DNA from: Parasphingorhabdus flavimaris
GTDB lineage: Bacteria; Pseudomonadota; Alphaproteobacteria; Sphingomonadales; Sphingomonadaceae
Assembly (NCBI RefSeq): GCF_013371215.1
Contig: NZ_JABWMH010000001.1
Coordinates: forward strand, 868,001 to 932,000
Direction of reading: 5' to 3'
Length of the DNA: 64,000 nucleotides
The notes beneath the pieces are model-generated. The model worked only from the letters and a program-made list of their open reading frames with translations. It made no database searches and had not been told where the DNA came from. Shown here piece by piece: positions 1 to 64,000 of this stretch. The stretch's first letter is position 1, and each line of letters starts with the position of its first letter. Made by a program: the position numbers and the translations under genes.

Positions 1-68
1 GACCGCAAATCTGGTAGATGGACCGCGTCGCGGGTCACGTGTCTCGCCTTGCCTTTCGCAGGAGAGTC

Positions 69-1052
69 CTAAATCTCCCCGAAATAATCCGGTGCCAGCG
101 GGGATTTCTTGCGCATCGGCGTGCGGGCGTGGCCATATTTCCTGGCCTTGACCAGAGTCAGGCAGGGCCATTCATTCTCCAGTCTTGTCTGTCTCAGGCG
201 GAAACCCTGGGAAAGATAGGCGCGGACGACTTCGGTTTTCTGACGGGCGAGCAGGCCGGCTAGAATGAGCACGGTTCCAGCGCTGGCGGCTGCAGCGATT
301 TGCGGGGCGAGGGCGACCAGGGGACCGGCGAGGATGTTGGCGATGATCAGATCATAGGGCGCGCGTTGTTCGAGGGCAGGGTGATCCAGGCCGTTGCTTT
401 GCAGGATGCGGATCTGGCCGCGGCCATTGCCCGGCACGATCGCGTTGAGCTCGCAATTTTCTTCGGTTATCGCGACCGCGATCGGGTCGATATCGCTGGC
501 GATGATCTTTGCGTCGGGCCAGAGATGGTGCGCGGCAAAAGCGAGCAGGCCGGTGCCGGTGCCGACATCGGCGATGTTGCGGAAGCGGTGGCTGGTGCGC
601 TTGAGCCGGTCGAGGCTGTGCAGGCATCCCATCGTCGTTTCATGATGGCCGGTGCCAAAGGCCTGTCCGGCGTCGATGCAGAGATTGGTCAGCCGGGGAT
701 CGTCAGACGGCTGATCGCTCGACGTATGAACGTGGAAACGGCCTGCGCGCAGCGGCTCGAGGCCTTGCTGGCTCAGCGTAACCCAGTCCTCGTCATCGAG
801 CATCTCGACTAGCGGCTGGAAAGCGGCTGCCTCGGCGGACGGCGACAATTTGAGGAGATTGCCGATCAGCGCGGCGTCCGGCTCGACCTGGCAATAAACG
901 TCGATCATCCACTCATCGGGGCGCTTGCTATCGCTCTCGCTGGCGACGATCGTCGGGGTGGAATCACTGCCCGCAATGAACAGCTGGTCCTCCGCGAGCA
1001 GGTCCGCTTCGGCGCGGGTGCAGGGGAGCGAGACTTTCCAGGTCGTGGTCAA
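69..1052 (-). CDS. prmA: Ribosomal protein L11 methyltransferase PrmA
   Basis: A 327-residue protein of the PrmA family, which uses S-adenosylmethionine to methylate lysines and the N-terminus of ribosomal protein L11 in the cytoplasm. The class I methyltransferase glycine motif GTGTGLLA lies near residue 163, followed by the acidic SAM-binding end of strand 2 (ASDID) and the IIANILAGPL segment matching the N-I-L motif of the family. The start is a TTG 12 bases after the stop of the upstream ABC-F gene; no in-frame ATG lies nearby, and the resulting N-terminus (MTTTWKVSLPCTRAEADLL) fits the family. The two genes are probably co-transcribed. The identification is firm; only the start is uncertain. 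Confidence 0.93.
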   Translation of the reverse strand: MTTTWKVSLPCTRAEADLLAEDQLFIAGSDSTPTIVASESDSKRPDEWMIDVYCQVEPDAALIGNLLKLSPSAEAAAFQPLVEMLDDEDWVTLSQQGLEPLRAGRFHVHTSSDQPSDDPRLTNLCIDAGQAFGTGHHETTMGCLHSLDRLKRTSHRFRNIADVGTGTGLLAFAAHHLWPDAKIIASDIDPIAVAITEENCELNAIVPGNGRGQIRILQSNGLDHPALEQRAPYDLIIANILAGPLVALAPQIAAAASAGTVLILAGLLARQKTEVVRAYLSQGFRLRQTRLENEWPCLTLVKARKYGHARTPMRKKSPLAPDYFGEI

Positions 1053-1064
1053 AGCAGCGCCCGA

Positions 1065-2945
1065 TCAGCCATTGCCATTATCCTGTTCGAGCTGGTCGCT
1101 GGCTTCCATCCATCTGGCTTCGGCTGCGTCGAGCTTGTCCTGGGTTTCGGCGCGCAGCTTCATCAGCTCGGTCATCGACAGGCTGGCGTGTTTCGGTTCG
1201 GCGGAGGCCGGATCGAACATCGCGCGGTCAATGGCGGAGACTTCCTCGCCGAGCAGTTTCATCTGCTTTTCTGAAGCAGCAACGGTCTTGCGCAATTCGC
1301 CCTGCTGTTTGCGCCGTTCGGCGGCGGCGCGGCGTTCTTCCTTGCGGTTGCCGCCGCTGGCCTTGCCCGAGGCGGATCCGGGCTGGTTCTTGCCGAGGAC
1401 GAAGTCGGTATAGTCCTTGAGCGAGCCGGCAAATTCCTCTGCCTTGCCGCTGTCGACCATCATCAGGCGATCGGCGGTCAGTTCGAGCATATGGCGGTCA
1501 TGGCTGACGAGGATGACGGCGCCGCTATATTCATTGAGCGCGTGGACCAGCGCTTCGCGGGCGTCGACGTCGAGATGGTTCGTTGGCTCATCGAGGATCA
1601 GCAGATGCGGTGCATCGCGGGTGATCATCGCCAGCGCGAGGCGGGCGCGTTCGCCGCCGGAAAGCTTGCCGACCAGGATTGTCGCCTTGTCGCCGGAAAA
1701 GCCGAAACGCCCCAGTTGCGCGCGCACAGCGCCCGGTTTGGCGCCCTTCATCAGCCGCGTCATATGTTCCAGCGGCGTGTCGTTTGTATCCAGTTCCTCG
1801 ACCTGATATTGGGTAAAATAGCCGACGGTCAGCTTGGCCGATTTATTGATCGCGCCTTTCTTGGGTTCGAGCTGGCTGGCGAGTAGCCGGGCAAGGGTGG
1901 TCTTCCCGTTCCCGTTGCGACCGAGCAAAGCGGTGCGGTCATCGGGATCCAGCCGCATGTTGAGGCCGGACAGGATGATATTGTCGCCATAGCCGACGGC
2001 AGCGTCGTCGAGCGTGATCAGCGGCGGCTTCAGTTCCGCCGGGCTGGGGAAATGGAAAGTTAGCGAGGGATCGTCAATCGCGGCGGCTATGGGCTCCATG
2101 CGGGCGAGGGCCTTGACCCGGCTCTGCGCCTGTTTGGCGCTATGCGCCTTAGCACCCCAGCGGGATACGTAGGATTCCAGCTTCTCGCGCTGGGCGATCT
2201 GCTTTTCGCGCGCCGAAGCCTGCTGCGCCTGTCGCTCGGCCCGCTGCTTCTCGAACGCGTCATAGCCGCCGGGATAGAGGGTGGTGGTACCGTGTTGCAG
2301 ATGGAGAATGTGGTCGACGACATTGTTGAGCAGGTCGCGCTCGTGGCTGATCACCAGAATGGTTGCCTGATAGCTGGTCAGGAAATTTTCCAGCCACAAG
2401 GTCGCTTCGAGGTCGAGGTGGTTGGACGGCTCGTCGAGCAGCAGCATTTCGGGCTGCGAGAATAGCAGCGCGGCGAGCGCGACGCGCATCCGCCAGCCGC
2501 CGGAAAAACTGTCCATCGGCTGCTGTTGCGCGGCTTCGTCGAAGCCAAGGCCGATCAGGATCTTCGCCGCGCGCGCCGGAGCGCTATGTGCCTCGATCAT
2601 GTTCAGCCGTTCGTGAATTTCGCCAATCCGGTGCGGGTCGCTCGCGGTTTCGGCTTCGGCCAGCAGCGACGCGCGCTCGACATCGGCGGCGAGTACGGTG
2701 TCCAGAGGACTGTCCTGTCCGGCTGGCGCTTCCTGCGCAATATAGCCCATCCGGGCGTCCTTGGGCATGTCGACGCTGCCGTCATCGGGCTCCAGCATGC
2801 CGGCGATCACCTTCATCAGGGTCGATTTGCCGGCGCCATTGCGGCCGATCATCCCGACGCGCGCGCCAGGGGGTAGCGCAGCGGTCGCGCCATCAAGGAT
2901 CACGGTGCCGCCGAGGCGCACGGTTATATTACTGAAATTAAGCAT
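1065..2945 (-). CDS. ABC-F family ATP-binding protein (Uup/YheS type)
   Basis: A 626-residue protein with two ABC ATPase domains in tandem and no membrane segments, the layout of ABC-F ribosome-associated factors that act on the translating ribosome. Walker A motifs GRNGAGKST (about residue 35) and GRNGNGKTT (about residue 340), signature motifs SGGWRMR and LSGGERAR and two LLLDEPSNHLD/LILDEPTNHLD Walker B boxes are all visible. Between the domains is a charged linker, and the C-terminus is a Lys/Glu-rich coiled coil (about residues 530-620) like that of Uup/YheS proteins. The ATG start has an AT-rich upstream stretch. It probably shares a transcript with prmA. Which ABC-F subgroup it belongs to cannot be settled by eye. 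Confidence 0.92.
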   Translation of the reverse strand: MLNFSNITVRLGGTVILDGATAALPPGARVGMIGRNGAGKSTLMKVIAGMLEPDDGSVDMPKDARMGYIAQEAPAGQDSPLDTVLAADVERASLLAEAETASDPHRIGEIHERLNMIEAHSAPARAAKILIGLGFDEAAQQQPMDSFSGGWRMRVALAALLFSQPEMLLLDEPSNHLDLEATLWLENFLTSYQATILVISHERDLLNNVVDHILHLQHGTTTLYPGGYDAFEKQRAERQAQQASAREKQIAQREKLESYVSRWGAKAHSAKQAQSRVKALARMEPIAAAIDDPSLTFHFPSPAELKPPLITLDDAAVGYGDNIILSGLNMRLDPDDRTALLGRNGNGKTTLARLLASQLEPKKGAINKSAKLTVGYFTQYQVEELDTNDTPLEHMTRLMKGAKPGAVRAQLGRFGFSGDKATILVGKLSGGERARLALAMITRDAPHLLILDEPTNHLDVDAREALVHALNEYSGAVILVSHDRHMLELTADRLMMVDSGKAEEFAGSLKDYTDFVLGKNQPGSASGKASGGNRKEERRAAAERRKQQGELRKTVAASEKQMKLLGEEVSAIDRAMFDPASAEPKHASLSMTELMKLRAETQDKLDAAEARWMEASDQLEQDNGNG

Positions 2946-3063
2946 CGGCAGCCGTTAGCGGAGCAAGCGCGTTAGTGCAAAAGATAGCGTAAAAAACTTC
3001 ACGTGCAAAAGCAGGCTGATAAGCTAATATTGGCCACCTTAGCGATTTTTCAGGAGTTTTTCA

Positions 3064-4740
3064 TTGTCCCCAGGCCGCAAAGCTGCATTATTTTCCGCTA
3101 CCGCCATGTTGATTTTATCTCCGGTCCAGGCCCAGTCTTCGGACCAGCCGATCGAGATAAGCGCGGAGGAAATTGCCCGGACGGTCAGGACCATGACGCT
3201 GGACCAGTTTGAAGGGCGCGCTCCGGGTACAGCGGGCGAAGAAAGGACAATCGGATATCTGATCGGACGGTTCGAGGCTTTGGGGCTCGAGCCCGGCGGT
3301 GTCGACGGGTCGTGGACACAGCCGGTGCCGCTGTTGCACACGACGTTGGGCAAGCCTGAGACATTGGCGATATCAAATGATGGTTCGACCAAAGAGTTGC
3401 AGGCGGGCAAGGATATCTATGTGTCAACGCTGCAGCCGAAGGATCAGGCGGTTGTTGCCGACGCTGAAATGGTGTTCGTCGGCTATGGCGTAACCGCGCC
3501 GGAACGCGGCTGGGACGATTATAAAAATGTCGATCTGACAGGAAAAGTCGCTGTCTTTCTGGTCAATGACCCCGATTTTGCCGCTGCGGCGAACGAGCCG
3601 GTGGCTGGCAAATTTGGTGGCCGGGCGATGACCTATTACGGCCGGTGGACCTACAAGTTCGAAGAAGCATCGCGGCGTGGTGCGGTAGCTGCGCTGATCG
3701 TTCACGAAACCGAAGCGGCGGGCTATGGCTGGAGCGTGGTCGAAAGTCCGCAAGGCGAAAATTACGGCACGGTCAAGCCGGATGGCCAGATGACGAGTCT
3801 GGCATTGCAGGGATGGATAAGCGGTGATGCCGCCGATCGCCTGTTCGAAGATGCGGGGCTGGATCTGGCAAAATTGCGGGTTGCGGCGCGCAGAAAGGAT
3901 TTCAGTCCGGTGCCGCTCGGCGCGACATTGGCGGCGTCTTATCCAGTGAAACAGGAAATCGTGAAAAGCCAGAATGTATTCGGCAAGATCGCCGGCAGAA
4001 CGCGGCCTGACGAAACGATCATATATGGCGCCCATTGGGATGCTTATGGCGAAGGGCCACCGGACGAGGACGGGAAAATATATCGGGCCGGAGCCAATGA
4101 CGATGCATTGGGCATGGCCGGCATCATGGAGATTGCCCGCAAGTTCAAGTCCATGCCGCAGCCCGACCGTACCATCGTGATCGCGGCATGGACCGCCGAA
4201 GAGCGTGGTTTGCTGGGGTCCGAAGTCTATGCCCAGAATCCGATCTATCCGGTTGAAACTACCGTTGCCAATCTGGCAATCGATGTCCTGCAAACAGCGG
4301 GCAAGGCCAAGGACGTTATCCTGGTGGGCAAGGGGCAAGGGACGCTGGAAGACGATCTGGCCAAATTTGCAAAATTGCAGGGACGCGTGGTTACCGAAGA
4401 GAGCCTGCCCGAACGCGGATTGTTTTTTCGTGCGGATCATTTCTCCTTGGCAAAGCGCGGCGTGCCGGTCCTCCTGATGATGAGCCTTGCTGGCGCATCC
4501 GATCTGGTCGAGGGCGGCAGGAAAGCGGGCCAGAAGTGGATCGATGACTATACCGGAAAATGCTATCATGCGGCCTGCGATGCCTGGTCGCCGGACTGGG
4601 ATCTGACCGGCGCGGTGCAGGATATCGATGTGATGTTCGACATCGGCAACAGCCTTGCTTATTCAGACGACTGGCCCGAATGGAAAGCCGGATCCGAGTT
4701 CAAGGAGTTGCGCGATGCGAGCGCAGAAGCGCGGCGATAG
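3064..4740 (+). CDS. Exported M28 family zinc aminopeptidase-like protein
   Basis: A 558-residue secreted metallopeptidase. A signal peptide covers about residues 1-24 (cut near PVQA/QSS). A protease-associated (PA) insert fills roughly residues 100-260, and an M28 catalytic domain follows. The two-zinc ligand set is complete: His324 (AHWDAYG), Asp346 (ANDD), the Glu379-Glu380 pair (TAEERG), Asp407 (LAIDVL) and His459 (ADHFS). The start is a TTG with a good ribosome site (CAGGAG) 8 bases before it; no ATG gives an equally good signal sequence. It should act in the periplasm or outside the cell, trimming peptides. It stands alone between divergent neighbours. Confidence 0.9.
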   Translation: MSPGRKAALFSATAMLILSPVQAQSSDQPIEISAEEIARTVRTMTLDQFEGRAPGTAGEERTIGYLIGRFEALGLEPGGVDGSWTQPVPLLHTTLGKPETLAISNDGSTKELQAGKDIYVSTLQPKDQAVVADAEMVFVGYGVTAPERGWDDYKNVDLTGKVAVFLVNDPDFAAAANEPVAGKFGGRAMTYYGRWTYKFEEASRRGAVAALIVHETEAAGYGWSVVESPQGENYGTVKPDGQMTSLALQGWISGDAADRLFEDAGLDLAKLRVAARRKDFSPVPLGATLAASYPVKQEIVKSQNVFGKIAGRTRPDETIIYGAHWDAYGEGPPDEDGKIYRAGANDDALGMAGIMEIARKFKSMPQPDRTIVIAAWTAEERGLLGSEVYAQNPIYPVETTVANLAIDVLQTAGKAKDVILVGKGQGTLEDDLAKFAKLQGRVVTEESLPERGLFFRADHFSLAKRGVPVLLMMSLAGASDLVEGGRKAGQKWIDDYTGKCYHAACDAWSPDWDLTGAVQDIDVMFDIGNSLAYSDDWPEWKAGSEFKELRDASAEARR

Positions 4741-4868
4741 GCGGGTATCTTGCTCCGTTCCGGGGCAGATTATGGGACATTACGTATAGGCGATTGCTGT
4801 CACTAACCTAACGAACGACACATGAGCTTTGCCGAAACCGATATCCACGACGGGACATTATATTGGCA

Positions 4869-6161
4869 ATGCTGACAGATTTCTCTGGCGAGTGGTTGAT
4901 CTACCGCGACCTTGCAATTGCGTTGGCGACCGGGTTGCTGATCGGTGTCGAGCGCGGATGGACGATGCGGGGCGAGCGCAAGGGCGCCCGGGTCGCCGGC
5001 ATTCGGACTTTTGGCCTGATTGCCGGCCTGGGCGGTCTGGTCGCGCTGATTGCGCAAAGCCTCAATCTGATAATGGCAGCGATCCTGCTTGCCGGCATAG
5101 TGATCATGTTGGGCTTCAGTCACGCCAAGACGATCCACGAACCGGACGGCCGCAGCATCACCAATTTTGTGGTCTCGCTTCTGACGCTCTGCCTCGGGCT
5201 TCTGGCGGGCAGCGGTTATCCGGCGCTGGCCATGGCCGGAGCGGCGATTACGACAGGACTGCTGTCGATGCGGTCGGAACTCCATGGATTTCTGGGTAAG
5301 CTCGGATCGACCGATATCAATGTGATGATCCGCTTTGCCTTGATCGCGCTCGCAGTTTTGCCATTTCTCCCGAACCGTGATTTCGGGCCATATGATGCGT
5401 TCAATCTCCAACAATTATGGTTCGTCGTCATATTGGTTACCGGCCTTTCCTTTGCCGGTTATGTCGCCAACCGGCTGTTTGGCGAGTCCCACGGGACAGT
5501 CGTGACCGCGGTTATCGGTGGCGCCTATAGTTCCACCGCGGTCACCGCATCGCTGGCCCAGAGATTGCGCGGTGAAGACAGCAATAGGCGCACTTTGTCG
5601 GCGGGTATCGCTCTGGCTTCGGCGGTGATGTATGTCCGGGTGTTGCTGCTGACCTTCATACTCGCGCGTTTTGCCTTTGTGCCGCTGGCGATGATCCTGA
5701 CACCGGCTGCGCTGGTGGCCGCTGTCATCGGGTTGTTGCAGCTGCGCCGTAGCGGGGCTGCGAAAACTGACAAGAGCGTCGAGACGCGCAATCCCGTGCG
5801 GTTGCTGCCGGCTTTCTTCTTTGCGCTGACGGTTGCGGCAATGTCGCTGGCCGCGCGCTGGGCGGAGGCTGAATTCGGGACCAGCGGGATTGCCTATCTG
5901 GTTCTGATCATGGGGTCGTTCGATGTTGATGCCGCAATCATAACGCTCGGGGCGCTGCCGCCCGAGACGATATTATCCAATCTTGCCGGCTTCGTGCTGG
6001 CGATGACGGTATTGGCCAATATGCTGTTCAAGGCCGGTGTGGCCGGTTTTACCGCTGGCTGGAAGAACGGACGGTCGGCGGTAGCCGCGCTGGTTGCGAG
6101 CAGCATTGTTCTGGCGATCGCCGGTCTGGTAAGTTTTGTGGCATTAGATATCCACTTTTGA
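4869..6161 (+). CDS. MgtC/SapB and DUF4010 domain membrane protein
   Basis: About 430 residues and almost entirely membrane segments (about 12 by eye). The N-terminal third carries the MgtC/SapB signature (ALATGLLIGVERGW followed by RVAGIRTFGLIAGLGG). The rest matches DUF4010, with a conserved YSSTAVTASLAQR stretch around residue 230. MgtC-like proteins are linked to magnesium limitation and membrane homeostasis, but the role of this fused form is unknown. A TTG six bases upstream (4863) is better spaced from a GGGAC ribosome site and may be the true start. It is flanked by 120 bases upstream and meets a convergent gene downstream. Confidence 0.85.
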   Translation: MLTDFSGEWLIYRDLAIALATGLLIGVERGWTMRGERKGARVAGIRTFGLIAGLGGLVALIAQSLNLIMAAILLAGIVIMLGFSHAKTIHEPDGRSITNFVVSLLTLCLGLLAGSGYPALAMAGAAITTGLLSMRSELHGFLGKLGSTDINVMIRFALIALAVLPFLPNRDFGPYDAFNLQQLWFVVILVTGLSFAGYVANRLFGESHGTVVTAVIGGAYSSTAVTASLAQRLRGEDSNRRTLSAGIALASAVMYVRVLLLTFILARFAFVPLAMILTPAALVAAVIGLLQLRRSGAAKTDKSVETRNPVRLLPAFFFALTVAAMSLAARWAEAEFGTSGIAYLVLIMGSFDVDAAIITLGALPPETILSNLAGFVLAMTVLANMLFKAGVAGFTAGWKNGRSAVAALVASSIVLAIAGLVSFVALDIHF

Positions 6162-6176
6162 GGGCTGGCATTTCGG

Positions 6177-6857
6177 CTAGCGGTTCGACGCCAGCCAGAT
6201 CGTATGTTTGGCGCCTTTGCCATTGCTGCGGGCGGGGACGCTATTCACATCGACTGCAAAGCCGGACTTGTGAAGGCGCGCGGTGAATCTGCTATCGCCT
6301 TCGCTCGACCAGATTGCCAATATACCGTTGGAGCGCAGTGCCTTCTTGGCGCTGGCGAGGCCGGCGATGCTGTAGAGCCGGTCATTGGCTTCGTGGGTGA
6401 GGCCATCGGGGCCGTTGTCGACATCCAGCAATATGGCATCATATTCCCGGTCTGCCTTGCTGATGACATCGCAGACATCACCGTTCGTGATGGTCACGCG
6501 GCTGTCGTCGAGACATTTCTGAGACAGGTCGGCCATCGGCCCGCGCGCCCATTTGACGATGGCGGGGATCAGTTCGACCACTTCGACATGCGCCTGCGGC
6601 GGCAGGACCGACAAAGCGGCGCGCAAGGTAAAGCCCATGCCGTAGCCGCCGATCAATATCCGTGGGTTTTTCACCCCGAGGCGATTGCAGGCGAGGGTGG
6701 CCAGCGCTTCTTCCGATCCGCTGAGCCGGCTGTTCATCAGTTCGATCCGACCGAGCATGATCGAATATTCGTCGGCACCTTTTAGTTCGCGGCGGAACAG
6801 GCGGAGTTCGCCGCCGCCCGGAATGGCCGCCGTGTCGAGTAGTTCGCGCTGGATCAT
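6177..6857 (-). CDS. Spermidine-synthase-like methyltransferase-fold protein
   Basis: About 226 residues with the Rossmann fold of spermidine synthases: a glycine loop (ILIGGYGMGFTLRAAL, about residues 86-100), an acidic strand end (VEVVELIPAIVKWA), then NGDVCDV and DAILLDVDNGPDGL. The usual polyamine synthase loop GGGDGG is replaced by GGYGMG, so a true aminopropyltransferase activity is doubtful; a related methyltransferase role is possible. The ATG start overlaps the TGA of the upstream SDR gene by four bases (ATGA), indicating translational coupling. Longer upstream starts would run inside the SDR gene and are less likely. Confidence 0.8.
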   Translation of the reverse strand: MIQRELLDTAAIPGGGELRLFRRELKGADEYSIMLGRIELMNSRLSGSEEALATLACNRLGVKNPRILIGGYGMGFTLRAALSVLPPQAHVEVVELIPAIVKWARGPMADLSQKCLDDSRVTITNGDVCDVISKADREYDAILLDVDNGPDGLTHEANDRLYSIAGLASAKKALRSNGILAIWSSEGDSRFTARLHKSGFAVDVNSVPARSNGKGAKHTIWLASNR

Positions 6858-7567
6858 CTTACAAAGCTCGCGCCATTGGCGTCGAGCACCGCACCGGTCA
6901 TGCTGGGCGGAGCATCCAATGCGCACCATCGCGCGATTTCGGCAATTTCTTCCGGCTGGGCGACCCGGCCGAGCGGGATGTCGGCGAGCAATTTGTCACC
7001 GCCGCGGCTTTCCAGATATTCTTCCGCCATGCCGGTCATGGTGAAGCCGGGGCAAATTGCGAAGGCCAGTATCTCGTCCTTGGCATAGGCTCGGGCGATG
7101 GTCTTGGTCATCGCGACCATGCCAGCCTTCGACGCGGCATAATGCCAATGGTCGGGACTGTCGCCGCGATAGGCGGCGCGGCTGGCGATATTGATGATCC
7201 GGCCCGGGGTTTCTCGCTGCTGGTAATGGAGAACCGCAAGGCGGCACAGTTCCGCCGAAGCCGTCAGGTTGATGGTCATGGTGCGGTTCCAGCTTTCGAG
7301 CCAGTCATCGCTTGTGACCGGATTGGGTTCGAACAGGCCTGCGTTGTTTATCAGCACATCGATGCGGCCGTCCAGCCGGTCGAGCGCTTGCTGCCAGAGA
7401 TGCGACGCTGCGCCATCTTCGGAGAAATCGGCGGCAATCCGGCCATCGCCGCCCGTGGTGCTCTGGCCAACGACCGTGACCCTGTCCGGATCGAGCGAGT
7501 CGACGATAGCCTTGCCAATGCCGCGGCTGGCACCGGTTACCAATATATGTGTGTTTGTCTTGCTCAT
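6854..7567 (-). CDS. Short-chain dehydrogenase/reductase, FabG-like
   Basis: A 237-residue classical SDR enzyme that transfers hydride with NAD(P)H. The cofactor loop TGASRGIGKAI is near residue 10, NNAG near residue 82, and the catalytic Ser-Tyr-Lys set appears as NIASRAAYRG and YAASKAG. The start was placed at the ATG giving MSKTNTHILVTGASRG, because upstream frame residues look non-coding. Length and motifs fit 3-oxoacyl-ACP-reductase-like SDRs, but the substrate is not readable. It overlaps the spermidine-synthase-like gene by four bases, so the two products probably serve one pathway. Confidence 0.87.
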   Translation of the reverse strand: MSKTNTHILVTGASRGIGKAIVDSLDPDRVTVVGQSTTGGDGRIAADFSEDGAASHLWQQALDRLDGRIDVLINNAGLFEPNPVTSDDWLESWNRTMTINLTASAELCRLAVLHYQQRETPGRIINIASRAAYRGDSPDHWHYAASKAGMVAMTKTIARAYAKDEILAFAICPGFTMTGMAEEYLESRGGDKLLADIPLGRVAQPEEIAEIARWCALDAPPSMTGAVLDANGASFVR

Positions 7568-7768
7568 CGTCGACGGACTAGAACGACAATGCGCCCGCGT
7601 CCATGGGAGATGCAGATTTCGTGATCTGGCCTCCGGCTTGACATAGCGCAACGAAAAAAGTGCCAAATAAGCCAGCATCAGGTTTGCATGATACGCGCTT
7701 TTCGCTAAAGCCTTGGTTTGATTTCAAAGACTCCGGCATGACCCGGAGAGATTGTTCAGGGGAATACC

Positions 7769-8182
7769 ATGGCCGGCGCATCAGGCTCAGAATCAAACAG
7801 ACCACTTTCACCGCATCTGCAGGTTTATAAATGGGGGCCGCATATGCTGGTCTCCATTCTCCATCGGGCAACCGGCGACGGCATGGCTTTGGTCGGCGTA
7901 CCCTTGCTGGTATGGTGGCTTTACGCCATTTCCGCCGGTCCGGAGAGCTACGAATATTTCCTCAGCTGGTTCAACTGGGGCTATCTGGGTTATATTGTTC
8001 TGGTCGGCATGAGCTTTGCCTTTTTCGAGCATATGTATAGCGGATTGCGCCACTTCGTGCTGGATGCCGGCGCGGGCTATGAATTGCAGACCAACAAGAT
8101 GTGGTCGATCGCCGTGCCTCTGGCCGCGATCATCACCACTGGCGCGATGTGGCTCTACATCGCTTCCAAGAATATTTTATAG
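7769..8182 (+). CDS. sdhC: Succinate dehydrogenase cytochrome b556 subunit SdhC
   Basis: A 137-residue integral membrane subunit of respiratory complex II, which anchors the enzyme and binds haem b and quinone. The N-terminus RPLSPHLQVYKWGPHMLVSI with the family S-I-x-H-R-x-T-G motif (SILHRATGDG, about residues 30-39) is diagnostic. Three membrane segments follow, and helix 2 has the conserved EHMYSGLRH stretch with a haem-ligand-type histidine. AGGGGAA sits 6 bases before the ATG. It is the first gene of the sdhC-sdhD-sdhA operon; the roughly 200 bases before it hold the likely promoter but no element was firmly identified. Confidence 0.95.
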   Translation: MAGASGSESNRPLSPHLQVYKWGPHMLVSILHRATGDGMALVGVPLLVWWLYAISAGPESYEYFLSWFNWGYLGYIVLVGMSFAFFEHMYSGLRHFVLDAGAGYELQTNKMWSIAVPLAAIITTGAMWLYIASKNIL

Positions 8183-8197
8183 AACAGGAATCGGAAC

Positions 8198-8587
8198 ATG
8201 GGTTCAGGAACCAATATCGGCCGGGTACGCGGTCTCGGATCGGCGCAAGAAGGCGCGCATCACTGGGTGATGCAGCGGGTCACCGCGGTGGGCAATCTGT
8301 TGCTGGTGCTGTGGCTGGTCTTCTCTCTTATCCGTTTGCCGAATTTTGAACATGAGCTGATGATCGAATGGCTGTCATCGCCGCTGGTTGCGGTCCCGAT
8401 GATGCTGATGCTGGTCAGCATCTTCTGGCATCTGCGGATCGGGTTGCAGGTGTTGATCGAGGATTATGTTCCCGACCACGGCGTCAGGTTCGGCCTGATT
8501 CTCCTGCTCAACTTTTTCGCCATTGGCGGCGCGGCTCTGGGAATTTTCTCGGTCGCGAAAATAGCCTTTACCGGAGTGGTAGCATAA
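8198..8587 (+). CDS. sdhD: Succinate dehydrogenase membrane anchor subunit SdhD
   Basis: A 129-residue complex II anchor with three membrane helices. The family pattern is present: [20 protein letters not shown] at residues 9-28 and the helix-2 motif [16 protein letters not shown] with the haem-ligand-type His and the quinone-site Asp-Tyr. It lies 15 bases after sdhC, and its TAA stop overlaps the ATG of sdhA by one base (TAATG), so translation is likely coupled. Confidence 0.94.
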
Positions 8588-10404
8588 TGAACGACACATC
8601 CACCCAGTCTGCTTACAAGATCATCGATCATACCTATGACACCGTGGTTGTCGGTGCCGGAGGCTCCGGCCTGCGCGCCACCATGGGGTCTGCGGAATCG
8701 GGCCTGAAAACAGCCTGCATCACCAAGGTATTCCCGACCCGCTCGCACACGGTCGCGGCGCAGGGCGGTATCGCCGCTTCGCTGGGCAATAACACACCCG
8801 ACCACTGGCAGTGGCATATGTATGACACGGTCAAAGGCTCCGACTGGCTCGGTGACCAGGACGCGATCGAATATCTGGTGCGCGAAGCACCGCAGGCGGT
8901 TTACGAGCTGGAGCATGCCGGCGTGCCATTCTCGCGCAACGAGGACGGCACCATCTACCAGCGTCCGTTTGGTGGCCATATGCAGAATATGGGCGAGGGA
9001 CCTCCGGTACAGCGCACCTGCGCCGCTGCCGACCGGACCGGCCACGCGATGCTGCACGCGCTTTATCAGCAGAGCCTGAAATATGACGCGGATTTCTTCA
9101 TCGAATATTTCGCCATCGACCTGATCATGGAAGACGGCGAGTGCCGGGGCGTGATCGCCCTGTGCCTCGAGGACGGTTCGATCCATCGCTTCCGCAGCCA
9201 CGCCGTGGTGCTGGCCACCGGCGGTTCCGGCCGCTGCTATTTCAGCGCCACATCCGCCCATACCTGCACCGGTGACGGCGGCGGCATGGTGCTGCGCGCG
9301 GGTCTGCCCCTGCAGGACATGGAATTTGTCCAGTTCCACCCGACCGGTATTTACGGCGCGGGCGTGCTGATCACCGAAGGCGCGCGCGGCGAGGGCGGCT
9401 ATCTGACCAACAGCGAAGGCGAGCGGTTCATGGAACGCTATGCGCCGAGCGCCAAGGATCTGGCCAGCCGCGACGTGGTTTCGCGCTGCATGGCGACCGA
9501 AATCCGCGAAGGCCGTGGCGTCGGACCGGAGAAGGATCATATCTATCTCCATCTCGACCATATCGCGCCGGAAGTGCTGGCCGAACGGCTGCCGGGTATC
9601 ACCGAAACCGGCAAGATTTTCGCCGGCGTCGACCTGACCCGCGAAGCTTTGCCGGTGGTGCCGACGGTCCATTACAACATGGGCGGCATACCCTGTAACT
9701 ATCATGGCGAAGTGATCAATCCGACCAAGGATGATCCGGACGCGATTGTCCCGGGTCTCTATTCGGTTGGCGAAGCGGCCTGTGTTTCCGTCCACGGCGC
9801 AAACCGTCTCGGCTCCAACTCGCTGATCGATCTGGTGGTCTTTGGCCGCGCGACCGGTCTGCGGCTCAAGGAAAAGCTGGTGCCGAACGCGTCGCACAAG
9901 CCGCTGCCGAAGGACAGCGCCGATCTGGCACTGCAGCGGCTTGACCATTTCCGCAACGCCAAGGGTTCTATCCCGACCGCCGACCTGCGCCTCGAAATGC
10001 AGAAGACGATGCAGGCGCACGCCGCCGTATTCCGCGACAACAAGCTGCTCGAAGAGGGCGTCGCGGCGATGGACAAGGTCAATGCCAAGCTCGCCGATGT
10101 CGGCGTGTCCGACCGCTCGCTGATCTGGAACACCGATCTGGTCGAGACGCTCGAGCTCGACAATCTGATGAGCCAGGCGATGGTGACGATCAAGGCTGCC
10201 GCCAACCGTAAGGAAAGCCGCGGCGCGCACATGCACGAGGATTATGAAGACCGGAATGACACGGAATGGATGAAGCACACTGTCATCACCTTCGAAGGCT
10301 GGGGCGGCAAGGGCGGCAAGAGCGAAATCAGCTATCGCCCCGTGCATGATTATACGCTGACCGACGAAGCGACCTATGTGAAGCCGAAGAAGCGGGTTTA
10401 TTAG
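8587..10404 (+). CDS. sdhA: Succinate dehydrogenase flavoprotein subunit SdhA
   Basis: A 605-residue catalytic subunit oxidising succinate to fumarate with covalently bound FAD. The FAD-binding loop [12 protein letters not shown] is at about residues 20-31 and the flavinylation site is in [11 protein letters not shown] (about residue 53). Active-site motifs [21 protein letters not shown] and [15 protein letters not shown] follow. The true start is the ATG overlapping the sdhD stop; an in-frame extension upstream merely reads through sdhD. The usual fourth gene, sdhB (Fe-S subunit), does not follow: sdhA is succeeded by a tandem repeat array and no sdhB is in the window. Confidence 0.97.
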
Positions 10405-10440
10405 GTTCCGGCGACGTTTGAAGTGTCTCCACCGTTAACC

Positions 10441-11043
10441 GTCGCCCCAGCGGAGGCTGGGGCCTAAACCAGATGTGAATGGGGGACGGCTGTTTCCTCA
10501 CCGCACCATTGGTTTGGGTGCCAGCCTTCGCTGGCCTGACGAGCTTGCCTCGATGTTTTCCACTTGGTCGCCCCAGCGCAGGCTGGGGCCTAACCCGGTT
10601 TTGAATGAGGGACGGCTGTTTCCTCATTGCACCATTGGTTTGGATGCCAGCCTTCGCTGGCATGACGAGCTTGCCTCGATGTTTCCTCTATGTCGCCCCA
10701 GCGCAGGCTGGGGCCCAAACCGGTTTTGAATGGGGGACGACTGTTTCCTCACCGCACCATTGGATTGGGTGCCAGCCTTCGCTGGCACGACGAGCTGACC
10801 TCCATGTTACCGCTCTGTCGCCCCAGCGCAGGCTGGGGCCTAACCCGGTCTTGAATGAGGGACGACTGTTTCCTCACCGCACCATTGGGTTGGATGCCAG
10901 CCTTCGCTGGCACGACGGGTTTGCCTCGATGTTTTCTCTCTGTCGCCCCAGCGCAGGCCGGGGCCTAAACCGGTTTTGAATGAGGGACGGCTGTTTCCTC
11001 ATTGCACCATTGGTTTGGGTGCCAGCCTTCGCTGGCATGACGG
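10441..11043. repeat. Five tandem ~125-bp units, each with two palindromes
   Basis: Units begin at 10441, 10567, 10692, 10817 and 10942 (spacing 126, 125, 125, 125); the last is cut to about 102 bases. Each unit has a long hairpin, GCCCCAGCGCAGGCTGGGGC in most copies, and about 70 bases later a second, GCCAGCCTTCGCTGGC. Copies differ by a few substitutions, including compensating or tolerated ones. Read in some frames this gives the M-P-A-F-A-G-M-T type peptides often mis-annotated as proteins. The array fills the gap of about 660 bases after sdhA. It resembles dispersed REP/BIME-like elements rather than coding DNA. Confidence 0.95.
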
Positions 11044-11064
11044 TTAAGGAACATGAGCGAGAGA

Positions 11065-11355
11065 TTACGCATTCAGGTCATCCCACAAATCGCGCCATTC
11101 GGGATTGGCCTTGATTATCAGATCGGTTTTCCAGCGCCGCTTCCACGCTTTCATCGCCTTCTCGCGAGTGATGGCTTCGTAAGGAGAAGAATATTCTTCG
11201 ATATAGACAAGCTGATCTAGGCCATTTTTCCGACAGTAATCCGAACCAGTCCCGTTCTTGTGCTGGAATATGCGCGCCGGAAGACTGGTGGTCATGCCAA
11301 TGTACAGCGTACCGAAGGGTCTGTTGGTCATGATGTAGACATACGCACGTTTCAC
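11065..11355 (-). CDS. Small GIY-YIG domain nuclease
   Basis: About 96 residues forming a solitary GIY-YIG (UPF0213/UvrC N-terminal type) endonuclease domain: YVYIMTN at the N-terminus and TLYIGMT make the two half-motifs, followed by ARIFQHKNG with the conserved Arg, VYIEEY, and the catalytic-type Glu in ITREKAMKAWKR. The start is taken as a GTG (VKRAYVYIM) just upstream of the first strand; the frame stays open further but that part overlaps LysE in reverse and looks non-coding. It lies between the repeat array and an isolated repeat fragment. Solo proteins of this family have no settled function. Confidence 0.85.
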   Translation of the reverse strand: MKRAYVYIMTNRPFGTLYIGMTTSLPARIFQHKNGTGSDYCRKNGLDQLVYIEEYSSPYEAITREKAMKAWKRRWKTDLIIKANPEWRDLWDDLNA

Positions 11356-11375
11356 CAGTCTGGGGGTAAAGTGAG

Positions 11376-11410
11376 ATTGGTTTGGATGCCAGCCTGAGCT
11401 AGCATGATGG
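11376..11410. repeat. Isolated fragment of the 125-bp repeat unit
   Basis: This stretch (ATTGGTTTGGATGCCAGCCT, then a decayed right arm GAGCTAGCATGATGGG) matches positions 11009-11043 at the end of the array in the same orientation. The palindrome is partly decayed: the left arm is intact and the right arm carries changes. The GIY-YIG gene lies exactly between these two copies, so it is bracketed by direct repeats of about 35 bases. Confidence 0.8.
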
Positions 11411-11487
11411 GCTGGAACTGTTAAATATTTGTTCCAAAAGCTTTCAATCCCTTTCCGGCACTTGCCAATCCCGATAGAAGCAACGTC

Positions 11488-12108
11488 ATGCTCGCGCCGA
11501 TGCTCCCTTCCTTCCTGCTTGTCGTCCTGCTGGTCGAACTGACTCCCGGTCCGAACATGGGCTGGCTGGCCTTGCTTAGTGCCGGGGAAGGGCGGCGCGC
11601 GGGTTTTGCGGCGACGGCGGGGATTGCCTTGGGGCTGGCGATTGTGGCGGCGGCCTCGGCGCTGGGACTGGCGCAGCTGGCCCATGCTTCGCCGTTGATA
11701 TTCGAGCTGCTGCGTTATGCCGGGGCGGGGTTCCTGTTCTGGCTGGCGTGGGAGGCCTGGGTTGACGAGCGGGAAGTCTCACCGTCGGCGATCCATAAAA
11801 ATGGTACGGCTGCGAAGCATTTCCGGCGCGGGCTTGTTATCAATCTGCTCAATCCGAAGGCCGCGGTATTTTTTGTCGCGGTCCTGCCGGTCCATGTTGT
11901 CGCAAACGGATCGGTCGCGATGCAGACCCTGCAATTGTCCGTAGCCTATGTCGCGGTCGCCACGCTGATCCATATTGCCATCGTATTGCTGGCAGGTCGC
12001 GCCCATGGCTGGCTCACCACCGGGCCTTATGCACGACTGGTGCGACGGGGCTTTGCGGTGATGCTTGCCGCCATTGCGCTATGGTTTCTTGTTGATAGTT
12101 TCCGGTGA
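11488..12108 (+). CDS. LysE/RhtB family exporter
   Basis: A 206-residue inner-membrane protein with about six helices and the LysE/RhtB signature ELTPGPNMGWLALLSAGEGRRAGFAATAGIALG compressed here as LTPGPNM near residue 20 and the G-x-x-x-G helix after it. A second conserved segment, NLLNPKAAVFFVAVLP, lies near residue 120. The family exports amino acids or similar small metabolites; the substrate cannot be inferred. It is monocistronic and convergent with a small exported protein gene. The upstream region holds only the repeat remnant and weak promoter-like sequence. Confidence 0.9.
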   Translation: MLAPMLPSFLLVVLLVELTPGPNMGWLALLSAGEGRRAGFAATAGIALGLAIVAAASALGLAQLAHASPLIFELLRYAGAGFLFWLAWEAWVDEREVSPSAIHKNGTAAKHFRRGLVINLLNPKAAVFFVAVLPVHVVANGSVAMQTLQLSVAYVAVATLIHIAIVLLAGRAHGWLTTGPYARLVRRGFAVMLAAIALWFLVDSFR

Positions 12109-12123
12109 GTTTTGCCGACGGTT

Positions 12124-12615
12124 TCAGGGACGCGCCGGTGCCTTGCATCCTTTCTGCAGGCCGACGCCTTTCAGGAATCCGCGTCTGACCGTTCCCGCAT
12201 AGACTGCCTTGTTATAGCGGCGGCGTTCGGCATTGGCGCCGGTCACTTCGCCGATAAGTCCGCCAAAGGGGATGATCGATCCGACGGCGCTGCCAGCAAC
12301 GCGCGCCGCGGTTTCTTCCCGTTTCTTCGCGAGGCTCTTGTCGACTTCCTCATTCACATCGGGACCAAGCACGGCATTGAGTTCGCGGACCTCGGCAATG
12401 ATCGCGGCACAACGGCGTAGGCCGCTCAGCGAATAGGGATCATCCTGAATATCCAACAATTTCTGCGGGACTTCCTTGCCATCAAATGGCTCGGTGACCT
12501 TGTTGCCCGCCTGTTCCAGCGTTGAGTCCTGTCTGGCGCCTTCTTGCGCAAGAGCGGCTGTCGCCAGCCCGCCGGCAGCCAACATAATGCCTGTCCAATA
12601 TTTCATATATGTCAT
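12124..12615 (-). CDS. Exported hypothetical protein with glycine-rich segment
   Basis: About 163 residues. A signal peptide covers residues 1-23 (MKYWTGIMLAAGGLATAALA, starting at the second Met, 12606). The mature part is charged, with a Cys in LRRCAAIIAEVREL and a second near the C-terminus (LQKGC), and a short glycine-rich stretch AGSAVGSIIPFGGLIGEVTG that may contact membrane. I do not recognise a family. It is downstream of, and in the same direction as, the 2-hydroxyacid oxidase gene with a gap of 22 bases, so the two might share a transcript. Function unknown. Confidence 0.7.
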   Translation of the reverse strand: MTYMKYWTGIMLAAGGLATAALAQEGARQDSTLEQAGNKVTEPFDGKEVPQKLLDIQDDPYSLSGLRRCAAIIAEVRELNAVLGPDVNEEVDKSLAKKREETAARVAGSAVGSIIPFGGLIGEVTGANAERRRYNKAVYAGTVRRGFLKGVGLQKGCKAPARP

Positions 12616-12637
12616 ATCAATCCCCTGGGCGCGCCGG

Positions 12638-13786
12638 TCAGCGATATCGCAGATTGTCGCGGTTCAACTGATCAACCGCCGTGACGCCCATTAGTTTCAT
12701 GTCGCGTTCAATTTCATTTTGCAGCAAAGACAATATCCGTTCAACACCTTCCTGTCCGGCGGCGGCGAGAGCGTAAAGATAGAGGCGCCCGCCCGAGCAG
12801 GCCTTGGCGCCGACGCTCAGCGCCTTGAGCACATGACTGCCGCGGGTGATGCCGCCATCGCAAATCACATCCAGCTTGTCCCCGACCGCATCGCAGATCT
12901 CGGCCAGCTGGTCGAACGGTGCGCGGCTGCCGTCCAGTTGCCGTCCGCCATGATTGGAGACCATGATAGCGGTTGCGCCGATATCGACTGCCCGTTTCGC
13001 ATCGGCGACCGACATGATCCCTTTCAGGCAGAATTCACCACCCCAGTCCTTGCCGATTTCCTCGGCCATCTTCCAGTCGAGCGACTGGTCGAGCATGTTG
13101 GTGAAATAGTCGGCGACGGAATTGGGTACGCTGGTGCCTTCCGAGACATGATCCTTGAGGTTCGACAGTTCGAACTTGTCGCGGAACATGTAGTTCAGGC
13201 CCCAGGCCGGTTTGGCGGCGTAGCTCCAGAAGCTGGTCGGGGTGATCCGGGGCGGGCTGGTGAAGCCGGAGCGCAGGCAACGCTCGCGATTGCCGCCGAC
13301 GATCGTATCGACGGTCAGGGTCAGCGCGTCGAATTTCGCCGCCTTGCAGCGCTCGACCATTGACCGGTTCAGGCTCTTGTCCTTGTGCACGTAGAGCTGA
13401 AACATCTTTGGCGTGCTGATGCTGGAGCCGATTTCCTCGATGCTGACGGTGGCCAGAGAAGAGATACCGAAAAAAGTGCCGAACTTATCGGCGGCCCGGG
13501 CGACGGCCCGTTCGCCCTGCCAGTGGAACAGGCGCTGCAGGGCAGTGGGGGACAGGAAGAGCGGCATCGCCAGCTTCTGTCCCATTACCGTGGTGCTCAT
13601 GTCGATATTCTCGACGCCGGTAAGGACATTGGGCACCAGATCGCAGCGCTCATAGGCTTCGGTGTTCCGCCGCCGCGTCACTTCGTCGTCTGCCGCGCCG
13701 TCAATATAGTCAAATATCGGAAAAGGCAGGCGTTTCCGGGCGAGCGCACGGAAGTCGTTCACATTGTGGCAATCCAAAATATTCAT
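12638..13786 (-). CDS. lldD: FMN-dependent alpha-hydroxy-acid oxidase / L-lactate dehydrogenase
   Basis: A 382-residue TIM-barrel flavoenzyme oxidising L-2-hydroxyacids such as lactate to 2-oxoacids. The family N-terminus FPIFDYIDGAADDE, the FMN-contacting FLSPTALQRL and FQLYVHKDK, and the active-site signature SNHGGRQLDGSRAP with the catalytic His and Arg are present. The C-terminal loop DGGITRGSHVLKALSVGAKA completes the phosphate site. The length matches LldD (about 380). Lactate is the likeliest substrate, but glycolate or mandelate cannot be excluded. Start at ATG 13786. Confidence 0.88.
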   Translation of the reverse strand: MNILDCHNVNDFRALARKRLPFPIFDYIDGAADDEVTRRRNTEAYERCDLVPNVLTGVENIDMSTTVMGQKLAMPLFLSPTALQRLFHWQGERAVARAADKFGTFFGISSLATVSIEEIGSSISTPKMFQLYVHKDKSLNRSMVERCKAAKFDALTLTVDTIVGGNRERCLRSGFTSPPRITPTSFWSYAAKPAWGLNYMFRDKFELSNLKDHVSEGTSVPNSVADYFTNMLDQSLDWKMAEEIGKDWGGEFCLKGIMSVADAKRAVDIGATAIMVSNHGGRQLDGSRAPFDQLAEICDAVGDKLDVICDGGITRGSHVLKALSVGAKACSGGRLYLYALAAAGQEGVERILSLLQNEIERDMKLMGVTAVDQLNRDNLRYR

Positions 13787-13913
13787 AACGGCCTTTCGAT
13801 TCGGCGCTCGTGCGCCTCTGCTCGTCGCAGCATATGCGTTGGTTTGGCGGGCAGTCTAGTGGAAGCGGGGATTATCGCAATCAACCTTTGTTGCGATTGG
13901 AGAGGGAGACAAG

Positions 13914-15329
13914 ATGATGACAGTTGTTGAGGACCGATATGATCCGGTCAAGCCGGAGCGATCGCCCGGCAGAAAATTCCTGATGGTGGTACTGATGGGA
14001 TTTCTGATCACCATCCCCCTGTTCACCGTCTGGTTGCTCAACTATGATCGCCAGAGCCAGAGCGAGACGGCGCAGCAGTCGATCGTTTCGGGATGGGGCG
14101 GCCAGCAGGTCTTTGCCGGCCCCCAGATCGTGCTGCCCTATCAGGCGAAGACCACTGAATCCGTCGAGCAGAATGGCAAGACCGTGACCCGGACCAATAT
14201 TGTGACGCGCGAACTGTTCGTCGCGCCGGAACTGGTGAAACTGGACAGCAGGCTGAACACCGAAACCAAAAAGCGCGCGATTTACGAGGTCATTGTCTAT
14301 GATACGGCAATTACCGGATCTGCGGTGTTCAAGCTTCCGGACGACCTGGATCGTTACGGCGTGACCCGCGACCAGATTGATTTCAGTCGCGCTGAATTGC
14401 GCTTTGGACTTTCGGACGCCCGCGGCCTGGCGGGCGACAATAAGGTGACCGTCAACGGCGAGGCACTCGAACTGCAGCCGGGCAAGGGACTGGGTGCTAC
14501 CGGGAACAGCGGCTTTTTCGCCTTTGTCGACGGCAGCGCGCTGGAAAGCGGTATGGTTGAGGCGACATTCGATGTACGTTTCAAAGGCAATCAAAGTCTT
14601 ACAATCGCACCCAACGCCGGTCAGACCGAATGGACCGTGCAGTCCAAATGGCCGCATCCCAGTTTTGCCGGAAGTTTTCTTCCCGAAAGCAGGACGATCA
14701 ATGCCGATGGTTTTGAGGCGAAATATGTGATCACCAATCTGGCTCTTGGCACGTCGCTGATCGCGACGGATGCAGGCCAGCAGGTTCAGCCGATGCGCGC
14801 GAAAGACATGTCTTATAGCGGGTCGGAATATGGCAATGCTTCCGCTGCAAGCGCGACGGTGGATCTGATCCAGCCGGTTGATCTTTACGGGCAGGTTGAT
14901 CGCGCGGCCAAATATGGCTTCCTGATCATCGGTTTCACCTTTGTCGCGTTCCTGCTGTTTGACCTGATCGGCGGGGTCCGGATTTCCTCGGTGCAATATA
15001 TATTGGTCGGCGTTGCGCTGGTGTTGTTCTTCGTGCTGCTGCTGGCCTTTGCCGAGATCATCGGTTTTGCCCTGGCCTATATCGCAGCATCGGTGGCGAC
15101 GATCGGGCTGATCACGGCCTATTCGGCATCAGTATTGTCGAGTTGGCGACGCGCCTCGATCATCGGCGGGTTGCTCGCCGGTCTCTATGGCGCGATCTAT
15201 ATCCTGCTCAGCCTCGAGGCTTATTCGCTGCTGATCGGATCGTTGCTGATATTCGTGGCACTGGCCGGGGTGATGTTCGTTACCCGCCGGCTTGACTGGT
15301 CCGCCACGATCAGCCGACCCAGGGCTTAA
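13914..15329 (+). CDS. creD: CreD-like inner membrane protein
   Basis: About 471 residues. One membrane helix near the N-terminus (FLMVVLMGFLITIPLFTVWLL, about residues 22-42, shown here only in part: GFLITIPLF) is followed by a periplasmic domain of about 290 residues and then four to six C-terminal helices, the layout of CreD (cell envelope integrity) proteins. The conserved VYDTAITGSAVF and the helix entry AKYGFLIIGFTFVAFLLFDL fit the family. Two adjacent ATGs exist (13914, 13917) after a GGAGAGGGAGAC ribosome site. In enterobacteria creD is controlled by CreBC, but no such genes are here. Confidence 0.87.
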   Translation: MMTVVEDRYDPVKPERSPGRKFLMVVLMGFLITIPLFTVWLLNYDRQSQSETAQQSIVSGWGGQQVFAGPQIVLPYQAKTTESVEQNGKTVTRTNIVTRELFVAPELVKLDSRLNTETKKRAIYEVIVYDTAITGSAVFKLPDDLDRYGVTRDQIDFSRAELRFGLSDARGLAGDNKVTVNGEALELQPGKGLGATGNSGFFAFVDGSALESGMVEATFDVRFKGNQSLTIAPNAGQTEWTVQSKWPHPSFAGSFLPESRTINADGFEAKYVITNLALGTSLIATDAGQQVQPMRAKDMSYSGSEYGNASAASATVDLIQPVDLYGQVDRAAKYGFLIIGFTFVAFLLFDLIGGVRISSVQYILVGVALVLFFVLLLAFAEIIGFALAYIAASVATIGLITAYSASVLSSWRRASIIGGLLAGLYGAIYILLSLEAYSLLIGSLLIFVALAGVMFVTRRLDWSATISRPRA

Positions 15330-15337
15330 AGGAATGC

Positions 15338-15362
15338 GGGCTCCGGCGCAGCGCCGGAGCCC
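15338..15362. terminator. Strong hairpin between convergent creD and zinc peptidase genes
   Basis: Perfect 12-base arms GGGCTCCGGCGC and GCGCCGGAGCCC separated by one base lie between the two convergent stop codons. On the plus strand a T-rich stretch (GATTGTTT) follows. It probably ends transcription from both sides. Confidence 0.75.
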
Positions 15363-15370
15363 GATTGTTT

Positions 15371-16279
15371 CTAGACCGCGCCGGCTGCGAAAGTATCGCA
15401 CGAGGACGGGTTGCCGGTCTGCATACCCTTGCGCAGCCAGGCCATGCGCTGCTCGGAGGACCCGTGGGTGAACATGCTCTCGACCGGTTGCTGGCCGGCA
15501 CCGCGCATCAGCGTATCATCGCCGATCGCATGCGCCGCATTCAGGCCTTCCTCGACATCGCCCGGTTCCATCCGGTCGGCATTTTGGGCTGCCCAGACGC
15601 CGGCATAGCAGTCCGCCTGCAATTCCATCCGGACCTGCAGCGCATTGCCTTCGGCCTTGCTCGCCCGGCCTTGCGCGTTGCGGACCTGGCTCGCAACACC
15701 GGACAGATTCTGGATATGGTGGCCGACTTCATGTGCGATTACATAGGCTTGGGCAAAATCGCCCTTGGCACCCATCCGCGTCGACATTTCGCGGAAGAAG
15801 CTGGTGTCGAGATAGACGCCCTGATCCGCCGGACAATAAAATGGACCCATGGCGGCCTGCGCCGCGCCGCAGCCCGACTGGCCGCTCTGGTCATAAAAGG
15901 TGAGGGTGGTCGGACGGTAGGTCTGGCCCTGCTGCCGGAACAGCTTGTCCCATGTCTGTTCGGTCGAGGCGAGTACCTGACAGGCGAACAGTTCCTCTTC
16001 CGTATCGCACGCCACATTGGCGCCGGAACGTTCCGACTGGAATCCGCCGCTCCCGGTGTCTCCGGCCAGTTGCAGGCCGCCACCGCTGAAATACATGAAC
16101 GCAAGTGCCGCGCCACCGATCAGCAATATCGTGCCGCAGCCCATTTTCCGGCCGAGCAGCATGGGCAGAAAGCCGAGCAGCAAACCCAGGCCACCACCGC
16201 CCCCGCCGCCAAAGCTGCCGCCGCCTCCGCGGCCCTGATCGCGTACATTCTTGCTGGGATCCAGATCGTCCAAACGCAT
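15371..16279 (-). CDS. YpfJ-type neutral zinc metallopeptidase
   Basis: A 302-residue protein of the YpfJ/KPN_02809 family. After a glycine-rich N-terminus (about residues 17-33) there is one membrane helix (about 47-66), then a zinc peptidase domain with HEVGHH (about residue 191), an AQAYVIAHE lead-in, and the third-ligand region GMNRMEPGD/GDVEEGLNAA with the family Glu. It probably faces the periplasm. It is convergent with creD and shares the hairpin terminator. The natural substrate is not known. Confidence 0.9.
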   Translation of the reverse strand: MRLDDLDPSKNVRDQGRGGGGSFGGGGGGGLGLLLGFLPMLLGRKMGCGTILLIGGAALAFMYFSGGGLQLAGDTGSGGFQSERSGANVACDTEEELFACQVLASTEQTWDKLFRQQGQTYRPTTLTFYDQSGQSGCGAAQAAMGPFYCPADQGVYLDTSFFREMSTRMGAKGDFAQAYVIAHEVGHHIQNLSGVASQVRNAQGRASKAEGNALQVRMELQADCYAGVWAAQNADRMEPGDVEEGLNAAHAIGDDTLMRGAGQQPVESMFTHGSSEQRMAWLRKGMQTGNPSSCDTFAAGAV

Positions 16280-16405
16280 TGATAGTCTCCTCGTTGCTTT
16301 TCAATTCGCCTGATTTGGAAAAAAGCGCAAGTGGCGCTGATTTCTTTTACAAAAGCATTGCAGTCCGGTGCGACAGTTTTAAGGTCGCCACAAAGGAGAA
16401 TATCG

Positions 16406-17191
16406 ATGTTTTTGAAGGGTAAGACAGCACTGATCACGGGCAGCACGTCGGGCATTGGCGCCGGCTATGCTAAGGCGCTGGCGGCAGAAGGCGCTTCGGT
16501 GATGGTCAATGGCTTTGGCGACGCGGAAGAGATCGAATCGCTGCGCCAGGAACTCGAGGCGCTGAGCGGGGCGAAAGCGGCCTATAGCGATGCCGACATG
16601 ACCAAGCCGGAAGAAATCCGCCAGATGTGCAGCGATTGCGCGGAGCAACTGGGTACGGTCGACATATTGATCAACAATGCCGGTATCCAGTTTGTCGCGC
16701 CGGTCGACGAGTTCCCCGAGGACAAGTGGAACGCGATCATGGATATCATCATGAACAGCGCCTTTCACGCAACCAAGGCGGTGGTGCCGGGAATGAAGGA
16801 CAAGGGATGGGGCCGCATCATCAACACCGGTTCGATGCACAGCAAGGTCGCGAGCCCTTTTAAATCGGCCTATAATGCGGCCAAGCACGGGCTCGACGGC
16901 TTTGGCAAAACGGTTGCTCTGGAAGTGGCAACCCATGGCATCACGGTCAATACGATTTCGCCCGGCTATACATGGACACCTCTGGTCGAGGGGCAGATCC
17001 CCAATACAATGGAAGTGCGCGGATTGACTCGTGAGCAGGTGATCAACGATGTCCTGCTCGCTCCGCAACCGACCAAGGAGTTTGTCCAGATCGAGCAGAT
17101 CGCCGCCCTGGCAATATTCCTGTGCAAGGATGAAGCCCGCTCCATTACCGGCTCGAATATCTCGATCGACGGGGGATGGACCGCGCAATGA
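16406..17191 (+). CDS. bdhA: 3-hydroxybutyrate dehydrogenase
   Basis: A 261-residue SDR enzyme interconverting (R)-3-hydroxybutyrate and acetoacetate with NAD, used in polyhydroxybutyrate or ketone-body use. The N-terminal KTALITGSTSGIGAGYAKAL and the family-specific NGFGDAEEIE distinguish it from FabG. NNAGIQFVAPVDEFP and the catalytic S-M-H-S/Y-x-x-x-K region (YNAAKHG) follow. The start was chosen at ATG 16406, seven bases after a perfect AAAGGAGAA. Its TGA overlaps the next gene's ATG. Confidence 0.92.
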   Translation: MFLKGKTALITGSTSGIGAGYAKALAAEGASVMVNGFGDAEEIESLRQELEALSGAKAAYSDADMTKPEEIRQMCSDCAEQLGTVDILINNAGIQFVAPVDEFPEDKWNAIMDIIMNSAFHATKAVVPGMKDKGWGRIINTGSMHSKVASPFKSAYNAAKHGLDGFGKTVALEVATHGITVNTISPGYTWTPLVEGQIPNTMEVRGLTREQVINDVLLAPQPTKEFVQIEQIAALAIFLCKDEARSITGSNISIDGGWTAQ

Positions 17192-17775
17192 TGGCAGGGG
17201 TTCTGATACTGGCGGCCGCAGCTGCCGGGCCTCAGGCCGACAGCAATTGGCCCGAGCAGGCCACGGCGGCCGATGCTGGGCGGCTGGATCGATGGGAAGA
17301 GGCGCTGGAAATTGGCCGGGCGGGTGTTGAAGGAGCGGGAGAAGGCGCGGCGCTCGCTGCCCGTTCCCCGCTGTTTGAAACCGGTGCGGCGCTGAGCAAC
17401 AGCGATATCCCGCAGGGCCTCTACCATTGTTCGATCACCAAACTGGACGGCGACCCGGACGGCGGGCTGCCCTATATCGCTTACAGCCCGTTCAAATGCC
17501 GGGTGGTGGACCAGAACGGTCGCAAGCATTTCACCAAATTGACGGGCTCCCAGCGCACGATAGGCTGGATCGACAAGACGGGGCAGGACCAGTCTGTCTA
17601 TCTCGGGACGCTCATCTATCATTATGAGGATGCTCTGGTGCCTTACGGGCAAAGCGTGAAACGCGATCAGGCCGCGGTTGTCCAGCGGATCGGTATCAAC
17701 CGGTGGCGCATGATCTTTCCGTTCCCGGCTTATGAAAGCAAGGTCGATGTGATGGAGCTGACGCCGGTGAAATGA
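17188..17775 (+). CDS. DUF4893 family exported protein
   Basis: About 195 residues with a short signal peptide (AGVLILAAAAAG) and the DUF4893 domain: NWPEQATAADAGRLDRWEEAL, the LYHCSITKLDG and PFKCRVVDQNG segments with two cysteines that could form a disulfide, and QRTIGWIDKTGQDQSVYLG. Function unknown. The start ATG overlaps the TGA of the 3-hydroxybutyrate dehydrogenase gene by four bases; an alternative ATG follows at 17191. It is thus the second gene of a two-gene unit. Confidence 0.82.
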   Translation: MMAGVLILAAAAAGPQADSNWPEQATAADAGRLDRWEEALEIGRAGVEGAGEGAALAARSPLFETGAALSNSDIPQGLYHCSITKLDGDPDGGLPYIAYSPFKCRVVDQNGRKHFTKLTGSQRTIGWIDKTGQDQSVYLGTLIYHYEDALVPYGQSVKRDQAAVVQRIGINRWRMIFPFPAYESKVDVMELTPVK

Positions 17776-17851
17776 ATTTTGGACCTGACAAGCGGCCTTG
17801 GCCGGATTAGTCAGGTCGACGATAAGCAGAATGTGGACATATGAAATGGGG

Positions 17852-19180
17852 ATGATGATGCGGAAATTTACGAAATTTGCTTTGCTGGCGGCAGCCTCGG
17901 CACTGACGGCTTCACCGGCATTTGCCGACGACCTGACAGACGCCATCTCGGCCGACCTTCCGTCGCTGATGGAAATTTACCGCGATCTGCACAGCAATCC
18001 CGAACTCAGCGGCGAGGAAGTGCGCACGGCTGCGAAACTGGCTGCCGAAGCGCGGCGTCTCGGCTTTACCGTCACCGAAAAGGTCGGCGGTACCGGCGTG
18101 GTTGCCGTCATGGGAAACGGCGAGGGGCCGACCGTGTTGATCCGCGCCGATATGGATGGATTGCCGCTGGAGGAAAAAACCGGGCTGGCCTTCGCATCTA
18201 AGGCGATGGCCAAGACCCGTCAGGGCAATGATACCTATGTCATGCACGCCTGCGGTCACGACACGCATATGACCGGCTGGGTTGCGACGGCGCGGCAACT
18301 GGTGGCGCGCAAGGACCAGTGGGCGGGCACATTGGTGATGATCCTGCAGCCGGCGGAAGAGACCGGCGAGGGGGCGCTGGCGATGCTGGAAGACGGGCTT
18401 TACACCCGCTTTCCGAAACCGGAATATGCGCTTGCCTTCCATGATGCCGCCGGCGCGCCTGCGGGCTATATCGGATATGCGCCCGGCTTTGCCCTGGCCA
18501 ATGTCGACAGCGTCGATATCCAGGTCAAGGGTGTTGGCGGCCATGGCGCCTATCCCCACACGACCAAGGATCCGGTAGTCCTGGCCAGCCGTATCGTCGG
18601 TTCCCTGCAGACGCTGGTCAGCCGCGAAATCGACCCGCAGGATCCGGCGGTCGTGACCGTGGGCAGTTTCCAGGCCGGCTCCAAACATAATATCATATCG
18701 GACGAAGCCTTGCTGCTGATCACCGTGCGGAGCTACGGCGATGATACGCGGGCCAAGCTGCTCGACGGGATCAAGCGCATTGCGCGCGGCGAAGCAATTG
18801 CCGCAGGCATGCCAGAGGACCACATGCCGGTGGTCACGCTACGCGAAACGGAGTTTACGCCTGCAGCCTATAACAGTCCGGAATTTACGCTGGATATGGC
18901 GAAGCTGTTTGAAACACGCTTTGGCAAGGAACGGGTCGTGCAGTCGAAACCGGTGATGGGTGGAGAAGATTTCAGCCGTTACCGCCGTGCCGATGAAAAT
19001 ATCAAAAGCATGATTTTCTGGGTCGGCGGTGTGCCGATGGCGGAATATCAGGCGTCGCTCACGGAGGGCACAAAACTGCCCTCGCTCCACAGTTCGACCT
19101 GGGCGCCGGAGGCAGAGAAGGTGATCACCACCGGGGCAGAGGCGCTGACTGCTGCCGCTCTGGATATCATGAAAAAATAG
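17852..19180 (+). CDS. Exported M20 family amidohydrolase/carboxypeptidase
   Basis: About 442 residues. A signal peptide covers MRKFTKFALLAAASALTASP to about residue 25 (cut after AFA). The M20 domain binds two metals: the HACGHDTHMTG motif (about residue 130), PAEETGEGALAML with the catalytic Glu-Glu, and VMGGEDFSRY near the C-terminus. The lid domain starts at VDIQVKGVGGHGAYPH. This is the amidohydrolase (hippurate hydrolase-like) branch of M20, here secreted to the periplasm. Three consecutive ATGs make the start uncertain by a few residues. A small exported protein gene follows directly. Confidence 0.9.
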   Translation: MMMRKFTKFALLAAASALTASPAFADDLTDAISADLPSLMEIYRDLHSNPELSGEEVRTAAKLAAEARRLGFTVTEKVGGTGVVAVMGNGEGPTVLIRADMDGLPLEEKTGLAFASKAMAKTRQGNDTYVMHACGHDTHMTGWVATARQLVARKDQWAGTLVMILQPAEETGEGALAMLEDGLYTRFPKPEYALAFHDAAGAPAGYIGYAPGFALANVDSVDIQVKGVGGHGAYPHTTKDPVVLASRIVGSLQTLVSREIDPQDPAVVTVGSFQAGSKHNIISDEALLLITVRSYGDDTRAKLLDGIKRIARGEAIAAGMPEDHMPVVTLRETEFTPAAYNSPEFTLDMAKLFETRFGKERVVQSKPVMGGEDFSRYRRADENIKSMIFWVGGVPMAEYQASLTEGTKLPSLHSSTWAPEAEKVITTGAEALTAAALDIMKK

Positions 19181-19549
19181 ATGGACTGGCGCTATTTCCT
19201 GTTTGCGGTGCTGGCAGTGCCGATCGCGCCGGTCGCCGCGCAGGATGTCAGTGAAATTGATCCTGGCTATTTCGAGGGGCGCTGGGCCTTGCTGGATGAA
19301 AGCTGCGAGGCACCGACCAACTGGACGATGATCGGTGGTGGCAATTTCGTTTCGGAAGACCTGGTCGGCACCTGGATCTGGCTGGACGGAAAGCTGGTGT
19401 TGAGCCTTGACGATCTAGCGATTGACGAGGAAACCGGCGAAGCAGGCGGGCGGTTCCGGATGGATGGTCCGGTATCTGTCGTTGACAGCAATCGATTTGA
19501 TTTTACGATTGAACCAGATATCTACCAGTTGAAACGGTGTCCGGAATGA
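19181..19549 (+). CDS. Small exported hypothetical protein
   Basis: A 122-residue protein with a signal peptide (about residues 1-20, cut near PVAA/QDV). The mature part has the pattern YFEGRWALLDESCEAPTNW and a C-terminal LKRCPE, so its two cysteines could pair; alternating hydrophobic residues suggest a small beta barrel. I do not recognise the family. The ATG follows the TAG of the M20 hydrolase with no gap, so it is surely co-transcribed with it. Confidence 0.72.
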   Translation: MDWRYFLFAVLAVPIAPVAAQDVSEIDPGYFEGRWALLDESCEAPTNWTMIGGGNFVSEDLVGTWIWLDGKLVLSLDDLAIDEETGEAGGRFRMDGPVSVVDSNRFDFTIEPDIYQLKRCPE

Positions 19550-19707
19550 TAGATCGTTATTGCGAATAAGTCGCAACTAACTGATTGATTTTTCCGATCG
19601 TCACCGATCAAAAAATTCAATGGAATCAGTCTTCAAGCACGGCTAGTCGTCAAGCAATCCGATTCTTCAGATCGGTATTCATTTCAATCACGCCATAGGA
19701 GAAGAAC

Positions 19708-20127
19708 ATGGGACTAGCGGGAAGCAAAACCGAACAGAATTTGAAAGACGCCTTTGCCGGAGAAAGCCAGGCCAACCGTCGCTATCTCTATTTCGCCCAG
19801 AAAGCGGACATCGAAGGCTATAATGATGTTGCTGCTGTTTTCCGTTCTACCGCAGAAGGTGAAACCGGCCACGCCCATGGTCATCTTGAATTTCTTGAAG
19901 AAGTTGGCGATCCTGCAACCGGTCTCGCGATCGGCGGAACGTCCGACAATCTGAAATCGGCTATCGCTGGTGAAACCCACGAATATACCGACATGTATCC
20001 GGGCATGGCGAAATCGGCACGTGAAGAAGGTTTTGACGAAATTGCGGACTGGTTCGAAACGCTTGCAAAAGCGGAAAAGAGCCACGCCGGCAAATTCCAG
20101 AAAACTCTCGACACGATGGACGCCTAG
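19708..20127 (+). CDS. Rubrerythrin family diiron protein without rubredoxin domain
   Basis: A 139-residue four-helix diiron protein. The six-ligand set is visible: the Glu in [11 protein letters not shown], the EGETGHA Glu-His pair, the Glu of AGETHEY, the Glu in DWFETL and the KSHA His. Rubrerythrins reduce hydrogen peroxide; this one lacks the C-terminal rubredoxin domain and so needs an outside electron donor, for which the Fe-S protein encoded next is a candidate. AGGAGAAGAAC precedes the ATG. A hairpin terminator lies between it and the next gene, so read-through may be limited. Confidence 0.93.
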
Positions 20128-20140
20128 ACCGTCGATCCGA

Positions 20141-20187
20141 AGGATCATGCCGTCGCACATCTGGACGACGGCATGATCCTTTCATCT
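20141..20187 (+). terminator. Intrinsic terminator or attenuator after rubrerythrin gene
   Basis: Perfect 15-base arms AGGATCATGCCGTCG and CGACGGCATGATCCT with a 10-base loop, followed by TTCATCTTT. The tail is only moderately T-rich, so some read-through into the Fe-S gene 36 bases further on is possible. Confidence 0.75.
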
Positions 20188-20222
20188 TTGGATTCCGTCC
20201 TTAAGGCGACAGGAAGCATATC

Positions 20223-21554
20223 ATGACTGAAGGCAGCTTGGGCGCGCCGACGCGGCACCCGATTCCCTGGCAGGAGGAATCCTATTATGACGAGGAAGCT
20301 CTCGATCTGGAATTGCGCCGGGTGTTTGATATCTGCCATGGTTGCCGCCGCTGCTTCAACCTGTGCGACAGCTTTCCACAGCTTTTTGATCTCATCGACG
20401 AAAGCCCGAACGAAGAAGTCGAGGACCTGAGCGCTGGCGACATCAAGAATGTCGTCGATTCCTGTACGCTGTGCGACATGTGCTTCATGGTCAAATGCCC
20501 TTATGTGCCACCCCATGAATTCGATCTGGATTTCCCGCATCTCATGCTGCGGCACAGGGCGGTAGAAAACCGCAACGGCAAGACCGGTTTTGTTGACAAG
20601 CAACTTGCTGAAATTGATCGCAATGCCGCGGTTGCGGGAACATTGTCCGGGGCCGCCAATTGGGCGAGCAAAGGAAGCAATGGCGTTACGCGCGGCATTC
20701 TGGAGAGCGTTGCCGGAATCGACAAGCGCGCCCATCTGCCCCCGTTTCAGGAGGTGCCGTTGACCCACAAGCATGTCGGTCACGGTCCGGTGGCCAACGC
20801 CGCGGCACCTGCCTTCGGTCGCAAGGCTGCGATATATGCGACCTGCTACGGCAATTTCAATGACCAGACGGCCGGCAAGGCCGCCCTCGATGTGCTGTCG
20901 CATAATGGTGTGCAGACGCGGGTCGAATATCCGGCCTGCTGCGGCATGCCGAAGCTGGAGAACGGCGATCTGCCTGCGGTGGCTTCATCCGCCGAACAGG
21001 TCGCTGCCTTTTTTGAACCCATTATTGACGAAGGATTTGACATTGTCGCGCTGACCCCGAGTTGCGCGCTGATGATGAAGTTCGAATGGCCGTTGATCCT
21101 GCCCGACAATGCAGTTGTGAAAAAACTGGCGCTGGCGACCCGTGATCTCAGCGAATATATTGTCGAGATTGCCAAGGAAAAAGGTCTGGTTCCAATCGAC
21201 GAGATGAAGGCCGAGATAGGCATCCATTTCGCGTGCCATAGCCGGGCCCAGAACATGGGGCCCAAGGCGATGGAGATGCTCAAGCTGATCCCCGGCGCCA
21301 AACCATCGATCACCGAGCGGTGTTCCGGTCACGGTGGCAAATGGGGAATATTCAAGGAAAATTTCGACAAGGCGGTCAAGGTAGGCCGTCCGGCTGCCCG
21401 CGCTGTTTCAAAGGGCGATCCCGATTATATGGTCAGCGAATGCCCGCTTGCCGGACCGCATCTCAGACAAATCATGGAGAGCGGCGGCCAGAAGGATCTG
21501 CCGGCCAGGATCGGCCACCCGATAGAATTGCTGGCCAAGGCTTACGGGTTTTGA
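20223..21554 (+). CDS. GlpC/heterodisulfide-reductase-like Fe-S protein
   Basis: A 443-residue protein with two [4Fe-4S] binding motifs, CHGCRRCFNLC (from residue 38) and CTLCDMCFMVKCP (about residue 81), then two CCG-type domains (ACCGMPKLENG; RCSGHGGKWG). This is the arrangement of GlpC, LutA-like and HdrB-like electron carriers, which usually partner with a flavoprotein or membrane quinone site; none is encoded here. Gene order with rubrerythrin and DUF3501 suggests it passes electrons to the diiron protein, which is an inference. No membrane segments were seen. Confidence 0.88.
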   Translation: MTEGSLGAPTRHPIPWQEESYYDEEALDLELRRVFDICHGCRRCFNLCDSFPQLFDLIDESPNEEVEDLSAGDIKNVVDSCTLCDMCFMVKCPYVPPHEFDLDFPHLMLRHRAVENRNGKTGFVDKQLAEIDRNAAVAGTLSGAANWASKGSNGVTRGILESVAGIDKRAHLPPFQEVPLTHKHVGHGPVANAAAPAFGRKAAIYATCYGNFNDQTAGKAALDVLSHNGVQTRVEYPACCGMPKLENGDLPAVASSAEQVAAFFEPIIDEGFDIVALTPSCALMMKFEWPLILPDNAVVKKLALATRDLSEYIVEIAKEKGLVPIDEMKAEIGIHFACHSRAQNMGPKAMEMLKLIPGAKPSITERCSGHGGKWGIFKENFDKAVKVGRPAARAVSKGDPDYMVSECPLAGPHLRQIMESGGQKDLPARIGHPIELLAKAYGF

Positions 21555-21608
21555 TGCCAGGCCTTGTCGACGTCCGTCGGCCACCCCAACAGGAATTTAA
21601 GGATTGAT

Positions 21609-22202
21609 ATGCCCCGCGACACGCATGAGATTACCAGAGAAGATATAATTTCGCTCGCGGATTATGAGTTGATCCGCAAGGACAAGCGACAGGAATCAAT
21701 TTTGCGCAAGAAATTCCGGCGGATTGCCATTGGTCCCTATGCGACGATCCAGTTCGAAAGCTGGGAGAGCATGTGGCTGCAAATCCAGGAAATGCTGCGG
21801 ATCGAAAAGGGTGGTGAGGAGCAGCTGGCCGACGAGCTGGCTGCCTATAATCCGATGGTGCCGAACGGAGCGGAATTCACCGGAACGCTGATGTTCGAAA
21901 TAGACGAGGAAGAACGACGCACCGCTTTTCTCAAGACTCTGGGCGGGGTTGATCAGCATATTCATCTGGTCATCGGCAATGACAAAATTACCGCGGAGCC
22001 CGAGCAGGATATCGACCGCACCCGTTCCGATGGCAAGGCCAGTGCGGTTCAATTTGTCCATTTCGCGCTAAATGCCGAGCAGGTGAAAAATTGGGAGAGC
22101 ATGGACGGGCAGGTGATGGTCCAGATAGATCATCCCAATTACGGCCATGCAGCGATCATCAGCGACGAATGCCGTCGCGATATGGCCAGAGACCTCGACT
22201 AG
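21609..22202 (+). CDS. DUF3501 family protein
   Basis: A 197-residue soluble protein beginning MPRDTHEITREDIISLADYE, matching DUF3501. Conserved features include IGPYATIQFESWESMWLQIQEML and NPMVPNGAEFTGTLMFE. No enzymatic motif or cofactor site is recognised. The start at ATG 21609 follows an AAGGATTGAT ribosome site; a longer frame start at 21564 would lie just after the previous stop but lacks such a site. It is the last gene of the Fe-S/DUF3501 unit and ends four bases into the convergent next gene. Confidence 0.85.
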   Translation: MPRDTHEITREDIISLADYELIRKDKRQESILRKKFRRIAIGPYATIQFESWESMWLQIQEMLRIEKGGEEQLADELAAYNPMVPNGAEFTGTLMFEIDEEERRTAFLKTLGGVDQHIHLVIGNDKITAEPEQDIDRTRSDGKASAVQFVHFALNAEQVKNWESMDGQVMVQIDHPNYGHAAIISDECRRDMARDLD

Positions 22203-22621
22203 TCGTCAACCGGGTTCGCAGGGTTGTTCGATTTCAAGATGATCGGGTTGTCTGCGCTGCCCAGCGAACCTGATGATGGTCCATTTTGAGCAGGCGGGTT
22301 TCTGGTGGAAGCATAACCTGCATCGCTGGATTTGTTGCTGGCTGATTGTTCCTCGCGAGCGGAAGGCTTTTCTTCATCCTGGGCCGGTTCGCTTGGCTCG
22401 CTGTCTGATCCGGTCATCGGTTCTCCGAAGACAAAGCCCTCTCCGTTTTCTTCCACTTCATCGTCATATCCCCAAGCATCATCAGGAGACGGACTGGATG
22501 GCGCTGGCGTTTCCTGCGTCTGCTCGTCGACGGGTTTTGCCTCGTCAGACTTGTCGGTCGGGGTCATAAAAAAGATCAGAAGCCCGGTGGCCCCCACGAA
22601 CAGGACGGATTCTTTGAGCAT
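22199..22621 (-). CDS. Small hypothetical protein, one membrane helix and acidic low-complexity tail
   Basis: A 140-residue protein: one N-terminal hydrophobic segment (LFVGATGLLIFFMT, residues 7-20), then a long disordered stretch rich in Asp, Glu, Ser, Pro and Asn to the end. No family is recognised. Its stop overlaps the DUF3501 stop by four bases in convergent orientation. It is divergent from the ScfR-type regulator gene, with a 195-base intergenic region carrying two palindromes, so it may be under the regulator's control. Tail composition differs from neighbours, which fits a disordered domain. Confidence 0.65.
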   Translation of the reverse strand: MLKESVLFVGATGLLIFFMTPTDKSDEAKPVDEQTQETPAPSSPSPDDAWGYDDEVEENGEGFVFGEPMTGSDSEPSEPAQDEEKPSAREEQSASNKSSDAGYASTRNPPAQNGPSSGSLGSADNPIILKSNNPANPVDD

Positions 22622-22680
22622 ATCAGAGCACCAATTTCTTATAAATTCCCGTCGAGGATAGATTGGTGCGGTTAAGAAAT

Positions 22681-22697
22681 ATTTACCCCCGGTAAAT
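22681..22697. promoter_or_regulatory. Palindrome ATTTACC-CCC-GGTAAAT
   Basis: A perfect inverted repeat with 7-base arms and a 3-base centre, 60 bases before the start of the small minus-strand gene. It shares TTTAC/GTAAA half-sites with the palindrome next to the regulator start, but in the opposite order. Operator function is inferred. Confidence 0.45.
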
Positions 22698-22790
22698 CGC
22701 GGCGCAAAACTCCTCTGGCATGATCGTGGTGCCATTGGCCATTCACAGGTCCACTTCGACCGCAAGCGATGCCAAATGGGCTTGAGTTTT

Positions 22791-22806
22791 TGTAAATAAA
22801 TTTACA
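22791..22806. promoter_or_regulatory. Palindrome TGTAAA-TAAA-TTTACA before the regulator start
   Basis: A perfect 6-base inverted repeat with a 4-base AT spacer ending 10 bases before the ATG of the XRE/ScfR-type regulator, a gene with no clear ribosome site of its own. Its position suits autoregulation by the neighbouring gene product; binding is inferred, not shown. Confidence 0.55.
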
Positions 22807-22816
22807 TAGACCACTG

Positions 22817-24208
22817 ATGACAAATCCCAAACTTTTTGCCGGCGCGGCGATCAAGCGACTGCGGCGGAGCGCTGCCATGACGCAGGTTGCTCTGGCCGAG
22901 GCCCTCGATATTTCGCCCAGTTATCTCAATCTCATCGAACGCAATCAACGGCCTTTAAGCGCCCGTTTGATGCTGTTGCTGGCCGAACGTTTCGACTTCG
23001 ATCCGCGACAATTGATCGCGGCGGAGCCCGGTGGCGGTATCGACGCTATTCGTCAAAGGCTGACAGATCCCTTGTTCGAGGACCTGTCGATCGATCGCGC
23101 CGAACTGGAGGAGTGGCTGATAGCCTCGCCGAATAGTGCGGAAGCTTTTGTACGACTATTTGACAACCGCAAGGCTGCGGGAGATTCCGGGGAAAGCGCT
23201 GCACCTGACCCGATCCAGTTGGTTCGCCGGGAAATAGAGCGCTGGCGCAATCATTTCGCCGATCTCGATGCGATGGCGGAAGAGCTTGCGGATGAACTGC
23301 GCCTTGGCGCCGGCGATCTATATGGTGCGATCGCCGAGCGACTGCGCGTGAAACATCAGCTGATGATCCGTATCCTGCCGGAGACGGTGCTTTCGGACAA
23401 GCTCCGGCGCCTCGATCTCCACGCGCGGCAGCTTCAGCTCTCGGAAATGCTCGACCCCGCTTCCCGGACCTTTCAAGCCGCTCTGCTGCTCGGCCAGATC
23501 GAAGCAAAAGGAGAAATCGACGCGCTGGCGTCCGGGGGGCATTTTACCGACCGTGCCGCTGAAAAGCTGTTCCGGCGCCATTTGTCGGGCTATTTTGCCG
23601 CTGCATTGATGATGCCCTATGAGCGGTTTCTCAAGGCCTGCGAGCAGACAGGCTATCGCATCCAGCTGCTCCAGCGCCGTTTCGGAGCGGGATTCGAGCA
23701 GGTCGCCCATCGGCTGACCACCTTGCAGCGCGTGGGATCGCGCGGCTTGCCGTTTTTCATGGTCCGTATCGATCGCGCCGGGATGATCTCGAAACGCTAT
23801 GCCGGTGCCAGCAATGCTCCGCTGGTAGAAAGCGCGCATCGCTGCCCGCTCTGGGATATCCATCGGGTTTTTGAGCAACCGGCGGAAATCCGGTCCCAGC
23901 TGGTGGCGCTGGAAGACGGTAGCACCTGGTTCACCCTGTCCCGTGCCGTGCAGGGTATTGGTTCCGGCGCGGGTGGTTATACGCCGGCATTCGCTATCGG
24001 ACTGGGGGTTTCGGCGGAGGTCGGCTCGGCACTCCATTATGCGCGTGGTCAAGACCTGAGCATCGACCATGCCACGCCGATCGGCCTGGGTTGTCCTGCC
24101 TGTACCCGTCCCCAATGCTCGCAGCGGTCGGCGCCGCCGCGCAGCCGGCCTCTTACATTTAACGAACGCGAGCGCGGATTGACGCCATTTGACTTTGTGA
24201 ACGACTAG
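22817..24208 (+). CDS. XRE family regulator of ScfR/RamB type
   Basis: A 463-residue transcription factor. Residues 9-60 form an XRE/Cro helix-turn-helix (MTQVALAEALDISPSYLNLIERNQRP). The middle carries the ImmA/IrrE-like (DUF955) region with the conserved YFAAALMMPYERFL and FEQVAHRLTTLQR, and the C-terminal DUF2083-type region has CPLWDIHRVF and a cysteine cluster CPACTRPQC. This is the layout of short-chain fatty-acyl regulators (RamB, PrpR, ScfR), which switch acetate/propionate genes. No such target operon is adjacent. The cysteine cluster could sense redox or bind Fe-S; that is speculation. Confidence 0.88.
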   Translation: MTNPKLFAGAAIKRLRRSAAMTQVALAEALDISPSYLNLIERNQRPLSARLMLLLAERFDFDPRQLIAAEPGGGIDAIRQRLTDPLFEDLSIDRAELEEWLIASPNSAEAFVRLFDNRKAAGDSGESAAPDPIQLVRREIERWRNHFADLDAMAEELADELRLGAGDLYGAIAERLRVKHQLMIRILPETVLSDKLRRLDLHARQLQLSEMLDPASRTFQAALLLGQIEAKGEIDALASGGHFTDRAAEKLFRRHLSGYFAAALMMPYERFLKACEQTGYRIQLLQRRFGAGFEQVAHRLTTLQRVGSRGLPFFMVRIDRAGMISKRYAGASNAPLVESAHRCPLWDIHRVFEQPAEIRSQLVALEDGSTWFTLSRAVQGIGSGAGGYTPAFAIGLGVSAEVGSALHYARGQDLSIDHATPIGLGCPACTRPQCSQRSAPPRSRPLTFNERERGLTPFDFVND

Positions 24209-24369
24209 ATTGGCGCGTCAGATTTCTTGCCGTGCAGCGGCAAACTGTCGGTAGATTGAACAATTTTGACGATGGTCAGCGATTTCTTGCAGTTCTTCTT
24301 GTAAAATTTACCGACAGCTAACCAATTTTCCTTATGGGCGATAGCAGCCAAGGAAAGATCGCGCGCAAA

Positions 24370-25758
24370 ATGATCCGATTGTTCAAGCATTATATCCCTT
24401 ACCCCGTTTTGTTTCTGGGTTTGATAGACTTTTTGCTGCTGCTGATGGCGGCAGAAGCCGGCTGGATATTGCGTGCGCTTCAGATCGATATGGCAGTAGA
24501 CTCGGTATACGATCGCCCGGGGCCGATATTCAGCTTTGCCTTTGCTCTTCAGCTGGCGTTGGTTGCGGTGGGTGTATACGGATCCGAAGCCCTGCAATCG
24601 CTGCGTTTCGCAGCTGCGCGGATTCTGGTGGCGATTTCCCTTGGGGTAATCTTCCTGTCGTTGCTTGCCTTCGTGATGCCCGGCATCACTTTGTGGCGGT
24701 CGAATTCCCTATACGCGATGGCTTTGGCGATCACGTTCCTTATGGCCGTCCGTGTTCTGCTCGGGACGATATTGGACAGCGACAGTTTCAAGCGCCGATT
24801 GTTGATTCTCGGTGCCGGTCCGCGGGCAGGGCGGATCGCAGCGCTGGAAAAGCGGCAGGAAAGTGGTTTCATCATCGCCGGCTATGTCGACATGAACGAA
24901 GGTCCGAGCAAGATCGACGGTGCGATCCGGCGTCAGGATATCGGCGACCTACCGCAACATGTCATCGACCTTGAGGTCAGCGAAGTCGTTCTGGCGCTCG
25001 AAGAGCGGCGCAATTCGCTGCCGGTGGCAGACCTGCTGACGATCAAGACGACCGGCGTCCACGTCAATGACATGTCGAGTTTTCTCGAGCGCGAGACCGG
25101 CCGCGTCGACCTCGACAGCGTCAATCCCAGCTGGTTCATTTTCTCCGACGGTTTCTCGTCGGGGCGGCGTCTGTCGACCGCCTTCAAACGCGGGTTCGAT
25201 ATATTCCTGAGCTTCCTGCTGCTGTTGCTGACCGGGCCGGTGATCCTGCTATTTGCCTTGCTGATCAAGCTGGAAAGCCGCGGCGGATCCTTTTTCAAAC
25301 AGGAGCGGGTCGGCCTGTACGGCCAGAAGTTCAGCATCCTCAAATTGCGCTCGATGCGCGAAGATGCGGAAATCGGTGGCAAAGCGATCTGGGCGGCTGA
25401 AAATGATCCGCGGATCACCCGCATCGGTCGGTTCATTCGCAAAGTACGGATTGACGAGTTGCCTCAGGCTTGGAGCGTGTTGAAGGGGGAAATGAGTTTT
25501 GTCGGGCCTCGCCCCGAACGGCCGCAATTCGTAGACGATCTGCAAACCAAAATGCCTTTCTATGCCGAGCGGCATATCGTCAAGCCGGGCATAACCGGCT
25601 GGGCGCAGATCAACTATCCTTATGGTGCGTCGATCGAAGATGCCCGGCACAAGCTGGAATATGATCTTTATTACGCCAAAAACTATACGCCATTTCTGGA
25701 TTTGCTGATCATTTTGCAGACGATCAGGGTGGTACTCTGGCCAGAGGGCGTGCGCTGA
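24370..25758 (+). CDS. Exosortase-associated polyprenyl-phosphate sugar transferase
   Basis: About 462 residues. The N-terminal half has four to five membrane helices and a Rossmann-like CoA-binding-type region (LLILGAGPRAGRIAALE). A further helix precedes the catalytic bacterial sugar transferase domain (KRGFDIFLSF, SFFKQERVGLYGQKF, KLRSMREDAE, RKVRIDELPQAWSVLKGEMS, VGPRPERP). It matches the TIGR03013-type transferases of PEP-CTERM/XrtA exopolysaccharide loci, which load the first sugar phosphate onto undecaprenyl phosphate. The start MIRLFKHYIPYPV suits the family; ATG 24334 upstream is an alternative. prsK starts two bases after its stop. Confidence 0.88.
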   Translation: MIRLFKHYIPYPVLFLGLIDFLLLLMAAEAGWILRALQIDMAVDSVYDRPGPIFSFAFALQLALVAVGVYGSEALQSLRFAAARILVAISLGVIFLSLLAFVMPGITLWRSNSLYAMALAITFLMAVRVLLGTILDSDSFKRRLLILGAGPRAGRIAALEKRQESGFIIAGYVDMNEGPSKIDGAIRRQDIGDLPQHVIDLEVSEVVLALEERRNSLPVADLLTIKTTGVHVNDMSSFLERETGRVDLDSVNPSWFIFSDGFSSGRRLSTAFKRGFDIFLSFLLLLLTGPVILLFALLIKLESRGGSFFKQERVGLYGQKFSILKLRSMREDAEIGGKAIWAAENDPRITRIGRFIRKVRIDELPQAWSVLKGEMSFVGPRPERPQFVDDLQTKMPFYAERHIVKPGITGWAQINYPYGASIEDARHKLEYDLYYAKNYTPFLDLLIILQTIRVVLWPEGVR

Positions 25759-25759
25759 G

Positions 25760-27856
25760 ATGGGATCGTTTCTCGATCATATCAGTACTTTCGGGCACGG
25801 CGGTGCAGCCGTGCTTTTCGGTGCTCTGGCAATCTGGCAATTTCAGCGCAAGGTCGAACGCAACCGCCGGCAGATTTGGTTGGTTATTGCGATAGCATTG
25901 ACCAGTTTCTGGGCCCTGTCGATTGCTGTCGAAGGCTTCCAGTCACCGATTTCCCACTTTGCCGAAACATTGCGCAACTTTGGCTGGCTGGCGTTCATGT
26001 TCATTCTGTTGCGATCCGGGGAAGGGCGTGACGAGCCGACAACCGTTAACGGAATTTATTTTGCGCTGACATTTGTGCTGGTTGGCCAGATGATCGTTGA
26101 TACGCTGTTGCCGGTCTTTGCGGGAAGTCCGCGCCTCGAAGGTGTCACGCTATATACTTCGCTGGTTTTGCGGATGATATTTGCCGTGGGCGCGCTGGTT
26201 CTGGTGCACAATCTATATTCGATTTCCGCACCGGAGTCCCGTTGGGGCATCCGGCTTCCAATGGCCTCGCTCGCGGCGATCTGGACCTTTGATCTGAACC
26301 TCTACACGATCACCTATCTGACCCAGCAATTTCCGTTTGAACTGCATGCGATGCGTGGCCCGACTATGGCGATCGTCGCGCCGATCCTGGCGCTCGCATC
26401 GGTTCGCAACACCGACTGGAATCTGACCCTGTCCCGCAGCGTGGCATTCCGTTCTCTGTCGCTAGTGGCGATAGCATCCTATCTCCTGATGATGGTCGTG
26501 ATTTCGGCGGCACTGCAAATCATTGGCGGCGACTATGCGCGTCTGGCCCAGATCAGCTTCCTGTTCGGTACATCGGTTGGCGCGCTTTTGCTGCTGCCGT
26601 CGGGCAAGTTCCGTTCCTGGCTGAAGGTCAAGATGGCCAAGAATTTTTTCCAGCACCGCTATGATTATCGATCAGAGTGGATCCGCTTCACCGATACGAT
26701 CGGTCGACCCGGTGCCGATAGCGCGCCTTTCCATGAACGGGTGATAAAGGCGATTGCCGATATAACCGATTCGCCGGCGGGTATTCTGCTGATGCAGGAC
26801 GAGGCCGGTCAATTGGTGCTGCAATCCCGCTGGAACTGGTCCTCGATAGAAGTGCCTGCGCGCGCTTGTTCAAACCGCACCGTCGCTTTTTTTGAAGATT
26901 CCAGTCACATTGTGGAATTTGATGCGCTGCGTGCCGATAAGGATGACAAATGCGACCCTGCCGCCATCCCGGACTGGATGAGCAGAGACGAGCAAGCATG
27001 GGTAGCGGTGCCACTGGTTCATTTCGACCGTCTCACCGGCCTGATGCTGCTGGCTCGTCCACGTGTCAATCGTACGCTGGACTGGGAGGATCTCGATATG
27101 CTGCGTGTGGTCGGGCGTCAGGTCGCAAGCTATCTGGCGGAAGCCCGTAGCCAGGAATCGCTTTCCGAAGCGCAGCGTTTCGATGAGTTCAACCGCCGGA
27201 TGGCGTTCATCATGCACGATATCAAGAATCTGGTCAGCCAGTTGAGTCTGCTGGCACGCAATGCCAAGCGCCACGCCGAAAACCCGGAGTTCAGGGCAGA
27301 TATGATCGAGACGCTTCAGGATTCTGCGGACAAGATGAACGGCCTGCTCGAACGATTGTCGCAGCACAACAAGGCCAAGCAGGAAGAGCCCAAGCCGGTA
27401 AAAGTGCGCGAGCTGGTTCAGTCGATCATAGAGAAAAAGCGTATATTGCACGACATGCAAACCACCCAGATCGACGATCTGACTGTGATGGCGGATCCCG
27501 TGCGGGTGGATCAAATTCTCGGGCATCTGATCCAGAATGCGATCGATGCCAGCACGGAAGGCCAGCCGATCTTCATCAATGCGCGCCGGCGTGACCTGTC
27601 CGTGGCCATCGAGGTGCGTGATCAGGGGGTGGGCATGTCGAGCGAGTTTGTCCGTAGCCAGCTATTCAAACCTTTTGCGTCCAGCAAACAGGGAGGGTTC
27701 GGAATTGGTGCCTATGAAGCACGAGAACTTGCCCGCGCGATGAAGGGGCGTCTCGAAGTCGAAAGTACGGAAGGGACCGGGAGCCGGTTCACGTTGATCC
27801 TGCCCCTCGCCACACGCTTGTCGGATGAAAATTCAGCAGATGAAAGGGCCGCTTGA
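25760..27856 (+). CDS. prsK: Exosortase-system sensor histidine kinase PrsK
   Basis: A 698-residue membrane kinase. About eight helices fill residues 10-290, a GAF-like domain lies around 315-460, and a kinase core follows with His486 in FIMHDIKNLVSQLS, the N box LIQNAIDAS, and G boxes DQGVGMS and GFGIGAYEA. This HDIKN-type box and layout match PrsK of PEP-CTERM/XrtA systems, the partner of PrsR. It starts one base after the sugar transferase stop, and its TGA overlaps the prsR ATG. The signal it senses is unknown. Confidence 0.92.
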   Translation: MGSFLDHISTFGHGGAAVLFGALAIWQFQRKVERNRRQIWLVIAIALTSFWALSIAVEGFQSPISHFAETLRNFGWLAFMFILLRSGEGRDEPTTVNGIYFALTFVLVGQMIVDTLLPVFAGSPRLEGVTLYTSLVLRMIFAVGALVLVHNLYSISAPESRWGIRLPMASLAAIWTFDLNLYTITYLTQQFPFELHAMRGPTMAIVAPILALASVRNTDWNLTLSRSVAFRSLSLVAIASYLLMMVVISAALQIIGGDYARLAQISFLFGTSVGALLLLPSGKFRSWLKVKMAKNFFQHRYDYRSEWIRFTDTIGRPGADSAPFHERVIKAIADITDSPAGILLMQDEAGQLVLQSRWNWSSIEVPARACSNRTVAFFEDSSHIVEFDALRADKDDKCDPAAIPDWMSRDEQAWVAVPLVHFDRLTGLMLLARPRVNRTLDWEDLDMLRVVGRQVASYLAEARSQESLSEAQRFDEFNRRMAFIMHDIKNLVSQLSLLARNAKRHAENPEFRADMIETLQDSADKMNGLLERLSQHNKAKQEEPKPVKVRELVQSIIEKKRILHDMQTTQIDDLTVMADPVRVDQILGHLIQNAIDASTEGQPIFINARRRDLSVAIEVRDQGVGMSSEFVRSQLFKPFASSKQGGFGIGAYEARELARAMKGRLEVESTEGTGSRFTLILPLATRLSDENSADERAA

Positions 27857-29238
27857 TGCCAGATAGTAATCAACCGAAAAGAGAGAAGCTGCTGATCGTC
27901 GAAGATGATCCCGGCCTGCAAAAGCAGCTCAAATGGGCTTATGATGACTTTGATGTCATTGTCGCGGGCGACCGTGAATCCGCGATTGAGATGCTGCGAG
28001 CCGAAGAGCCCGATGTCGTGACCCTCGATCTCGGCCTGCCACCGGATCCCGACGGTACCACCGAAGGGTTTGCGACAATGGACGAGATATTGAGCTTGAA
28101 ACCGGATACCAAGGTTATTGTTGCCTCGGGCCATGGTGAAAAAGCCAGTGCCCTGCGTGCCATTTCGGGTGGCGCATGGGACTTTTATCACAAGCCGGTG
28201 GATATCGACGAACTGGGGCTGATTGTCCGGCGCGCCTTTCACGTCCACAGGCTCGAACAGGAAAACGCCACACTTGCTGCGCGGGGCAATGGCGATGGAT
28301 ATATTCTGGGCCAGATCATCACCGGGGCACCGGAAATGCTGAAAATCGCCCGGATGATCGAGCGGGTGGCCAATACTAATGCTTCGGTCATGCTGCTTGG
28401 CGCCAGCGGGACGGGCAAGGAATTGCTGGCGAAAGGTCTGCACGAAGCGAGCGATCGGCGCGACCAGGCATTTGTCGCGATAAACTGCGCTGCGATACCG
28501 GAGAATCTGCTCGAATCCGAACTGTTCGGACATGAAAAAGGGGCCTTCACCGGAGCGATCAAGACAACGGAAGGCAAGATCGAGCAAGCCGATGGCGGTA
28601 CGCTCTTTCTCGACGAAGTGGGGGATATCCCGCTGCCGCTGCAGGTCAAACTTCTGCGCTTCCTGCAGGAGCGGGTGATCGAGAGAATAGGTGGTCGCAA
28701 AGCGATCGCGGTCGACACCAGGATCGTTTGCGCCACGCATCAGAATCTCGAGAAGATGATCAAGGAAAATTCGTTCCGCGAAGACCTTTATTATCGTTTC
28801 GCCGAGATCGTGATCAAGATTCCCCCGCTATCTGGTCGATCGGGTGATGCCAGCCTGCTAGCCCGTCATTTCCAGAAAAAATTTGCTGCGGAAATCAATC
28901 CGGCGGTGAAGGGGCTCGCTCCGGATGCCCTGGCCGCGCTGGAAGCATGGCACTGGCCGGGCAATGTCCGTGAACTGGAAAACCGGATCAAGCGGGCCGT
29001 AATCATGGCCGATGGCAAGATGATCGGCGCAAATGACCTCGACCTGGAAGTGGATGAAAATGCAGCGACCGATCTGCTCAATTTGAAAGCGGCCCGCGAA
29101 GCCGCAGACCGTTCGGCGATATTGCGGGCGATTTCACAGACGAGCGGCAATATTTCCAATGCAGCCAAATTGCTCGGTATCAGTCGCCCGACACTTTACG
29201 ATCTGCTCAAGCAATATAAGTTGCAGCAAGCCAGCTAA
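27856..29238 (+). CDS. prsR: Exosortase-system sigma-54 response regulator PrsR
   Basis: A 460-residue NtrC-type activator: receiver domain with phospho-acceptor Asp58 (VTLDLGLPPD), AAA+ ATPase with Walker A GASGTGKE (182-189), the sigma-54 contact loop GAFTGA and Walker B GGTLFLDEVGD, and a Fis-type helix-turn-helix at the C-terminus (GNISNAAKLLGISRPTLYDL). It matches PrsR. Phosphorylation by PrsK should let it open sigma-54 promoters of exopolysaccharide or PEP-CTERM genes. The ATG overlaps the prsK TGA by one base; a TTG three bases earlier is less likely. No convincing -24/-12 promoter was seen in the window. Confidence 0.93.
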   Translation: MPDSNQPKREKLLIVEDDPGLQKQLKWAYDDFDVIVAGDRESAIEMLRAEEPDVVTLDLGLPPDPDGTTEGFATMDEILSLKPDTKVIVASGHGEKASALRAISGGAWDFYHKPVDIDELGLIVRRAFHVHRLEQENATLAARGNGDGYILGQIITGAPEMLKIARMIERVANTNASVMLLGASGTGKELLAKGLHEASDRRDQAFVAINCAAIPENLLESELFGHEKGAFTGAIKTTEGKIEQADGGTLFLDEVGDIPLPLQVKLLRFLQERVIERIGGRKAIAVDTRIVCATHQNLEKMIKENSFREDLYYRFAEIVIKIPPLSGRSGDASLLARHFQKKFAAEINPAVKGLAPDALAALEAWHWPGNVRELENRIKRAVIMADGKMIGANDLDLEVDENAATDLLNLKAAREAADRSAILRAISQTSGNISNAAKLLGISRPTLYDLLKQYKLQQAS

Positions 29239-29241
29239 GCG

Positions 29242-31215
29242 ATGATGATCTCCCGTTTCCAGCAATGGCGATTGTTCAGCAAGCCGGTCGTTCTCGCGAC
29301 TATGCTGGCGGTCAGCGTGGTCGGCATTCCCAGCGCCATTTTCGCGGCTAGCGAAGGCAATGGCGAGGCCCGGGAGGCTTTTGCCAAGGCCGAGCAGTTT
29401 CGCGCGCAGCGTGATATAAGATCGGCGCGGATCGAGTTGATGAACGCGATCAAGGCCGACCCGGAGTGGATTGACGCACGGGTGGCGCAAGCCGAAGTCC
29501 TGCTGGGCCTTTATGACGGTATCGCTGCCGAAGCGGAGATCGATCGCGCCATCAGTCTGGGGCTTGATCCGGCTCGGGTGCGGCATCTTTTGGGCCATGC
29601 GTTATTCCTGCAGGGCAAGCCGCAAAAGGCGCGTGATCAGTTGATGGCCGATGATATCCCGGCAAGGCATCAGGGCTATGCGGCGCGGATCATGGGTAAG
29701 CTGGCGCTACAAATGGGTGATGGGCAATTGGCGAGCCAGTCGTTCAACCGGGCGATGGAACTGGATCGACAAAATCCCGACCTGTGGGTCGATATCGCCC
29801 GGTTCCGAGCAGACTCGGGCGATCAGGCCGGCGCGACGAACGCGGTTGACGAGGCCGTGAAACTGGATCCCGACAATATTCGCGCCCTGCAATATCGCGG
29901 CGAGTTGCTCCGCTTTCAATTCGGTCTGGGAGCATCTTTGCCCTGGTTCGAACGTGCGCTGGAGATCGATCCCAATGATGTCCCGCTGTTGACCGAATAT
30001 GCGGCCACTCTCGGCGACATGGGCCGGATGACCGAAATGCTGGCGATCGCGCGCAAGATCATTTCACTGGACAGTCGTAATCCACGGGCCTTTTTCATGC
30101 AGGCGGTTCTTGCTGCGCGGGCGGGTAAATATGGACTGGCGCGAAGATTGATGCACCAGACCGGAGGCGCGATGGACAATGTGCCAGCGGTCCTGCTGGT
30201 GCAGGGAATAATCGAGCATGGCGAAGGCAACTACAATGCCGCCGTCGACAAGTTCGGCCGCCTGGTGTCGATCCAGCCGAGCAACCGGCAAGCGCAAAAT
30301 CTGCTCGCGCGTTCGCTGTATCTGGCCGGTAGTGCTCTCGATGCGGTGGAAGTGCTGAAACCGCAGGTCAACCGCACCGGGGCGGACCCCTACGCCTTGT
30401 GGCTGGCGGGACGCGGGCTTGAGGCGATCGACGAACGCGTCCAGGCGGCCGGCGTTCTCAATCGGGCAGCGGTCCATGATAGCGGCAAGGAAAGCGCGAT
30501 CGCCGCCGCGGTGCCGCTCGGCATATTGTCGGGCGAGGCGCAACGGAACCCGAATGATGCACGGGCGGTGGTTCCCTATATTCGCGCGCTATACGATGCG
30601 GGCGACCTTGCCACGGCCTATGCGGAAGCCAAGCGGTTGCAGAACGGTAATCCGGGAGCGAGCGACGCGCATATATTGGTTGCCGATGTCGCTGCGGCGA
30701 TGGGCAATTATGACGAGGCGCTAGACGCGCTGGGGCAGGCGCGCAGCATCCGCTTTTCCGAACCGGTGATGCTGCGACTGGTCGAGGTCACACGTGCGAA
30801 GGGCGCGTTGCAGCAATCGGGCGAAACGGTGGCGCAGTTCCTCAATTACAATCCGAGCAACATCGCGGGCTTGCGCTGGATGGCTTATGCCCATCTCGAG
30901 ACCGGAAGCTGGTCGGTTGCTGTCCATTTGCTCGAAAATCTCCGCAAGCGACTGGGCGAAAATGATGCCTTGATCATGGCTGGTCTGACACAGGCCTATA
31001 CCGGACTGGGAGAGACGGAAAAAGCGATTGCAGCGGGCAGGATCGCGTATCGCGTCCAGCCCTCCAGTCCGGTGGTATCTCATCTTTACGGTCTGGCACT
31101 GCTGGCGGATGAAGGGCGCATTGGAGATGCGACAAGCCTGCTTGAAAAGGCTGTCACCATCATGCCTGAAAATCCCGCCTATCGCGCAAGCCTCAGGCGC
31201 GCGCGGGCTATTTGA
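29242..31215 (+). CDS. prsT: Exosortase-system TPR protein PrsT-like
   Basis: A 657-residue exported protein composed almost entirely of TPR-type helical pairs (for example AREAFAKAEQFRAQRDIRSA, ALFLQGKPQKARDQL, GNYNAAVDKFGRLVSIQPSN, GNYDEALDALGQARSI). A signal peptide covers about residues 15-38. Its place after prsK and prsR identifies it as the PrsT component, a scaffold for exopolysaccharide assembly or export. Unlike classical PrsT lipoproteins it shows no lipobox cysteine after the signal sequence. The gap to prsR is three bases; two adjacent ATGs are possible starts. Confidence 0.83.
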   Translation: MMISRFQQWRLFSKPVVLATMLAVSVVGIPSAIFAASEGNGEAREAFAKAEQFRAQRDIRSARIELMNAIKADPEWIDARVAQAEVLLGLYDGIAAEAEIDRAISLGLDPARVRHLLGHALFLQGKPQKARDQLMADDIPARHQGYAARIMGKLALQMGDGQLASQSFNRAMELDRQNPDLWVDIARFRADSGDQAGATNAVDEAVKLDPDNIRALQYRGELLRFQFGLGASLPWFERALEIDPNDVPLLTEYAATLGDMGRMTEMLAIARKIISLDSRNPRAFFMQAVLAARAGKYGLARRLMHQTGGAMDNVPAVLLVQGIIEHGEGNYNAAVDKFGRLVSIQPSNRQAQNLLARSLYLAGSALDAVEVLKPQVNRTGADPYALWLAGRGLEAIDERVQAAGVLNRAAVHDSGKESAIAAAVPLGILSGEAQRNPNDARAVVPYIRALYDAGDLATAYAEAKRLQNGNPGASDAHILVADVAAAMGNYDEALDALGQARSIRFSEPVMLRLVEVTRAKGALQQSGETVAQFLNYNPSNIAGLRWMAYAHLETGSWSVAVHLLENLRKRLGENDALIMAGLTQAYTGLGETEKAIAAGRIAYRVQPSSPVVSHLYGLALLADEGRIGDATSLLEKAVTIMPENPAYRASLRRARAI

Positions 31216-31251
31216 GGCCAAGCGTCGGCTAATCCAAAGTCGAAACGCCGT

Positions 31252-31596
31252 TCAGGCTTCGCTTTTCACCAAGTCGTCGATCGACAGGTCGAGCCGCTTC
31301 ATCTGGCGCTCGACGGGTGGCCAGACATTCTTGATGAAATTTTCTCGCTGTGATTGGCGCAGGCGATCCTTTGCGCCCGCTGCGACAAACATTCCCACGC
31401 CGCGTTTCACCGTGACCAGGCCATCCTCCTGAAATCCCTGATAGGCTTTCGCCACGGTAAGGGGGTTGGCGCCCTGGTCGGCTGCAAATACGCGGACCGA
31501 GGGGAGCATGTCACCCTCGCGATATTCGCCGTCCAATATGGATTCTGCGATAATGTCCCGCAATTTCAGATAGACGGGTTTGCTTGCATTGTTCAT
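31252..31596 (-). CDS. YtrA-type GntR family regulator
   Basis: A 114-residue regulator with the GntR winged helix at residues 8-75 (YLKLRDIIAESILDGEYREG, LPSVRVFAADQGANPLTVAKAY compressed here, GLVTVKRGVGMFV) and only a short helical tail, the YtrA subfamily layout. Such regulators usually sit with an ABC transporter operon that they repress; none is adjacent, so its target is elsewhere or it is a lone regulator. The ORF is convergent with prsT. Confidence 0.87.
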   Translation of the reverse strand: MNNASKPVYLKLRDIIAESILDGEYREGDMLPSVRVFAADQGANPLTVAKAYQGFQEDGLVTVKRGVGMFVAAGAKDRLRQSQRENFIKNVWPPVERQMKRLDLSIDDLVKSEA

Positions 31597-31677
31597 GCTG
31601 CATCACTGCCATAATACAGCCATGCACGCAAGGTGCTAGTTGAGGAAATACCGACATTTGGTCGGGATTGCGGCCAT

Positions 31678-32280
31678 TCATTCTGACAGGGCAGGGGTCC
31701 AGCGGGACAAGACGTCCTCCAATGCCGGTCGCGGTCGCTCTACCAGTTCCGCATTGGACGTGCCAAAATAGAGAAATCCCGCGATTCTCTCCGGCGCCGA
31801 ACCAAACAGATCCCGCACGTCATCGTTAAACGCCGGCCAGCCGGTGATCCAGCCGCCGACAAATCCCATCGCGTGAGCCGCGTGGAGAATGTTCATCACA
31901 AAGGCACCGCAACTCAGTTCCTGTTCCCAGAGGGGAATCTTGGTCGATGTGACGGGGGAGCACATCACGACCAGCAGGGTCGGCGCCAGGCAGGCCATCG
32001 ACTCCAGCGATTCGAGTTCCATCCGCCCGGCTTCCGGCCGTTCTTTCAGATAGGCATTGTGGATGCCATTGGCGAAAAGGCTGCGCTGATCATCGCCAAC
32101 CGCAATCACGCGCCAGGGCGCCAGCTTGCCGTGATCCGGCGTCCGCAGGGCAATCGTAACAATCTCTTCGATCTGAGCTTCGCTCGGACCAGGGGCGATC
32201 ATATCGCGCGGTCGCCCGGATCGGCGGGATGGGAGATAGCTGGCGAGGCTGCTGAGGTCGTTAAATTGCTTTTCGGTCAT
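31678..32280 (-). CDS. Nitroreductase family protein
   Basis: About 200 residues, an FMN-dependent oxidoreductase of the nitroreductase superfamily. RRSGRPRDMIAPGPS carries the FMN-phosphate Arg residues, RTPDHGKLAPWRVIAVGD the helix that packs on the flavin, and the C-terminal GFVGGWITGWPAF the dimer and FMN loop. This spacing fits the YdjA-like small branch. The start ATG at 32280 gives the usual length; a GTG at 32361 would add 27 residues without family support. Substrate unknown; it may reduce nitro or quinone compounds. Confidence 0.88.
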   Translation of the reverse strand: MTEKQFNDLSSLASYLPSRRSGRPRDMIAPGPSEAQIEEIVTIALRTPDHGKLAPWRVIAVGDDQRSLFANGIHNAYLKERPEAGRMELESLESMACLAPTLLVVMCSPVTSTKIPLWEQELSCGAFVMNILHAAHAMGFVGGWITGWPAFNDDVRDLFGSAPERIAGFLYFGTSNAELVERPRPALEDVLSRWTPALSE

Positions 32281-32439
32281 ATCCGTCACTTCGGAAGAGA
32301 CGGGGCCAATTGCAAGGCGAATATGAGATAAACCGGTCTCGCTTGTAACAATCTGCTTCACTTGCGCATTTTTTTCATTAGGGTGCGGGGCAATCGGGCT
32401 GCATTGGACAGCCCACCTAGTATATCGGGGAGTTCATAA

Positions 32440-34029
32440 ATGGCTGGTGAGTATCTGGAATCGGGCGACGCTAGAGGAACATTCCTCGGTCATCCCAAGG
32501 GACTTTTTGTTCTGTTTTTTGCCGAAATGTGGGAACGTTTTTCCTATTACGGCATGCGGGCCCTGTTGATATTCTATCTCGTTCAACACTGGATGTTCTC
32601 GGATAGCGAAGCGGGCGTGATTTACGGTGCCTATACCGCTCTGGTCTATATCACGCCGGTGGTTGGTGGCTATCTGGCCGACAAATATCTGGGGCAGCGC
32701 AAAGCGGTTGCCTTTGGTGCCTTGCTTTTGACTTTCGGCCATTTCCTGATGGCTTTCGAAGGAGACGGTCTTGGTCAGGCAGATCCGGCGATAAACATCT
32801 TCTGGCTGGCACTTGCCTTCATCATCGTCGGTTCGGGCTTTTTGAAAGCCAATATTTCGGTCATCGTCGGGCAACTCTATACCCGCACTGACATTCGCCG
32901 CGACCCAGCCTATACGATTTTCTACATGGGTATCAATCTTGGTGCCGCGCTGGGAGCGATCATCGCCGGCTGGCTGGGTCAGACCTATGGCTGGTCCTAC
33001 GGTTTCGGAGTAGCCGGACTGGGCATGTTGCTCGGCCTGGTCGTGTTCGTCTGGGGCAAGCCATTGCTGGTAGGTCGCGGTGAAGCCAATGATCCCAAGC
33101 TGCTCGAAAGCAAAGTCGGTGGCATCAAGTTCGAATGGCTGCTTTATCTTCTCAGCTTTGCGACCGTCGGCCTCGTCTGGATATTGATCCAGTATCAGGC
33201 TCTGGTTGGCTCATTGCTGGGAATCGCCGGTGCAATATTGGTGATTTATGTTCTCTATACCGCCGTCGCCAAGCTCGCTCCGGAGGATCGTGATCGCATC
33301 TTTGCGGCAATGTTCCTGATTTTCGGTTCGATCCTGTTCTGGGCCCTGTTCGAGCAGGCCGGATCGTCGCTGAACCTGTTTACCGACCGCAGCGTTGACC
33401 GGAATATTCTCGGCATTGAAGTTCCTGCGTCCGTGTTCCAGTCGATCAATGCGATCTATATCGTGCTGCTGGCACCGGTATTTGCGTTGCTCTGGACCAT
33501 GCTCGGCCGCAGGGGGCTGGAGCCTTCCGCGCCAGCGAAATTTGGTCTGGGATTGATCCAGCTCGGTGCAGGCTTCCTGGTGCTGGTAGCCGGTGCTTTG
33601 GCGGCAGGAACCGGTAACCTTACGCCGGTTCTGTTCATCTTCCTGATCTACCTGCTGCATACGACCGGTGAGCTTTGCCTTTCTCCGGTTGGCCTGAGCG
33701 CGATGAACCGTCTGGCGCCTTCGCATATGGCGAGCCTGATCATGGGTACATGGTTCTTTGCTTCTGCAACCGGCAATTTTGCTGCCGGACTGATTGCTTC
33801 GGCAGTCGGTGCCGAAGGGGCCGGGCCGGATCGTGTGCTGGAAGTCTATTCAACCGTTGGTTGGGTTGCTGTCGGTGTCGGCGTTGCGGTGATCGTGATA
33901 TCGCCGCTGATCAAGAAGCTGATGCATCTGGATACGCTTGCTGACGACAATGTCGGTGACGATCTGGAAGGCCAGGCGGAATTTGGTGATCCCCAGTCTG
34001 CCGGCATTCATCCTACAACCAAGCCATAA
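32440..34029 (+). CDS. POT family proton-coupled oligopeptide transporter
   Basis: A 529-residue inner-membrane MFS protein of the POT/PTR family, taking up di- and tripeptides with protons. The E-x-x-E-R-F-x-Y-Y signature is at about residues 28-37 (FFAEMWERFSYYG), the second POT motif follows in the loop YLADKYLGQRKAV, and FYMGINLGAALGAIIAGWLG marks helix 5. About 14 helices are visible. GGGGAG lies before the ATG. It is followed by two amidohydrolase-family genes in the same direction (17 bases, then a four-base overlap), which fits imported peptides being cleaved. Confidence 0.93.
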   Translation: MAGEYLESGDARGTFLGHPKGLFVLFFAEMWERFSYYGMRALLIFYLVQHWMFSDSEAGVIYGAYTALVYITPVVGGYLADKYLGQRKAVAFGALLLTFGHFLMAFEGDGLGQADPAINIFWLALAFIIVGSGFLKANISVIVGQLYTRTDIRRDPAYTIFYMGINLGAALGAIIAGWLGQTYGWSYGFGVAGLGMLLGLVVFVWGKPLLVGRGEANDPKLLESKVGGIKFEWLLYLLSFATVGLVWILIQYQALVGSLLGIAGAILVIYVLYTAVAKLAPEDRDRIFAAMFLIFGSILFWALFEQAGSSLNLFTDRSVDRNILGIEVPASVFQSINAIYIVLLAPVFALLWTMLGRRGLEPSAPAKFGLGLIQLGAGFLVLVAGALAAGTGNLTPVLFIFLIYLLHTTGELCLSPVGLSAMNRLAPSHMASLIMGTWFFASATGNFAAGLIASAVGAEGAGPDRVLEVYSTVGWVAVGVGVAVIVISPLIKKLMHLDTLADDNVGDDLEGQAEFGDPQSAGIHPTTKP

Positions 34030-34046
34030 TCTAAAAGGGACTTGCT

Positions 34047-35447
34047 ATGAGAATTCGGGCTTTGCTGGCATTGGCGGCTGGCGGATCGTTGATGGCCGGT
34101 TGCGCGGCTACCGCTGCGAACACAAATTCGGCCAGCAGCGCGCCGCCGGTCAAAGCGAGCAAGTCTGACGTTCCGGCGTTTCCGTCGACTTACAAAGCCT
34201 ATCCTTCGGTTCCCACCGCGATTACCGGTGTGACTATCTTCGATGGTGAAGGCGGACGGATCGACAAGGGTACCGTGTTCATGGCGGGCGGAAAGATCAC
34301 GTCGGTCGGTGGTCCGGATACGGCCATTCCGGCAGAGGTCACGATTGTCGACGGCTCCGGCAAATATGTCACGCCCGGTATTATCGATGTGCACAGCCAT
34401 CTCGGCGACTATCCGACGCCCAGCGTATCGGCGCACAGTGACGGCAATGAAGCGACCTCTCCGGTGACCCCGGAAGTCTGGGCGGAACATAGTGTCTGGC
34501 CGCAAGACCCCGGTTTTTCGCGGGCATTGGCTAACGGCGGCATTACCTCGCTGCAAATTCTTCCCGGTTCGGCCAACCTCTTCGGAGGGCGGTCGGTTAC
34601 GCTGAAAAATGTTTCGGCGCGGACGGTGCAGGCGATGAAATTCCCCGGTGCGCGTTATGGCATGAAAATGGCCTGCGGCGAAAATCCCAAGCGGGTTTAC
34701 GGTGGCCGCAACCGGATGCCATCGACCCGGATGGGCAATCTCGCGCTAAACCGGCAAACCTGGATCGACGCACAGGAATATCGCAGCAAGCGGAATGATG
34801 CCAAGCCGCCGAAACGAGACCTCGCCAAGGAAACCTTGGTCGGCGTGCTGGACGGAGAAATTCTGGTCCACAATCACTGCTATCGGGCGGACGAGCTAAA
34901 TCAGATTATCGATATGTCGAAGGAATTCGGCTACAAGGTGACCGCATTTCATCACGCGATCGAGAGCTACAAGATTGCCGACATTCTGGCCAAGGAAGAT
35001 ATATGTTCGGCGGTATGGGCGGACTGGTGGGGCTTCAAGATGGAGGCCTATGACGGCATTCCGGAAAATGCCGCACTGCTGCAAAATGCCGGGGCCTGTG
35101 TCATCATCCACAGCGATGACGAAAACCAGATACAGCGGCTCAACCAGGAAGCGAGCAAGGCATTGTCCAATGGTCGGGCTATGGGAATTGAAATCAGCGA
35201 TGCCCAGGCGATCCAGTGGATCACGCTCAATCCGGCGAAAGCAATGGGTATCGATAGCATGACAGGCAGTTTGAAGCCGGGCAAGATGGCCGATCTGGTT
35301 TTGTGGAACGGCAATCCCCTGAGCGTCTACTCGCGACCGGAAAAGGTCTGGATCGACGGGGCGCTGCTGTTTGACAGCGGTGATCCGAAGCGTCGTCCCG
35401 TCAGCGATTTCGAGCTCGGCCAGCCCGGTGAAGGAGACGTCAAATGA
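34047..35447 (+). CDS. Amidohydrolase family lipoprotein, metal site intact
   Basis: A 466-residue protein with a lipobox LMAGC (Cys19) after a short signal peptide, so it is probably anchored in the outer or inner membrane facing the periplasm. The metal-dependent hydrolase set is complete: His116 and His118 (DVHSH), HNHCYRADE, the AFHHAIE pair and the Asp in HSDDEN. The C-terminus (LKPGKMADLVLWNGNPLSV) closes the beta sandwich. This imidazolonepropionase/prolidase-like group often cleaves dipeptides. Its stop overlaps the ATG of the next gene (ATGA). Confidence 0.88.
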   Translation: MRIRALLALAAGGSLMAGCAATAANTNSASSAPPVKASKSDVPAFPSTYKAYPSVPTAITGVTIFDGEGGRIDKGTVFMAGGKITSVGGPDTAIPAEVTIVDGSGKYVTPGIIDVHSHLGDYPTPSVSAHSDGNEATSPVTPEVWAEHSVWPQDPGFSRALANGGITSLQILPGSANLFGGRSVTLKNVSARTVQAMKFPGARYGMKMACGENPKRVYGGRNRMPSTRMGNLALNRQTWIDAQEYRSKRNDAKPPKRDLAKETLVGVLDGEILVHNHCYRADELNQIIDMSKEFGYKVTAFHHAIESYKIADILAKEDICSAVWADWWGFKMEAYDGIPENAALLQNAGACVIIHSDDENQIQRLNQEASKALSNGRAMGIEISDAQAIQWITLNPAKAMGIDSMTGSLKPGKMADLVLWNGNPLSVYSRPEKVWIDGALLFDSGDPKRRPVSDFELGQPGEGDVK

Positions 35448-36739
35448 AGCGTTTTTCCTTATTGCTAGCGTCCGCCGCAGCGATGATCGCAGCGCCACTT
35501 GCGGCCGAGACCATCGCGATTACCGGCGGCAAGCTGGTGATCGGCGATGGCAGCGCGCCGATTGAAGGCGGGACCGTGGTGATCAGCAATGATCGCGTGG
35601 TTGCAGCCGGAGCCAACGTGTCAATTCCCTCCAATGCACGACGGATAGACGCGACCGGGAAATGGGTCACGCCAGGTGTCTTCGCCGGGTTCAGCCGGAT
35701 AGGTCTTGTCGAGGTCGGTGCGGTCAGCCAGACCAATGACATGAACTCGAGCGGTTCGCCGTTTTCGGCCGCGCTCGACGTGCAATATGCCATCAATCCC
35801 TTTGCATCCGCAGTCGCCGTCAACCGCGCTGCGGGTGTTACCCGCGCGGTCGTATCGCCGAGTACATCCGGTTCGATCTTTGGCGGCTATGGCGCGATCG
35901 TCGATCTCGGCCAGGATGAAGATGCGATCACCCAGGCGCGGTCGTTCCAGTTTGTCGAACTGGGAGAGACGGGCCACAGCCGGGCAGGGGGCAGCCGTTC
36001 AGCCTCGCATGTCCAGTTCCGGGCGATGCTAGAGGAAGCGCGGACCTATGCGCGCAATCCGGCGGCTTTTGACAGCGATCTGCTGAAGGCGTCGGATGCA
36101 AAGGCGTTGCTGCCGGTGATCAATGGCAGCACCAAGCTGCTGGTTCACGTCGAAAGCGCCAACGATATCCTGAAGGTCCTCGACCTGCGCGAGGATTTTC
36201 CGGCCCTGAAAATGATTTTGGTCGGCGTCAACGAAGGCTGGCGGGTTGCCGGTCATATCGCAGCAGCGGGTGTACCGGTGCTGGCTTCCGCGCTCAGCGA
36301 TCTGCCTTACGGGTTCGAGGATCTGGCTGCGACCCAGTCCAATATCGGTCGCATGAAAGCAGCTGGCGTGAAGGTGGCGATCGGCATGATCAATGACCGG
36401 GATGCCCATCAGCTGCGCTATTCCACGCAATATGCCGGTAATCTGGTTGCCTTGAACAAGGTACCCCGGGCCACCGGTCTGAGCTGGAACGAGGCGTTTG
36501 CGGCGATCAGTTCGGTGCCTGCCGAGATCATGGGTGTGGGCGGCAAGCTGGGATCGCTGAAATCCGGTCGCCAGGCGGATGTGGTGATCTGGGACGGCGA
36601 TCCGCTGGAGCTTTCGACGCAGGTCGAGAATGTATTGATCGACGGGGTCGAACAATCACTGAGCAACCGCCAGATCCGTTTGCGGGACCGTTATCGCAAT
36701 CCTGCTCCCGGCGCTTTGCCGAAGGCATATGATTACTAG
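35444..36739 (+). CDS. Amidohydrolase family paralogue lacking metal ligands
   Basis: A 431-residue exported protein (signal peptide residues 1-21) homologous over its full length to the upstream protein, but with the metal site erased: HSH is replaced by FAGFS (about residues 78-82), HNH by HVE, the HH pair by VG, and the catalytic HSDDEN by MINDRD. The barrel and the C-terminal LKSGRQADVVIWDGDPLEL are kept. It should not be a metal hydrolase itself; a non-catalytic partner for the upstream enzyme is a fair inference. ATGA coupling suggests equal synthesis. Confidence 0.85.
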   Translation: MKRFSLLLASAAAMIAAPLAAETIAITGGKLVIGDGSAPIEGGTVVISNDRVVAAGANVSIPSNARRIDATGKWVTPGVFAGFSRIGLVEVGAVSQTNDMNSSGSPFSAALDVQYAINPFASAVAVNRAAGVTRAVVSPSTSGSIFGGYGAIVDLGQDEDAITQARSFQFVELGETGHSRAGGSRSASHVQFRAMLEEARTYARNPAAFDSDLLKASDAKALLPVINGSTKLLVHVESANDILKVLDLREDFPALKMILVGVNEGWRVAGHIAAAGVPVLASALSDLPYGFEDLAATQSNIGRMKAAGVKVAIGMINDRDAHQLRYSTQYAGNLVALNKVPRATGLSWNEAFAAISSVPAEIMGVGGKLGSLKSGRQADVVIWDGDPLELSTQVENVLIDGVEQSLSNRQIRLRDRYRNPAPGALPKAYDY

Positions 36740-36742
36740 TCC

Positions 36743-37735
36743 CTAAAGGCGGACCATCGACATCATTCGCTCGCCATAGCGAAGACCAGCGGTGCCGCCG
36801 ACCGGCGCTGCGGCTTCCAGCTGGTCGAGATCGGCATCGGACAGGGTGATATCGACCGCCGCCATGCTGTCTTCCAGCGTTGCCCGTCTTTTTGACCCTG
36901 GGATCGGCACGATGAAGTCACCCTGCGCCAGCAGCCATGCCAGGGCGATTTGCGCGGGGGAGCAATGATGGCGACCGGCGACTTCCTTGACGACGTCGAC
37001 CAGTTTCATATTCTGGTCAAAATTCTCTTCCGAATAGCGGGGGTCGTTGCGGCGATAGTCATCCTCGGGCAAATCATCCCGGCTGCTGATCTGTCCGGTC
37101 AGAAAGCCGCGGCCCAGTGGACTGTAGGGGACGAAGCCAATGCCGAGATCCTGGCAAATCGGCAGGATTTCTTCCTCGATGCCGCGTTCCCATAGCGAAT
37201 ATTCTGACTGCAATGCCGCGATCGGATGGGTCGCGTGCGCTTTCTCCAGCGTGTCGGCTCCGGCTTCCGAGAGACCGAGAAAGCGGACCTTGCCTTCGTT
37301 TACGAGATCGGCCATCGCGCCGACGGTTTCCTCGATCGGCACATTGGGATCGACCCGGTGCTGGTAGAACAGGTCAATCACATCGACACCGAGCCGGCGC
37401 AATGATCCTTCGCAGGCGCGGCGCACATTGGCCGGGCTTGAGTCGACACCGGTCACTTGCCCGTCGTTGAACGCAAAACCGAATTTGGTCGCAATCACCA
37501 GCCGGTCGCGGCGACCGCGGATCGCGTGACCGAGCAATTCTTCATTGACCAGCGGCCCGTAAACCTCGGCGGTATCGAAAAAGGTCACGCCCAGTTCGAT
37601 TGCGCGGTCGATGGTCGCCAGGCTTTCGGCCCTGCTGGCGGTGCCGTACATGGCGGTGCCGATTCCTGCCATCGGCATGCAGCCGAGGCCAAGCGCCGAG
37701 ACCTCCAGTTCAGGGCCGAGTTTGCGATATTTCAT
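36743..37735 (-). CDS. Aldo/keto reductase
   Basis: A 330-residue NADPH-dependent TIM-barrel oxidoreductase. The catalytic tetrad is visible as [10 protein letters not shown] (Asp, Tyr), VIATKFGF (Lys) and FYQHRVD (His), and the cofactor signature near the C-terminus as [14 protein letters not shown]. Length and N-terminus ([19 protein letters not shown]) fit the AKR13-like/YajO-type oxidoreductases acting on small aldehydes or ketones. The ATG overlaps the TGA of the upstream symporter gene by four bases, which is an odd functional pairing. Confidence 0.9.
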
Positions 37736-38952
37736 GTCATGTCTCCTTCGCTGCGAGCGAGCGTCGCGGTCACGCTCATATCCGCGCTGACATTCGCCAC
37801 GGTTCGCATGATATCAGGAAATGTCTCGATCGCCAAAAGCAGCACCAGCGGTTCGATTGGAATGCCCATGGCGATGCAGATCGGTGCGATCGAGGTTATG
37901 AAGCTGATCGACCCGGGCAGGCTGACCGCTCCCATGGTGGTGATCGCTGCGACGACCACGCCGATCGCCAGGATGCCGAGCGACAATTCGATACCCATCA
38001 GGTGCGCGACATATATGGCGACCGCCAGGTTCATGCAGGGGCCGGTGGCGCGAAACAGGGCGACCGCAATTGGCAGGACGACATCGGCGGACCGGTCGCC
38101 GACACCCATTGCCTTGACGCCGCTGACCATCGCCGGAAGCGAAGCGAGAGAGCTTTGGGTGGAAATGGCCACGGCCTGAGCCGGGGCGGAGGCTTTGAAA
38201 AAGGCGACCGGACTGCGTTTGCCACCGACGAAGGTGAGAATGTAGCTGAATATCCAGACCACCGCGCCGACGCTGCTTACGATCAGCACATAATGGAGCA
38301 GGGCTCCGAATGCCGCCAGCCCTGCATTCGCGCCGACGCCCAGAGCCAGAGCAAAGACACCGAGTGGTGCCAGCGCCAATACCCACTGGATGAGGATCAG
38401 CAACGCGTTGGCAATCGAATTGAAAAACTGGTCGAGCATCGTGCGCTGGGAATCGGGCAGCCGGGTGATCGCAAAGGCGAAGGCCAGCGCGAAGATCATC
38501 AGGGGGAGCACCGCATCTTCCGCTGCCGCCGCAATTGCGTTTGTGGGAATCAGCGCGCGCAGAAATTCGCTGAACGGTGGTACATCGCCCGGCGGTGCCG
38601 CGTCTCCCAGCGCCGAACGTAGCGCGGCTGCCGCGTCGATATTGAGCGGGAACAGTTCGAGAAGGGCGGGTGTTACCAAGGCCGCCATCGCTGAAGAACA
38701 CCAGAGGATGAATATCATGAAAAATATCGCCCGGGCGGTCATCCGTCCGGCGCGGGCCATCGATGCGGCTTTGCCAATGCCGACGATAAGCAGGGTGAAA
38801 ACCAGCGGGATGACCGTCATCCGCAAGGCGTTGAGCCACATATTGCCGACGACATCGGCTGCTTCGACGAGCAACGGGCTGCGGGGGCCGAAAAACAACC
38901 CGACGAGAATTCCGAACACCAGGGCAAGAAGTATGATTAGCGCTTTTTTCAA
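37732..38952 (-). CDS. Dicarboxylate/amino acid:cation symporter (DctA/GltP family)
   Basis: A 406-residue inner-membrane protein of the DAACS family. Its signature segments are present: [19 protein letters not shown] (helix 3 region), the serine-rich loop [15 protein letters not shown] (re-entrant hairpin 1), [20 protein letters not shown] with the family N-x-x-G-T-like region (helix 7), and [13 protein letters not shown] (hairpin 2). It takes up C4-dicarboxylates or acidic amino acids with sodium or protons. The start is TTG, eight bases after AAGGGATAG. Its stop overlaps the aldo/keto reductase start. Confidence 0.9.
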
Positions 38953-39124
38953 TATTCTATCCCTTGCCGTCCATCAGGGCTTCATCAACCATGGCGACCA
39001 GCATCTGGCAAGAGATGATTATCTGTAAAATTTGCTTAAAGCGTCATTCGTTCTTGGTCTCGAGAGGGTCCATCGGCTAGAGATATGCGCAACGAGGCAC
39101 GCTGATTTTGGGATGTAAACGGAT

Positions 39125-40465
39125 ATGGCGAAGAAATTTTTTGGTACCGACGGCATTCGCGGCCTGACCAACAAGCATCCGATGACGGCAGAGATTGCGA
39201 TGAAAGTCGGGCAGGCAGCCGGACGGCATTTCCTGCGCGGGGACCACAAGCATCGTGTGGTGATCGGCAAGGACACGCGGCTTTCGGGATATATGATGGA
39301 AAACGCGCTGGTGGCCGGATTTACCAGCGTCGGCATGGATGTCGTGCAGGTCGGTCCGATGCCGACCCCGGCGGTAGCCTTGCTGACCCGGTCAATGCGC
39401 GCCGATCTCGGTGTCATGATCTCCGCCAGCCATAATCCGTATCATGACAATGGCATAAAATTATTCGGTCCCGACGGGTTCAAGCTGTCCGACGAGGACG
39501 AGTTCAAGATCGAGGCTTATCTTGAAGAAGAGACAATATTGGCACCGGCAGCCGATATCGGCCGCGCCAAGCGGTTCGAAGATGCCCGCGGACGCTATAT
39601 CCACGCTGTCAAAATGTCGCTGCCTGACCATATCCGTCTGGACGGTCTTAAGATCGTCTGTGACTGCGCCAATGGCGCCGCCTATCAGGTGGCGCCTTCC
39701 GCTTTCTGGGAACTGGGCGCAGAGGTTGTCACGCTGGGGATCAATCCCAACGGATTGAACATAAATGACAAATGTGGTTCGACCGATCTGGCGATTTTGC
39801 AGGAAACCGTGGTCTCGTCCGGTGCCGATATTGGGGTTGCACTGGATGGAGATGCTGACCGCCTGATCGTTGTCGACGAAAAAGGGCGGGTGGTTGACGG
39901 TGACCAGCTGATGGCCCTGATCGGATCGAGCTGGAGCCGCAACGGCTTGCTGCGCGGCGACGGTATCGTTGCTACGGTGATGTCCAATCTCGGACTGGAA
40001 CGCTTTCTGAAAACCCAGAATCTCGACCTGATCCGCGCGAATGTCGGCGACCGCTATGTTCTCGAGGAGATGAAAAAGGGCGGCTACAATGTCGGTGGCG
40101 AGCAATCCGGTCATATGATCCTGCTCGATCATGGCACCACCGGAGACGGCACCGTGGCCGCCTTGCAGGTGCTCGGGGAACTGGTCGAGAGTGGCAAGCC
40201 CGCGAGCGAATTGCTGCATCTGTTCGATCCGGTGCCGCAATTGCTCAAGAATGTTCGTTATGGCAGTGGTCAGCCGCTCGAGAGCGAGAAGGTCAAGGCG
40301 GTAATCGCTGAGGCCGAGAAGGAACTGGAAGGCAGCGGCAGGCTGCTGATCCGCAAATCCGGCACCGAGCCGCTGATAAGAGTGATGGCAGAGGGTGACG
40401 ACGAAGGGCAAGTGCATGCGGTGGTCGACCGGATTTGTGCCGTGGTAGAGGAGGTCGCCAACTGA
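39125..40465 (+). CDS. glmM: Phosphoglucosamine mutase
   Basis: A 446-residue enzyme converting glucosamine-6-phosphate to glucosamine-1-phosphate for peptidoglycan and lipopolysaccharide precursors. [11 protein letters not shown] opens the protein; the phosphoserine loop [18 protein letters not shown] is at about residues 99-116, the metal loop DGDADR near 240, and the sugar loop GGEQSGH near 325. The C-terminal phosphate-binding [12 protein letters not shown] is present. The TGA overlaps the ATG of the DUF1272 gene (TGATG), starting a chain of five coupled genes. Confidence 0.96.
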
Positions 40466-40692
40466 TGCTGGAAATGCGCCCCGATTGCGAAAGCTGCGGC
40501 AAGGATCTTTCCGCCGAGCAGACTGTCGCGCTGATCTGCAGTTTTGAATGCACATTTTGTGACGACTGCAATAGCGATAAGCACAAGGGAATATGCCCCA
40601 ATTGCGGAGGCAGATTGATGCCCAGGCCAACCCGTTCGAAGGAATTGCTGGCACAATTTCCCGCCTCGACATTGCGTAAATATAAATGCTGA
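40465..40692 (+). CDS. DUF1272 small cysteine-rich protein
   Basis: A 75-residue protein with the DUF1272 pattern: MRPDCESCGKDLS, then CSFECTFCDDCN and CPNCGGRLMPRP. Eight to nine cysteines in C-x-x-C pairs make one or two zinc sites likely. Function is unknown. It is tightly packed between glmM (one-base overlap) and a small membrane protein gene (seven-base overlap). Start at the ATG overlapping the glmM stop; no other start is needed. Confidence 0.88.
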   Translation: MLEMRPDCESCGKDLSAEQTVALICSFECTFCDDCNSDKHKGICPNCGGRLMPRPTRSKELLAQFPASTLRKYKC

Positions 40693-40877
40693 GTTTTCTC
40701 GATGCGATGGATGCCCGAACCATCGTGGTCATCGGCCTGATCCTGCCGCTTCTCGTGACGCTGGGGCTGTTCTTCTTTGCGCGAGGCTTTTTCCGCCGGT
40801 TCTGGGTTCTGATTCTCTTGCTGGCGGGGGCGCTTGAATGGTTCCTGATCGTTCAGGTCGGGCCGCTGTTCCTGTGA
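40686..40877 (+). CDS. Small two-helix membrane protein
   Basis: A 63-residue peptide with two hydrophobic segments (IVVIGLILPLLVTLGLFFFA and VLILLLAGALEWFLIV) joined by a short basic loop RGFFRRF. Nothing else in it is recognisable. The support for its being real is its seven-base start overlap with DUF1272 and its stop overlap with the thiD GTG (GTGA), which make it part of the coupled operon. Function unknown. Confidence 0.65.
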   Translation: MLSFLDAMDARTIVVIGLILPLLVTLGLFFFARGFFRRFWVLILLLAGALEWFLIVQVGPLFL

Positions 40878-41647
40878 CCGGGACATGTCCGCGGATTTTG
40901 TCGATCGCCGGTTCCGATAGCGGCGGCGGAGCGGGGATTCAGGCGGATATCAAGACGATCACCATGCTGGGCGGTCACGCGATGACGGCGATAACCGCGA
41001 TCACCGCGCAGAACACACTGGGCGTCCAGTCTGTTCATCAAATACCGACCGCGACGATATTGGAGCAGATCGAGTCCGTAGTCAGCGACATCGGCGTCGA
41101 TGCCGTGAAGATCGGCATGATCGGAAGCGCCGAGGCGGCGCGGGCGGTCGCGCAATATCTGGAGAAGCTCAGCGTGGCTGTCGTCTTTGATCCGGTGATG
41201 GTCGCAACCAGCGGCAGCGCACTGGCCGATGCCGCTACGGTTGCCGCTTTCGGCGAATTGATGAGCATTGCATCGGTCGTAACCCCCAACCTTCCGGAAC
41301 TGGCGGCATTGGGCGGCAAGGACGAGATTCTGGGCCATGGCTGCCATCTCGTGATCAAGGGCGGTCATGGTGACGGTGCTGTGGTTGTCGACGAACTATA
41401 TTCGCCCGGTGGCCTGGTCAGAAGGATCGAAGGCAAGAGACTGGATTCAGAGGAAACCCACGGCACCGGCTGCTCTTTTGCCAGCGCGCTGGCGCTCGGA
41501 CTGGGCAACGGGATGGATTTGACCGCGGCCTTTGAGCAGGCAATATCCTTCACCCGTATCGCGATCTTGGAAGCACCGGGGCTCGGTGAGGGAAGCGGGC
41601 CGCTGGGGCATCAATATGTCACCGACTTTCAGGACGAAGATCGGTGA
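40874..41647 (+). CDS. thiD: Hydroxymethylpyrimidine/phosphomethylpyrimidine kinase
   Basis: A 257-residue ribokinase-fold enzyme phosphorylating HMP and HMP-P in thiamine synthesis. [20 protein letters not shown] is the N-terminal signature; [12 protein letters not shown] and [12 protein letters not shown] follow, and the anion hole [15 protein letters not shown] holds the catalytic Cys/Gly region. The start is a GTG overlapping the upstream stop (GTGA); earlier in-frame ATGs run inside the small membrane protein gene. Its own stop overlaps the rnhB GTG likewise. Confidence 0.94.
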
Positions 41648-42201
41648 TCGTCGGCGTCGACGAAGTGGGAAGGGGCCCGCTCGCTGGCCCCGTGGTGGCC
41701 GCTGCGGTGATATTACCCAATAATCACGGGATCGCCGGGCTGGATGACAGCAAGAAACTGACGGCCCGGAAACGAGCGCTGCTCGAGCAGGAAATTATCG
41801 GTTGCTCGCGCTTTTCGATAGCCCAATGCTCCGAGGCCGAGGTTGACGAGATCAATATATTGCAGGCGACGATGCTCGCCATGACGCGGGCGGTGGAGGG
41901 CCTTGATGTCGAGCCGGACCATGTGCTGGTCGATGGCAATCGCTTGCCCCGATGGTCCTATTCAGCCGAAGCAGTCGTTGGCGGAGACGCTATCCATCCC
42001 TGCATTTCTGCGGCGTCGATCCTTGCGAAAGAATTCCGCGACCAGTTGATGATCGCAGCCGCCAGAGAATATCCGCAATATGGATGGGACCGCAACAAGG
42101 GCTATGGCACGGCGGAGCATTTGGCCGCTCTCAGACAATATGGGCCGACGCCGCTCCACCGGCGCAGCTTCGCGCCCGTGTCCCAGATGGCCCTGATCTA
42201 G
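41644..42201 (+). CDS. rnhB: Ribonuclease HII
   Basis: A 185-residue enzyme that cuts RNA in RNA-DNA hybrids and single ribonucleotides in DNA. The signature [17 protein letters not shown] carries the catalytic Asp-Glu (residues 5-6); LDDSKKL-type sequence ([13 protein letters not shown]) and the third and fourth acids in VLVDGNRLP and [16 protein letters not shown] follow. The start GTG overlaps the thiD stop. The stop overlaps the stop of the convergent desaturase gene. Confidence 0.96.
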
Positions 42202-43229
42202 GCTTCCGCTTCGGCCCGTTTCGGCGCAATTTTGCGGTTGGCCAAAATCCATTCGCCGCTTTCGCTTTTGATATATTTGGGCTGGCGGGTGACATTCCAG
42301 ACCAGGCCCATTTTCTCGAGCAGCAGCAGGACATAGCCCGCGATATCGATTTCCCACCATGCCATGCCCTGAAAACTGGCGCGGGGATGTTTGTGATGGT
42401 TGTTGTGCCAGCCCTCGCCGAAGGTGAGCAGCGAGAAGATGAAGCTGTTCCTGGCCGTGCCGACGCCCTTGGTGTGTCGCTGAGAGCCGACGACATGGGC
42501 ATAGCTGGAAATGCCCAGCGTGATCTGCAGGACGACGAAGGTGCGGAAATAGCCGCCGATCAGGATCGTGCTGACGACATGGTCCCAGCCGCCAAAGGCA
42601 AGACCCCAGATGCCCGGAAAGATGATCAGCGAGAAGACCAGCCAGTACCAGCGTGTCTTGTGCAGCCAGAGCACGACATCATTGTCGGCAAGACCCTTGC
42701 CGTAGATGCTGGTGTCGGTGACGCAATCGTCCATGAACCAGCCGAAATGGGAGTGGAACATGCCTTTCAGGCGGCTTGTCTTGCGACCGCGGCCATCGAG
42801 CCACGGGCTGTGGACGTCGCCAATCTCATCGGCGTGCGCATGGTGACGCCGATGGTCGGTGGCCCAGCGCAATACCGAAGACTGGATCGACATTTGCGCC
42901 ATTGCGCCGAGAATATATTGCATCGGTTTCGACGTCTCGAACGACTTGTGCGAAAAATAGCGGTGGAAGCCGAGGACGATGCCGAGCATCAATATGATAT
43001 ATCCGGCGATAAATGCCGACCATTCCACCCAGCCGGTATCATAGGTGAACATCCACCAGACTGCGGCGATCGAGCCGAAAATCTTCGAGCCGAACACGAT
43101 CGCATATTCGCGGCGTTTCTCGCGCCCTGCCTCGCCGCCGACAATGACGCCGGGATGCGGACGGGGTTCGTCGCTCTCCTGAGAAATGCCGTTTTCCTGC
43201 TGATATTTATCGCGAAAATTGCGCGCCAT
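42198..43229 (-). CDS. Acyl-CoA/fatty acid delta-9 desaturase
   Basis: A 343-residue membrane diiron desaturase putting a double bond into fatty acyl chains, important for membrane fluidity. The three histidine boxes are clear: HRYFSH (about residue 90), HRRHH (about 127) and HNNHH (about 265). Four helices are arranged in two pairs as in stearoyl-CoA desaturases. It is divergent from the ccrM gene, sharing a 330-base region rich in GANTC sites, so the desaturase promoter might also sense methylation, but that is untested. Confidence 0.92.
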
Positions 43230-43394
43230 CTGTTTACTGACCCCCGGAATGTTACGCTCTGGATCTATTCTGCTGACCGAACATATAGCTTGAACAGCAG
43301 ATTTTGTGAACCAGAATTGAAATTGGACGATTTGGGCCGCCAGATCAAAATAAATATTCGCCAGCGAGTCTTTTGCGCCACACCACTAGGGATT

Positions 43395-44702
<1,308 letters not shown>

Positions 44703-44703
44703 T

Positions 44704-45840
44704 ATGGGCGCGTCGCTGGAAGAATTGGAAGCATGTGGAGCAGATGCGCGGCTCTATCTCAAGCCGGTCGGACTGGTTGATAGTCCGCAATGGCATGAGG
44801 ATAAAAACCAAATATTAAACAATAGCTTAATTTGGTTTTCTCAGATTGAATATCAGGTGATAGAAGCCGGGAAACCGAATCTGAGGGGGCTGGTCAACCT
44901 TACCCAGTGGCCGGAATGGTCGGCAGCCCTTCCGGAGCCGTTGGCGGTTCGGGCCGCTGCCCTGTTCGGCAATATGACGAGACATCACGAACCATTGCAA
45001 TGCGGCGAGCGGATCATCCGGTTCGACCAGCCGCACGTGATGGGCATTCTCAATATCACGCCCGACAGCTTTTCCGACGGCGGCAAGCATCAGGATGATC
45101 CGGACAAGGCGGCCGAGGCAGGCCTGGCAATGGCTGCGTCGGGCGCTTCGATCCTGGATATCGGCGGGGAAAGCACCCGGCCCGGTGCCGAGCCGGTCTG
45201 GGAAGGCGACGAGATCAAGCGCGTGGTACCGGTGATCGAACGGCTTGCCCATTGCGGGGCCGCCATATCCATCGACACCCGCAAGGCAGCGGTGATGGAA
45301 GCAGCCATTGCTGCCGGCGCGGAACTGATCAACGACGTCTCCGCTCTGTTACACGACCAACGGTCGCTCGAAGTGGCAGGAGTGTCCGGTCGTCCGGTTG
45401 TGCTGATGCATGCACCATCCAGTGGCAAAAATCCCCATAAAAGTGACGGATATGGCAATATCGTGACGGATACGCTCGATTGGCTGGAACAGCGGATCGC
45501 CGATGTTGTCGCTGCGGGCTTCGAGCGCGAGAAGATCATTATCGATCCCGGCCTCGGCTTCGGCAAATCGCTGGCAGACAATCTCGCCCTGATGAACAAT
45601 ATCGCAATGTTCCATACGCTCGGCCAGCCGCTGCTGATCGGCGCCAGTCGCAAACGGATGATCGGGGCCTTGTCGAAGGAAGCACCGGTCGATCAGCGTC
45701 TCGGCGGTTCGATCGCCTTTGCGCATCATGCGATCCAGCAGGGGTCGCAAATCGTTCGCGTGCATGATGTGCCCGAAACGGTTCAGGCCCTGCAGATCTG
45801 GCGCGGGATGCGCGACGCCGGGTTGACCGCGCCCGTTTGA
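44704..45840 (+). CDS. folP: Dihydropteroate synthase with N-terminal extension
   Basis: A 378-residue folate enzyme condensing dihydropterin pyrophosphate with p-aminobenzoate. The core starts near residue 110 (VMGILNITPDSFSDGGKH, with the pterin loop), followed by DIGGESTRPGAEPV, ISIDTRK, LINDVSA, HAPSS, DPGLGFGK and IGASRKRMIGAL. The first 100 or so residues are extra compared with E. coli FolP (about 280) and have no catalytic motif. Start ATG is two bases after the ccrM stop, so ccrM and folP are probably co-transcribed. Confidence 0.94.
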   Translation: MGASLEELEACGADARLYLKPVGLVDSPQWHEDKNQILNNSLIWFSQIEYQVIEAGKPNLRGLVNLTQWPEWSAALPEPLAVRAAALFGNMTRHHEPLQCGERIIRFDQPHVMGILNITPDSFSDGGKHQDDPDKAAEAGLAMAASGASILDIGGESTRPGAEPVWEGDEIKRVVPVIERLAHCGAAISIDTRKAAVMEAAIAAGAELINDVSALLHDQRSLEVAGVSGRPVVLMHAPSSGKNPHKSDGYGNIVTDTLDWLEQRIADVVAAGFEREKIIIDPGLGFGKSLADNLALMNNIAMFHTLGQPLLIGASRKRMIGALSKEAPVDQRLGGSIAFAHHAIQQGSQIVRVHDVPETVQALQIWRGMRDAGLTAPV

Positions 45841-45947
45841 ACAGCGGTGCATGCTGATCGGTATCAAATAGAATATCTGTTTGGCCAAAGCGCGTCGATG
45901 GCGCTAGCATATATCCGCGTCGAAGATCCAAGCTGCGGGGAAATGCA

Positions 45948-47483
45948 TTGAAAGGCCAGTCCGACCGAGTGGTTCGACAGATTGTCATCGTCGGTGGTGG
46001 CACCGCAGGCTGGATGACCGCTGCCGCGCTTGCCCGCAAGCTGTCCGGAACCAGAGCGAATATCCGCCTGATTGAATCCGCCGAAATCGGTACCGTTGGC
46101 GTGGGCGAGGCGACGTTGCCGCAAATTCGCGAATTCAACCGGATGCTGGATATTGATGAAGCCGATCTGATGGCGCAGACCAGCGCGACGATCAAATTGG
46201 GTATCGAGTTTCGCGACTGGGGCAAGGCGGGGGATCATTATGTCCATCCCTTTGGTGTGCATGGCGAGCCAATCGGCCCCGTCGATTTTCATCACCACTG
46301 GGTCAGGGAAAATGCCCGGGGACGGGCGGAGGATTTTGGCAGCTATTGCCTTGCTATCGAGGCGGCGCGCCATCAGCGGTTTGATTTGCCGCCGGAAAAT
46401 CCGGCGTCGTTATTGCACGCCTATACATATGCCTTCCAGTTTGACGCCAGCCTCTACGCCGCCTTTCTTGCGGACTATGCGACAGCGCGCGGTGTTGACC
46501 GGATCGAGGGCAAGGTCATCGCGGTCGACAGCGATGGCGAGACCGGCTTCATCCAGTCAGTCATGCTGGAGTCCGGACAGCAGATATCCGGCGAGCTGTT
46601 CATCGACTGTTCCGGCTTTCGCGGGCTATTGATCGAACAGGAAATGGCGACCGGCTTTGCAGACTGGAGCGACTATCTGCCGTGCAACCGGGCCTTTGCG
46701 GTGCCGTGCAAAATTGCCGATCCTGTGGGACCTTTTACACGCTCTACTGCGCGTTCTGCCGGATGGCAGTGGCGGATCCCGTTGCAGCACAGGATCGGCA
46801 ACGGCCATGTCTATTGCGACCGCTATATCAGCGATCAGGACGCGGTCGACTTGCTGATGAAGAATCTCGAGGGCGACCCGATTGCCGAACCCAAGCAGCT
46901 GTTTTTCAGGACCGGCAAGCGCGAAAAATTGTGGAACCGAAATTGCGTGGCGATCGGGCTGTCCGGCGGCTTTCTCGAGCCGCTTGAATCGACCAGCATC
47001 GATCTGATCCAGAGCGGTATATTGAACCTGATCGCGCTCTTCCCGGAGAAGCAGTGCGCAGCGTCGGATGTTGACGAATATAACCGGTTGATGGATCTGG
47101 AATATGATCGCGTCCGTGACTTTCTGATGCTGCATTATGTGCTCAACCAGCGCGACGAACCGTTCTGGCGGGACATGCGGGAGATGGAATGGCCGACTAG
47201 TCTGGGCGAGAAGATAGAGGCTTTCAAACGGCGCGGGATTGTTCCGCAATATGATCACGGTCTGTTTCAGCCGGCGAGCTGGCTCTCCGTATTCATCGGC
47301 CAAAATCTGTTGCCCGAGACCTGTGACCCAAGGGTCGATGCGATATCTGTTGCTGATCGTACCAACCAGCTCGAACATATCCGGAGAACGATAGATAATA
47401 GAGTCGGGCAGATGAGCGGTCATCTGGCATTTCTCGAGAAATATCGGGCTACCTATTCCGGCGCAGCGGAAGATGCAGCGTGA
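45948..47483 (+). CDS. Flavin-dependent tryptophan-halogenase family enzyme
   Basis: A 511-residue FADH2-dependent halogenase-family protein. The FAD loop IVGGGTAGWMTAAALARKL is at about residues 11-29, GVGEATLP at about 48, the catalytic-type Lys83 in ATIKLGIEFRDW, and the family box GWQWRIPLQHR. Members chlorinate or brominate indoles or proteins of unknown identity; sphingomonad versions usually neighbour TonB receptors, absent here. The start is TTG behind a GGGGAAA-type site. Its TGA overlaps the next gene (GTGA). Confidence 0.85.
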   Translation: MKGQSDRVVRQIVIVGGGTAGWMTAAALARKLSGTRANIRLIESAEIGTVGVGEATLPQIREFNRMLDIDEADLMAQTSATIKLGIEFRDWGKAGDHYVHPFGVHGEPIGPVDFHHHWVRENARGRAEDFGSYCLAIEAARHQRFDLPPENPASLLHAYTYAFQFDASLYAAFLADYATARGVDRIEGKVIAVDSDGETGFIQSVMLESGQQISGELFIDCSGFRGLLIEQEMATGFADWSDYLPCNRAFAVPCKIADPVGPFTRSTARSAGWQWRIPLQHRIGNGHVYCDRYISDQDAVDLLMKNLEGDPIAEPKQLFFRTGKREKLWNRNCVAIGLSGGFLEPLESTSIDLIQSGILNLIALFPEKQCAASDVDEYNRLMDLEYDRVRDFLMLHYVLNQRDEPFWRDMREMEWPTSLGEKIEAFKRRGIVPQYDHGLFQPASWLSVFIGQNLLPETCDPRVDAISVADRTNQLEHIRRTIDNRVGQMSGHLAFLEKYRATYSGAAEDAA

Positions 47484-48976
47484 GCGGCCTTGCACAGCGG
47501 GTCAGGCGGATCGCCATTTGCGGCAAGAGTCACGAATTATGGCCGGTCGCGACGCAGATCGCGAACGATTTGCCCGCAGGTATCGAGCTAGTGCTTGTGG
47601 AAGACGGTGGGTCTGTTGCACCGGCGGCTGTCGCTGTTCGTCTGGATGACCCGTTTTTCGCGTATATGGGGATTAGCGCCGAAAAACTGGCGACGGCAGA
47701 TAGCGCGCTTTTCTCTCTCGGCGCCGAATTGCGGGATTGGCAGGGTGAAGGAAGCGGGTTTTTCCTGACCGGTTCAGGGAGCCTGCCCGCTATCGACGAT
47801 GTGGCCATTCACCAGATCATGTTGCGTGCCGCCATGTCCTATGATCAGCCGGAGCGGCTGTCCTATCTTTATCAGCCGTTTCGTTTGCCAGCGCGGGCGA
47901 TGGAAGTAGGAAAATTTGCGTTTCAATCCGCTGATCCCCGCTCACCGCTGAGCATGCTGCGTCCGGTCATCCAGATGGATCGCGCGCATTATACGGCATT
48001 GCTCAAAGACAATGCCGGTTCCGGGCCGATGAAGATTGTGGATGCAAGGCCAAAGGTCGTGCAAACATCGCCGGATGGCGGGCCGATAGACCGGATCGAA
48101 CTGGACAATGGAGAGACGGTCGAGGCCGACCTGTATATCGATGCGTCCGGAGCGATCAGCCGGTTGATCGGCGGGTCTTTTCTTTCCGACTGGCGGTCGG
48201 TTTCCGAGGGATTCTCCTTTGATCGCATCGGGTCGGCCCGGGTCACCGATCCACCGGCAGGGCCAGCTAGCCACACCGTGGTTCAGGCGATCAAGGGCGG
48301 ACTGATGATCACCACGCCGCTGCGAGACCGATCAATCGGGCAATTTATCTATGCATCGGACCTTTTGACCGGCGAAGAGGAAAAATATCTCGTCGGGCCC
48401 GAAGCGGAGGTTGCGTCGTTTGAACCGGGATATATCGATAAGCCCTGGCTTGGCAATTTGCTGAGAATGGGTAGTGCATCGGCGCGCTTCGGACCGTTTC
48501 TCTCGGCTGACATGACATTATTGCAGCGTCAGGCGATGATATTGGCGGATCACCTGCCGACGCGTCTCGACATGACGGTCGAGGCAAGGGAATATAATCG
48601 GCGCCATCTGATAGCGGCGGAACAGTTGCGTGATTTCATGTTGCTGCCATTCGCGCTCAACCGCCGGGAAGACCTGCCGTGGTCCGATATTGGGGAAAGA
48701 AAAATACCCGAAAGCCTGGTCCGGAGAATTGACCAGTTTCGCAGCAGAGGGCGGGTCGTCGTTTATGATGGTGAAATCTTTGACGAACAGAGCTGGATAG
48801 ATATTATGATCGGATTTGGTGTCGTGCCGGAACGCTGCGATCCGCTGGCGCAGGGGCTTGATATGACCATCATGGCGCGCCGATTAAAAAGCCTCGCGGG
48901 CGCCTTTGACCGCTCGCTTCTGGAAATGGGGCCCTGTGACGGCGCCGTCGGCAATCTCGACATGAACGTGCCGTGA
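47480..48976 (+). CDS. Degenerate tryptophan-halogenase family protein
   Basis: A 498-residue protein of the same family as its upstream neighbour, but with key sites lost. The FAD loop GGGTAGW is replaced by CGKSHELW (about residues 14-21), the catalytic Lys by Ser79 in LFSLGAELRDW, and the WxWxIP box by LMITTP. The C-terminal half (RLDMTVEAREYNR, LLPFALNRREDLPW, GFGVVPERCDP) is well kept. It should lack halogenase activity; a structural or substrate partner for the upstream protein is inferred. Start GTG overlaps the upstream stop. Confidence 0.82.
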   Translation: MSGLAQRVRRIAICGKSHELWPVATQIANDLPAGIELVLVEDGGSVAPAAVAVRLDDPFFAYMGISAEKLATADSALFSLGAELRDWQGEGSGFFLTGSGSLPAIDDVAIHQIMLRAAMSYDQPERLSYLYQPFRLPARAMEVGKFAFQSADPRSPLSMLRPVIQMDRAHYTALLKDNAGSGPMKIVDARPKVVQTSPDGGPIDRIELDNGETVEADLYIDASGAISRLIGGSFLSDWRSVSEGFSFDRIGSARVTDPPAGPASHTVVQAIKGGLMITTPLRDRSIGQFIYASDLLTGEEEKYLVGPEAEVASFEPGYIDKPWLGNLLRMGSASARFGPFLSADMTLLQRQAMILADHLPTRLDMTVEAREYNRRHLIAAEQLRDFMLLPFALNRREDLPWSDIGERKIPESLVRRIDQFRSRGRVVVYDGEIFDEQSWIDIMIGFGVVPERCDPLAQGLDMTIMARRLKSLAGAFDRSLLEMGPCDGAVGNLDMNVP

Positions 48977-48980
48977 CAGG

Positions 48981-50222
48981 CTAGTCTGCCAGTTCCACCT
49001 GCCGGACATCATAGCCGGACTTGTTGAGGTCGGCGATCAGGCCTTCGAGTTGCTCGCGATCCTTGGCTTCGCACTCGATATCGGTGATCAGCCCTTTTGC
49101 CGGCAAGTTGGTAAACACGCGCTGGTGATAGATTTCGATGATATTGACCTCATGGTCGGCGAATTGCCTCACGACATTGTAGAGCGCGCCGGGCTGATCG
49201 CGGAGATGCAGGCGGAGACGCGCGAGACGGCCCGACCTGGCGAGGTCGCGCAACAGGACATTGGCGAGCAGGCGGGTGTCGATATTGCCGCCGCAGAGTA
49301 CAAGACCGACTTTCTCGCCCTTGAACTTTTCCTTGTTTCCCAAGAGTGCGGCCAGTCCCGCAGCTCCTGCGCCTTCGACGACGGTTTTCTCGATTTGCAG
49401 CAGCAGGCTTACCGCGCCTTCCAGCTGCGCTTCGCTGACCAGCAGGATTTCGTCCATATGCTTCTGGATGATCGCGGCGGTGAATTCGGAGGGATTACGG
49501 ACCGCGATGCCTTCCGCCAAAGTATCGCCACCGGCGGTAACGGTCTTGCCGGTCAGTCTGCCATACATGCTTGGATAAAGCGCGGCTTGCACGCCGGTCA
49601 TCTTGATCTCCGGCCTGATTGCGCGGGCTGCGGTGGCCATACCGGAGAATAATCCGCCGCCGCCGATCGGAATGATCAGCCGGTCGAGATCGGGCACGGC
49701 TTCGAGCATCTCGACCGCAACCGTTCCCTGACCGGCCGCGACATGCGGATCATCAAAGGCGTGGATATAGGTGAGGCCGCGTTGCTCGGCCAGCGTCATT
49801 GCGTGGGCATAGGCTTCGTCATAGCTGCTGCCGAAAATCACGATTTCGGCGCCATGGCCGCGGGTCTGTTCGACCTTCACCATCGGCGTGGTGCTGGGCA
49901 TCACGATGGTCGCCGGGATGCCCAGGTTCCTGGCGTTATAGGCAAGCCCCTGAGCGTGATTGCCGGCAGAGGCGGCGATAACCCCGGCCTTGCGTTTGCT
50001 CTCGTCCATCAGCAGCAGCGCATTGAGCGCGCCGCGTTCCTTGTAGGCAGCTGTAAATTGCAGATTCTCGAATTTGAGAAATACTTCTGCGCCGCTAAGC
50101 TGGGAAAGGGTGATGCTTTTCAGCGTCGGCGTATTGACGACCCGGCCTTTGATCCGGTCGTGCGCTGCTTTCACATCCTCGAAGTCGAAGGTGGGAAGGG
50201 CGGATGGCTGCATATCATTCAT
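48981..50222 (-). CDS. ilvA: Threonine ammonia-lyase
   Basis: A 413-residue PLP enzyme deaminating threonine to 2-oxobutyrate, first step of isoleucine synthesis. The PLP lysine lies in QFTAAYKERGALNAL (about residue 55), the PLP-binding tail is IPIGGGGLFSGMA, and a single C-terminal ACT-like domain (about 340-413, LRLHLRDQPGALYN) is present. The short single-ACT form resembles the catabolic or actinobacterial-type IlvA. The start is placed at ATG 50222; a longer in-frame start at 50264 is possible. Convergent with the degenerate halogenase gene. Confidence 0.9.
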   Translation of the reverse strand: MNDMQPSALPTFDFEDVKAAHDRIKGRVVNTPTLKSITLSQLSGAEVFLKFENLQFTAAYKERGALNALLLMDESKRKAGVIAASAGNHAQGLAYNARNLGIPATIVMPSTTPMVKVEQTRGHGAEIVIFGSSYDEAYAHAMTLAEQRGLTYIHAFDDPHVAAGQGTVAVEMLEAVPDLDRLIIPIGGGGLFSGMATAARAIRPEIKMTGVQAALYPSMYGRLTGKTVTAGGDTLAEGIAVRNPSEFTAAIIQKHMDEILLVSEAQLEGAVSLLLQIEKTVVEGAGAAGLAALLGNKEKFKGEKVGLVLCGGNIDTRLLANVLLRDLARSGRLARLRLHLRDQPGALYNVVRQFADHEVNIIEIYHQRVFTNLPAKGLITDIECEAKDREQLEGLIADLNKSGYDVRQVELAD

Positions 50223-50297
50223 ATCGCCTGAGGCCCTAACGCATCTGGTCATCGAGGGAAACAATGATTATGGCCATGAAAGGGGATAAAGGAATCT

Positions 50298-51170
50298 ATG
50301 GCGAAAATTGCATTTATCGGGATCGGCGTGATGGGCGGGCCCATGGCGGGTCATCTGGTCAAGGCCGGGCACGAACTGACGGTCTATAACCGGACGCGGT
50401 CCAAGGCCGAGGCATGGGTGGCCGAATATGGCGGCTCACTGGCCGAAAATCCGGCGGTTGCAGCACGGGACAAGCAGATCGTGATCACTTGTGTCGGCAA
50501 TGATGACGACCTTTCCTCGGTCACCATGGGGCGTGACGGCGCCTTTTCGACGATGGCGTCGGGCGCCCTGTTCATTGACCATACGACGGTGTCGGCGCGG
50601 ATCGCCCGCCAGCTGTCGGTCGAAGCGGAGGGGCGCGGAATCCATGTGGTTGATGCTCCGGTTTCGGGCGGTCAGGCCGGTGCCGAAAATGGCAAATTGT
50701 CGATCATGTGCGGCGGCAGCAAGGAAGCCTTCGCGGCGGCCGAGCTGATCATGGATGCTTATGCCGGGCGGATCGTTCATGTCGGACGGACTGGCGCAGG
50801 ACAGACGACGAAGATGTGCAACCAGATCGCGATTGCCGGTGTCCTCGAAGGGCTGTCCGAGGCGCTGCGCTTTGCCCAGGCCAGCCAGCTTGATCTGGAC
50901 AAGGTCCATGAAGCGATCTCCGGCGGAGCGGCGCAGAGCTGGCAGATGGACAATCGCTGGGCGACGATGGCGCAGGACAAGTTCGATTTCGGCTTTGCCG
51001 TCGACTGGATGCGCAAGGATCTCGGACTGGCGCTCGAGGAGGCGCGGACCAACGGCGCGGCTCTTCCGGTGGCGGCGCTGGTCGACCAGTTTTATGCCGA
51101 AGTGCAGGCCGCAGGGGGCGGACGCAATGACACGAGCTCACTGGTTTCGCGTCTTCCCAAAAGAAAATAA
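50298..51170 (+). CDS. 3-hydroxyisobutyrate-dehydrogenase family oxidoreductase
   Basis: A 290-residue NAD(P)-dependent beta-hydroxyacid dehydrogenase. The cofactor loop IAFIGIGVMGGPMAGHL is residues 4-20, DAPVSGGQAGAENGKLS the substrate motif, and GRTGAGQTTKMCNQ holds the catalytic Lys; a helical domain follows. Members oxidise 3-hydroxyisobutyrate, tartronate semialdehyde or relatives; the exact one is not readable. AAAGGAATCT precedes the ATG. An amidohydrolase gene follows by 15 bases, probably the same operon. Confidence 0.9.
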   Translation: MAKIAFIGIGVMGGPMAGHLVKAGHELTVYNRTRSKAEAWVAEYGGSLAENPAVAARDKQIVITCVGNDDDLSSVTMGRDGAFSTMASGALFIDHTTVSARIARQLSVEAEGRGIHVVDAPVSGGQAGAENGKLSIMCGGSKEAFAAAELIMDAYAGRIVHVGRTGAGQTTKMCNQIAIAGVLEGLSEALRFAQASQLDLDKVHEAISGGAAQSWQMDNRWATMAQDKFDFGFAVDWMRKDLGLALEEARTNGAALPVAALVDQFYAEVQAAGGGRNDTSSLVSRLPKRK

Positions 51171-51185
51171 TCCAAGGAAATTGAT

Positions 51186-52859
51186 ATGGACGGTTGGCTG
51201 AAAAATTGTGGCACAGCGTTGGGTGCGATGGCTGCGGCGGTTTTTCTGACGCCCGCGCCGGCTCTTGCCGACAGCCTGATCGAGAATGTCAACGGGATGA
51301 CGCTCGACAGCGAAGGAAAGGTCATCCGTTTCGCGGCGATGGTCATCGATGATGACGGCAAGGTAAAACAGTTGCTCGACCGCCGTGACAAGCGTCCGCG
51401 CGAGGTCGACTTCCAGTTCGATGGCAAGGGCCAGACGGTGATCCCTGGATTTTTCGATGCCCATGGTCATGTCATGGGCATGGGCTTTGGCGCACTGACG
51501 CTGGACCTGTCCGATACCAGTTCGCTGGCCGAAGCGCTCGCCAAGATCTCTCAATATGCAGCCGACAATCCGGGGCGGCAATGGATCATCGGCAATGGCT
51601 GGAATCAGGAGGCCTGGGGGCTGGGCCGATTTCCAACCGCTGCAGAGCTCGACGCGGTGGTTGCCGACCGTCCGGTGTTTCTGTCCCGCGTCGATGGCCA
51701 TGCAGTCTGGGTCAATGGAGCGGCGATGGCGGCAGCCGGCATTTCATCCGCGACCAAATCACCCGGCGGCGGCAGTATCGAAAAGAGCGGCGGCAAACCG
51801 ACCGGTATATTCGTCGATACAGCGATGGATTTGTTCGACGCCGCAATTCCTGCCCCCAAGCCGGTCGACCGCGACGTCGCCCTGAGCAAGGCGCAGGACA
51901 TATTGCTGGCCAGCGGGGTCACTTCGATTGCCGACATGGGGACGACGATGCAGGACTGGCAGAGTTTCCGCAGGGCGGGAGACAAGGGCCGGTTGAAGGT
52001 GCGGATCATCTCTTATGCGGCCGAGATCGAGAATATGATCGCGATTGCCGGCCCAGGGCCGTCACCCTGGCTGTATGACGATCATCTCAGGCTTGCCGGG
52101 GTCAAGCTCTATATCGATGGCGCTCTGGGGTCACGCGGCGCCCTGCTCAAGAAGCCTTATGCCGACAAGGCGGGGGAAAGCGGATTGGCGATGCTGAGCT
52201 CGGCACAGCTGAAGAACAAGATGAGCCGGGCAGCGATGGACGGTTTCCAGACCGCCGTCCATGCGATCGGTGACCAGGCCAATGACGATATATTGTCGGC
52301 CATCGAGGAACTGAGATATACGTACAAGGGCGACCGGAGATGGCGGGTCGAGCATGCGCAGATCGTCGATCCGGCCGATATCGGCCGTTTCGCTGCCACC
52401 GGCACCATCGCCTCGATGCAGCCGGTGCACCAGACGTCCGACCGGCTGATGGCGGAAGCGCGTCTGGGGACGGATCGTCTGGTTGGGGCTTATGCATGGC
52501 AATCGTTGCTTGCGTCGGGTGCGAAGCTTGCGTTCGGCACGGACGTGCCGGTGGAATCGCCCAATCCTTTCGCTGGCCTGGCCGCTGCGATGACCCGCGA
52601 GGATGCCGCAGGGCAGCCGTTCGGAGGGTGGATGCCGAAGGAGAAGCTGAGCCGAGAGCAAGCCTGGAACGCCTATACCAACGGCGCCGCATATGCCGCT
52701 TTTGCCGAAGATCGCCTCGGCAGTCTGCAACCCGGGAGAAGGGCGGACTTTCTGATCATTGACCAGGATATCCTGCTGGCGACACCCGAACAGATTCGCA
52801 ATGCACAGGTGCTGCAGACCTGGATCGCCGGTCGGCCAGCATTTGTCCGGAGCAGGTAG
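51186..52859 (+). CDS. Exported YtcJ-type amidohydrolase
   Basis: A 557-residue protein with an N-terminal signal peptide (about residues 1-28, cut near ALA/DSL), a small beta-sandwich, and a D-aminoacylase/YtcJ-like TIM barrel. The metal HxH is at about residues 95-97 (FFDAHGHVMG), a catalytic-type Lys/carboxylate region at KLYIDGALGSRGA, HAIGDQAND is the third-His loop, and GTDVPVESPNPF the Asp motif. Substrate unknown; such proteins hydrolyse amides or carbamates. AAGGAAATTGAT precedes the ATG. It is the second gene of the unit with the dehydrogenase. Confidence 0.87.
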   Translation: MDGWLKNCGTALGAMAAAVFLTPAPALADSLIENVNGMTLDSEGKVIRFAAMVIDDDGKVKQLLDRRDKRPREVDFQFDGKGQTVIPGFFDAHGHVMGMGFGALTLDLSDTSSLAEALAKISQYAADNPGRQWIIGNGWNQEAWGLGRFPTAAELDAVVADRPVFLSRVDGHAVWVNGAAMAAAGISSATKSPGGGSIEKSGGKPTGIFVDTAMDLFDAAIPAPKPVDRDVALSKAQDILLASGVTSIADMGTTMQDWQSFRRAGDKGRLKVRIISYAAEIENMIAIAGPGPSPWLYDDHLRLAGVKLYIDGALGSRGALLKKPYADKAGESGLAMLSSAQLKNKMSRAAMDGFQTAVHAIGDQANDDILSAIEELRYTYKGDRRWRVEHAQIVDPADIGRFAATGTIASMQPVHQTSDRLMAEARLGTDRLVGAYAWQSLLASGAKLAFGTDVPVESPNPFAGLAAAMTREDAAGQPFGGWMPKEKLSREQAWNAYTNGAAYAAFAEDRLGSLQPGRRADFLIIDQDILLATPEQIRNAQVLQTWIAGRPAFVRSR

Positions 52860-52912
52860 GACGGGGCTAAGCGGTTTGTTATCGGGTTGACCGGAGAAAA
52901 TTATTCTGGGTT

Positions 52913-52934
52913 TTGCGGTTGTTAAGAATCGCAA
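52913..52934. promoter_or_regulatory. Inverted repeat TTGCGGTT-N6-AATCGCAA
   Basis: Eight-base arms with one mismatch, just upstream of a TATAAA-like box, in the gap before the small membrane peptide gene. It could be an operator for that gene or a weak end to the amidohydrolase message; the sequence does not decide between them. Confidence 0.4.
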
Positions 52935-53000
52935 ATTGCTATAAATAGTTTTTCAGAAGGGATGGATGTAAAGATAACCCTTCAAGAAGCAGTGGGGCGC

Positions 53001-53030
53001 AAGAGAGTCCCGATGTGGACTTTCTCTCTT
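53001..53030 (+). promoter_or_regulatory. 5' leader hairpin before the small membrane peptide
   Basis: Arms AAGAGAG and CTCTCTT are perfectly complementary, and TCC/GGA pair inside them, giving a stem of about 30 bases ending 27 bases before the ATG. It has no T-run, so a leader structure is likelier than a terminator. Confidence 0.45.
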
Positions 53031-53056
53031 TGTTAAATACCTATTGGAGCATTATT

Positions 53057-53290
53057 ATGAATCTCGGTAAACTAACGGCTGCTATCTCGGTAGCTTCTTT
53101 GGCTGTTGCACCTGTGGCAGCCCAGGCAGCTAACAGCGTTGCGCCAGCGGTAGAACGCATCGGTGCGACCTCGACTTCTTCGGAAGAACTTGAAGGCGGA
53201 AACGGCATCCTGATTGCTCTGCTCGCAGCAGCAGCAGTAATTGCCGGCATCATCATCATCGCTGATGATGATGATCCAACAAGCCCCTGA
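53057..53290 (+). CDS. Small exported peptide with one C-terminal membrane helix and acidic tail
   Basis: A 77-residue protein: signal peptide (residues 1-24, cut near AQA/ANS), a short Ser/Thr/Glu linker, one membrane helix (ILIALLAAAAVIAGIIIIA, about 49-67) and a tail DDDDPTSP. The tail is acidic, unlike the basic tail of PEP-CTERM or LPxTG sorting signals. GGAG precedes the ATG and a strong terminator follows its stop, so it is a separately expressed unit. Function unknown; similar peptides exist in sphingomonads as far as I recall. Confidence 0.8.
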   Translation: MNLGKLTAAISVASLAVAPVAAQAANSVAPAVERIGATSTSSEELEGGNGILIALLAAAAVIAGIIIIADDDDPTSP

Positions 53291-53311
53291 GGTTTGACAA
53301 ATCAATTTGAA

Positions 53312-53340
53312 AACGGGGCGATTTTCGCCCCGTTTTTTTT
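53312..53340 (+). terminator. Intrinsic terminator of the small peptide gene
   Basis: Arms AACGGGGCG and CGCCCCGTT with a five-base ATTTT loop, followed by eight Ts ending at 53340. A textbook Rho-independent terminator 21 bases after the stop codon. Confidence 0.93.
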
Positions 53341-53452
53341 GGTCTCGGTCCGGATTAATGTCGAAAATCTTGGTAAACCACCTTTTCATTTTCTCCCCTG
53401 CATTGCATATTGCCCCTGTCGACTCTGAACCATTTGAGAAAAGGCTGGCATT

Positions 53453-54208
53453 GTGACTGCACCCGTTCGCTTTCCACGATTTTTCGTAACCAATCCCAGC
53501 CCGTGCCCCTATTTGCCCGGCAAAAGCGAGCGCAAGGTCTTTACCGAGCTCAATGGCCCGCACACCGAGGAATTGAACGACGCGCTCGGGCGGATCGGAT
53601 TCCGCCGCAGCCAGAATGTCGCCTATCGTCCCAGCTGTCTGGATTGCAAAGCTTGCGTTTCGGTCCGGGTGCTGGCTGACGAATTCCGGCCGAGCAGCAC
53701 CCAGAGAAAATTGATCCGGCGCAATCAGGACCTCGTTGTCGAAGCCTGCGAACCCTGGGCCACCGACGAACAATATCAACTGCTGCAAAAATATCTGGCA
53801 AAACGGCATCCCGGCGGCGGCATGGCGGAGATGGACGAGATGGACTATAGCGACATGGTCGAGCAATCGCCGGTCAAAAGCTTTGTCATCGAATATCGCG
53901 AGCCAACCCAGGACGGCAGCAAGGGGCGTCTGGTCGGTGCCTGCCTGACCGATCAGCAAGGCGATGGCCTGTCGATGATCTACAGCTTCTTCGATGCCGA
54001 GCATGGAGAACGGGCCGGACTCGGCAACTATATTATCATGGATCACATCATGCGCGCCAGGAAGGCCGGATTGCCCTATGTCTATCTTGGCTATTGGGTC
54101 GATGGGTCACCGCAGATGGAATACAAGGTCCGCTATCGCCCTATCGAGCGACTGGGCCCGGATGGCTGGAGCCGATTTGACCCGACCGCCTTGCTCAAGC
54201 TGCAATAG
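53453..54208 (+). CDS. bpt: Aspartate/glutamate leucyltransferase Bpt
   Basis: A 251-residue arginyl-tRNA-protein transferase-related enzyme that adds Leu from Leu-tRNA to proteins with N-terminal Asp or Glu, marking them for ClpS/ClpAP breakdown. Family signatures [36 protein letters not shown]-type [20 protein letters not shown] and the terminal PDGWSRFDP are present. The start is GTG behind AGAAAAGG. Ends in a bidirectional terminator shared with the next gene. Confidence 0.93.
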
Positions 54209-54251
54209 CCGAGTTAATTCCGTCGAACTGAATCCAGAGCAATAGGCCAGA

Positions 54252-54291
54252 AAAAAGGCCTGCCAATCGAACCGGATTGGCAGGCCTTTTT
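54252..54291. terminator. Bidirectional terminator between bpt and RcnB/glycine-zipper gene
   Basis: Perfect 17-base arms (AAAAAGGCCTGCCAATC and GATTGGCAGGCCTTTTT) around a six-base loop. T-runs on both strands, so it serves the two convergent genes. Confidence 0.93.
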
Positions 54292-54306
54292 CTTTCTGTC
54301 AGCCTA

Positions 54307-55731
54307 TCAGTCGTACATGCAGCGCGCCTGCTGGCATCCCTTCAACGGGGCAGCTTTCGGCGCTGGCTTCCACGTTTTCTTGGCGGCAGGTTTCCACCGC
54401 TTCTTGTGGGCCGGTTTTGCATATACCACTTCCTCTTCGACATAGGTCGTTGTGGTTGTGGTGGTAACCGGCGCGGACTGTATGACGATCGTCGTCACCA
54501 TCGGCTGTGCCTGCGGATAATAATAAGCCTGACCATATTGTCCGTTCCAGCCGCTCGGATAGGTGGGATGGCTCTGCGGCGGTTGCTGGTGATGATAGCG
54601 GACCGGCGGATGAGCGGGGTAGCGTCGACCGTCATGCTGCTGGTCATAGCCATATTGCTTGAGCAGCTTGCGGCAGCGATCGGTTCCCTGATCTATTGCC
54701 GCTCCTGCCACCGCGCCAAGGCCGCCGCCGATAAGCGATCCGCCCAGTCGGTTGCCGCGACCCGCGATACGGTTGCCGGCGAGCGCTCCGATCGCTCCGC
54801 CAACGACAACGCCGCCGATGCCGCTGCTTTTCTTGCACCGTTCGAGATAGGCCAGCTCTTCAGAGCGCGGATCGTCGTAACCGCGATTATCCGGATAGGG
54901 TTCATGATGCCGGGGTGGCGGATTCTGCGCTTGGCCGGATCCCCAATGCGGGGTCATCCCGCCATCACCGATGAACGTGCCGGAATATTCGCCTTCATAG
55001 ATACGGCCTTCGGCATCCCGATAGGTGCCTTGCCAGTCTCCCTGATAGCTGCCGTCTTCCTGATAGGCGCCCTGCCAGTCGCCCTGATAGGTCGAGCGCG
55101 CGTCATTATAGGCGGATGGTGTGGATACGACACGGTCATCGTCGTAAAATACTGCAGGATCATAGGTCGCCTGACCGGCGCGATAACCGTCCTGATAGCC
55201 CTGATTATAACGATCCCAGTCGAGATTGTAGCGCGCGTCTTGAACCACACCATAGCGGTCGGTCAGTACGGCGTCGTCATAATAGCGCGACCAGCCGTAG
55301 CCGACATTGGGCTGGGACAGCCCGTAATAGCCGAAATTCCCGATAAAATAGCTGGGCTGAACATAGGTTTGCGGAAGGCGGAAGCCGCGATGGGGCTTGC
55401 GATAGCCCTGACCATAGCCCACGCGGCCCTGGCGAACGTAGCTGCCACCGTGACTGCGGCTGTTCATGCGATGGTTGCTGCCCACGTTTTTCATGCGGCG
55501 CATGTTCTTTGCGTGGTGCATGTTACCCATGTTCTTCATCTGGCGCATATTGCCCCTGTTCGGCATGGTTTTGGCCCCGGATGCGGGGTTGGCCAGTGCT
55601 GCCGAAGAAGCAAAGGAGAGGTCGATGAGAGAATTCGAGGTGTCGTCCGACACCGAGTCGACAGCGGCATATGCCGATGCTGGCGCCATCGCGAAAACAC
55701 CGGCAATGCCAGCAAGTAAAAGGGTCTTCAT
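54307..55731 (-). CDS. Exported RcnB-domain, MORN-like, glycine-zipper protein
   Basis: A 474-residue low-complexity protein. Signal peptide MKTLLLAGIAGVFAMAPASA (residues 1-20) is followed by a Met/Asn/Arg-rich stretch, an RcnB-type domain (YFIGNFGYYGLSQPNVGYGW then DDAVLTDRYGVVQDARYN), tandem YQGDWQG/YEGEYSG repeats, a two-helix glycine zipper (GIGGVVVGGAIGALAGNRIA; GGSLIGGGLGAVAGAAID) and a Tyr/Gln/Pro and Thr tail ending KPAPKAAPLKGCQQARCMYD. RcnB in E. coli tunes nickel/cobalt export; glycine zippers are typical of outer-membrane lipoprotein-like anchors. Start ATG has AGGGAG upstream. A TTAA-N7-TTAC box lies near 55787. Confidence 0.82.
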   Translation of the reverse strand: MKTLLLAGIAGVFAMAPASAYAAVDSVSDDTSNSLIDLSFASSAALANPASGAKTMPNRGNMRQMKNMGNMHHAKNMRRMKNVGSNHRMNSRSHGGSYVRQGRVGYGQGYRKPHRGFRLPQTYVQPSYFIGNFGYYGLSQPNVGYGWSRYYDDAVLTDRYGVVQDARYNLDWDRYNQGYQDGYRAGQATYDPAVFYDDDRVVSTPSAYNDARSTYQGDWQGAYQEDGSYQGDWQGTYRDAEGRIYEGEYSGTFIGDGGMTPHWGSGQAQNPPPRHHEPYPDNRGYDDPRSEELAYLERCKKSSGIGGVVVGGAIGALAGNRIAGRGNRLGGSLIGGGLGAVAGAAIDQGTDRCRKLLKQYGYDQQHDGRRYPAHPPVRYHHQQPPQSHPTYPSGWNGQYGQAYYYPQAQPMVTTIVIQSAPVTTTTTTTYVEEEVVYAKPAHKKRWKPAAKKTWKPAPKAAPLKGCQQARCMYD

Positions 55732-55892
55732 GGTTAACAACTCCCTAGTTTCGGGCATGCACCGAGCATGTCCGACCGAATATTGGTTAACGTTCATTTA
55801 CCATTTTTCGGGCGCTTTGGCCATTAGGGGGTTGTAAAATAGAGTAGATTTACGCCGTTGTATCGAAATGGGGCACACTGGTTACCGTGTGG

Positions 55893-56378
55893 TTAACCAA
55901 GATTATCGGCAATTGCGTCGATCAGTTTGACCAGACCGCTCTCGTCTTCCGGGTCGAAATGGTCGGGCAGGGGGCTGTCGAGGTCGAGCACGGCAATCAC
56001 GCTCCCGTTTTTCATCACCGGTATCACCAGCTCGCTGCGGCTTTCGGCATCGCAGGCAATATGTCCGGGGAATGCGTGCACATCTGCCACCCGCTGGACA
56101 AGGCCCGAGGCCGCCGCAGCGCCGCATACGCCGGAACCAATGGCAATCCTGATACAGGCCGTCTTGCCCTGGAAGGGACCGAGTAACAACTCGTTATCGA
56201 TGACCCGATAGAAGCCGGCCCAGTTTAGACCGGGGACATATTGCCAGATCAAAGCCGCGACATTGGCCATATTGGCAATCGCGTCCGGTTCGCCGTCCAC
56301 CAGAGCGGCAGCGAAGGATGTCAGTTCGGCATATAGTGCCGCCTTCGGTTGATCTTTGTCGATCGCAATTTCCAACAT
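55893..56378 (-). CDS. msrC: Free methionine-(R)-sulfoxide reductase (GAF domain)
   Basis: A 161-residue single GAF domain protein reducing free L-methionine-(R)-sulfoxide. The three catalytic-type cysteines are in KTACIRIAIGSGVCGAAAAS and HIACDAESRSELVIPV, spaced as in fRMsr. The core LVQRVADVHAFPGHIACD is diagnostic. The gene lies just downstream of, and same-direction as, the S9 peptidase with a 23-base gap. Confidence 0.9.
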   Translation of the reverse strand: MLEIAIDKDQPKAALYAELTSFAAALVDGEPDAIANMANVAALIWQYVPGLNWAGFYRVIDNELLLGPFQGKTACIRIAIGSGVCGAAAASGLVQRVADVHAFPGHIACDAESRSELVIPVMKNGSVIAVLDLDSPLPDHFDPEDESGLVKLIDAIADNLG

Positions 56379-56401
56379 GGGGGAGTCGTCCGCCTTTCCT
56401 T

Positions 56402-58474
56402 TTAATCTTCGGCTTCCGGTTTTTTGACCGGATCATATTTGGCAAACCAGCCCATGATATTGTCGACCTTGGCGATTAGCTGGCTCGGCCTGCGAGCAAT
56501 AAGGTGGGACGCACCGGGCACTCTTACAAGCACCGTATCGACTTTCTGGACCTTGAGCGCGGTATAGAATTGTTCGGCTTCCCAGGCGGGTGTCCGCCAG
56601 TCTGCTTCGCCGACCATGACCATCGTCGGCGTCTTCACGTTATTGACGATGGAAAGCGGCGAACGGCGCCAATATTCCTCCGGTTGCTCCCAGGGCTGGG
56701 CGCGGAACCAGTGGCGGCTGACGAAGCGGGCGATATCACCGGCCAGTGCCATGCTGGTCCAGTTGATTACCGGCTTGATCGTTGCCGCCGCTGCGAAGCG
56801 ATCGGTTTTTCCGACGGCCCATGCGGTCAGCACCCCGCCGCCCGATCCGCCGGTGATGAACAGCCGGTCCTTGCTGACGTAATTTTTGGCGATCAGGGCG
56901 TCGACGACGCTCATCAGGTCGTCATGATCATTGCCGGGGTAATTCAGATCGATCAGCTGCGCAAAATCTTCGCCATATCCGGTCGAACCTCGTGGATTGG
57001 CATAGACCGTGACATAGCCTTGTGCAGCATAGCGTTGAATTTCAGCGGAAAAATAAGGACCATACATGGTCGCCGGGCCGCCATGAATTTCCAATATCAT
57101 CGGAAAGCTGCCGTCGGGGCGAAAATTCGGGGGCAGGGCAACCCACGCTTCTATTTCTCTGCCGTCGTGGCTCGACGAAATCTTGATCTCCTCGATCCGG
57201 GCTAGGTCCAGATGGCCAAGTGCATCGTCGTTCAGACGGGTCAATTGGCGGCCGTCTCGCCCGCCCCGGCTGATCGCGACTTCGGCGGGGCGATTGGTGC
57301 TGCCCTTGGTATAGGCAATGATCGGCGAACTTCCGCCGGCATTGCTGGCAACCGAAAAACTGCCGGCGGCATAAGGACGACCGAGCGATGTGCCGCCAAT
57401 ATCCTCGACCAGAGTGCGAACATTGCCGGACAGATCGATCGAGACCAAAGTCAATATACCCTCGACCTCGACCTGACCGATCAGTGCCTTGCCGTCTGGT
57501 CGCCATGCGATATTGTCGACCGAGCGGTCATAATTGACCGTCAGATTTGTTGCGCCGCCGCCGTCGGATCCCATCAGATAGACATTATTCTGTTGGTAGG
57601 ATCTGAGCTCGTCGTCATATCCGAGATAGGCGATACGCGCGCCATTGGGGGCAATTTTGGGCGCGAAATCGGGGCCGTCGCGCTGGGTCAGCGGGGTGAC
57701 AGCCTCGCTGGACAGGTCCACGCGGTATATTTCGCTTTCGATGGGATCGAGATCAGCGTCTTCGGCTTCGTTGCCGGTGACCAGCAACGCGCCGTTGCCC
57801 AGCCATTGCGGGCTATCAAAGCCATTTTTCCCGTCGGTCACCTGCCGCGGCGTGCCGCCCTCGGTGCCGAGGACGAATATCTGGGTTTTGCCCTTGGGCA
57901 GATAGCCGGCGCCGTCAAAGCGGAACACGAGATCATCGACAACCCGGACCGGCTTTGCCCATTCGGCCCCCTCAGGGCTTTTTGGCGGCTTGGCAAAACC
58001 TGGACGCTCATCGGGTACCAACATGGTGAAAGCGATGCTCTTGCCATCCGGGGACCAGACCGGCGCGCCCGGGCTCTGTTCCAACTGCGCGAGTGAAAAG
58101 CTGTCGCCCGTGTCCTTGAAACGCAGACGCAGTTCCTGTTTGCCGTTGTTCGACGCCATATAGATCAGGCGGTCGCCGCTCGGGGACCAGCGGACAGAGC
58201 TGCTGGAGCCTTGGCCGCTTACCAGTGGCCGGTGGGTGCCCTCGCGGGTGTCGATTGACCATAGATCGCTGACGACCTGATCGACGAACTTGTCCATCGA
58301 CTTGCGGGCGTAGACTATGGTGCTGCCGTCCGGCGATATTTGCGGATCATCGGCATATTCCAGATCGAACACGCGTTCTGCAGTAAAGCGCCGGCTGTCG
58401 TCGGCGTCGGAGGCGAAAGCGGCGGTCGCCAAGGATGGCAGGCTGCAGATGGCGAGCAAATAACGCGTTTTCAT
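56402..58474 (-). CDS. S9 family prolyl-oligopeptidase-like peptidase, exported
   Basis: A 690-residue protein with a signal peptide (about residues 1-21, ending TAAFA), a WD40/beta-propeller region (TolB-like repeats such as ISPDGSTIVYARK, WSPSGDRLIYMASNNG, WSPDGKSIAFTM), and a C-terminal alpha/beta hydrolase. The catalytic triad is Ser544 (GGSGGG), Asp625 (GEADWRTP) and His657 (GASHLIARR). It hydrolyses peptides, acting in the periplasm. The msrC gene follows it. ATG start. A putative partner to the POT transporter in peptide use, by inference only. Confidence 0.92.
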   Translation of the reverse strand: MKTRYLLAICSLPSLATAAFASDADDSRRFTAERVFDLEYADDPQISPDGSTIVYARKSMDKFVDQVVSDLWSIDTREGTHRPLVSGQGSSSSVRWSPSGDRLIYMASNNGKQELRLRFKDTGDSFSLAQLEQSPGAPVWSPDGKSIAFTMLVPDERPGFAKPPKSPEGAEWAKPVRVVDDLVFRFDGAGYLPKGKTQIFVLGTEGGTPRQVTDGKNGFDSPQWLGNGALLVTGNEAEDADLDPIESEIYRVDLSSEAVTPLTQRDGPDFAPKIAPNGARIAYLGYDDELRSYQQNNVYLMGSDGGGATNLTVNYDRSVDNIAWRPDGKALIGQVEVEGILTLVSIDLSGNVRTLVEDIGGTSLGRPYAAGSFSVASNAGGSSPIIAYTKGSTNRPAEVAISRGGRDGRQLTRLNDDALGHLDLARIEEIKISSSHDGREIEAWVALPPNFRPDGSFPMILEIHGGPATMYGPYFSAEIQRYAAQGYVTVYANPRGSTGYGEDFAQLIDLNYPGNDHDDLMSVVDALIAKNYVSKDRLFITGGSGGGVLTAWAVGKTDRFAAAATIKPVINWTSMALAGDIARFVSRHWFRAQPWEQPEEYWRRSPLSIVNNVKTPTMVMVGEADWRTPAWEAEQFYTALKVQKVDTVLVRVPGASHLIARRPSQLIAKVDNIMGWFAKYDPVKKPEAED

Positions 58475-58580
58475 CGAAATCCCCTAAATTCTCTACATTT
58501 CTTATGCGGAAAAACACCGCTTTGCCAACCGCAAACAACGGGTTTGGCCGGCTCGAATTTCAGGCTATGATATATATGAC

Positions 58581-58979
58581 TCAGTCGAGCCCCGGTTTTC
58601 CACGCATCTTTTTGACGTTGGATTTCTTTTTCTTGGTGTCGACCCGACGGGCCTTGGCGGCTTTGCTCGGCCGGGTTTTGATCCGGCGGGCGTCGCGTTC
58701 GTAGGCCAGTTCGATCATTTCGCTAACCCGCCGCCGTGCTTCGGCCCGGTTGGCTTCGCGGGTCCGGTAGGCGCGGACGGTCATGATCAGTTCGCCTCCG
58801 CTTGTCATCTTTCGGCCCGCGAGCGTCTTCAACTTGCGGAAGGCATAAGGCTCCAGTCCCAGAGCGTAGATATTGACGCGCATCTGGACTGCGGTCGCCA
58901 CCTTGTTGACATTTTGCCCGCCGGGACCGCTGGCGGCAAGAAAAGTCTCGGTGATCGCGCTTTCGGGTAATTCAACCAT
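58581..58979 (-). CDS. arfB: Peptidyl-tRNA hydrolase ArfB (YaeJ)
   Basis: A 132-residue release-factor-like protein with the catalytic GGQ in GPGGQNVNKVATAVQMRVN (about residues 18-36) and a basic C-terminal tail (KAAKARRVDTKKKKSNVKKM) that in family members enters the empty mRNA channel of stalled ribosomes. It frees ribosomes stuck at mRNA ends. It starts in the region upstream of ctrA and is divergent from it. Confidence 0.94.
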   Translation of the reverse strand: MVELPESAITETFLAASGPGGQNVNKVATAVQMRVNIYALGLEPYAFRKLKTLAGRKMTSGGELIMTVRAYRTREANRAEARRRVSEMIELAYERDARRIKTRPSKAAKARRVDTKKKKSNVKKMRGKPGLD

Positions 58980-59160
58980 TTGCCGTTCCTAGCGCGATGA
59001 GCGCCATCGCGACAGGACTTGTTAACCGGGGATGAGCTTTGCTGTATATTGTCGGTCGCTTTGATGCCGATATGGCGCACAATTCGATCTGGTTCGCTCG
59101 AAAATGACGAATTTTGATCCAAGATTGGCAAAAAGTTAATTTTTTTTCCGGCGGGGCCGA

Positions 59161-59227
59161 GAGTCCTGAAACGACTCATTCCTGCGGGTTTCAGAGTCAT
59201 TGACATGCCCGCGACTCATGCTGAATC
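59161..59227. promoter_or_regulatory. GANTC cluster upstream of ctrA
   Basis: Five GANTC sites lie within 67 bases at 59161, 59173, 59194, 59213 and 59223, about 116-182 bases before the ctrA ATG. Around them are TTAA half-sites (59244, TTAACC; and 59271, GTTAAT). In Caulobacter, ctrA P1 has one GANTC whose methylation silences it; here the site density is much higher. The rest of 58980-59342 holds only AT-rich runs (near 59140). Confidence 0.7.
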
Positions 59228-59342
59228 CTGCGTTAGGGGAAAATTAACCTTTTACGTTCATTGATCTTATGGTTAATAAATGATCCATCGGGTCGGCACA
59301 GTGGTCGATCTGGAGCGAGTAATTAAGAAAAGGGGCTGCCTC

Positions 59343-60050
59343 ATGCGCGTGCTGCTGATTGAAGACGAACCAACGACCGCAAAAGCGATTGAGCTGATGC
59401 TGACAACCGAAGGTTTCAACGTTTACACCACAGACCTGGGCGAAGAGGGGCTCGATCTCGGCAAGCTCTATGATTATGACATCATATTGCTCGATCTCAA
59501 CCTGCCAGACATGCATGGATATGATGTCCTCAAAAAGCTGCGTGTTGCGAAAGTACAGACACCGGTGCTCATCCTTTCCGGAATCAGCGAAATGGACAGC
59601 AAGGTCCGTTCCTTTGGTTTTGGTGCCGATGACTATGTTACCAAGCCATTCCATCGCGACGAACTGGTTGCCCGCATTCATGCGGTTGTTCGCCGTTCGA
59701 AAGGCCATTCGCAGAGCGTTATCCGGACCGGCAAGCTGGCGGTTAACCTGGATGCCAAAACCGTCGAAGTCGATGGCAATCGTGTCCATCTGACCGGCAA
59801 GGAATATGCGATGCTCGAACTGCTGTCGCTGCGCAAGGGAACCACCCTGACCAAGGAGATGTTCCTCAACCATCTCTATGGCGGGATGGACGAACCGGAA
59901 CTCAAGATCATCGACGTGTTTATTTGCAAGCTCCGCAAAAAGCTGGCTCTGGCCTGCGGCGGAGACAATTATATCGAGACGGTCTGGGGCCGCGGCTATG
60001 TTCTGCGTGATATGGAAGAAGAAACCGCGCCAACCGCACAAGTTGCCTAG
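59343..60050 (+). CDS. ctrA: Cell-cycle response regulator CtrA
   Basis: A 235-residue OmpR-type regulator nearly identical in key regions to Caulobacter CtrA. Phospho-acceptor Asp51 ([12 protein letters not shown]) sits in the receiver domain; the winged helix carries the invariant [20 protein letters not shown] and [16 protein letters not shown]. The start is ATG 59343 after AAAAGGGG; the in-frame ATG 63 bases earlier would add residues not found in CtrA. The C-terminus ends Gln-Val-Ala, not Ala-Ala as in Caulobacter. Master regulator of the cell cycle, motility and division. Confidence 0.97.
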
Positions 60051-60093
60051 AAGACAGAATTACTACCCAGAACTGGCCTGACTGTTGGGCCTC

Positions 60094-60130
60094 AAATCGG
60101 TGGAGCCATGCTGGTTCCGCCGATTTTTTT
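60094..60130 (+). terminator. Intrinsic terminator of ctrA
   Basis: An imperfect hairpin (AATCGGTGGAGCC against GGTTCCGCCGATT, two wobble or mismatch pairs) followed by seven Ts, 43 bases after the ctrA stop and just before the convergent phosphatase stop. Confidence 0.9.
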
Positions 60131-60896
60131 ATGTGCTGGTGTCGAGATACCAGCGTTCGGAGCCTTGCAGCGCCAGCGCGGTCAGCTTTTCCGAATAATA
60201 GGCGCCGGTGTCGATGCCGATGCGGGTGCCCGTTTCCACGACATCGTCATTGATCGTGTGGCCATAGACGATGACTTTTTCATGGGCTTCCGAAGCGGAA
60301 AGAAAATCCTCGCGGATCCAGCGCAGGTCTTTCTGGCGCTGTTCCGACAGCGGAACGCCGGGGCGGATTCCGGCGTGGACAAATGCATAGTCGCCGACAA
60401 TGATCTGGTCCTCGAAACCCGAGATAAAATCGACATGTTCCCTGGGAAACAGTTCCGGAATGCGCAGGGCCAGTTGCGTCATATCCAGTTCCATATATTC
60501 CTTCATTGTAATGTCGTAACTCAATATCGTCTCGCGCCCGCCAATCCGGTTGAAAAACCGCACGGATTTTTCGTCACCGGAGGCTGCCGCGAGATAGACT
60601 TCTTCGTGATTGCCCATCAGGAAACGGACGTTTCCGAGTGTCTCCCTGGCTTGCATCGCGGTGTCGATAACCCCGGCGCTGTCCGGTCCCCGGTCCACCA
60701 GATCGCCGAGAAAGATTATTTCACTCTCGACTGCACCACGTTCGCCATCATCCTTGACGATCTTGTCCAGCAACCGCTGTAAAAGGTCATTGCGGCCATG
60801 GACATCGCCAATCGCGTATACCCTTCGCCCGTCGGGGATGGTCGCGCTGTCGAGCGGCCGAGATGGCTTGTTCTTGCGTAAGAAACGTTTCAACAT
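60129..60896 (-). CDS. PPP-type serine/threonine phosphatase (metallophosphoesterase)
   Basis: A 255-residue protein with the PPP signature GDVHGRNDLL (about residue 32), GDLVDRGPDS (about 65), GNHEE (about 100), and later HAGIRPG and YGHTIND metal-ligand boxes. It is like bacterial PrpA-type phosphatases or diadenosine tetraphosphatases. Its stop overlaps the T-run of the ctrA terminator and it is convergent with ctrA, so a functional link is only positional. Confidence 0.9.
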   Translation of the reverse strand: MLKRFLRKNKPSRPLDSATIPDGRRVYAIGDVHGRNDLLQRLLDKIVKDDGERGAVESEIIFLGDLVDRGPDSAGVIDTAMQARETLGNVRFLMGNHEEVYLAAASGDEKSVRFFNRIGGRETILSYDITMKEYMELDMTQLALRIPELFPREHVDFISGFEDQIIVGDYAFVHAGIRPGVPLSEQRQKDLRWIREDFLSASEAHEKVIVYGHTINDDVVETGTRIGIDTGAYYSEKLTALALQGSERWYLDTST

Positions 60897-61004
60897 GATG
60901 CTAAGAAATCTGTCCTGAGAAACGAAGTTTCAAGGGTGGTTCGATATATTTCTGTTCCAGGCGGTTTTATAGCCCGCAATGACCTGAACCGTTGCTGAAA
61001 ATCG

Positions 61005-62186
61005 TCAGCTTTCGACGGTGAAGCTCAGGCCGGCTTTGTCCTCCAGCCGTTTGACCAGCTTCTTGCCCATCAATGCGCCGGGGGTCCAGACGCCACCGCC
61101 ACCGGTGATCTTGTCCTGGGCGAGGCAAAGCGCGGATTCGGCGATCATCTTGCTGGTCGAGCCGTAACCGGGGTCCTTGTCGCCCTTGACGCAGAGGCTT
61201 GCGGTGTCGCCGTCGGCGGTCTCTCCGAGGAACAGGAGATCATAATATCCATTTTCCCGCTGTTCCTTGGTCGGTCCTTCGCCCGGCTTGGGCGCATCGC
61301 TGTCACCGAAAGGATTGGCCTTGGCGACCATTTCAGCGGCCTGCTTGCCGAGATCACCCGGGCTGGTGACAACCATTTCGTCATATTTGAAATCTTCACC
61401 ATAGGTAAAGTCGAGCAGCACATTGGTCCGGTGGACATTCTTGGTGTTGATCGGTGCCATGATGAATGGCGCGACCCAGCTGTCGATCGTCTTGTCATAT
61501 TTCGGGATCAGCATATTGGGCTGGTCCGGTCCTTCAAAACCGGGAGTCAGACCGAAACTGCTCGCGAGGACTTTGACGAGACCGGGATTTTTGGCGATCG
61601 CCTTCATCGTTTCCTTGAGGCTGGCAGCGGTGCCGCCCGAGAACGTGCCTTCCATCGCGCGAACCCGGCCGCGAACGCGGGTCGCCGGCTTGCCGAAGCG
61701 CTTTTGCATGTCTTTCTGAAGCATCAGCACGCCGAGGTCGAAGGGGATGGAGTCAAAACCGCAAGAAAAACAGATCTGTGCGCCGGACTTTTCAGCCGCA
61801 TCCTGATGCTTGTCGATCATTTCGCGCATCCATCCGGGCTCGCCGCACAGGTCGACATAATGGGTGCCGTTCTTGACACAGGCGGCGACCAGTTCGTCGC
61901 CGTATAGTTGATAGGGACCGACTGTGGTCAGCACGACCTTGGTGCGGCTCGCCATCATGTCGATCGATGCGGCATCATCGGAATCGGCGACGACCAGCGG
62001 TGTGTCCTTGGGCGCACCGATGAGGTCACGGACCTCTTCCAGCTTGTCGAGGCTTCGTCCTGCCATTGCCCATTTCGGGGCGTCCTTGCCGACACCATAT
62101 TGCTGCGCCATATATTCGGCGACCAGGCGACCGGTATAGCCGGTTGAACCATAGATGATGACATCAAATTCGCGTGTATCGGACAT
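61005..62186 (-). CDS. Saccharopine dehydrogenase-like (trans-acting enoyl reductase type) protein
   Basis: A 393-residue protein starting FDVIIYGSTGYTGRLVAEYM, the Rossmann loop of the saccharopine dehydrogenase NADP-binding family. Further motifs include VLTTVGPYQLYGDELVAACV and YVDLCGEPGWMREMIDKH, as in the trans-acting enoyl reductases of polyketide pathways. It is soluble by sequence. No polyketide synthase is nearby, so the substrate is unknown. It is separated from its neighbours by 55 and over 100 bases. Confidence 0.88.
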   Translation of the reverse strand: MSDTREFDVIIYGSTGYTGRLVAEYMAQQYGVGKDAPKWAMAGRSLDKLEEVRDLIGAPKDTPLVVADSDDAASIDMMASRTKVVLTTVGPYQLYGDELVAACVKNGTHYVDLCGEPGWMREMIDKHQDAAEKSGAQICFSCGFDSIPFDLGVLMLQKDMQKRFGKPATRVRGRVRAMEGTFSGGTAASLKETMKAIAKNPGLVKVLASSFGLTPGFEGPDQPNMLIPKYDKTIDSWVAPFIMAPINTKNVHRTNVLLDFTYGEDFKYDEMVVTSPGDLGKQAAEMVAKANPFGDSDAPKPGEGPTKEQRENGYYDLLFLGETADGDTASLCVKGDKDPGYGSTSKMIAESALCLAQDKITGGGGVWTPGALMGKKLVKRLEDKAGLSFTVES

Positions 62187-62240
62187 GGCGAGCGCTCCTG
62201 CAGATTGTTTAATCGGTGGGTTAATTTCTGTATCTATGGC

Positions 62241-62795
62241 CTAGAGCTTGGCCAGAGTCACACCTTTTTGCCGCATATATTTGCCAGAACGGTCGGCATA
62301 GCTGGTCTCGCAAGGCTCGTTGCCCTTGAGGAACAGGAACTGGCAGGCGCCTTCGTTGGCATAGATTTTGGCGGGCAGGGGGCTGGTGTTGGAAAATTCC
62401 AGGGTCACATGGCCTTCCCATTCGGGTTCCAGCGGCGTGACGTTGACGATGATCCCGCAACGGGCATAGGTCGACTTGCCGAGGCAGATGACCAGCACGT
62501 CGCGCGGAATCCGGAAATATTCGACGGTCCGGGCGAGCGCGAAGCTGTTGGGGGGAATGATGCAGCAGTCGGTCTTGCGGTCGACGAAGCTGTTCTCGGC
62601 AAAATTCTTCGGATCGACGACGGCGTTGTTCACGTTGGTGAAAATCTTGAACTCGTCCGACACCCGCGCGTCATATCCGTAGGATGACAGGCCGTAGCTG
62701 ATGCATCCCTCGCGCTTCTGGGCTTCGACAAAAGGTTCGATCATGCCGGAATGTTTCGCTTCGTTGCGGATCCAGCGGTCGGATAATATGCTCAT
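62241..62795 (-). CDS. dcd: dCTP deaminase
   Basis: A 184-residue enzyme converting dCTP to dUTP for thymidine synthesis. Signature residues [20 protein letters not shown] (with the catalytic Glu) lie near residues 112-131, preceded by GKSTYARCG, and [11 protein letters not shown] near the N-terminus. It belongs to the dUTPase/dCTP deaminase fold. The length fits (about 185). The GH25-like gene lies 19 bases away, upstream and in the same direction. Confidence 0.96.
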
Positions 62796-62814
62796 ATCAA
62801 ATTCCTGTTGATGA

Positions 62815-63543
62815 TCATGGTCGCACTACGTTCCAGTTAATCGGGCCGTCAACCCCGCTGATCCGGCGCATGTCGGAAGCGCGCCACATCACCCAGGGCT
62901 TGGTGGCATAGTCGGGCGGGAAAAAATTGGCTTCGAGCCAGAAGGTCCGGTCCATGCCGCTGCTGATATTGTACATTTCCTCGAACTCGCGCGATACCGC
63001 GAGAATGGCGGGTTTTTCGCTATGGGCCTCGATCTGGTTGAGAAACATGTTCAGCTCGCTGAGCACAAGCGCGCGGCCGGGGCGGTCGCCGCACCCATTG
63101 TCAAAGGCGAGGCGGACCGCGGGCGGCAACATATTGTCACCGCGCGGGACGGTGGTGACAAACATCGTCGCCTGATCCGTTGCCAGACGGCAAAGCGAAT
63201 AATTGTGGAGTGCGCCATAGCGGATTCCCGATTCCCGTGCGCCTTCGATATTGGCGGCAAATCTCGCATCACGCTTTTCGGCGCCGCTGGTCGCCTGGAT
63301 ATAGGCGAAATCGACGCCGGTTGCGCCGGCGACATGCCAGATGATCTCGCCATGGCTCTGGTCGACGGATATGCCCTGCACCGGATATTGGTCGCGAGCC
63401 GGTGCCCAGCTGACCGCAATATTGCGCAGAATGAAGGCGATTACGAGCAGTACCACGGCAATCGTGGCAAGGCTGATCAGTGTTTTTCTAATGTCTCGGT
63501 CGGCCACCCTGTTTCCCTGATACGCAGCGGAGGAATTACTCAA
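62815..63543 (-). CDS. GH25-like (lysozyme family) membrane protein with altered catalytic site
   Basis: A 242-residue protein with an N-terminal membrane anchor (about residues 22-42, [15 protein letters not shown]) and a glycoside hydrolase 25 fold: [15 protein letters not shown] (first strand), [11 protein letters not shown] (second), and a late [21 protein letters not shown]. In the canonical family the catalytic pair is a D-x-E after a strand; at that place here the sequence is [11 protein letters not shown], which lacks it, and the ATEG box is ATSG. So activity on peptidoglycan is doubtful. The TTG start overlaps the UPF0262 stop (TTGA). Confidence 0.78.
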
Positions 63544-64000
63544 TTCTTGATATGCAAAACGCAGATCAATGTGAAGAGCCGCCGCGCGGTCTTGAAGTCA
63601 ACCTCGATCTTGCCCTCCAGTCGCTCGACCAGAAGTTCCGCGCCCTGATCATGAACGCCGCGCCGCGCCATGTCGATGGTTTCGATTTCGGCAGCGCTGG
63701 CTTTGCGGATCGCCTGATAATAGCTGTCGCAAATGGCAAAATAATCGCGGATCGGACGGCGAAACCGGCCCAGCGCAAGGATCAGTGTTTCCAGCGGTTC
63801 GCCATTTTCGCGTCCGATGGAAATCACCAGCCGGCCTTCCTCGACGCTGAGCTGGAGCTGATAGGGGCCAGCATAGCCGTCGTCATGCGGTTTGAGCGGC
63901 TTGAAATAATTCTCCTCGATCAGGTCGAAGATCGCGATCCGTCGCTCCTGTTCGATATCGGCATTGCGCCACAGGATTGTGGCCTCGTCGAGTTCAACGG
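63540..64000 (-). CDS. UPF0262 family protein (5' end beyond window)
   Basis: A partial gene: about 152 C-terminal residues are visible and the start lies past base 64000. The frame was followed through the window edge ([20 protein letters not shown], then [15 protein letters not shown]), then [56 protein letters not shown] and [17 protein letters not shown]. This matches UPF0262 along the whole length. Function unknown. Stop overlaps the GH25-like gene by four bases. Confidence 0.88.

Follow-up and report, generated by a model that had tools for sequence, protein, structure and literature searches.

Why should ctrA be preceded by five GANTC sites, the recognition sequence of CcrM, packed into 67 bases? 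The question is raised by a locus in the window, by which we mean the whole 64-kb stretch of DNA analysed here. The sites lie between the divergent genes arfB and ctrA, 120-182 bp upstream of the ctrA start codon, and follow each other at start-to-start steps of 12, 21, 19 and 10 bases (Table 1). All that the preliminary description had reported of the cluster, namely five sites in 67 bases, at steps of 10 to 21, ahead of ctrA, is confirmed by the coordinates. A search of solved-structure sequences with the ctrA product returned a CtrA-type regulator again and nothing further, and no Rfam match was found between positions 43200 and 60200. Papers are cited below by their PMC numbers, and statements about them concern the excerpts available to us.

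Table 1. Features of the ctrA and ccrM loci, numbered from the first letter of the window.
Feature	Coordinates	Strand	Remarks
ccrM-upstream GANTC array	43366..43527	.	sites 43366, 43395, 43415, 43434, 43457, 43523
ccrM	43563..44702	+	best family NF050803 CcrM, 612 bits, below the model cut-off of 830
arfB, divergent neighbour	58581..58979	-	gene call and family match
GANTC site 1 (GAGTC)	59161..59165	.	-182 from ctrA ATG; in 29/31 usable genus genomes
GANTC site 2 (GACTC)	59173..59177	.	31/31 genus genomes; GcrA-type heptamer context YGAKTCG in 26/31
Extra conserved element, sites 2-3	59178..59193	.	frequent genus form ATTTCTGCGG(G/C)TTACA; low parsimony change
GANTC site 3 (GAGTC)	59194..59198	.	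31/31; N = G or C across the genus, GA..TC fixed
GANTC site 4 (GACTC)	59213..59217	.	31/31; YGAKTCG context in 29/31; 31 bp before TTAACC
GANTC site 5 (GAATC)	59223..59227	.	22/31 genus genomes
Predicted CtrA box TTAG-N7-TTAACC	59233..59249	+	31/31 genus genomes: 17 TTAA, 14 TTAG
Inverted CtrA half-site GGTTAA	59271..59276	-	31/31 genus genomes; 52/60 anchored family genomes
ctrA	59343..60050	+	NCBIfam NF045991, 422 bits against a cut-off of 350

Against 325 GANTC sites predicted by dinucleotide shuffles, the window has 116: the motif is depleted overall. Were these 116 scattered uniformly at random, five in 67 bp would occur somewhere in the window with P = 0.00055. Depletion genome-wide and enrichment in intergenic DNA are described in PMC3973325. 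The preliminary description had also proposed a genome search for other clusters: in the 2,064,000 of 3,349,176 bases scanned, no second stretch of five in 67 bp was found, and two stretches of four were, one at window position 43395, before ccrM, and one at C3:180748. At the latter (G000:C3:180748-180796), four sites occupy 49 bases directly after an apparent rpsT terminator, near dnaA. Within the first 1.2 Mb sampled, GANTC has a density of 3.1 per kb in ORF-free DNA against 1.9 in ORFs. An enrichment between genes that is specific to GANTC is weakened by two of the seven permuted motifs, AGNCT and CTNAG, which are likewise enriched in ORF-free DNA; the remaining five show little contrast in the same sample.

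A single cluster of this kind in a genome of 3.3 Mb could be a product of chance, or could have been carried along with other conserved elements, and the comparison of related genomes bears on this directly. A CtrA match was present in all 60 genomes of our first search set, the window's own included, and a pattern scan of GTDB contigs found the same promoter in records of Sphingorhabdus, Parasphingorhabdus and uncultured Sphingomonadaceae. The genus set (Parasphingorhabdus/Sphingorhabdus) comprises 32 genomes, 31 of them usable for ctrA counts; in the one dropped, G002, the contig ends 123 bp upstream. Upstream of ctrA, a stretch of 67 bp contains at least four GANTC sites in 30 of these 31 genomes and at least five in 21, and at least four of the five positions of the array are kept in 30. 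Three genus genomes (G009, G028 and G029) have seven sites in the 300 bp before ctrA.

Which letters of the array resist change was evaluated by parsimony. The tree, built from ctrA and ccrM, covers 29 genomes (G002, G016 and G017 omitted), and 26 of them contributed ccrM. The mean number of changes is 0.15 for the 20 fixed letters, 2.2 for the five N and 3.4 for the 42 other letters of the array; outside it, the mean is 4.35 for the aligned upstream columns and 1.69 for the downstream ones, which cover the CtrA box and the leader. Fixed and other array letters differ with p = 7e-5 (Mann-Whitney), or 1e-6 without the element at 59178-59193. At site 3, N has changed five times and the four fixed letters never; at site 5, the corresponding counts are four and two. 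Since GA and TC are nearly constant while most spacer letters vary, and N varies at sites 3 and 5, selection acts on the letters that CcrM recognises, and the five-site array is maintained by it across the genus. The retention of at least four fixed positions amid fast-changing spacers, together with this selection, contradicts the chance or passenger reading, which we consider practically untenable. At sites 1, 2 and 4, N itself is nearly invariant (1, 1 and 0 changes), and therefore something more may be read there.

The picture changes outside the genus. Of 149 family genomes searched, 140 had a CtrA match; 60 from other genera were fetched, and CtrA matches of 66-72% identity were left out. 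The 300 bp before ctrA contain 0, 1, 2, 3, 4 and 5 sites in 11, 22, 18, 4, 3 and 2 of these 60 genomes, respectively, so that 51 have two or fewer; the mean of 1.53 sites compares with 0.52-1.27 for the seven permuted motifs. The place of site 4, 31 bp before TTAACC, also holds a GANTC in several other genera, and the few genera with four or five sites space them differently. Conservation across the order is ruled out: of 24 outgroup genomes from outside the family, 17 lack GANTC in the 300 bp. One outgroup genome, G056, has a separate cluster of four before ctrA. Because other genera mostly have up to two sites and outgroups mostly none, the five-site array is an elaboration of this genus. 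The conservation in relatives by which the preliminary description proposed to judge the cluster thus holds within the genus, with four or more positions kept in 30 of 31 genomes, and fails for Sphingomonadales, since 51 of 60 genomes from other genera of the family have up to two sites.

Numbers of this order have been published: PMC8116508 gives one to five GANTC in the 300 bp before Sphingomonadales ctrA. Both that study and ours report site numbers, and the ranges differ, since we find seven sites in three genus genomes and none in 11 of the 60 from other genera. Unlike the present analysis, the available part of PMC8116508 contains neither the layout, nor a test of selection, nor the ccrM array. 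The count of up to five is thus already in print, and the fixed layout was not found in the literature searched: the titles and abstract openings of open-licence papers held no description of it, or of the ccrM array.

The array is followed by elements that suggest what it might serve. The CtrA box has the consensus TTAA-N7-TTAA. The strict form is present in 17 of the 31 genus genomes, and the other 14, the window's own included, carry TTAG-N7-TTAACC; an inverted GGTTAA follows 18-40 bp beyond the box in all 31. In other genera, 60 of 63 ctrA regions could be anchored, of which 43 have a related CtrA box and 52 the inverted half-site. The genome encodes GcrA (PF07750, 133.8 bits, above the cut-off). 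The YGAKTCG form of the GcrA motif, known also from Caulobacter work, surrounds two of the five sites when either strand is counted: site 2 (26 of 31 genus genomes) and site 4 (29 of 31). It never surrounds sites 1, 3 and 5; it accompanies 464 of 3915 background GANTC sites, and 24 of 54 ctrA sites in other genera. The extended motif is written YGAKTCK in PMC7987155, where the YGAKTCG form appears once.

Between sites 2 and 3 lies the extra element, whose word CGACTCATTTCTGCGGSTT has 17 exact places in the GTDB genome_contigs: 13 before ctrA in the same orientation, two before ctrA reversed, and two elsewhere. The two reversed occurrences, of the form CGACTCATTTCTGCGGGTT, lie before ctrA in related genomes. 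The matches in Flavobacterium and Sphingomonas ursincola have no ctrA start within 600 bp, and we take them as chance. A scan with the sigma-70 consensus gave no match inside the array. By eye, a TTACAG and a TACATT-like hexamer stand 11 bases after sites 2 and 4, respectively, and one might guess at two -10 elements.

The second cluster, which had been placed ahead of ccrM, is real, with six sites before the ATG (Table 1). In 26 of 27 readable genus genomes its first four sites follow each other at exact steps of 29, 20 and 19 bp; three genus genomes (G004, G017 and G029) have no ccrM match. Five of its sites show no change, either at fixed letters or at N, while 137 other letters have a mean of 2.1 (p = 8e-5; 24 genus genomes, without G002, G009, G021, G016 and the partial match in G008). 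In other genera, ccrM was found in all 69 genomes searched, and upstream regions were taken from the best-scoring 29 of these 69: in 27 of the 29, a 100-bp stretch before ccrM contains at least three GANTC. Fifteen additional family loci are more varied, with at least four sites in 100 bp at nine of them, two sites at five and none in G155, which brings loci with at least three to 36 of 44 for the family. A fixed layout for the whole family is weakened: of the 29 other genera, 7 reproduce the 29/20/19 steps exactly and 13 loosely. Eight outgroup ccrM loci have four to six sites in 100 bp, in different layouts that look irregular by eye. Since ccrM clusters span family and outgroup loci and the ctrA array is limited to the genus, clustering looks older at ccrM than at ctrA.

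The two arrays differ in the GcrA motif. The heptamer accompanies 4 of 137 ccrM sites in the genus and 9 of 163 in other genera, both below background. Upstream of ccrM, sites favour a G or C centre and avoid the heptamer, unlike ctrA sites 2 and 4. In several genera, a downstream pair of ccrM sites 10-11 bp apart is followed by TGTGGATAA, a word resembling a DnaA box. Given how rare the heptamer is at ccrM, this motif does not bear out a single GcrA signal for the two arrays, and its scarcity would leave room for a reader other than GcrA. Of the earlier proposal that both genes answer to one control signal, what stands is that ccrM has a conserved array of its own.

Could the sites then mainly serve to bind a protein that recognises GAGTC or GACTC together with their flanks, methylation being incidental or modulatory? 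The near-invariant N at ctrA sites 1, 2 and 4 would fit, as would the invariant N at the five ccrM sites tested in 24 genomes, the flanks conserved in both promoters, and the extra element, largely specific to ctrA and reversed in two relatives. GAGTC and GACTC also make up 151 of 169 ccrM-upstream sites from 30 genera, against 167 of 520 ORF-free sites in a genome sample. At ctrA sites 3 and 5, however, N changes five and four times where GA..TC changes zero and two times, and we know of no protein that reads GAGTC or GACTC with flanks, which also counts against this explanation. We hold it to be distinctly unlikely.

If fork passage is to set the state of these sites, the position of the genes on the chromosome matters. 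In five closed genus genomes, with parB as proxy for the origin, lengths rounded, and the end of parB taken for G010, both genes lie far along the way from origin to terminus, ctrA at a fraction of 0.80-0.95 and ccrM at 0.79-0.96. An origin-proximal ctrA with a long hemimethylated window is found in none of the five. Where the two genes share a contig, as in 25 genus genomes, 12.5-36.8 kb separate them in every case; in four drafts they lie on different contigs. The sharp switch tied to fork passage, as first imagined, is therefore altered in its timing: with ctrA this close to the terminus, the signal would come late. Sixteen other genera were compared, using 15 single-contig genomes plus the large contig of G154: in 13 of them ctrA is in the origin half, at 0.11-0.38, and in three it is near 0.8. 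In the seven other-genus genomes where ccrM was located, it lies at 0.47-0.78. That terminus-proximal ctrA genes have larger arrays is rejected as a rule: array size and position correlate with rho 0.46 (p 0.04) over all 21 genomes, with rho -0.12 over the 16 other genera and with rho 0.08 over 17 genera when this genus is counted once. In G125 and G146, ctrA is terminus-proximal without any GANTC site.

We propose, with a probability that we put at about 0.6, that the array belongs to a P1-like ctrA promoter gated by CcrM and GcrA, its five sites having arisen in this lineage by multiplication of an older one. All of them would be methylated by CcrM, and passage of the fork would leave them hemimethylated together. 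GcrA prefers methylated GANTC, and at sites 2 and 4 it would meet its extended context; at this stage it would assist RNA polymerase in initiating ctrA transcription, until full remethylation by CcrM closed the promoter. The CtrA so produced would occupy the box just beyond the array, silencing P1 and activating P2, and the linked ccrM array would change state nearly simultaneously, giving a delayed negative feedback close to the end of replication. The number of sites suggests that the array may read the replication state of the chromosome through several marks rather than one. The earlier claim that methylated sites control ctrA is made more plausible, in part, by the selection on the sites, their upstream place and the presence of genes for both CcrM and GcrA.

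Published work bears on this proposal from both sides. GcrA has methylation-dependent footprints on Caulobacter ctrA P1 (PMC3667746), CcrM sites before cell-cycle genes have been surveyed (PMC2877005), and, among 13 species compared, GcrA control of ctrA is predicted only in Caulobacterales and Sphingomonadales (PMC7987155). Against it, the single-site genes activated by GcrA in B. subvibrioides show no preference for the extended motif, save a slight one for C before the site (PMC7987155), and an unmethylatable ctrA promoter gives Caulobacter no abnormal phenotype (PMC3973325). It counts against the proposal as well that 51 of the 60 other-genus genomes manage with two sites or fewer, and 11 of them with none. 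The empty sigma-70 scan of the array, the rarity of the heptamer at ccrM and the missing trend between array size and distance from the origin across genera weigh on the same side.

For comparison, upstream of parE (G000:C2:269872-269900 in the window's own genome) a single GANTC precedes a TTATAG element by 8 bases in 27 of the 29 genus loci that could be read; it is missing in G019 and G020, and the locus of G029 is truncated. A GAGTC/GACTC pair, complete in the window's own genome, is not a rule of the genus. In its sequence the parE site suits the usual one-site GcrA promoter, beside which the ctrA and ccrM arrays stand out. PMC7987155 counts parE with the genes that change in a ccrM mutant of Brevundimonas, which favours the proposal.

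Methylation might also act on RNA polymerase directly, full methylation of several sites hindering the enzyme and its fall opening the promoter without activation by GcrA. A precedent, which also favours the gated promoter, is the gcrA promoter region of A. tumefaciens, with six GANTC in 250 bp, which is less active when methylated by CcrM, and this even in E. coli, without alphaproteobacterial regulators (PMC11514494). That the heptamer never occurs at ctrA sites 1, 3 and 5, and so seldom at genus ccrM sites, would fit such repression; its conservation at sites 2 and 4, and at 24 of the 54 other-genus ctrA sites, does not. We consider this mechanism unlikely. Another reading has the array shielded by a protein and kept hypomethylated, as are MucR-bound sites in Caulobacter; unmethylated GANTC sites do exist in Caulobacter and Brevundimonas (PMC7987155). 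Methylated sites would, however, account more readily for selection on the exact GANTC letters, and we find shielding very improbable.

A bolder version joins the two genes. The linked, terminus-proximal ctrA and ccrM would together form a detector of replication completion: a late fork would hemimethylate both arrays at nearly the same time, and a reader needing several GAGTC or GACTC sites at near-integral helical spacing would switch both genes on until CcrM closed them. The spacings of the ccrM arrays, 9-11, 18-20 and 28-31 bp, are close to integral helical turns, and adjacent ccrM spacings show a strong 10-bp periodicity (R 0.77, against 0.05 in a genome sample; n = 120 spacings of 7-65 bp, 30 genera). 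Helical phasing is weakened by the shared ancestry of these spacings: counting each distinct spacing once reduces R to about 0.39 (p about 0.03). For ctrA, R is 0.35 at 10 bp (n = 44). We regard such a detector as unlikely.

Comparison with known systems places the preferred reading, the gated P1-like promoter, more precisely. Caulobacter crescentus shares GANTC upstream of ctrA, a CtrA box downstream, ctrA as the target, and genes for CcrM and GcrA. Its P1 has one GANTC (PMC3667746), against five here; its ctrA is origin-proximal where that of this genus is terminus-proximal. The gcrA gene of A. tumefaciens (PMC11514494) likewise has GANTC over-represented upstream of a cell-cycle master gene, although the gene is another one, and the lower activity on methylation was measured for that promoter region. 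The available part of PMC11514494 describes neither the spacing of its sites nor whether this is conserved.

If the two-gene detector were true, the GANTC system would contain a cooperative hemimethylation switch made of several sites, a functional analogue of SeqA arrays. The SeqA-type GATC clusters of E. coli are clustered methylation sites that could report hemimethylation; the clustering is common to them and to the GANTC arrays, and the motif and the methylase differ. Discussions of control by CcrM and GcrA usually consider GANTC sites singly. With a selected five-site array at ctrA and an older cluster at ccrM, one could study how far a cell-cycle switch owes its timing and its sharpness to the number of methylation marks and to their spacing, and do so in bacteria whose ctrA lies near the terminus rather than the origin.
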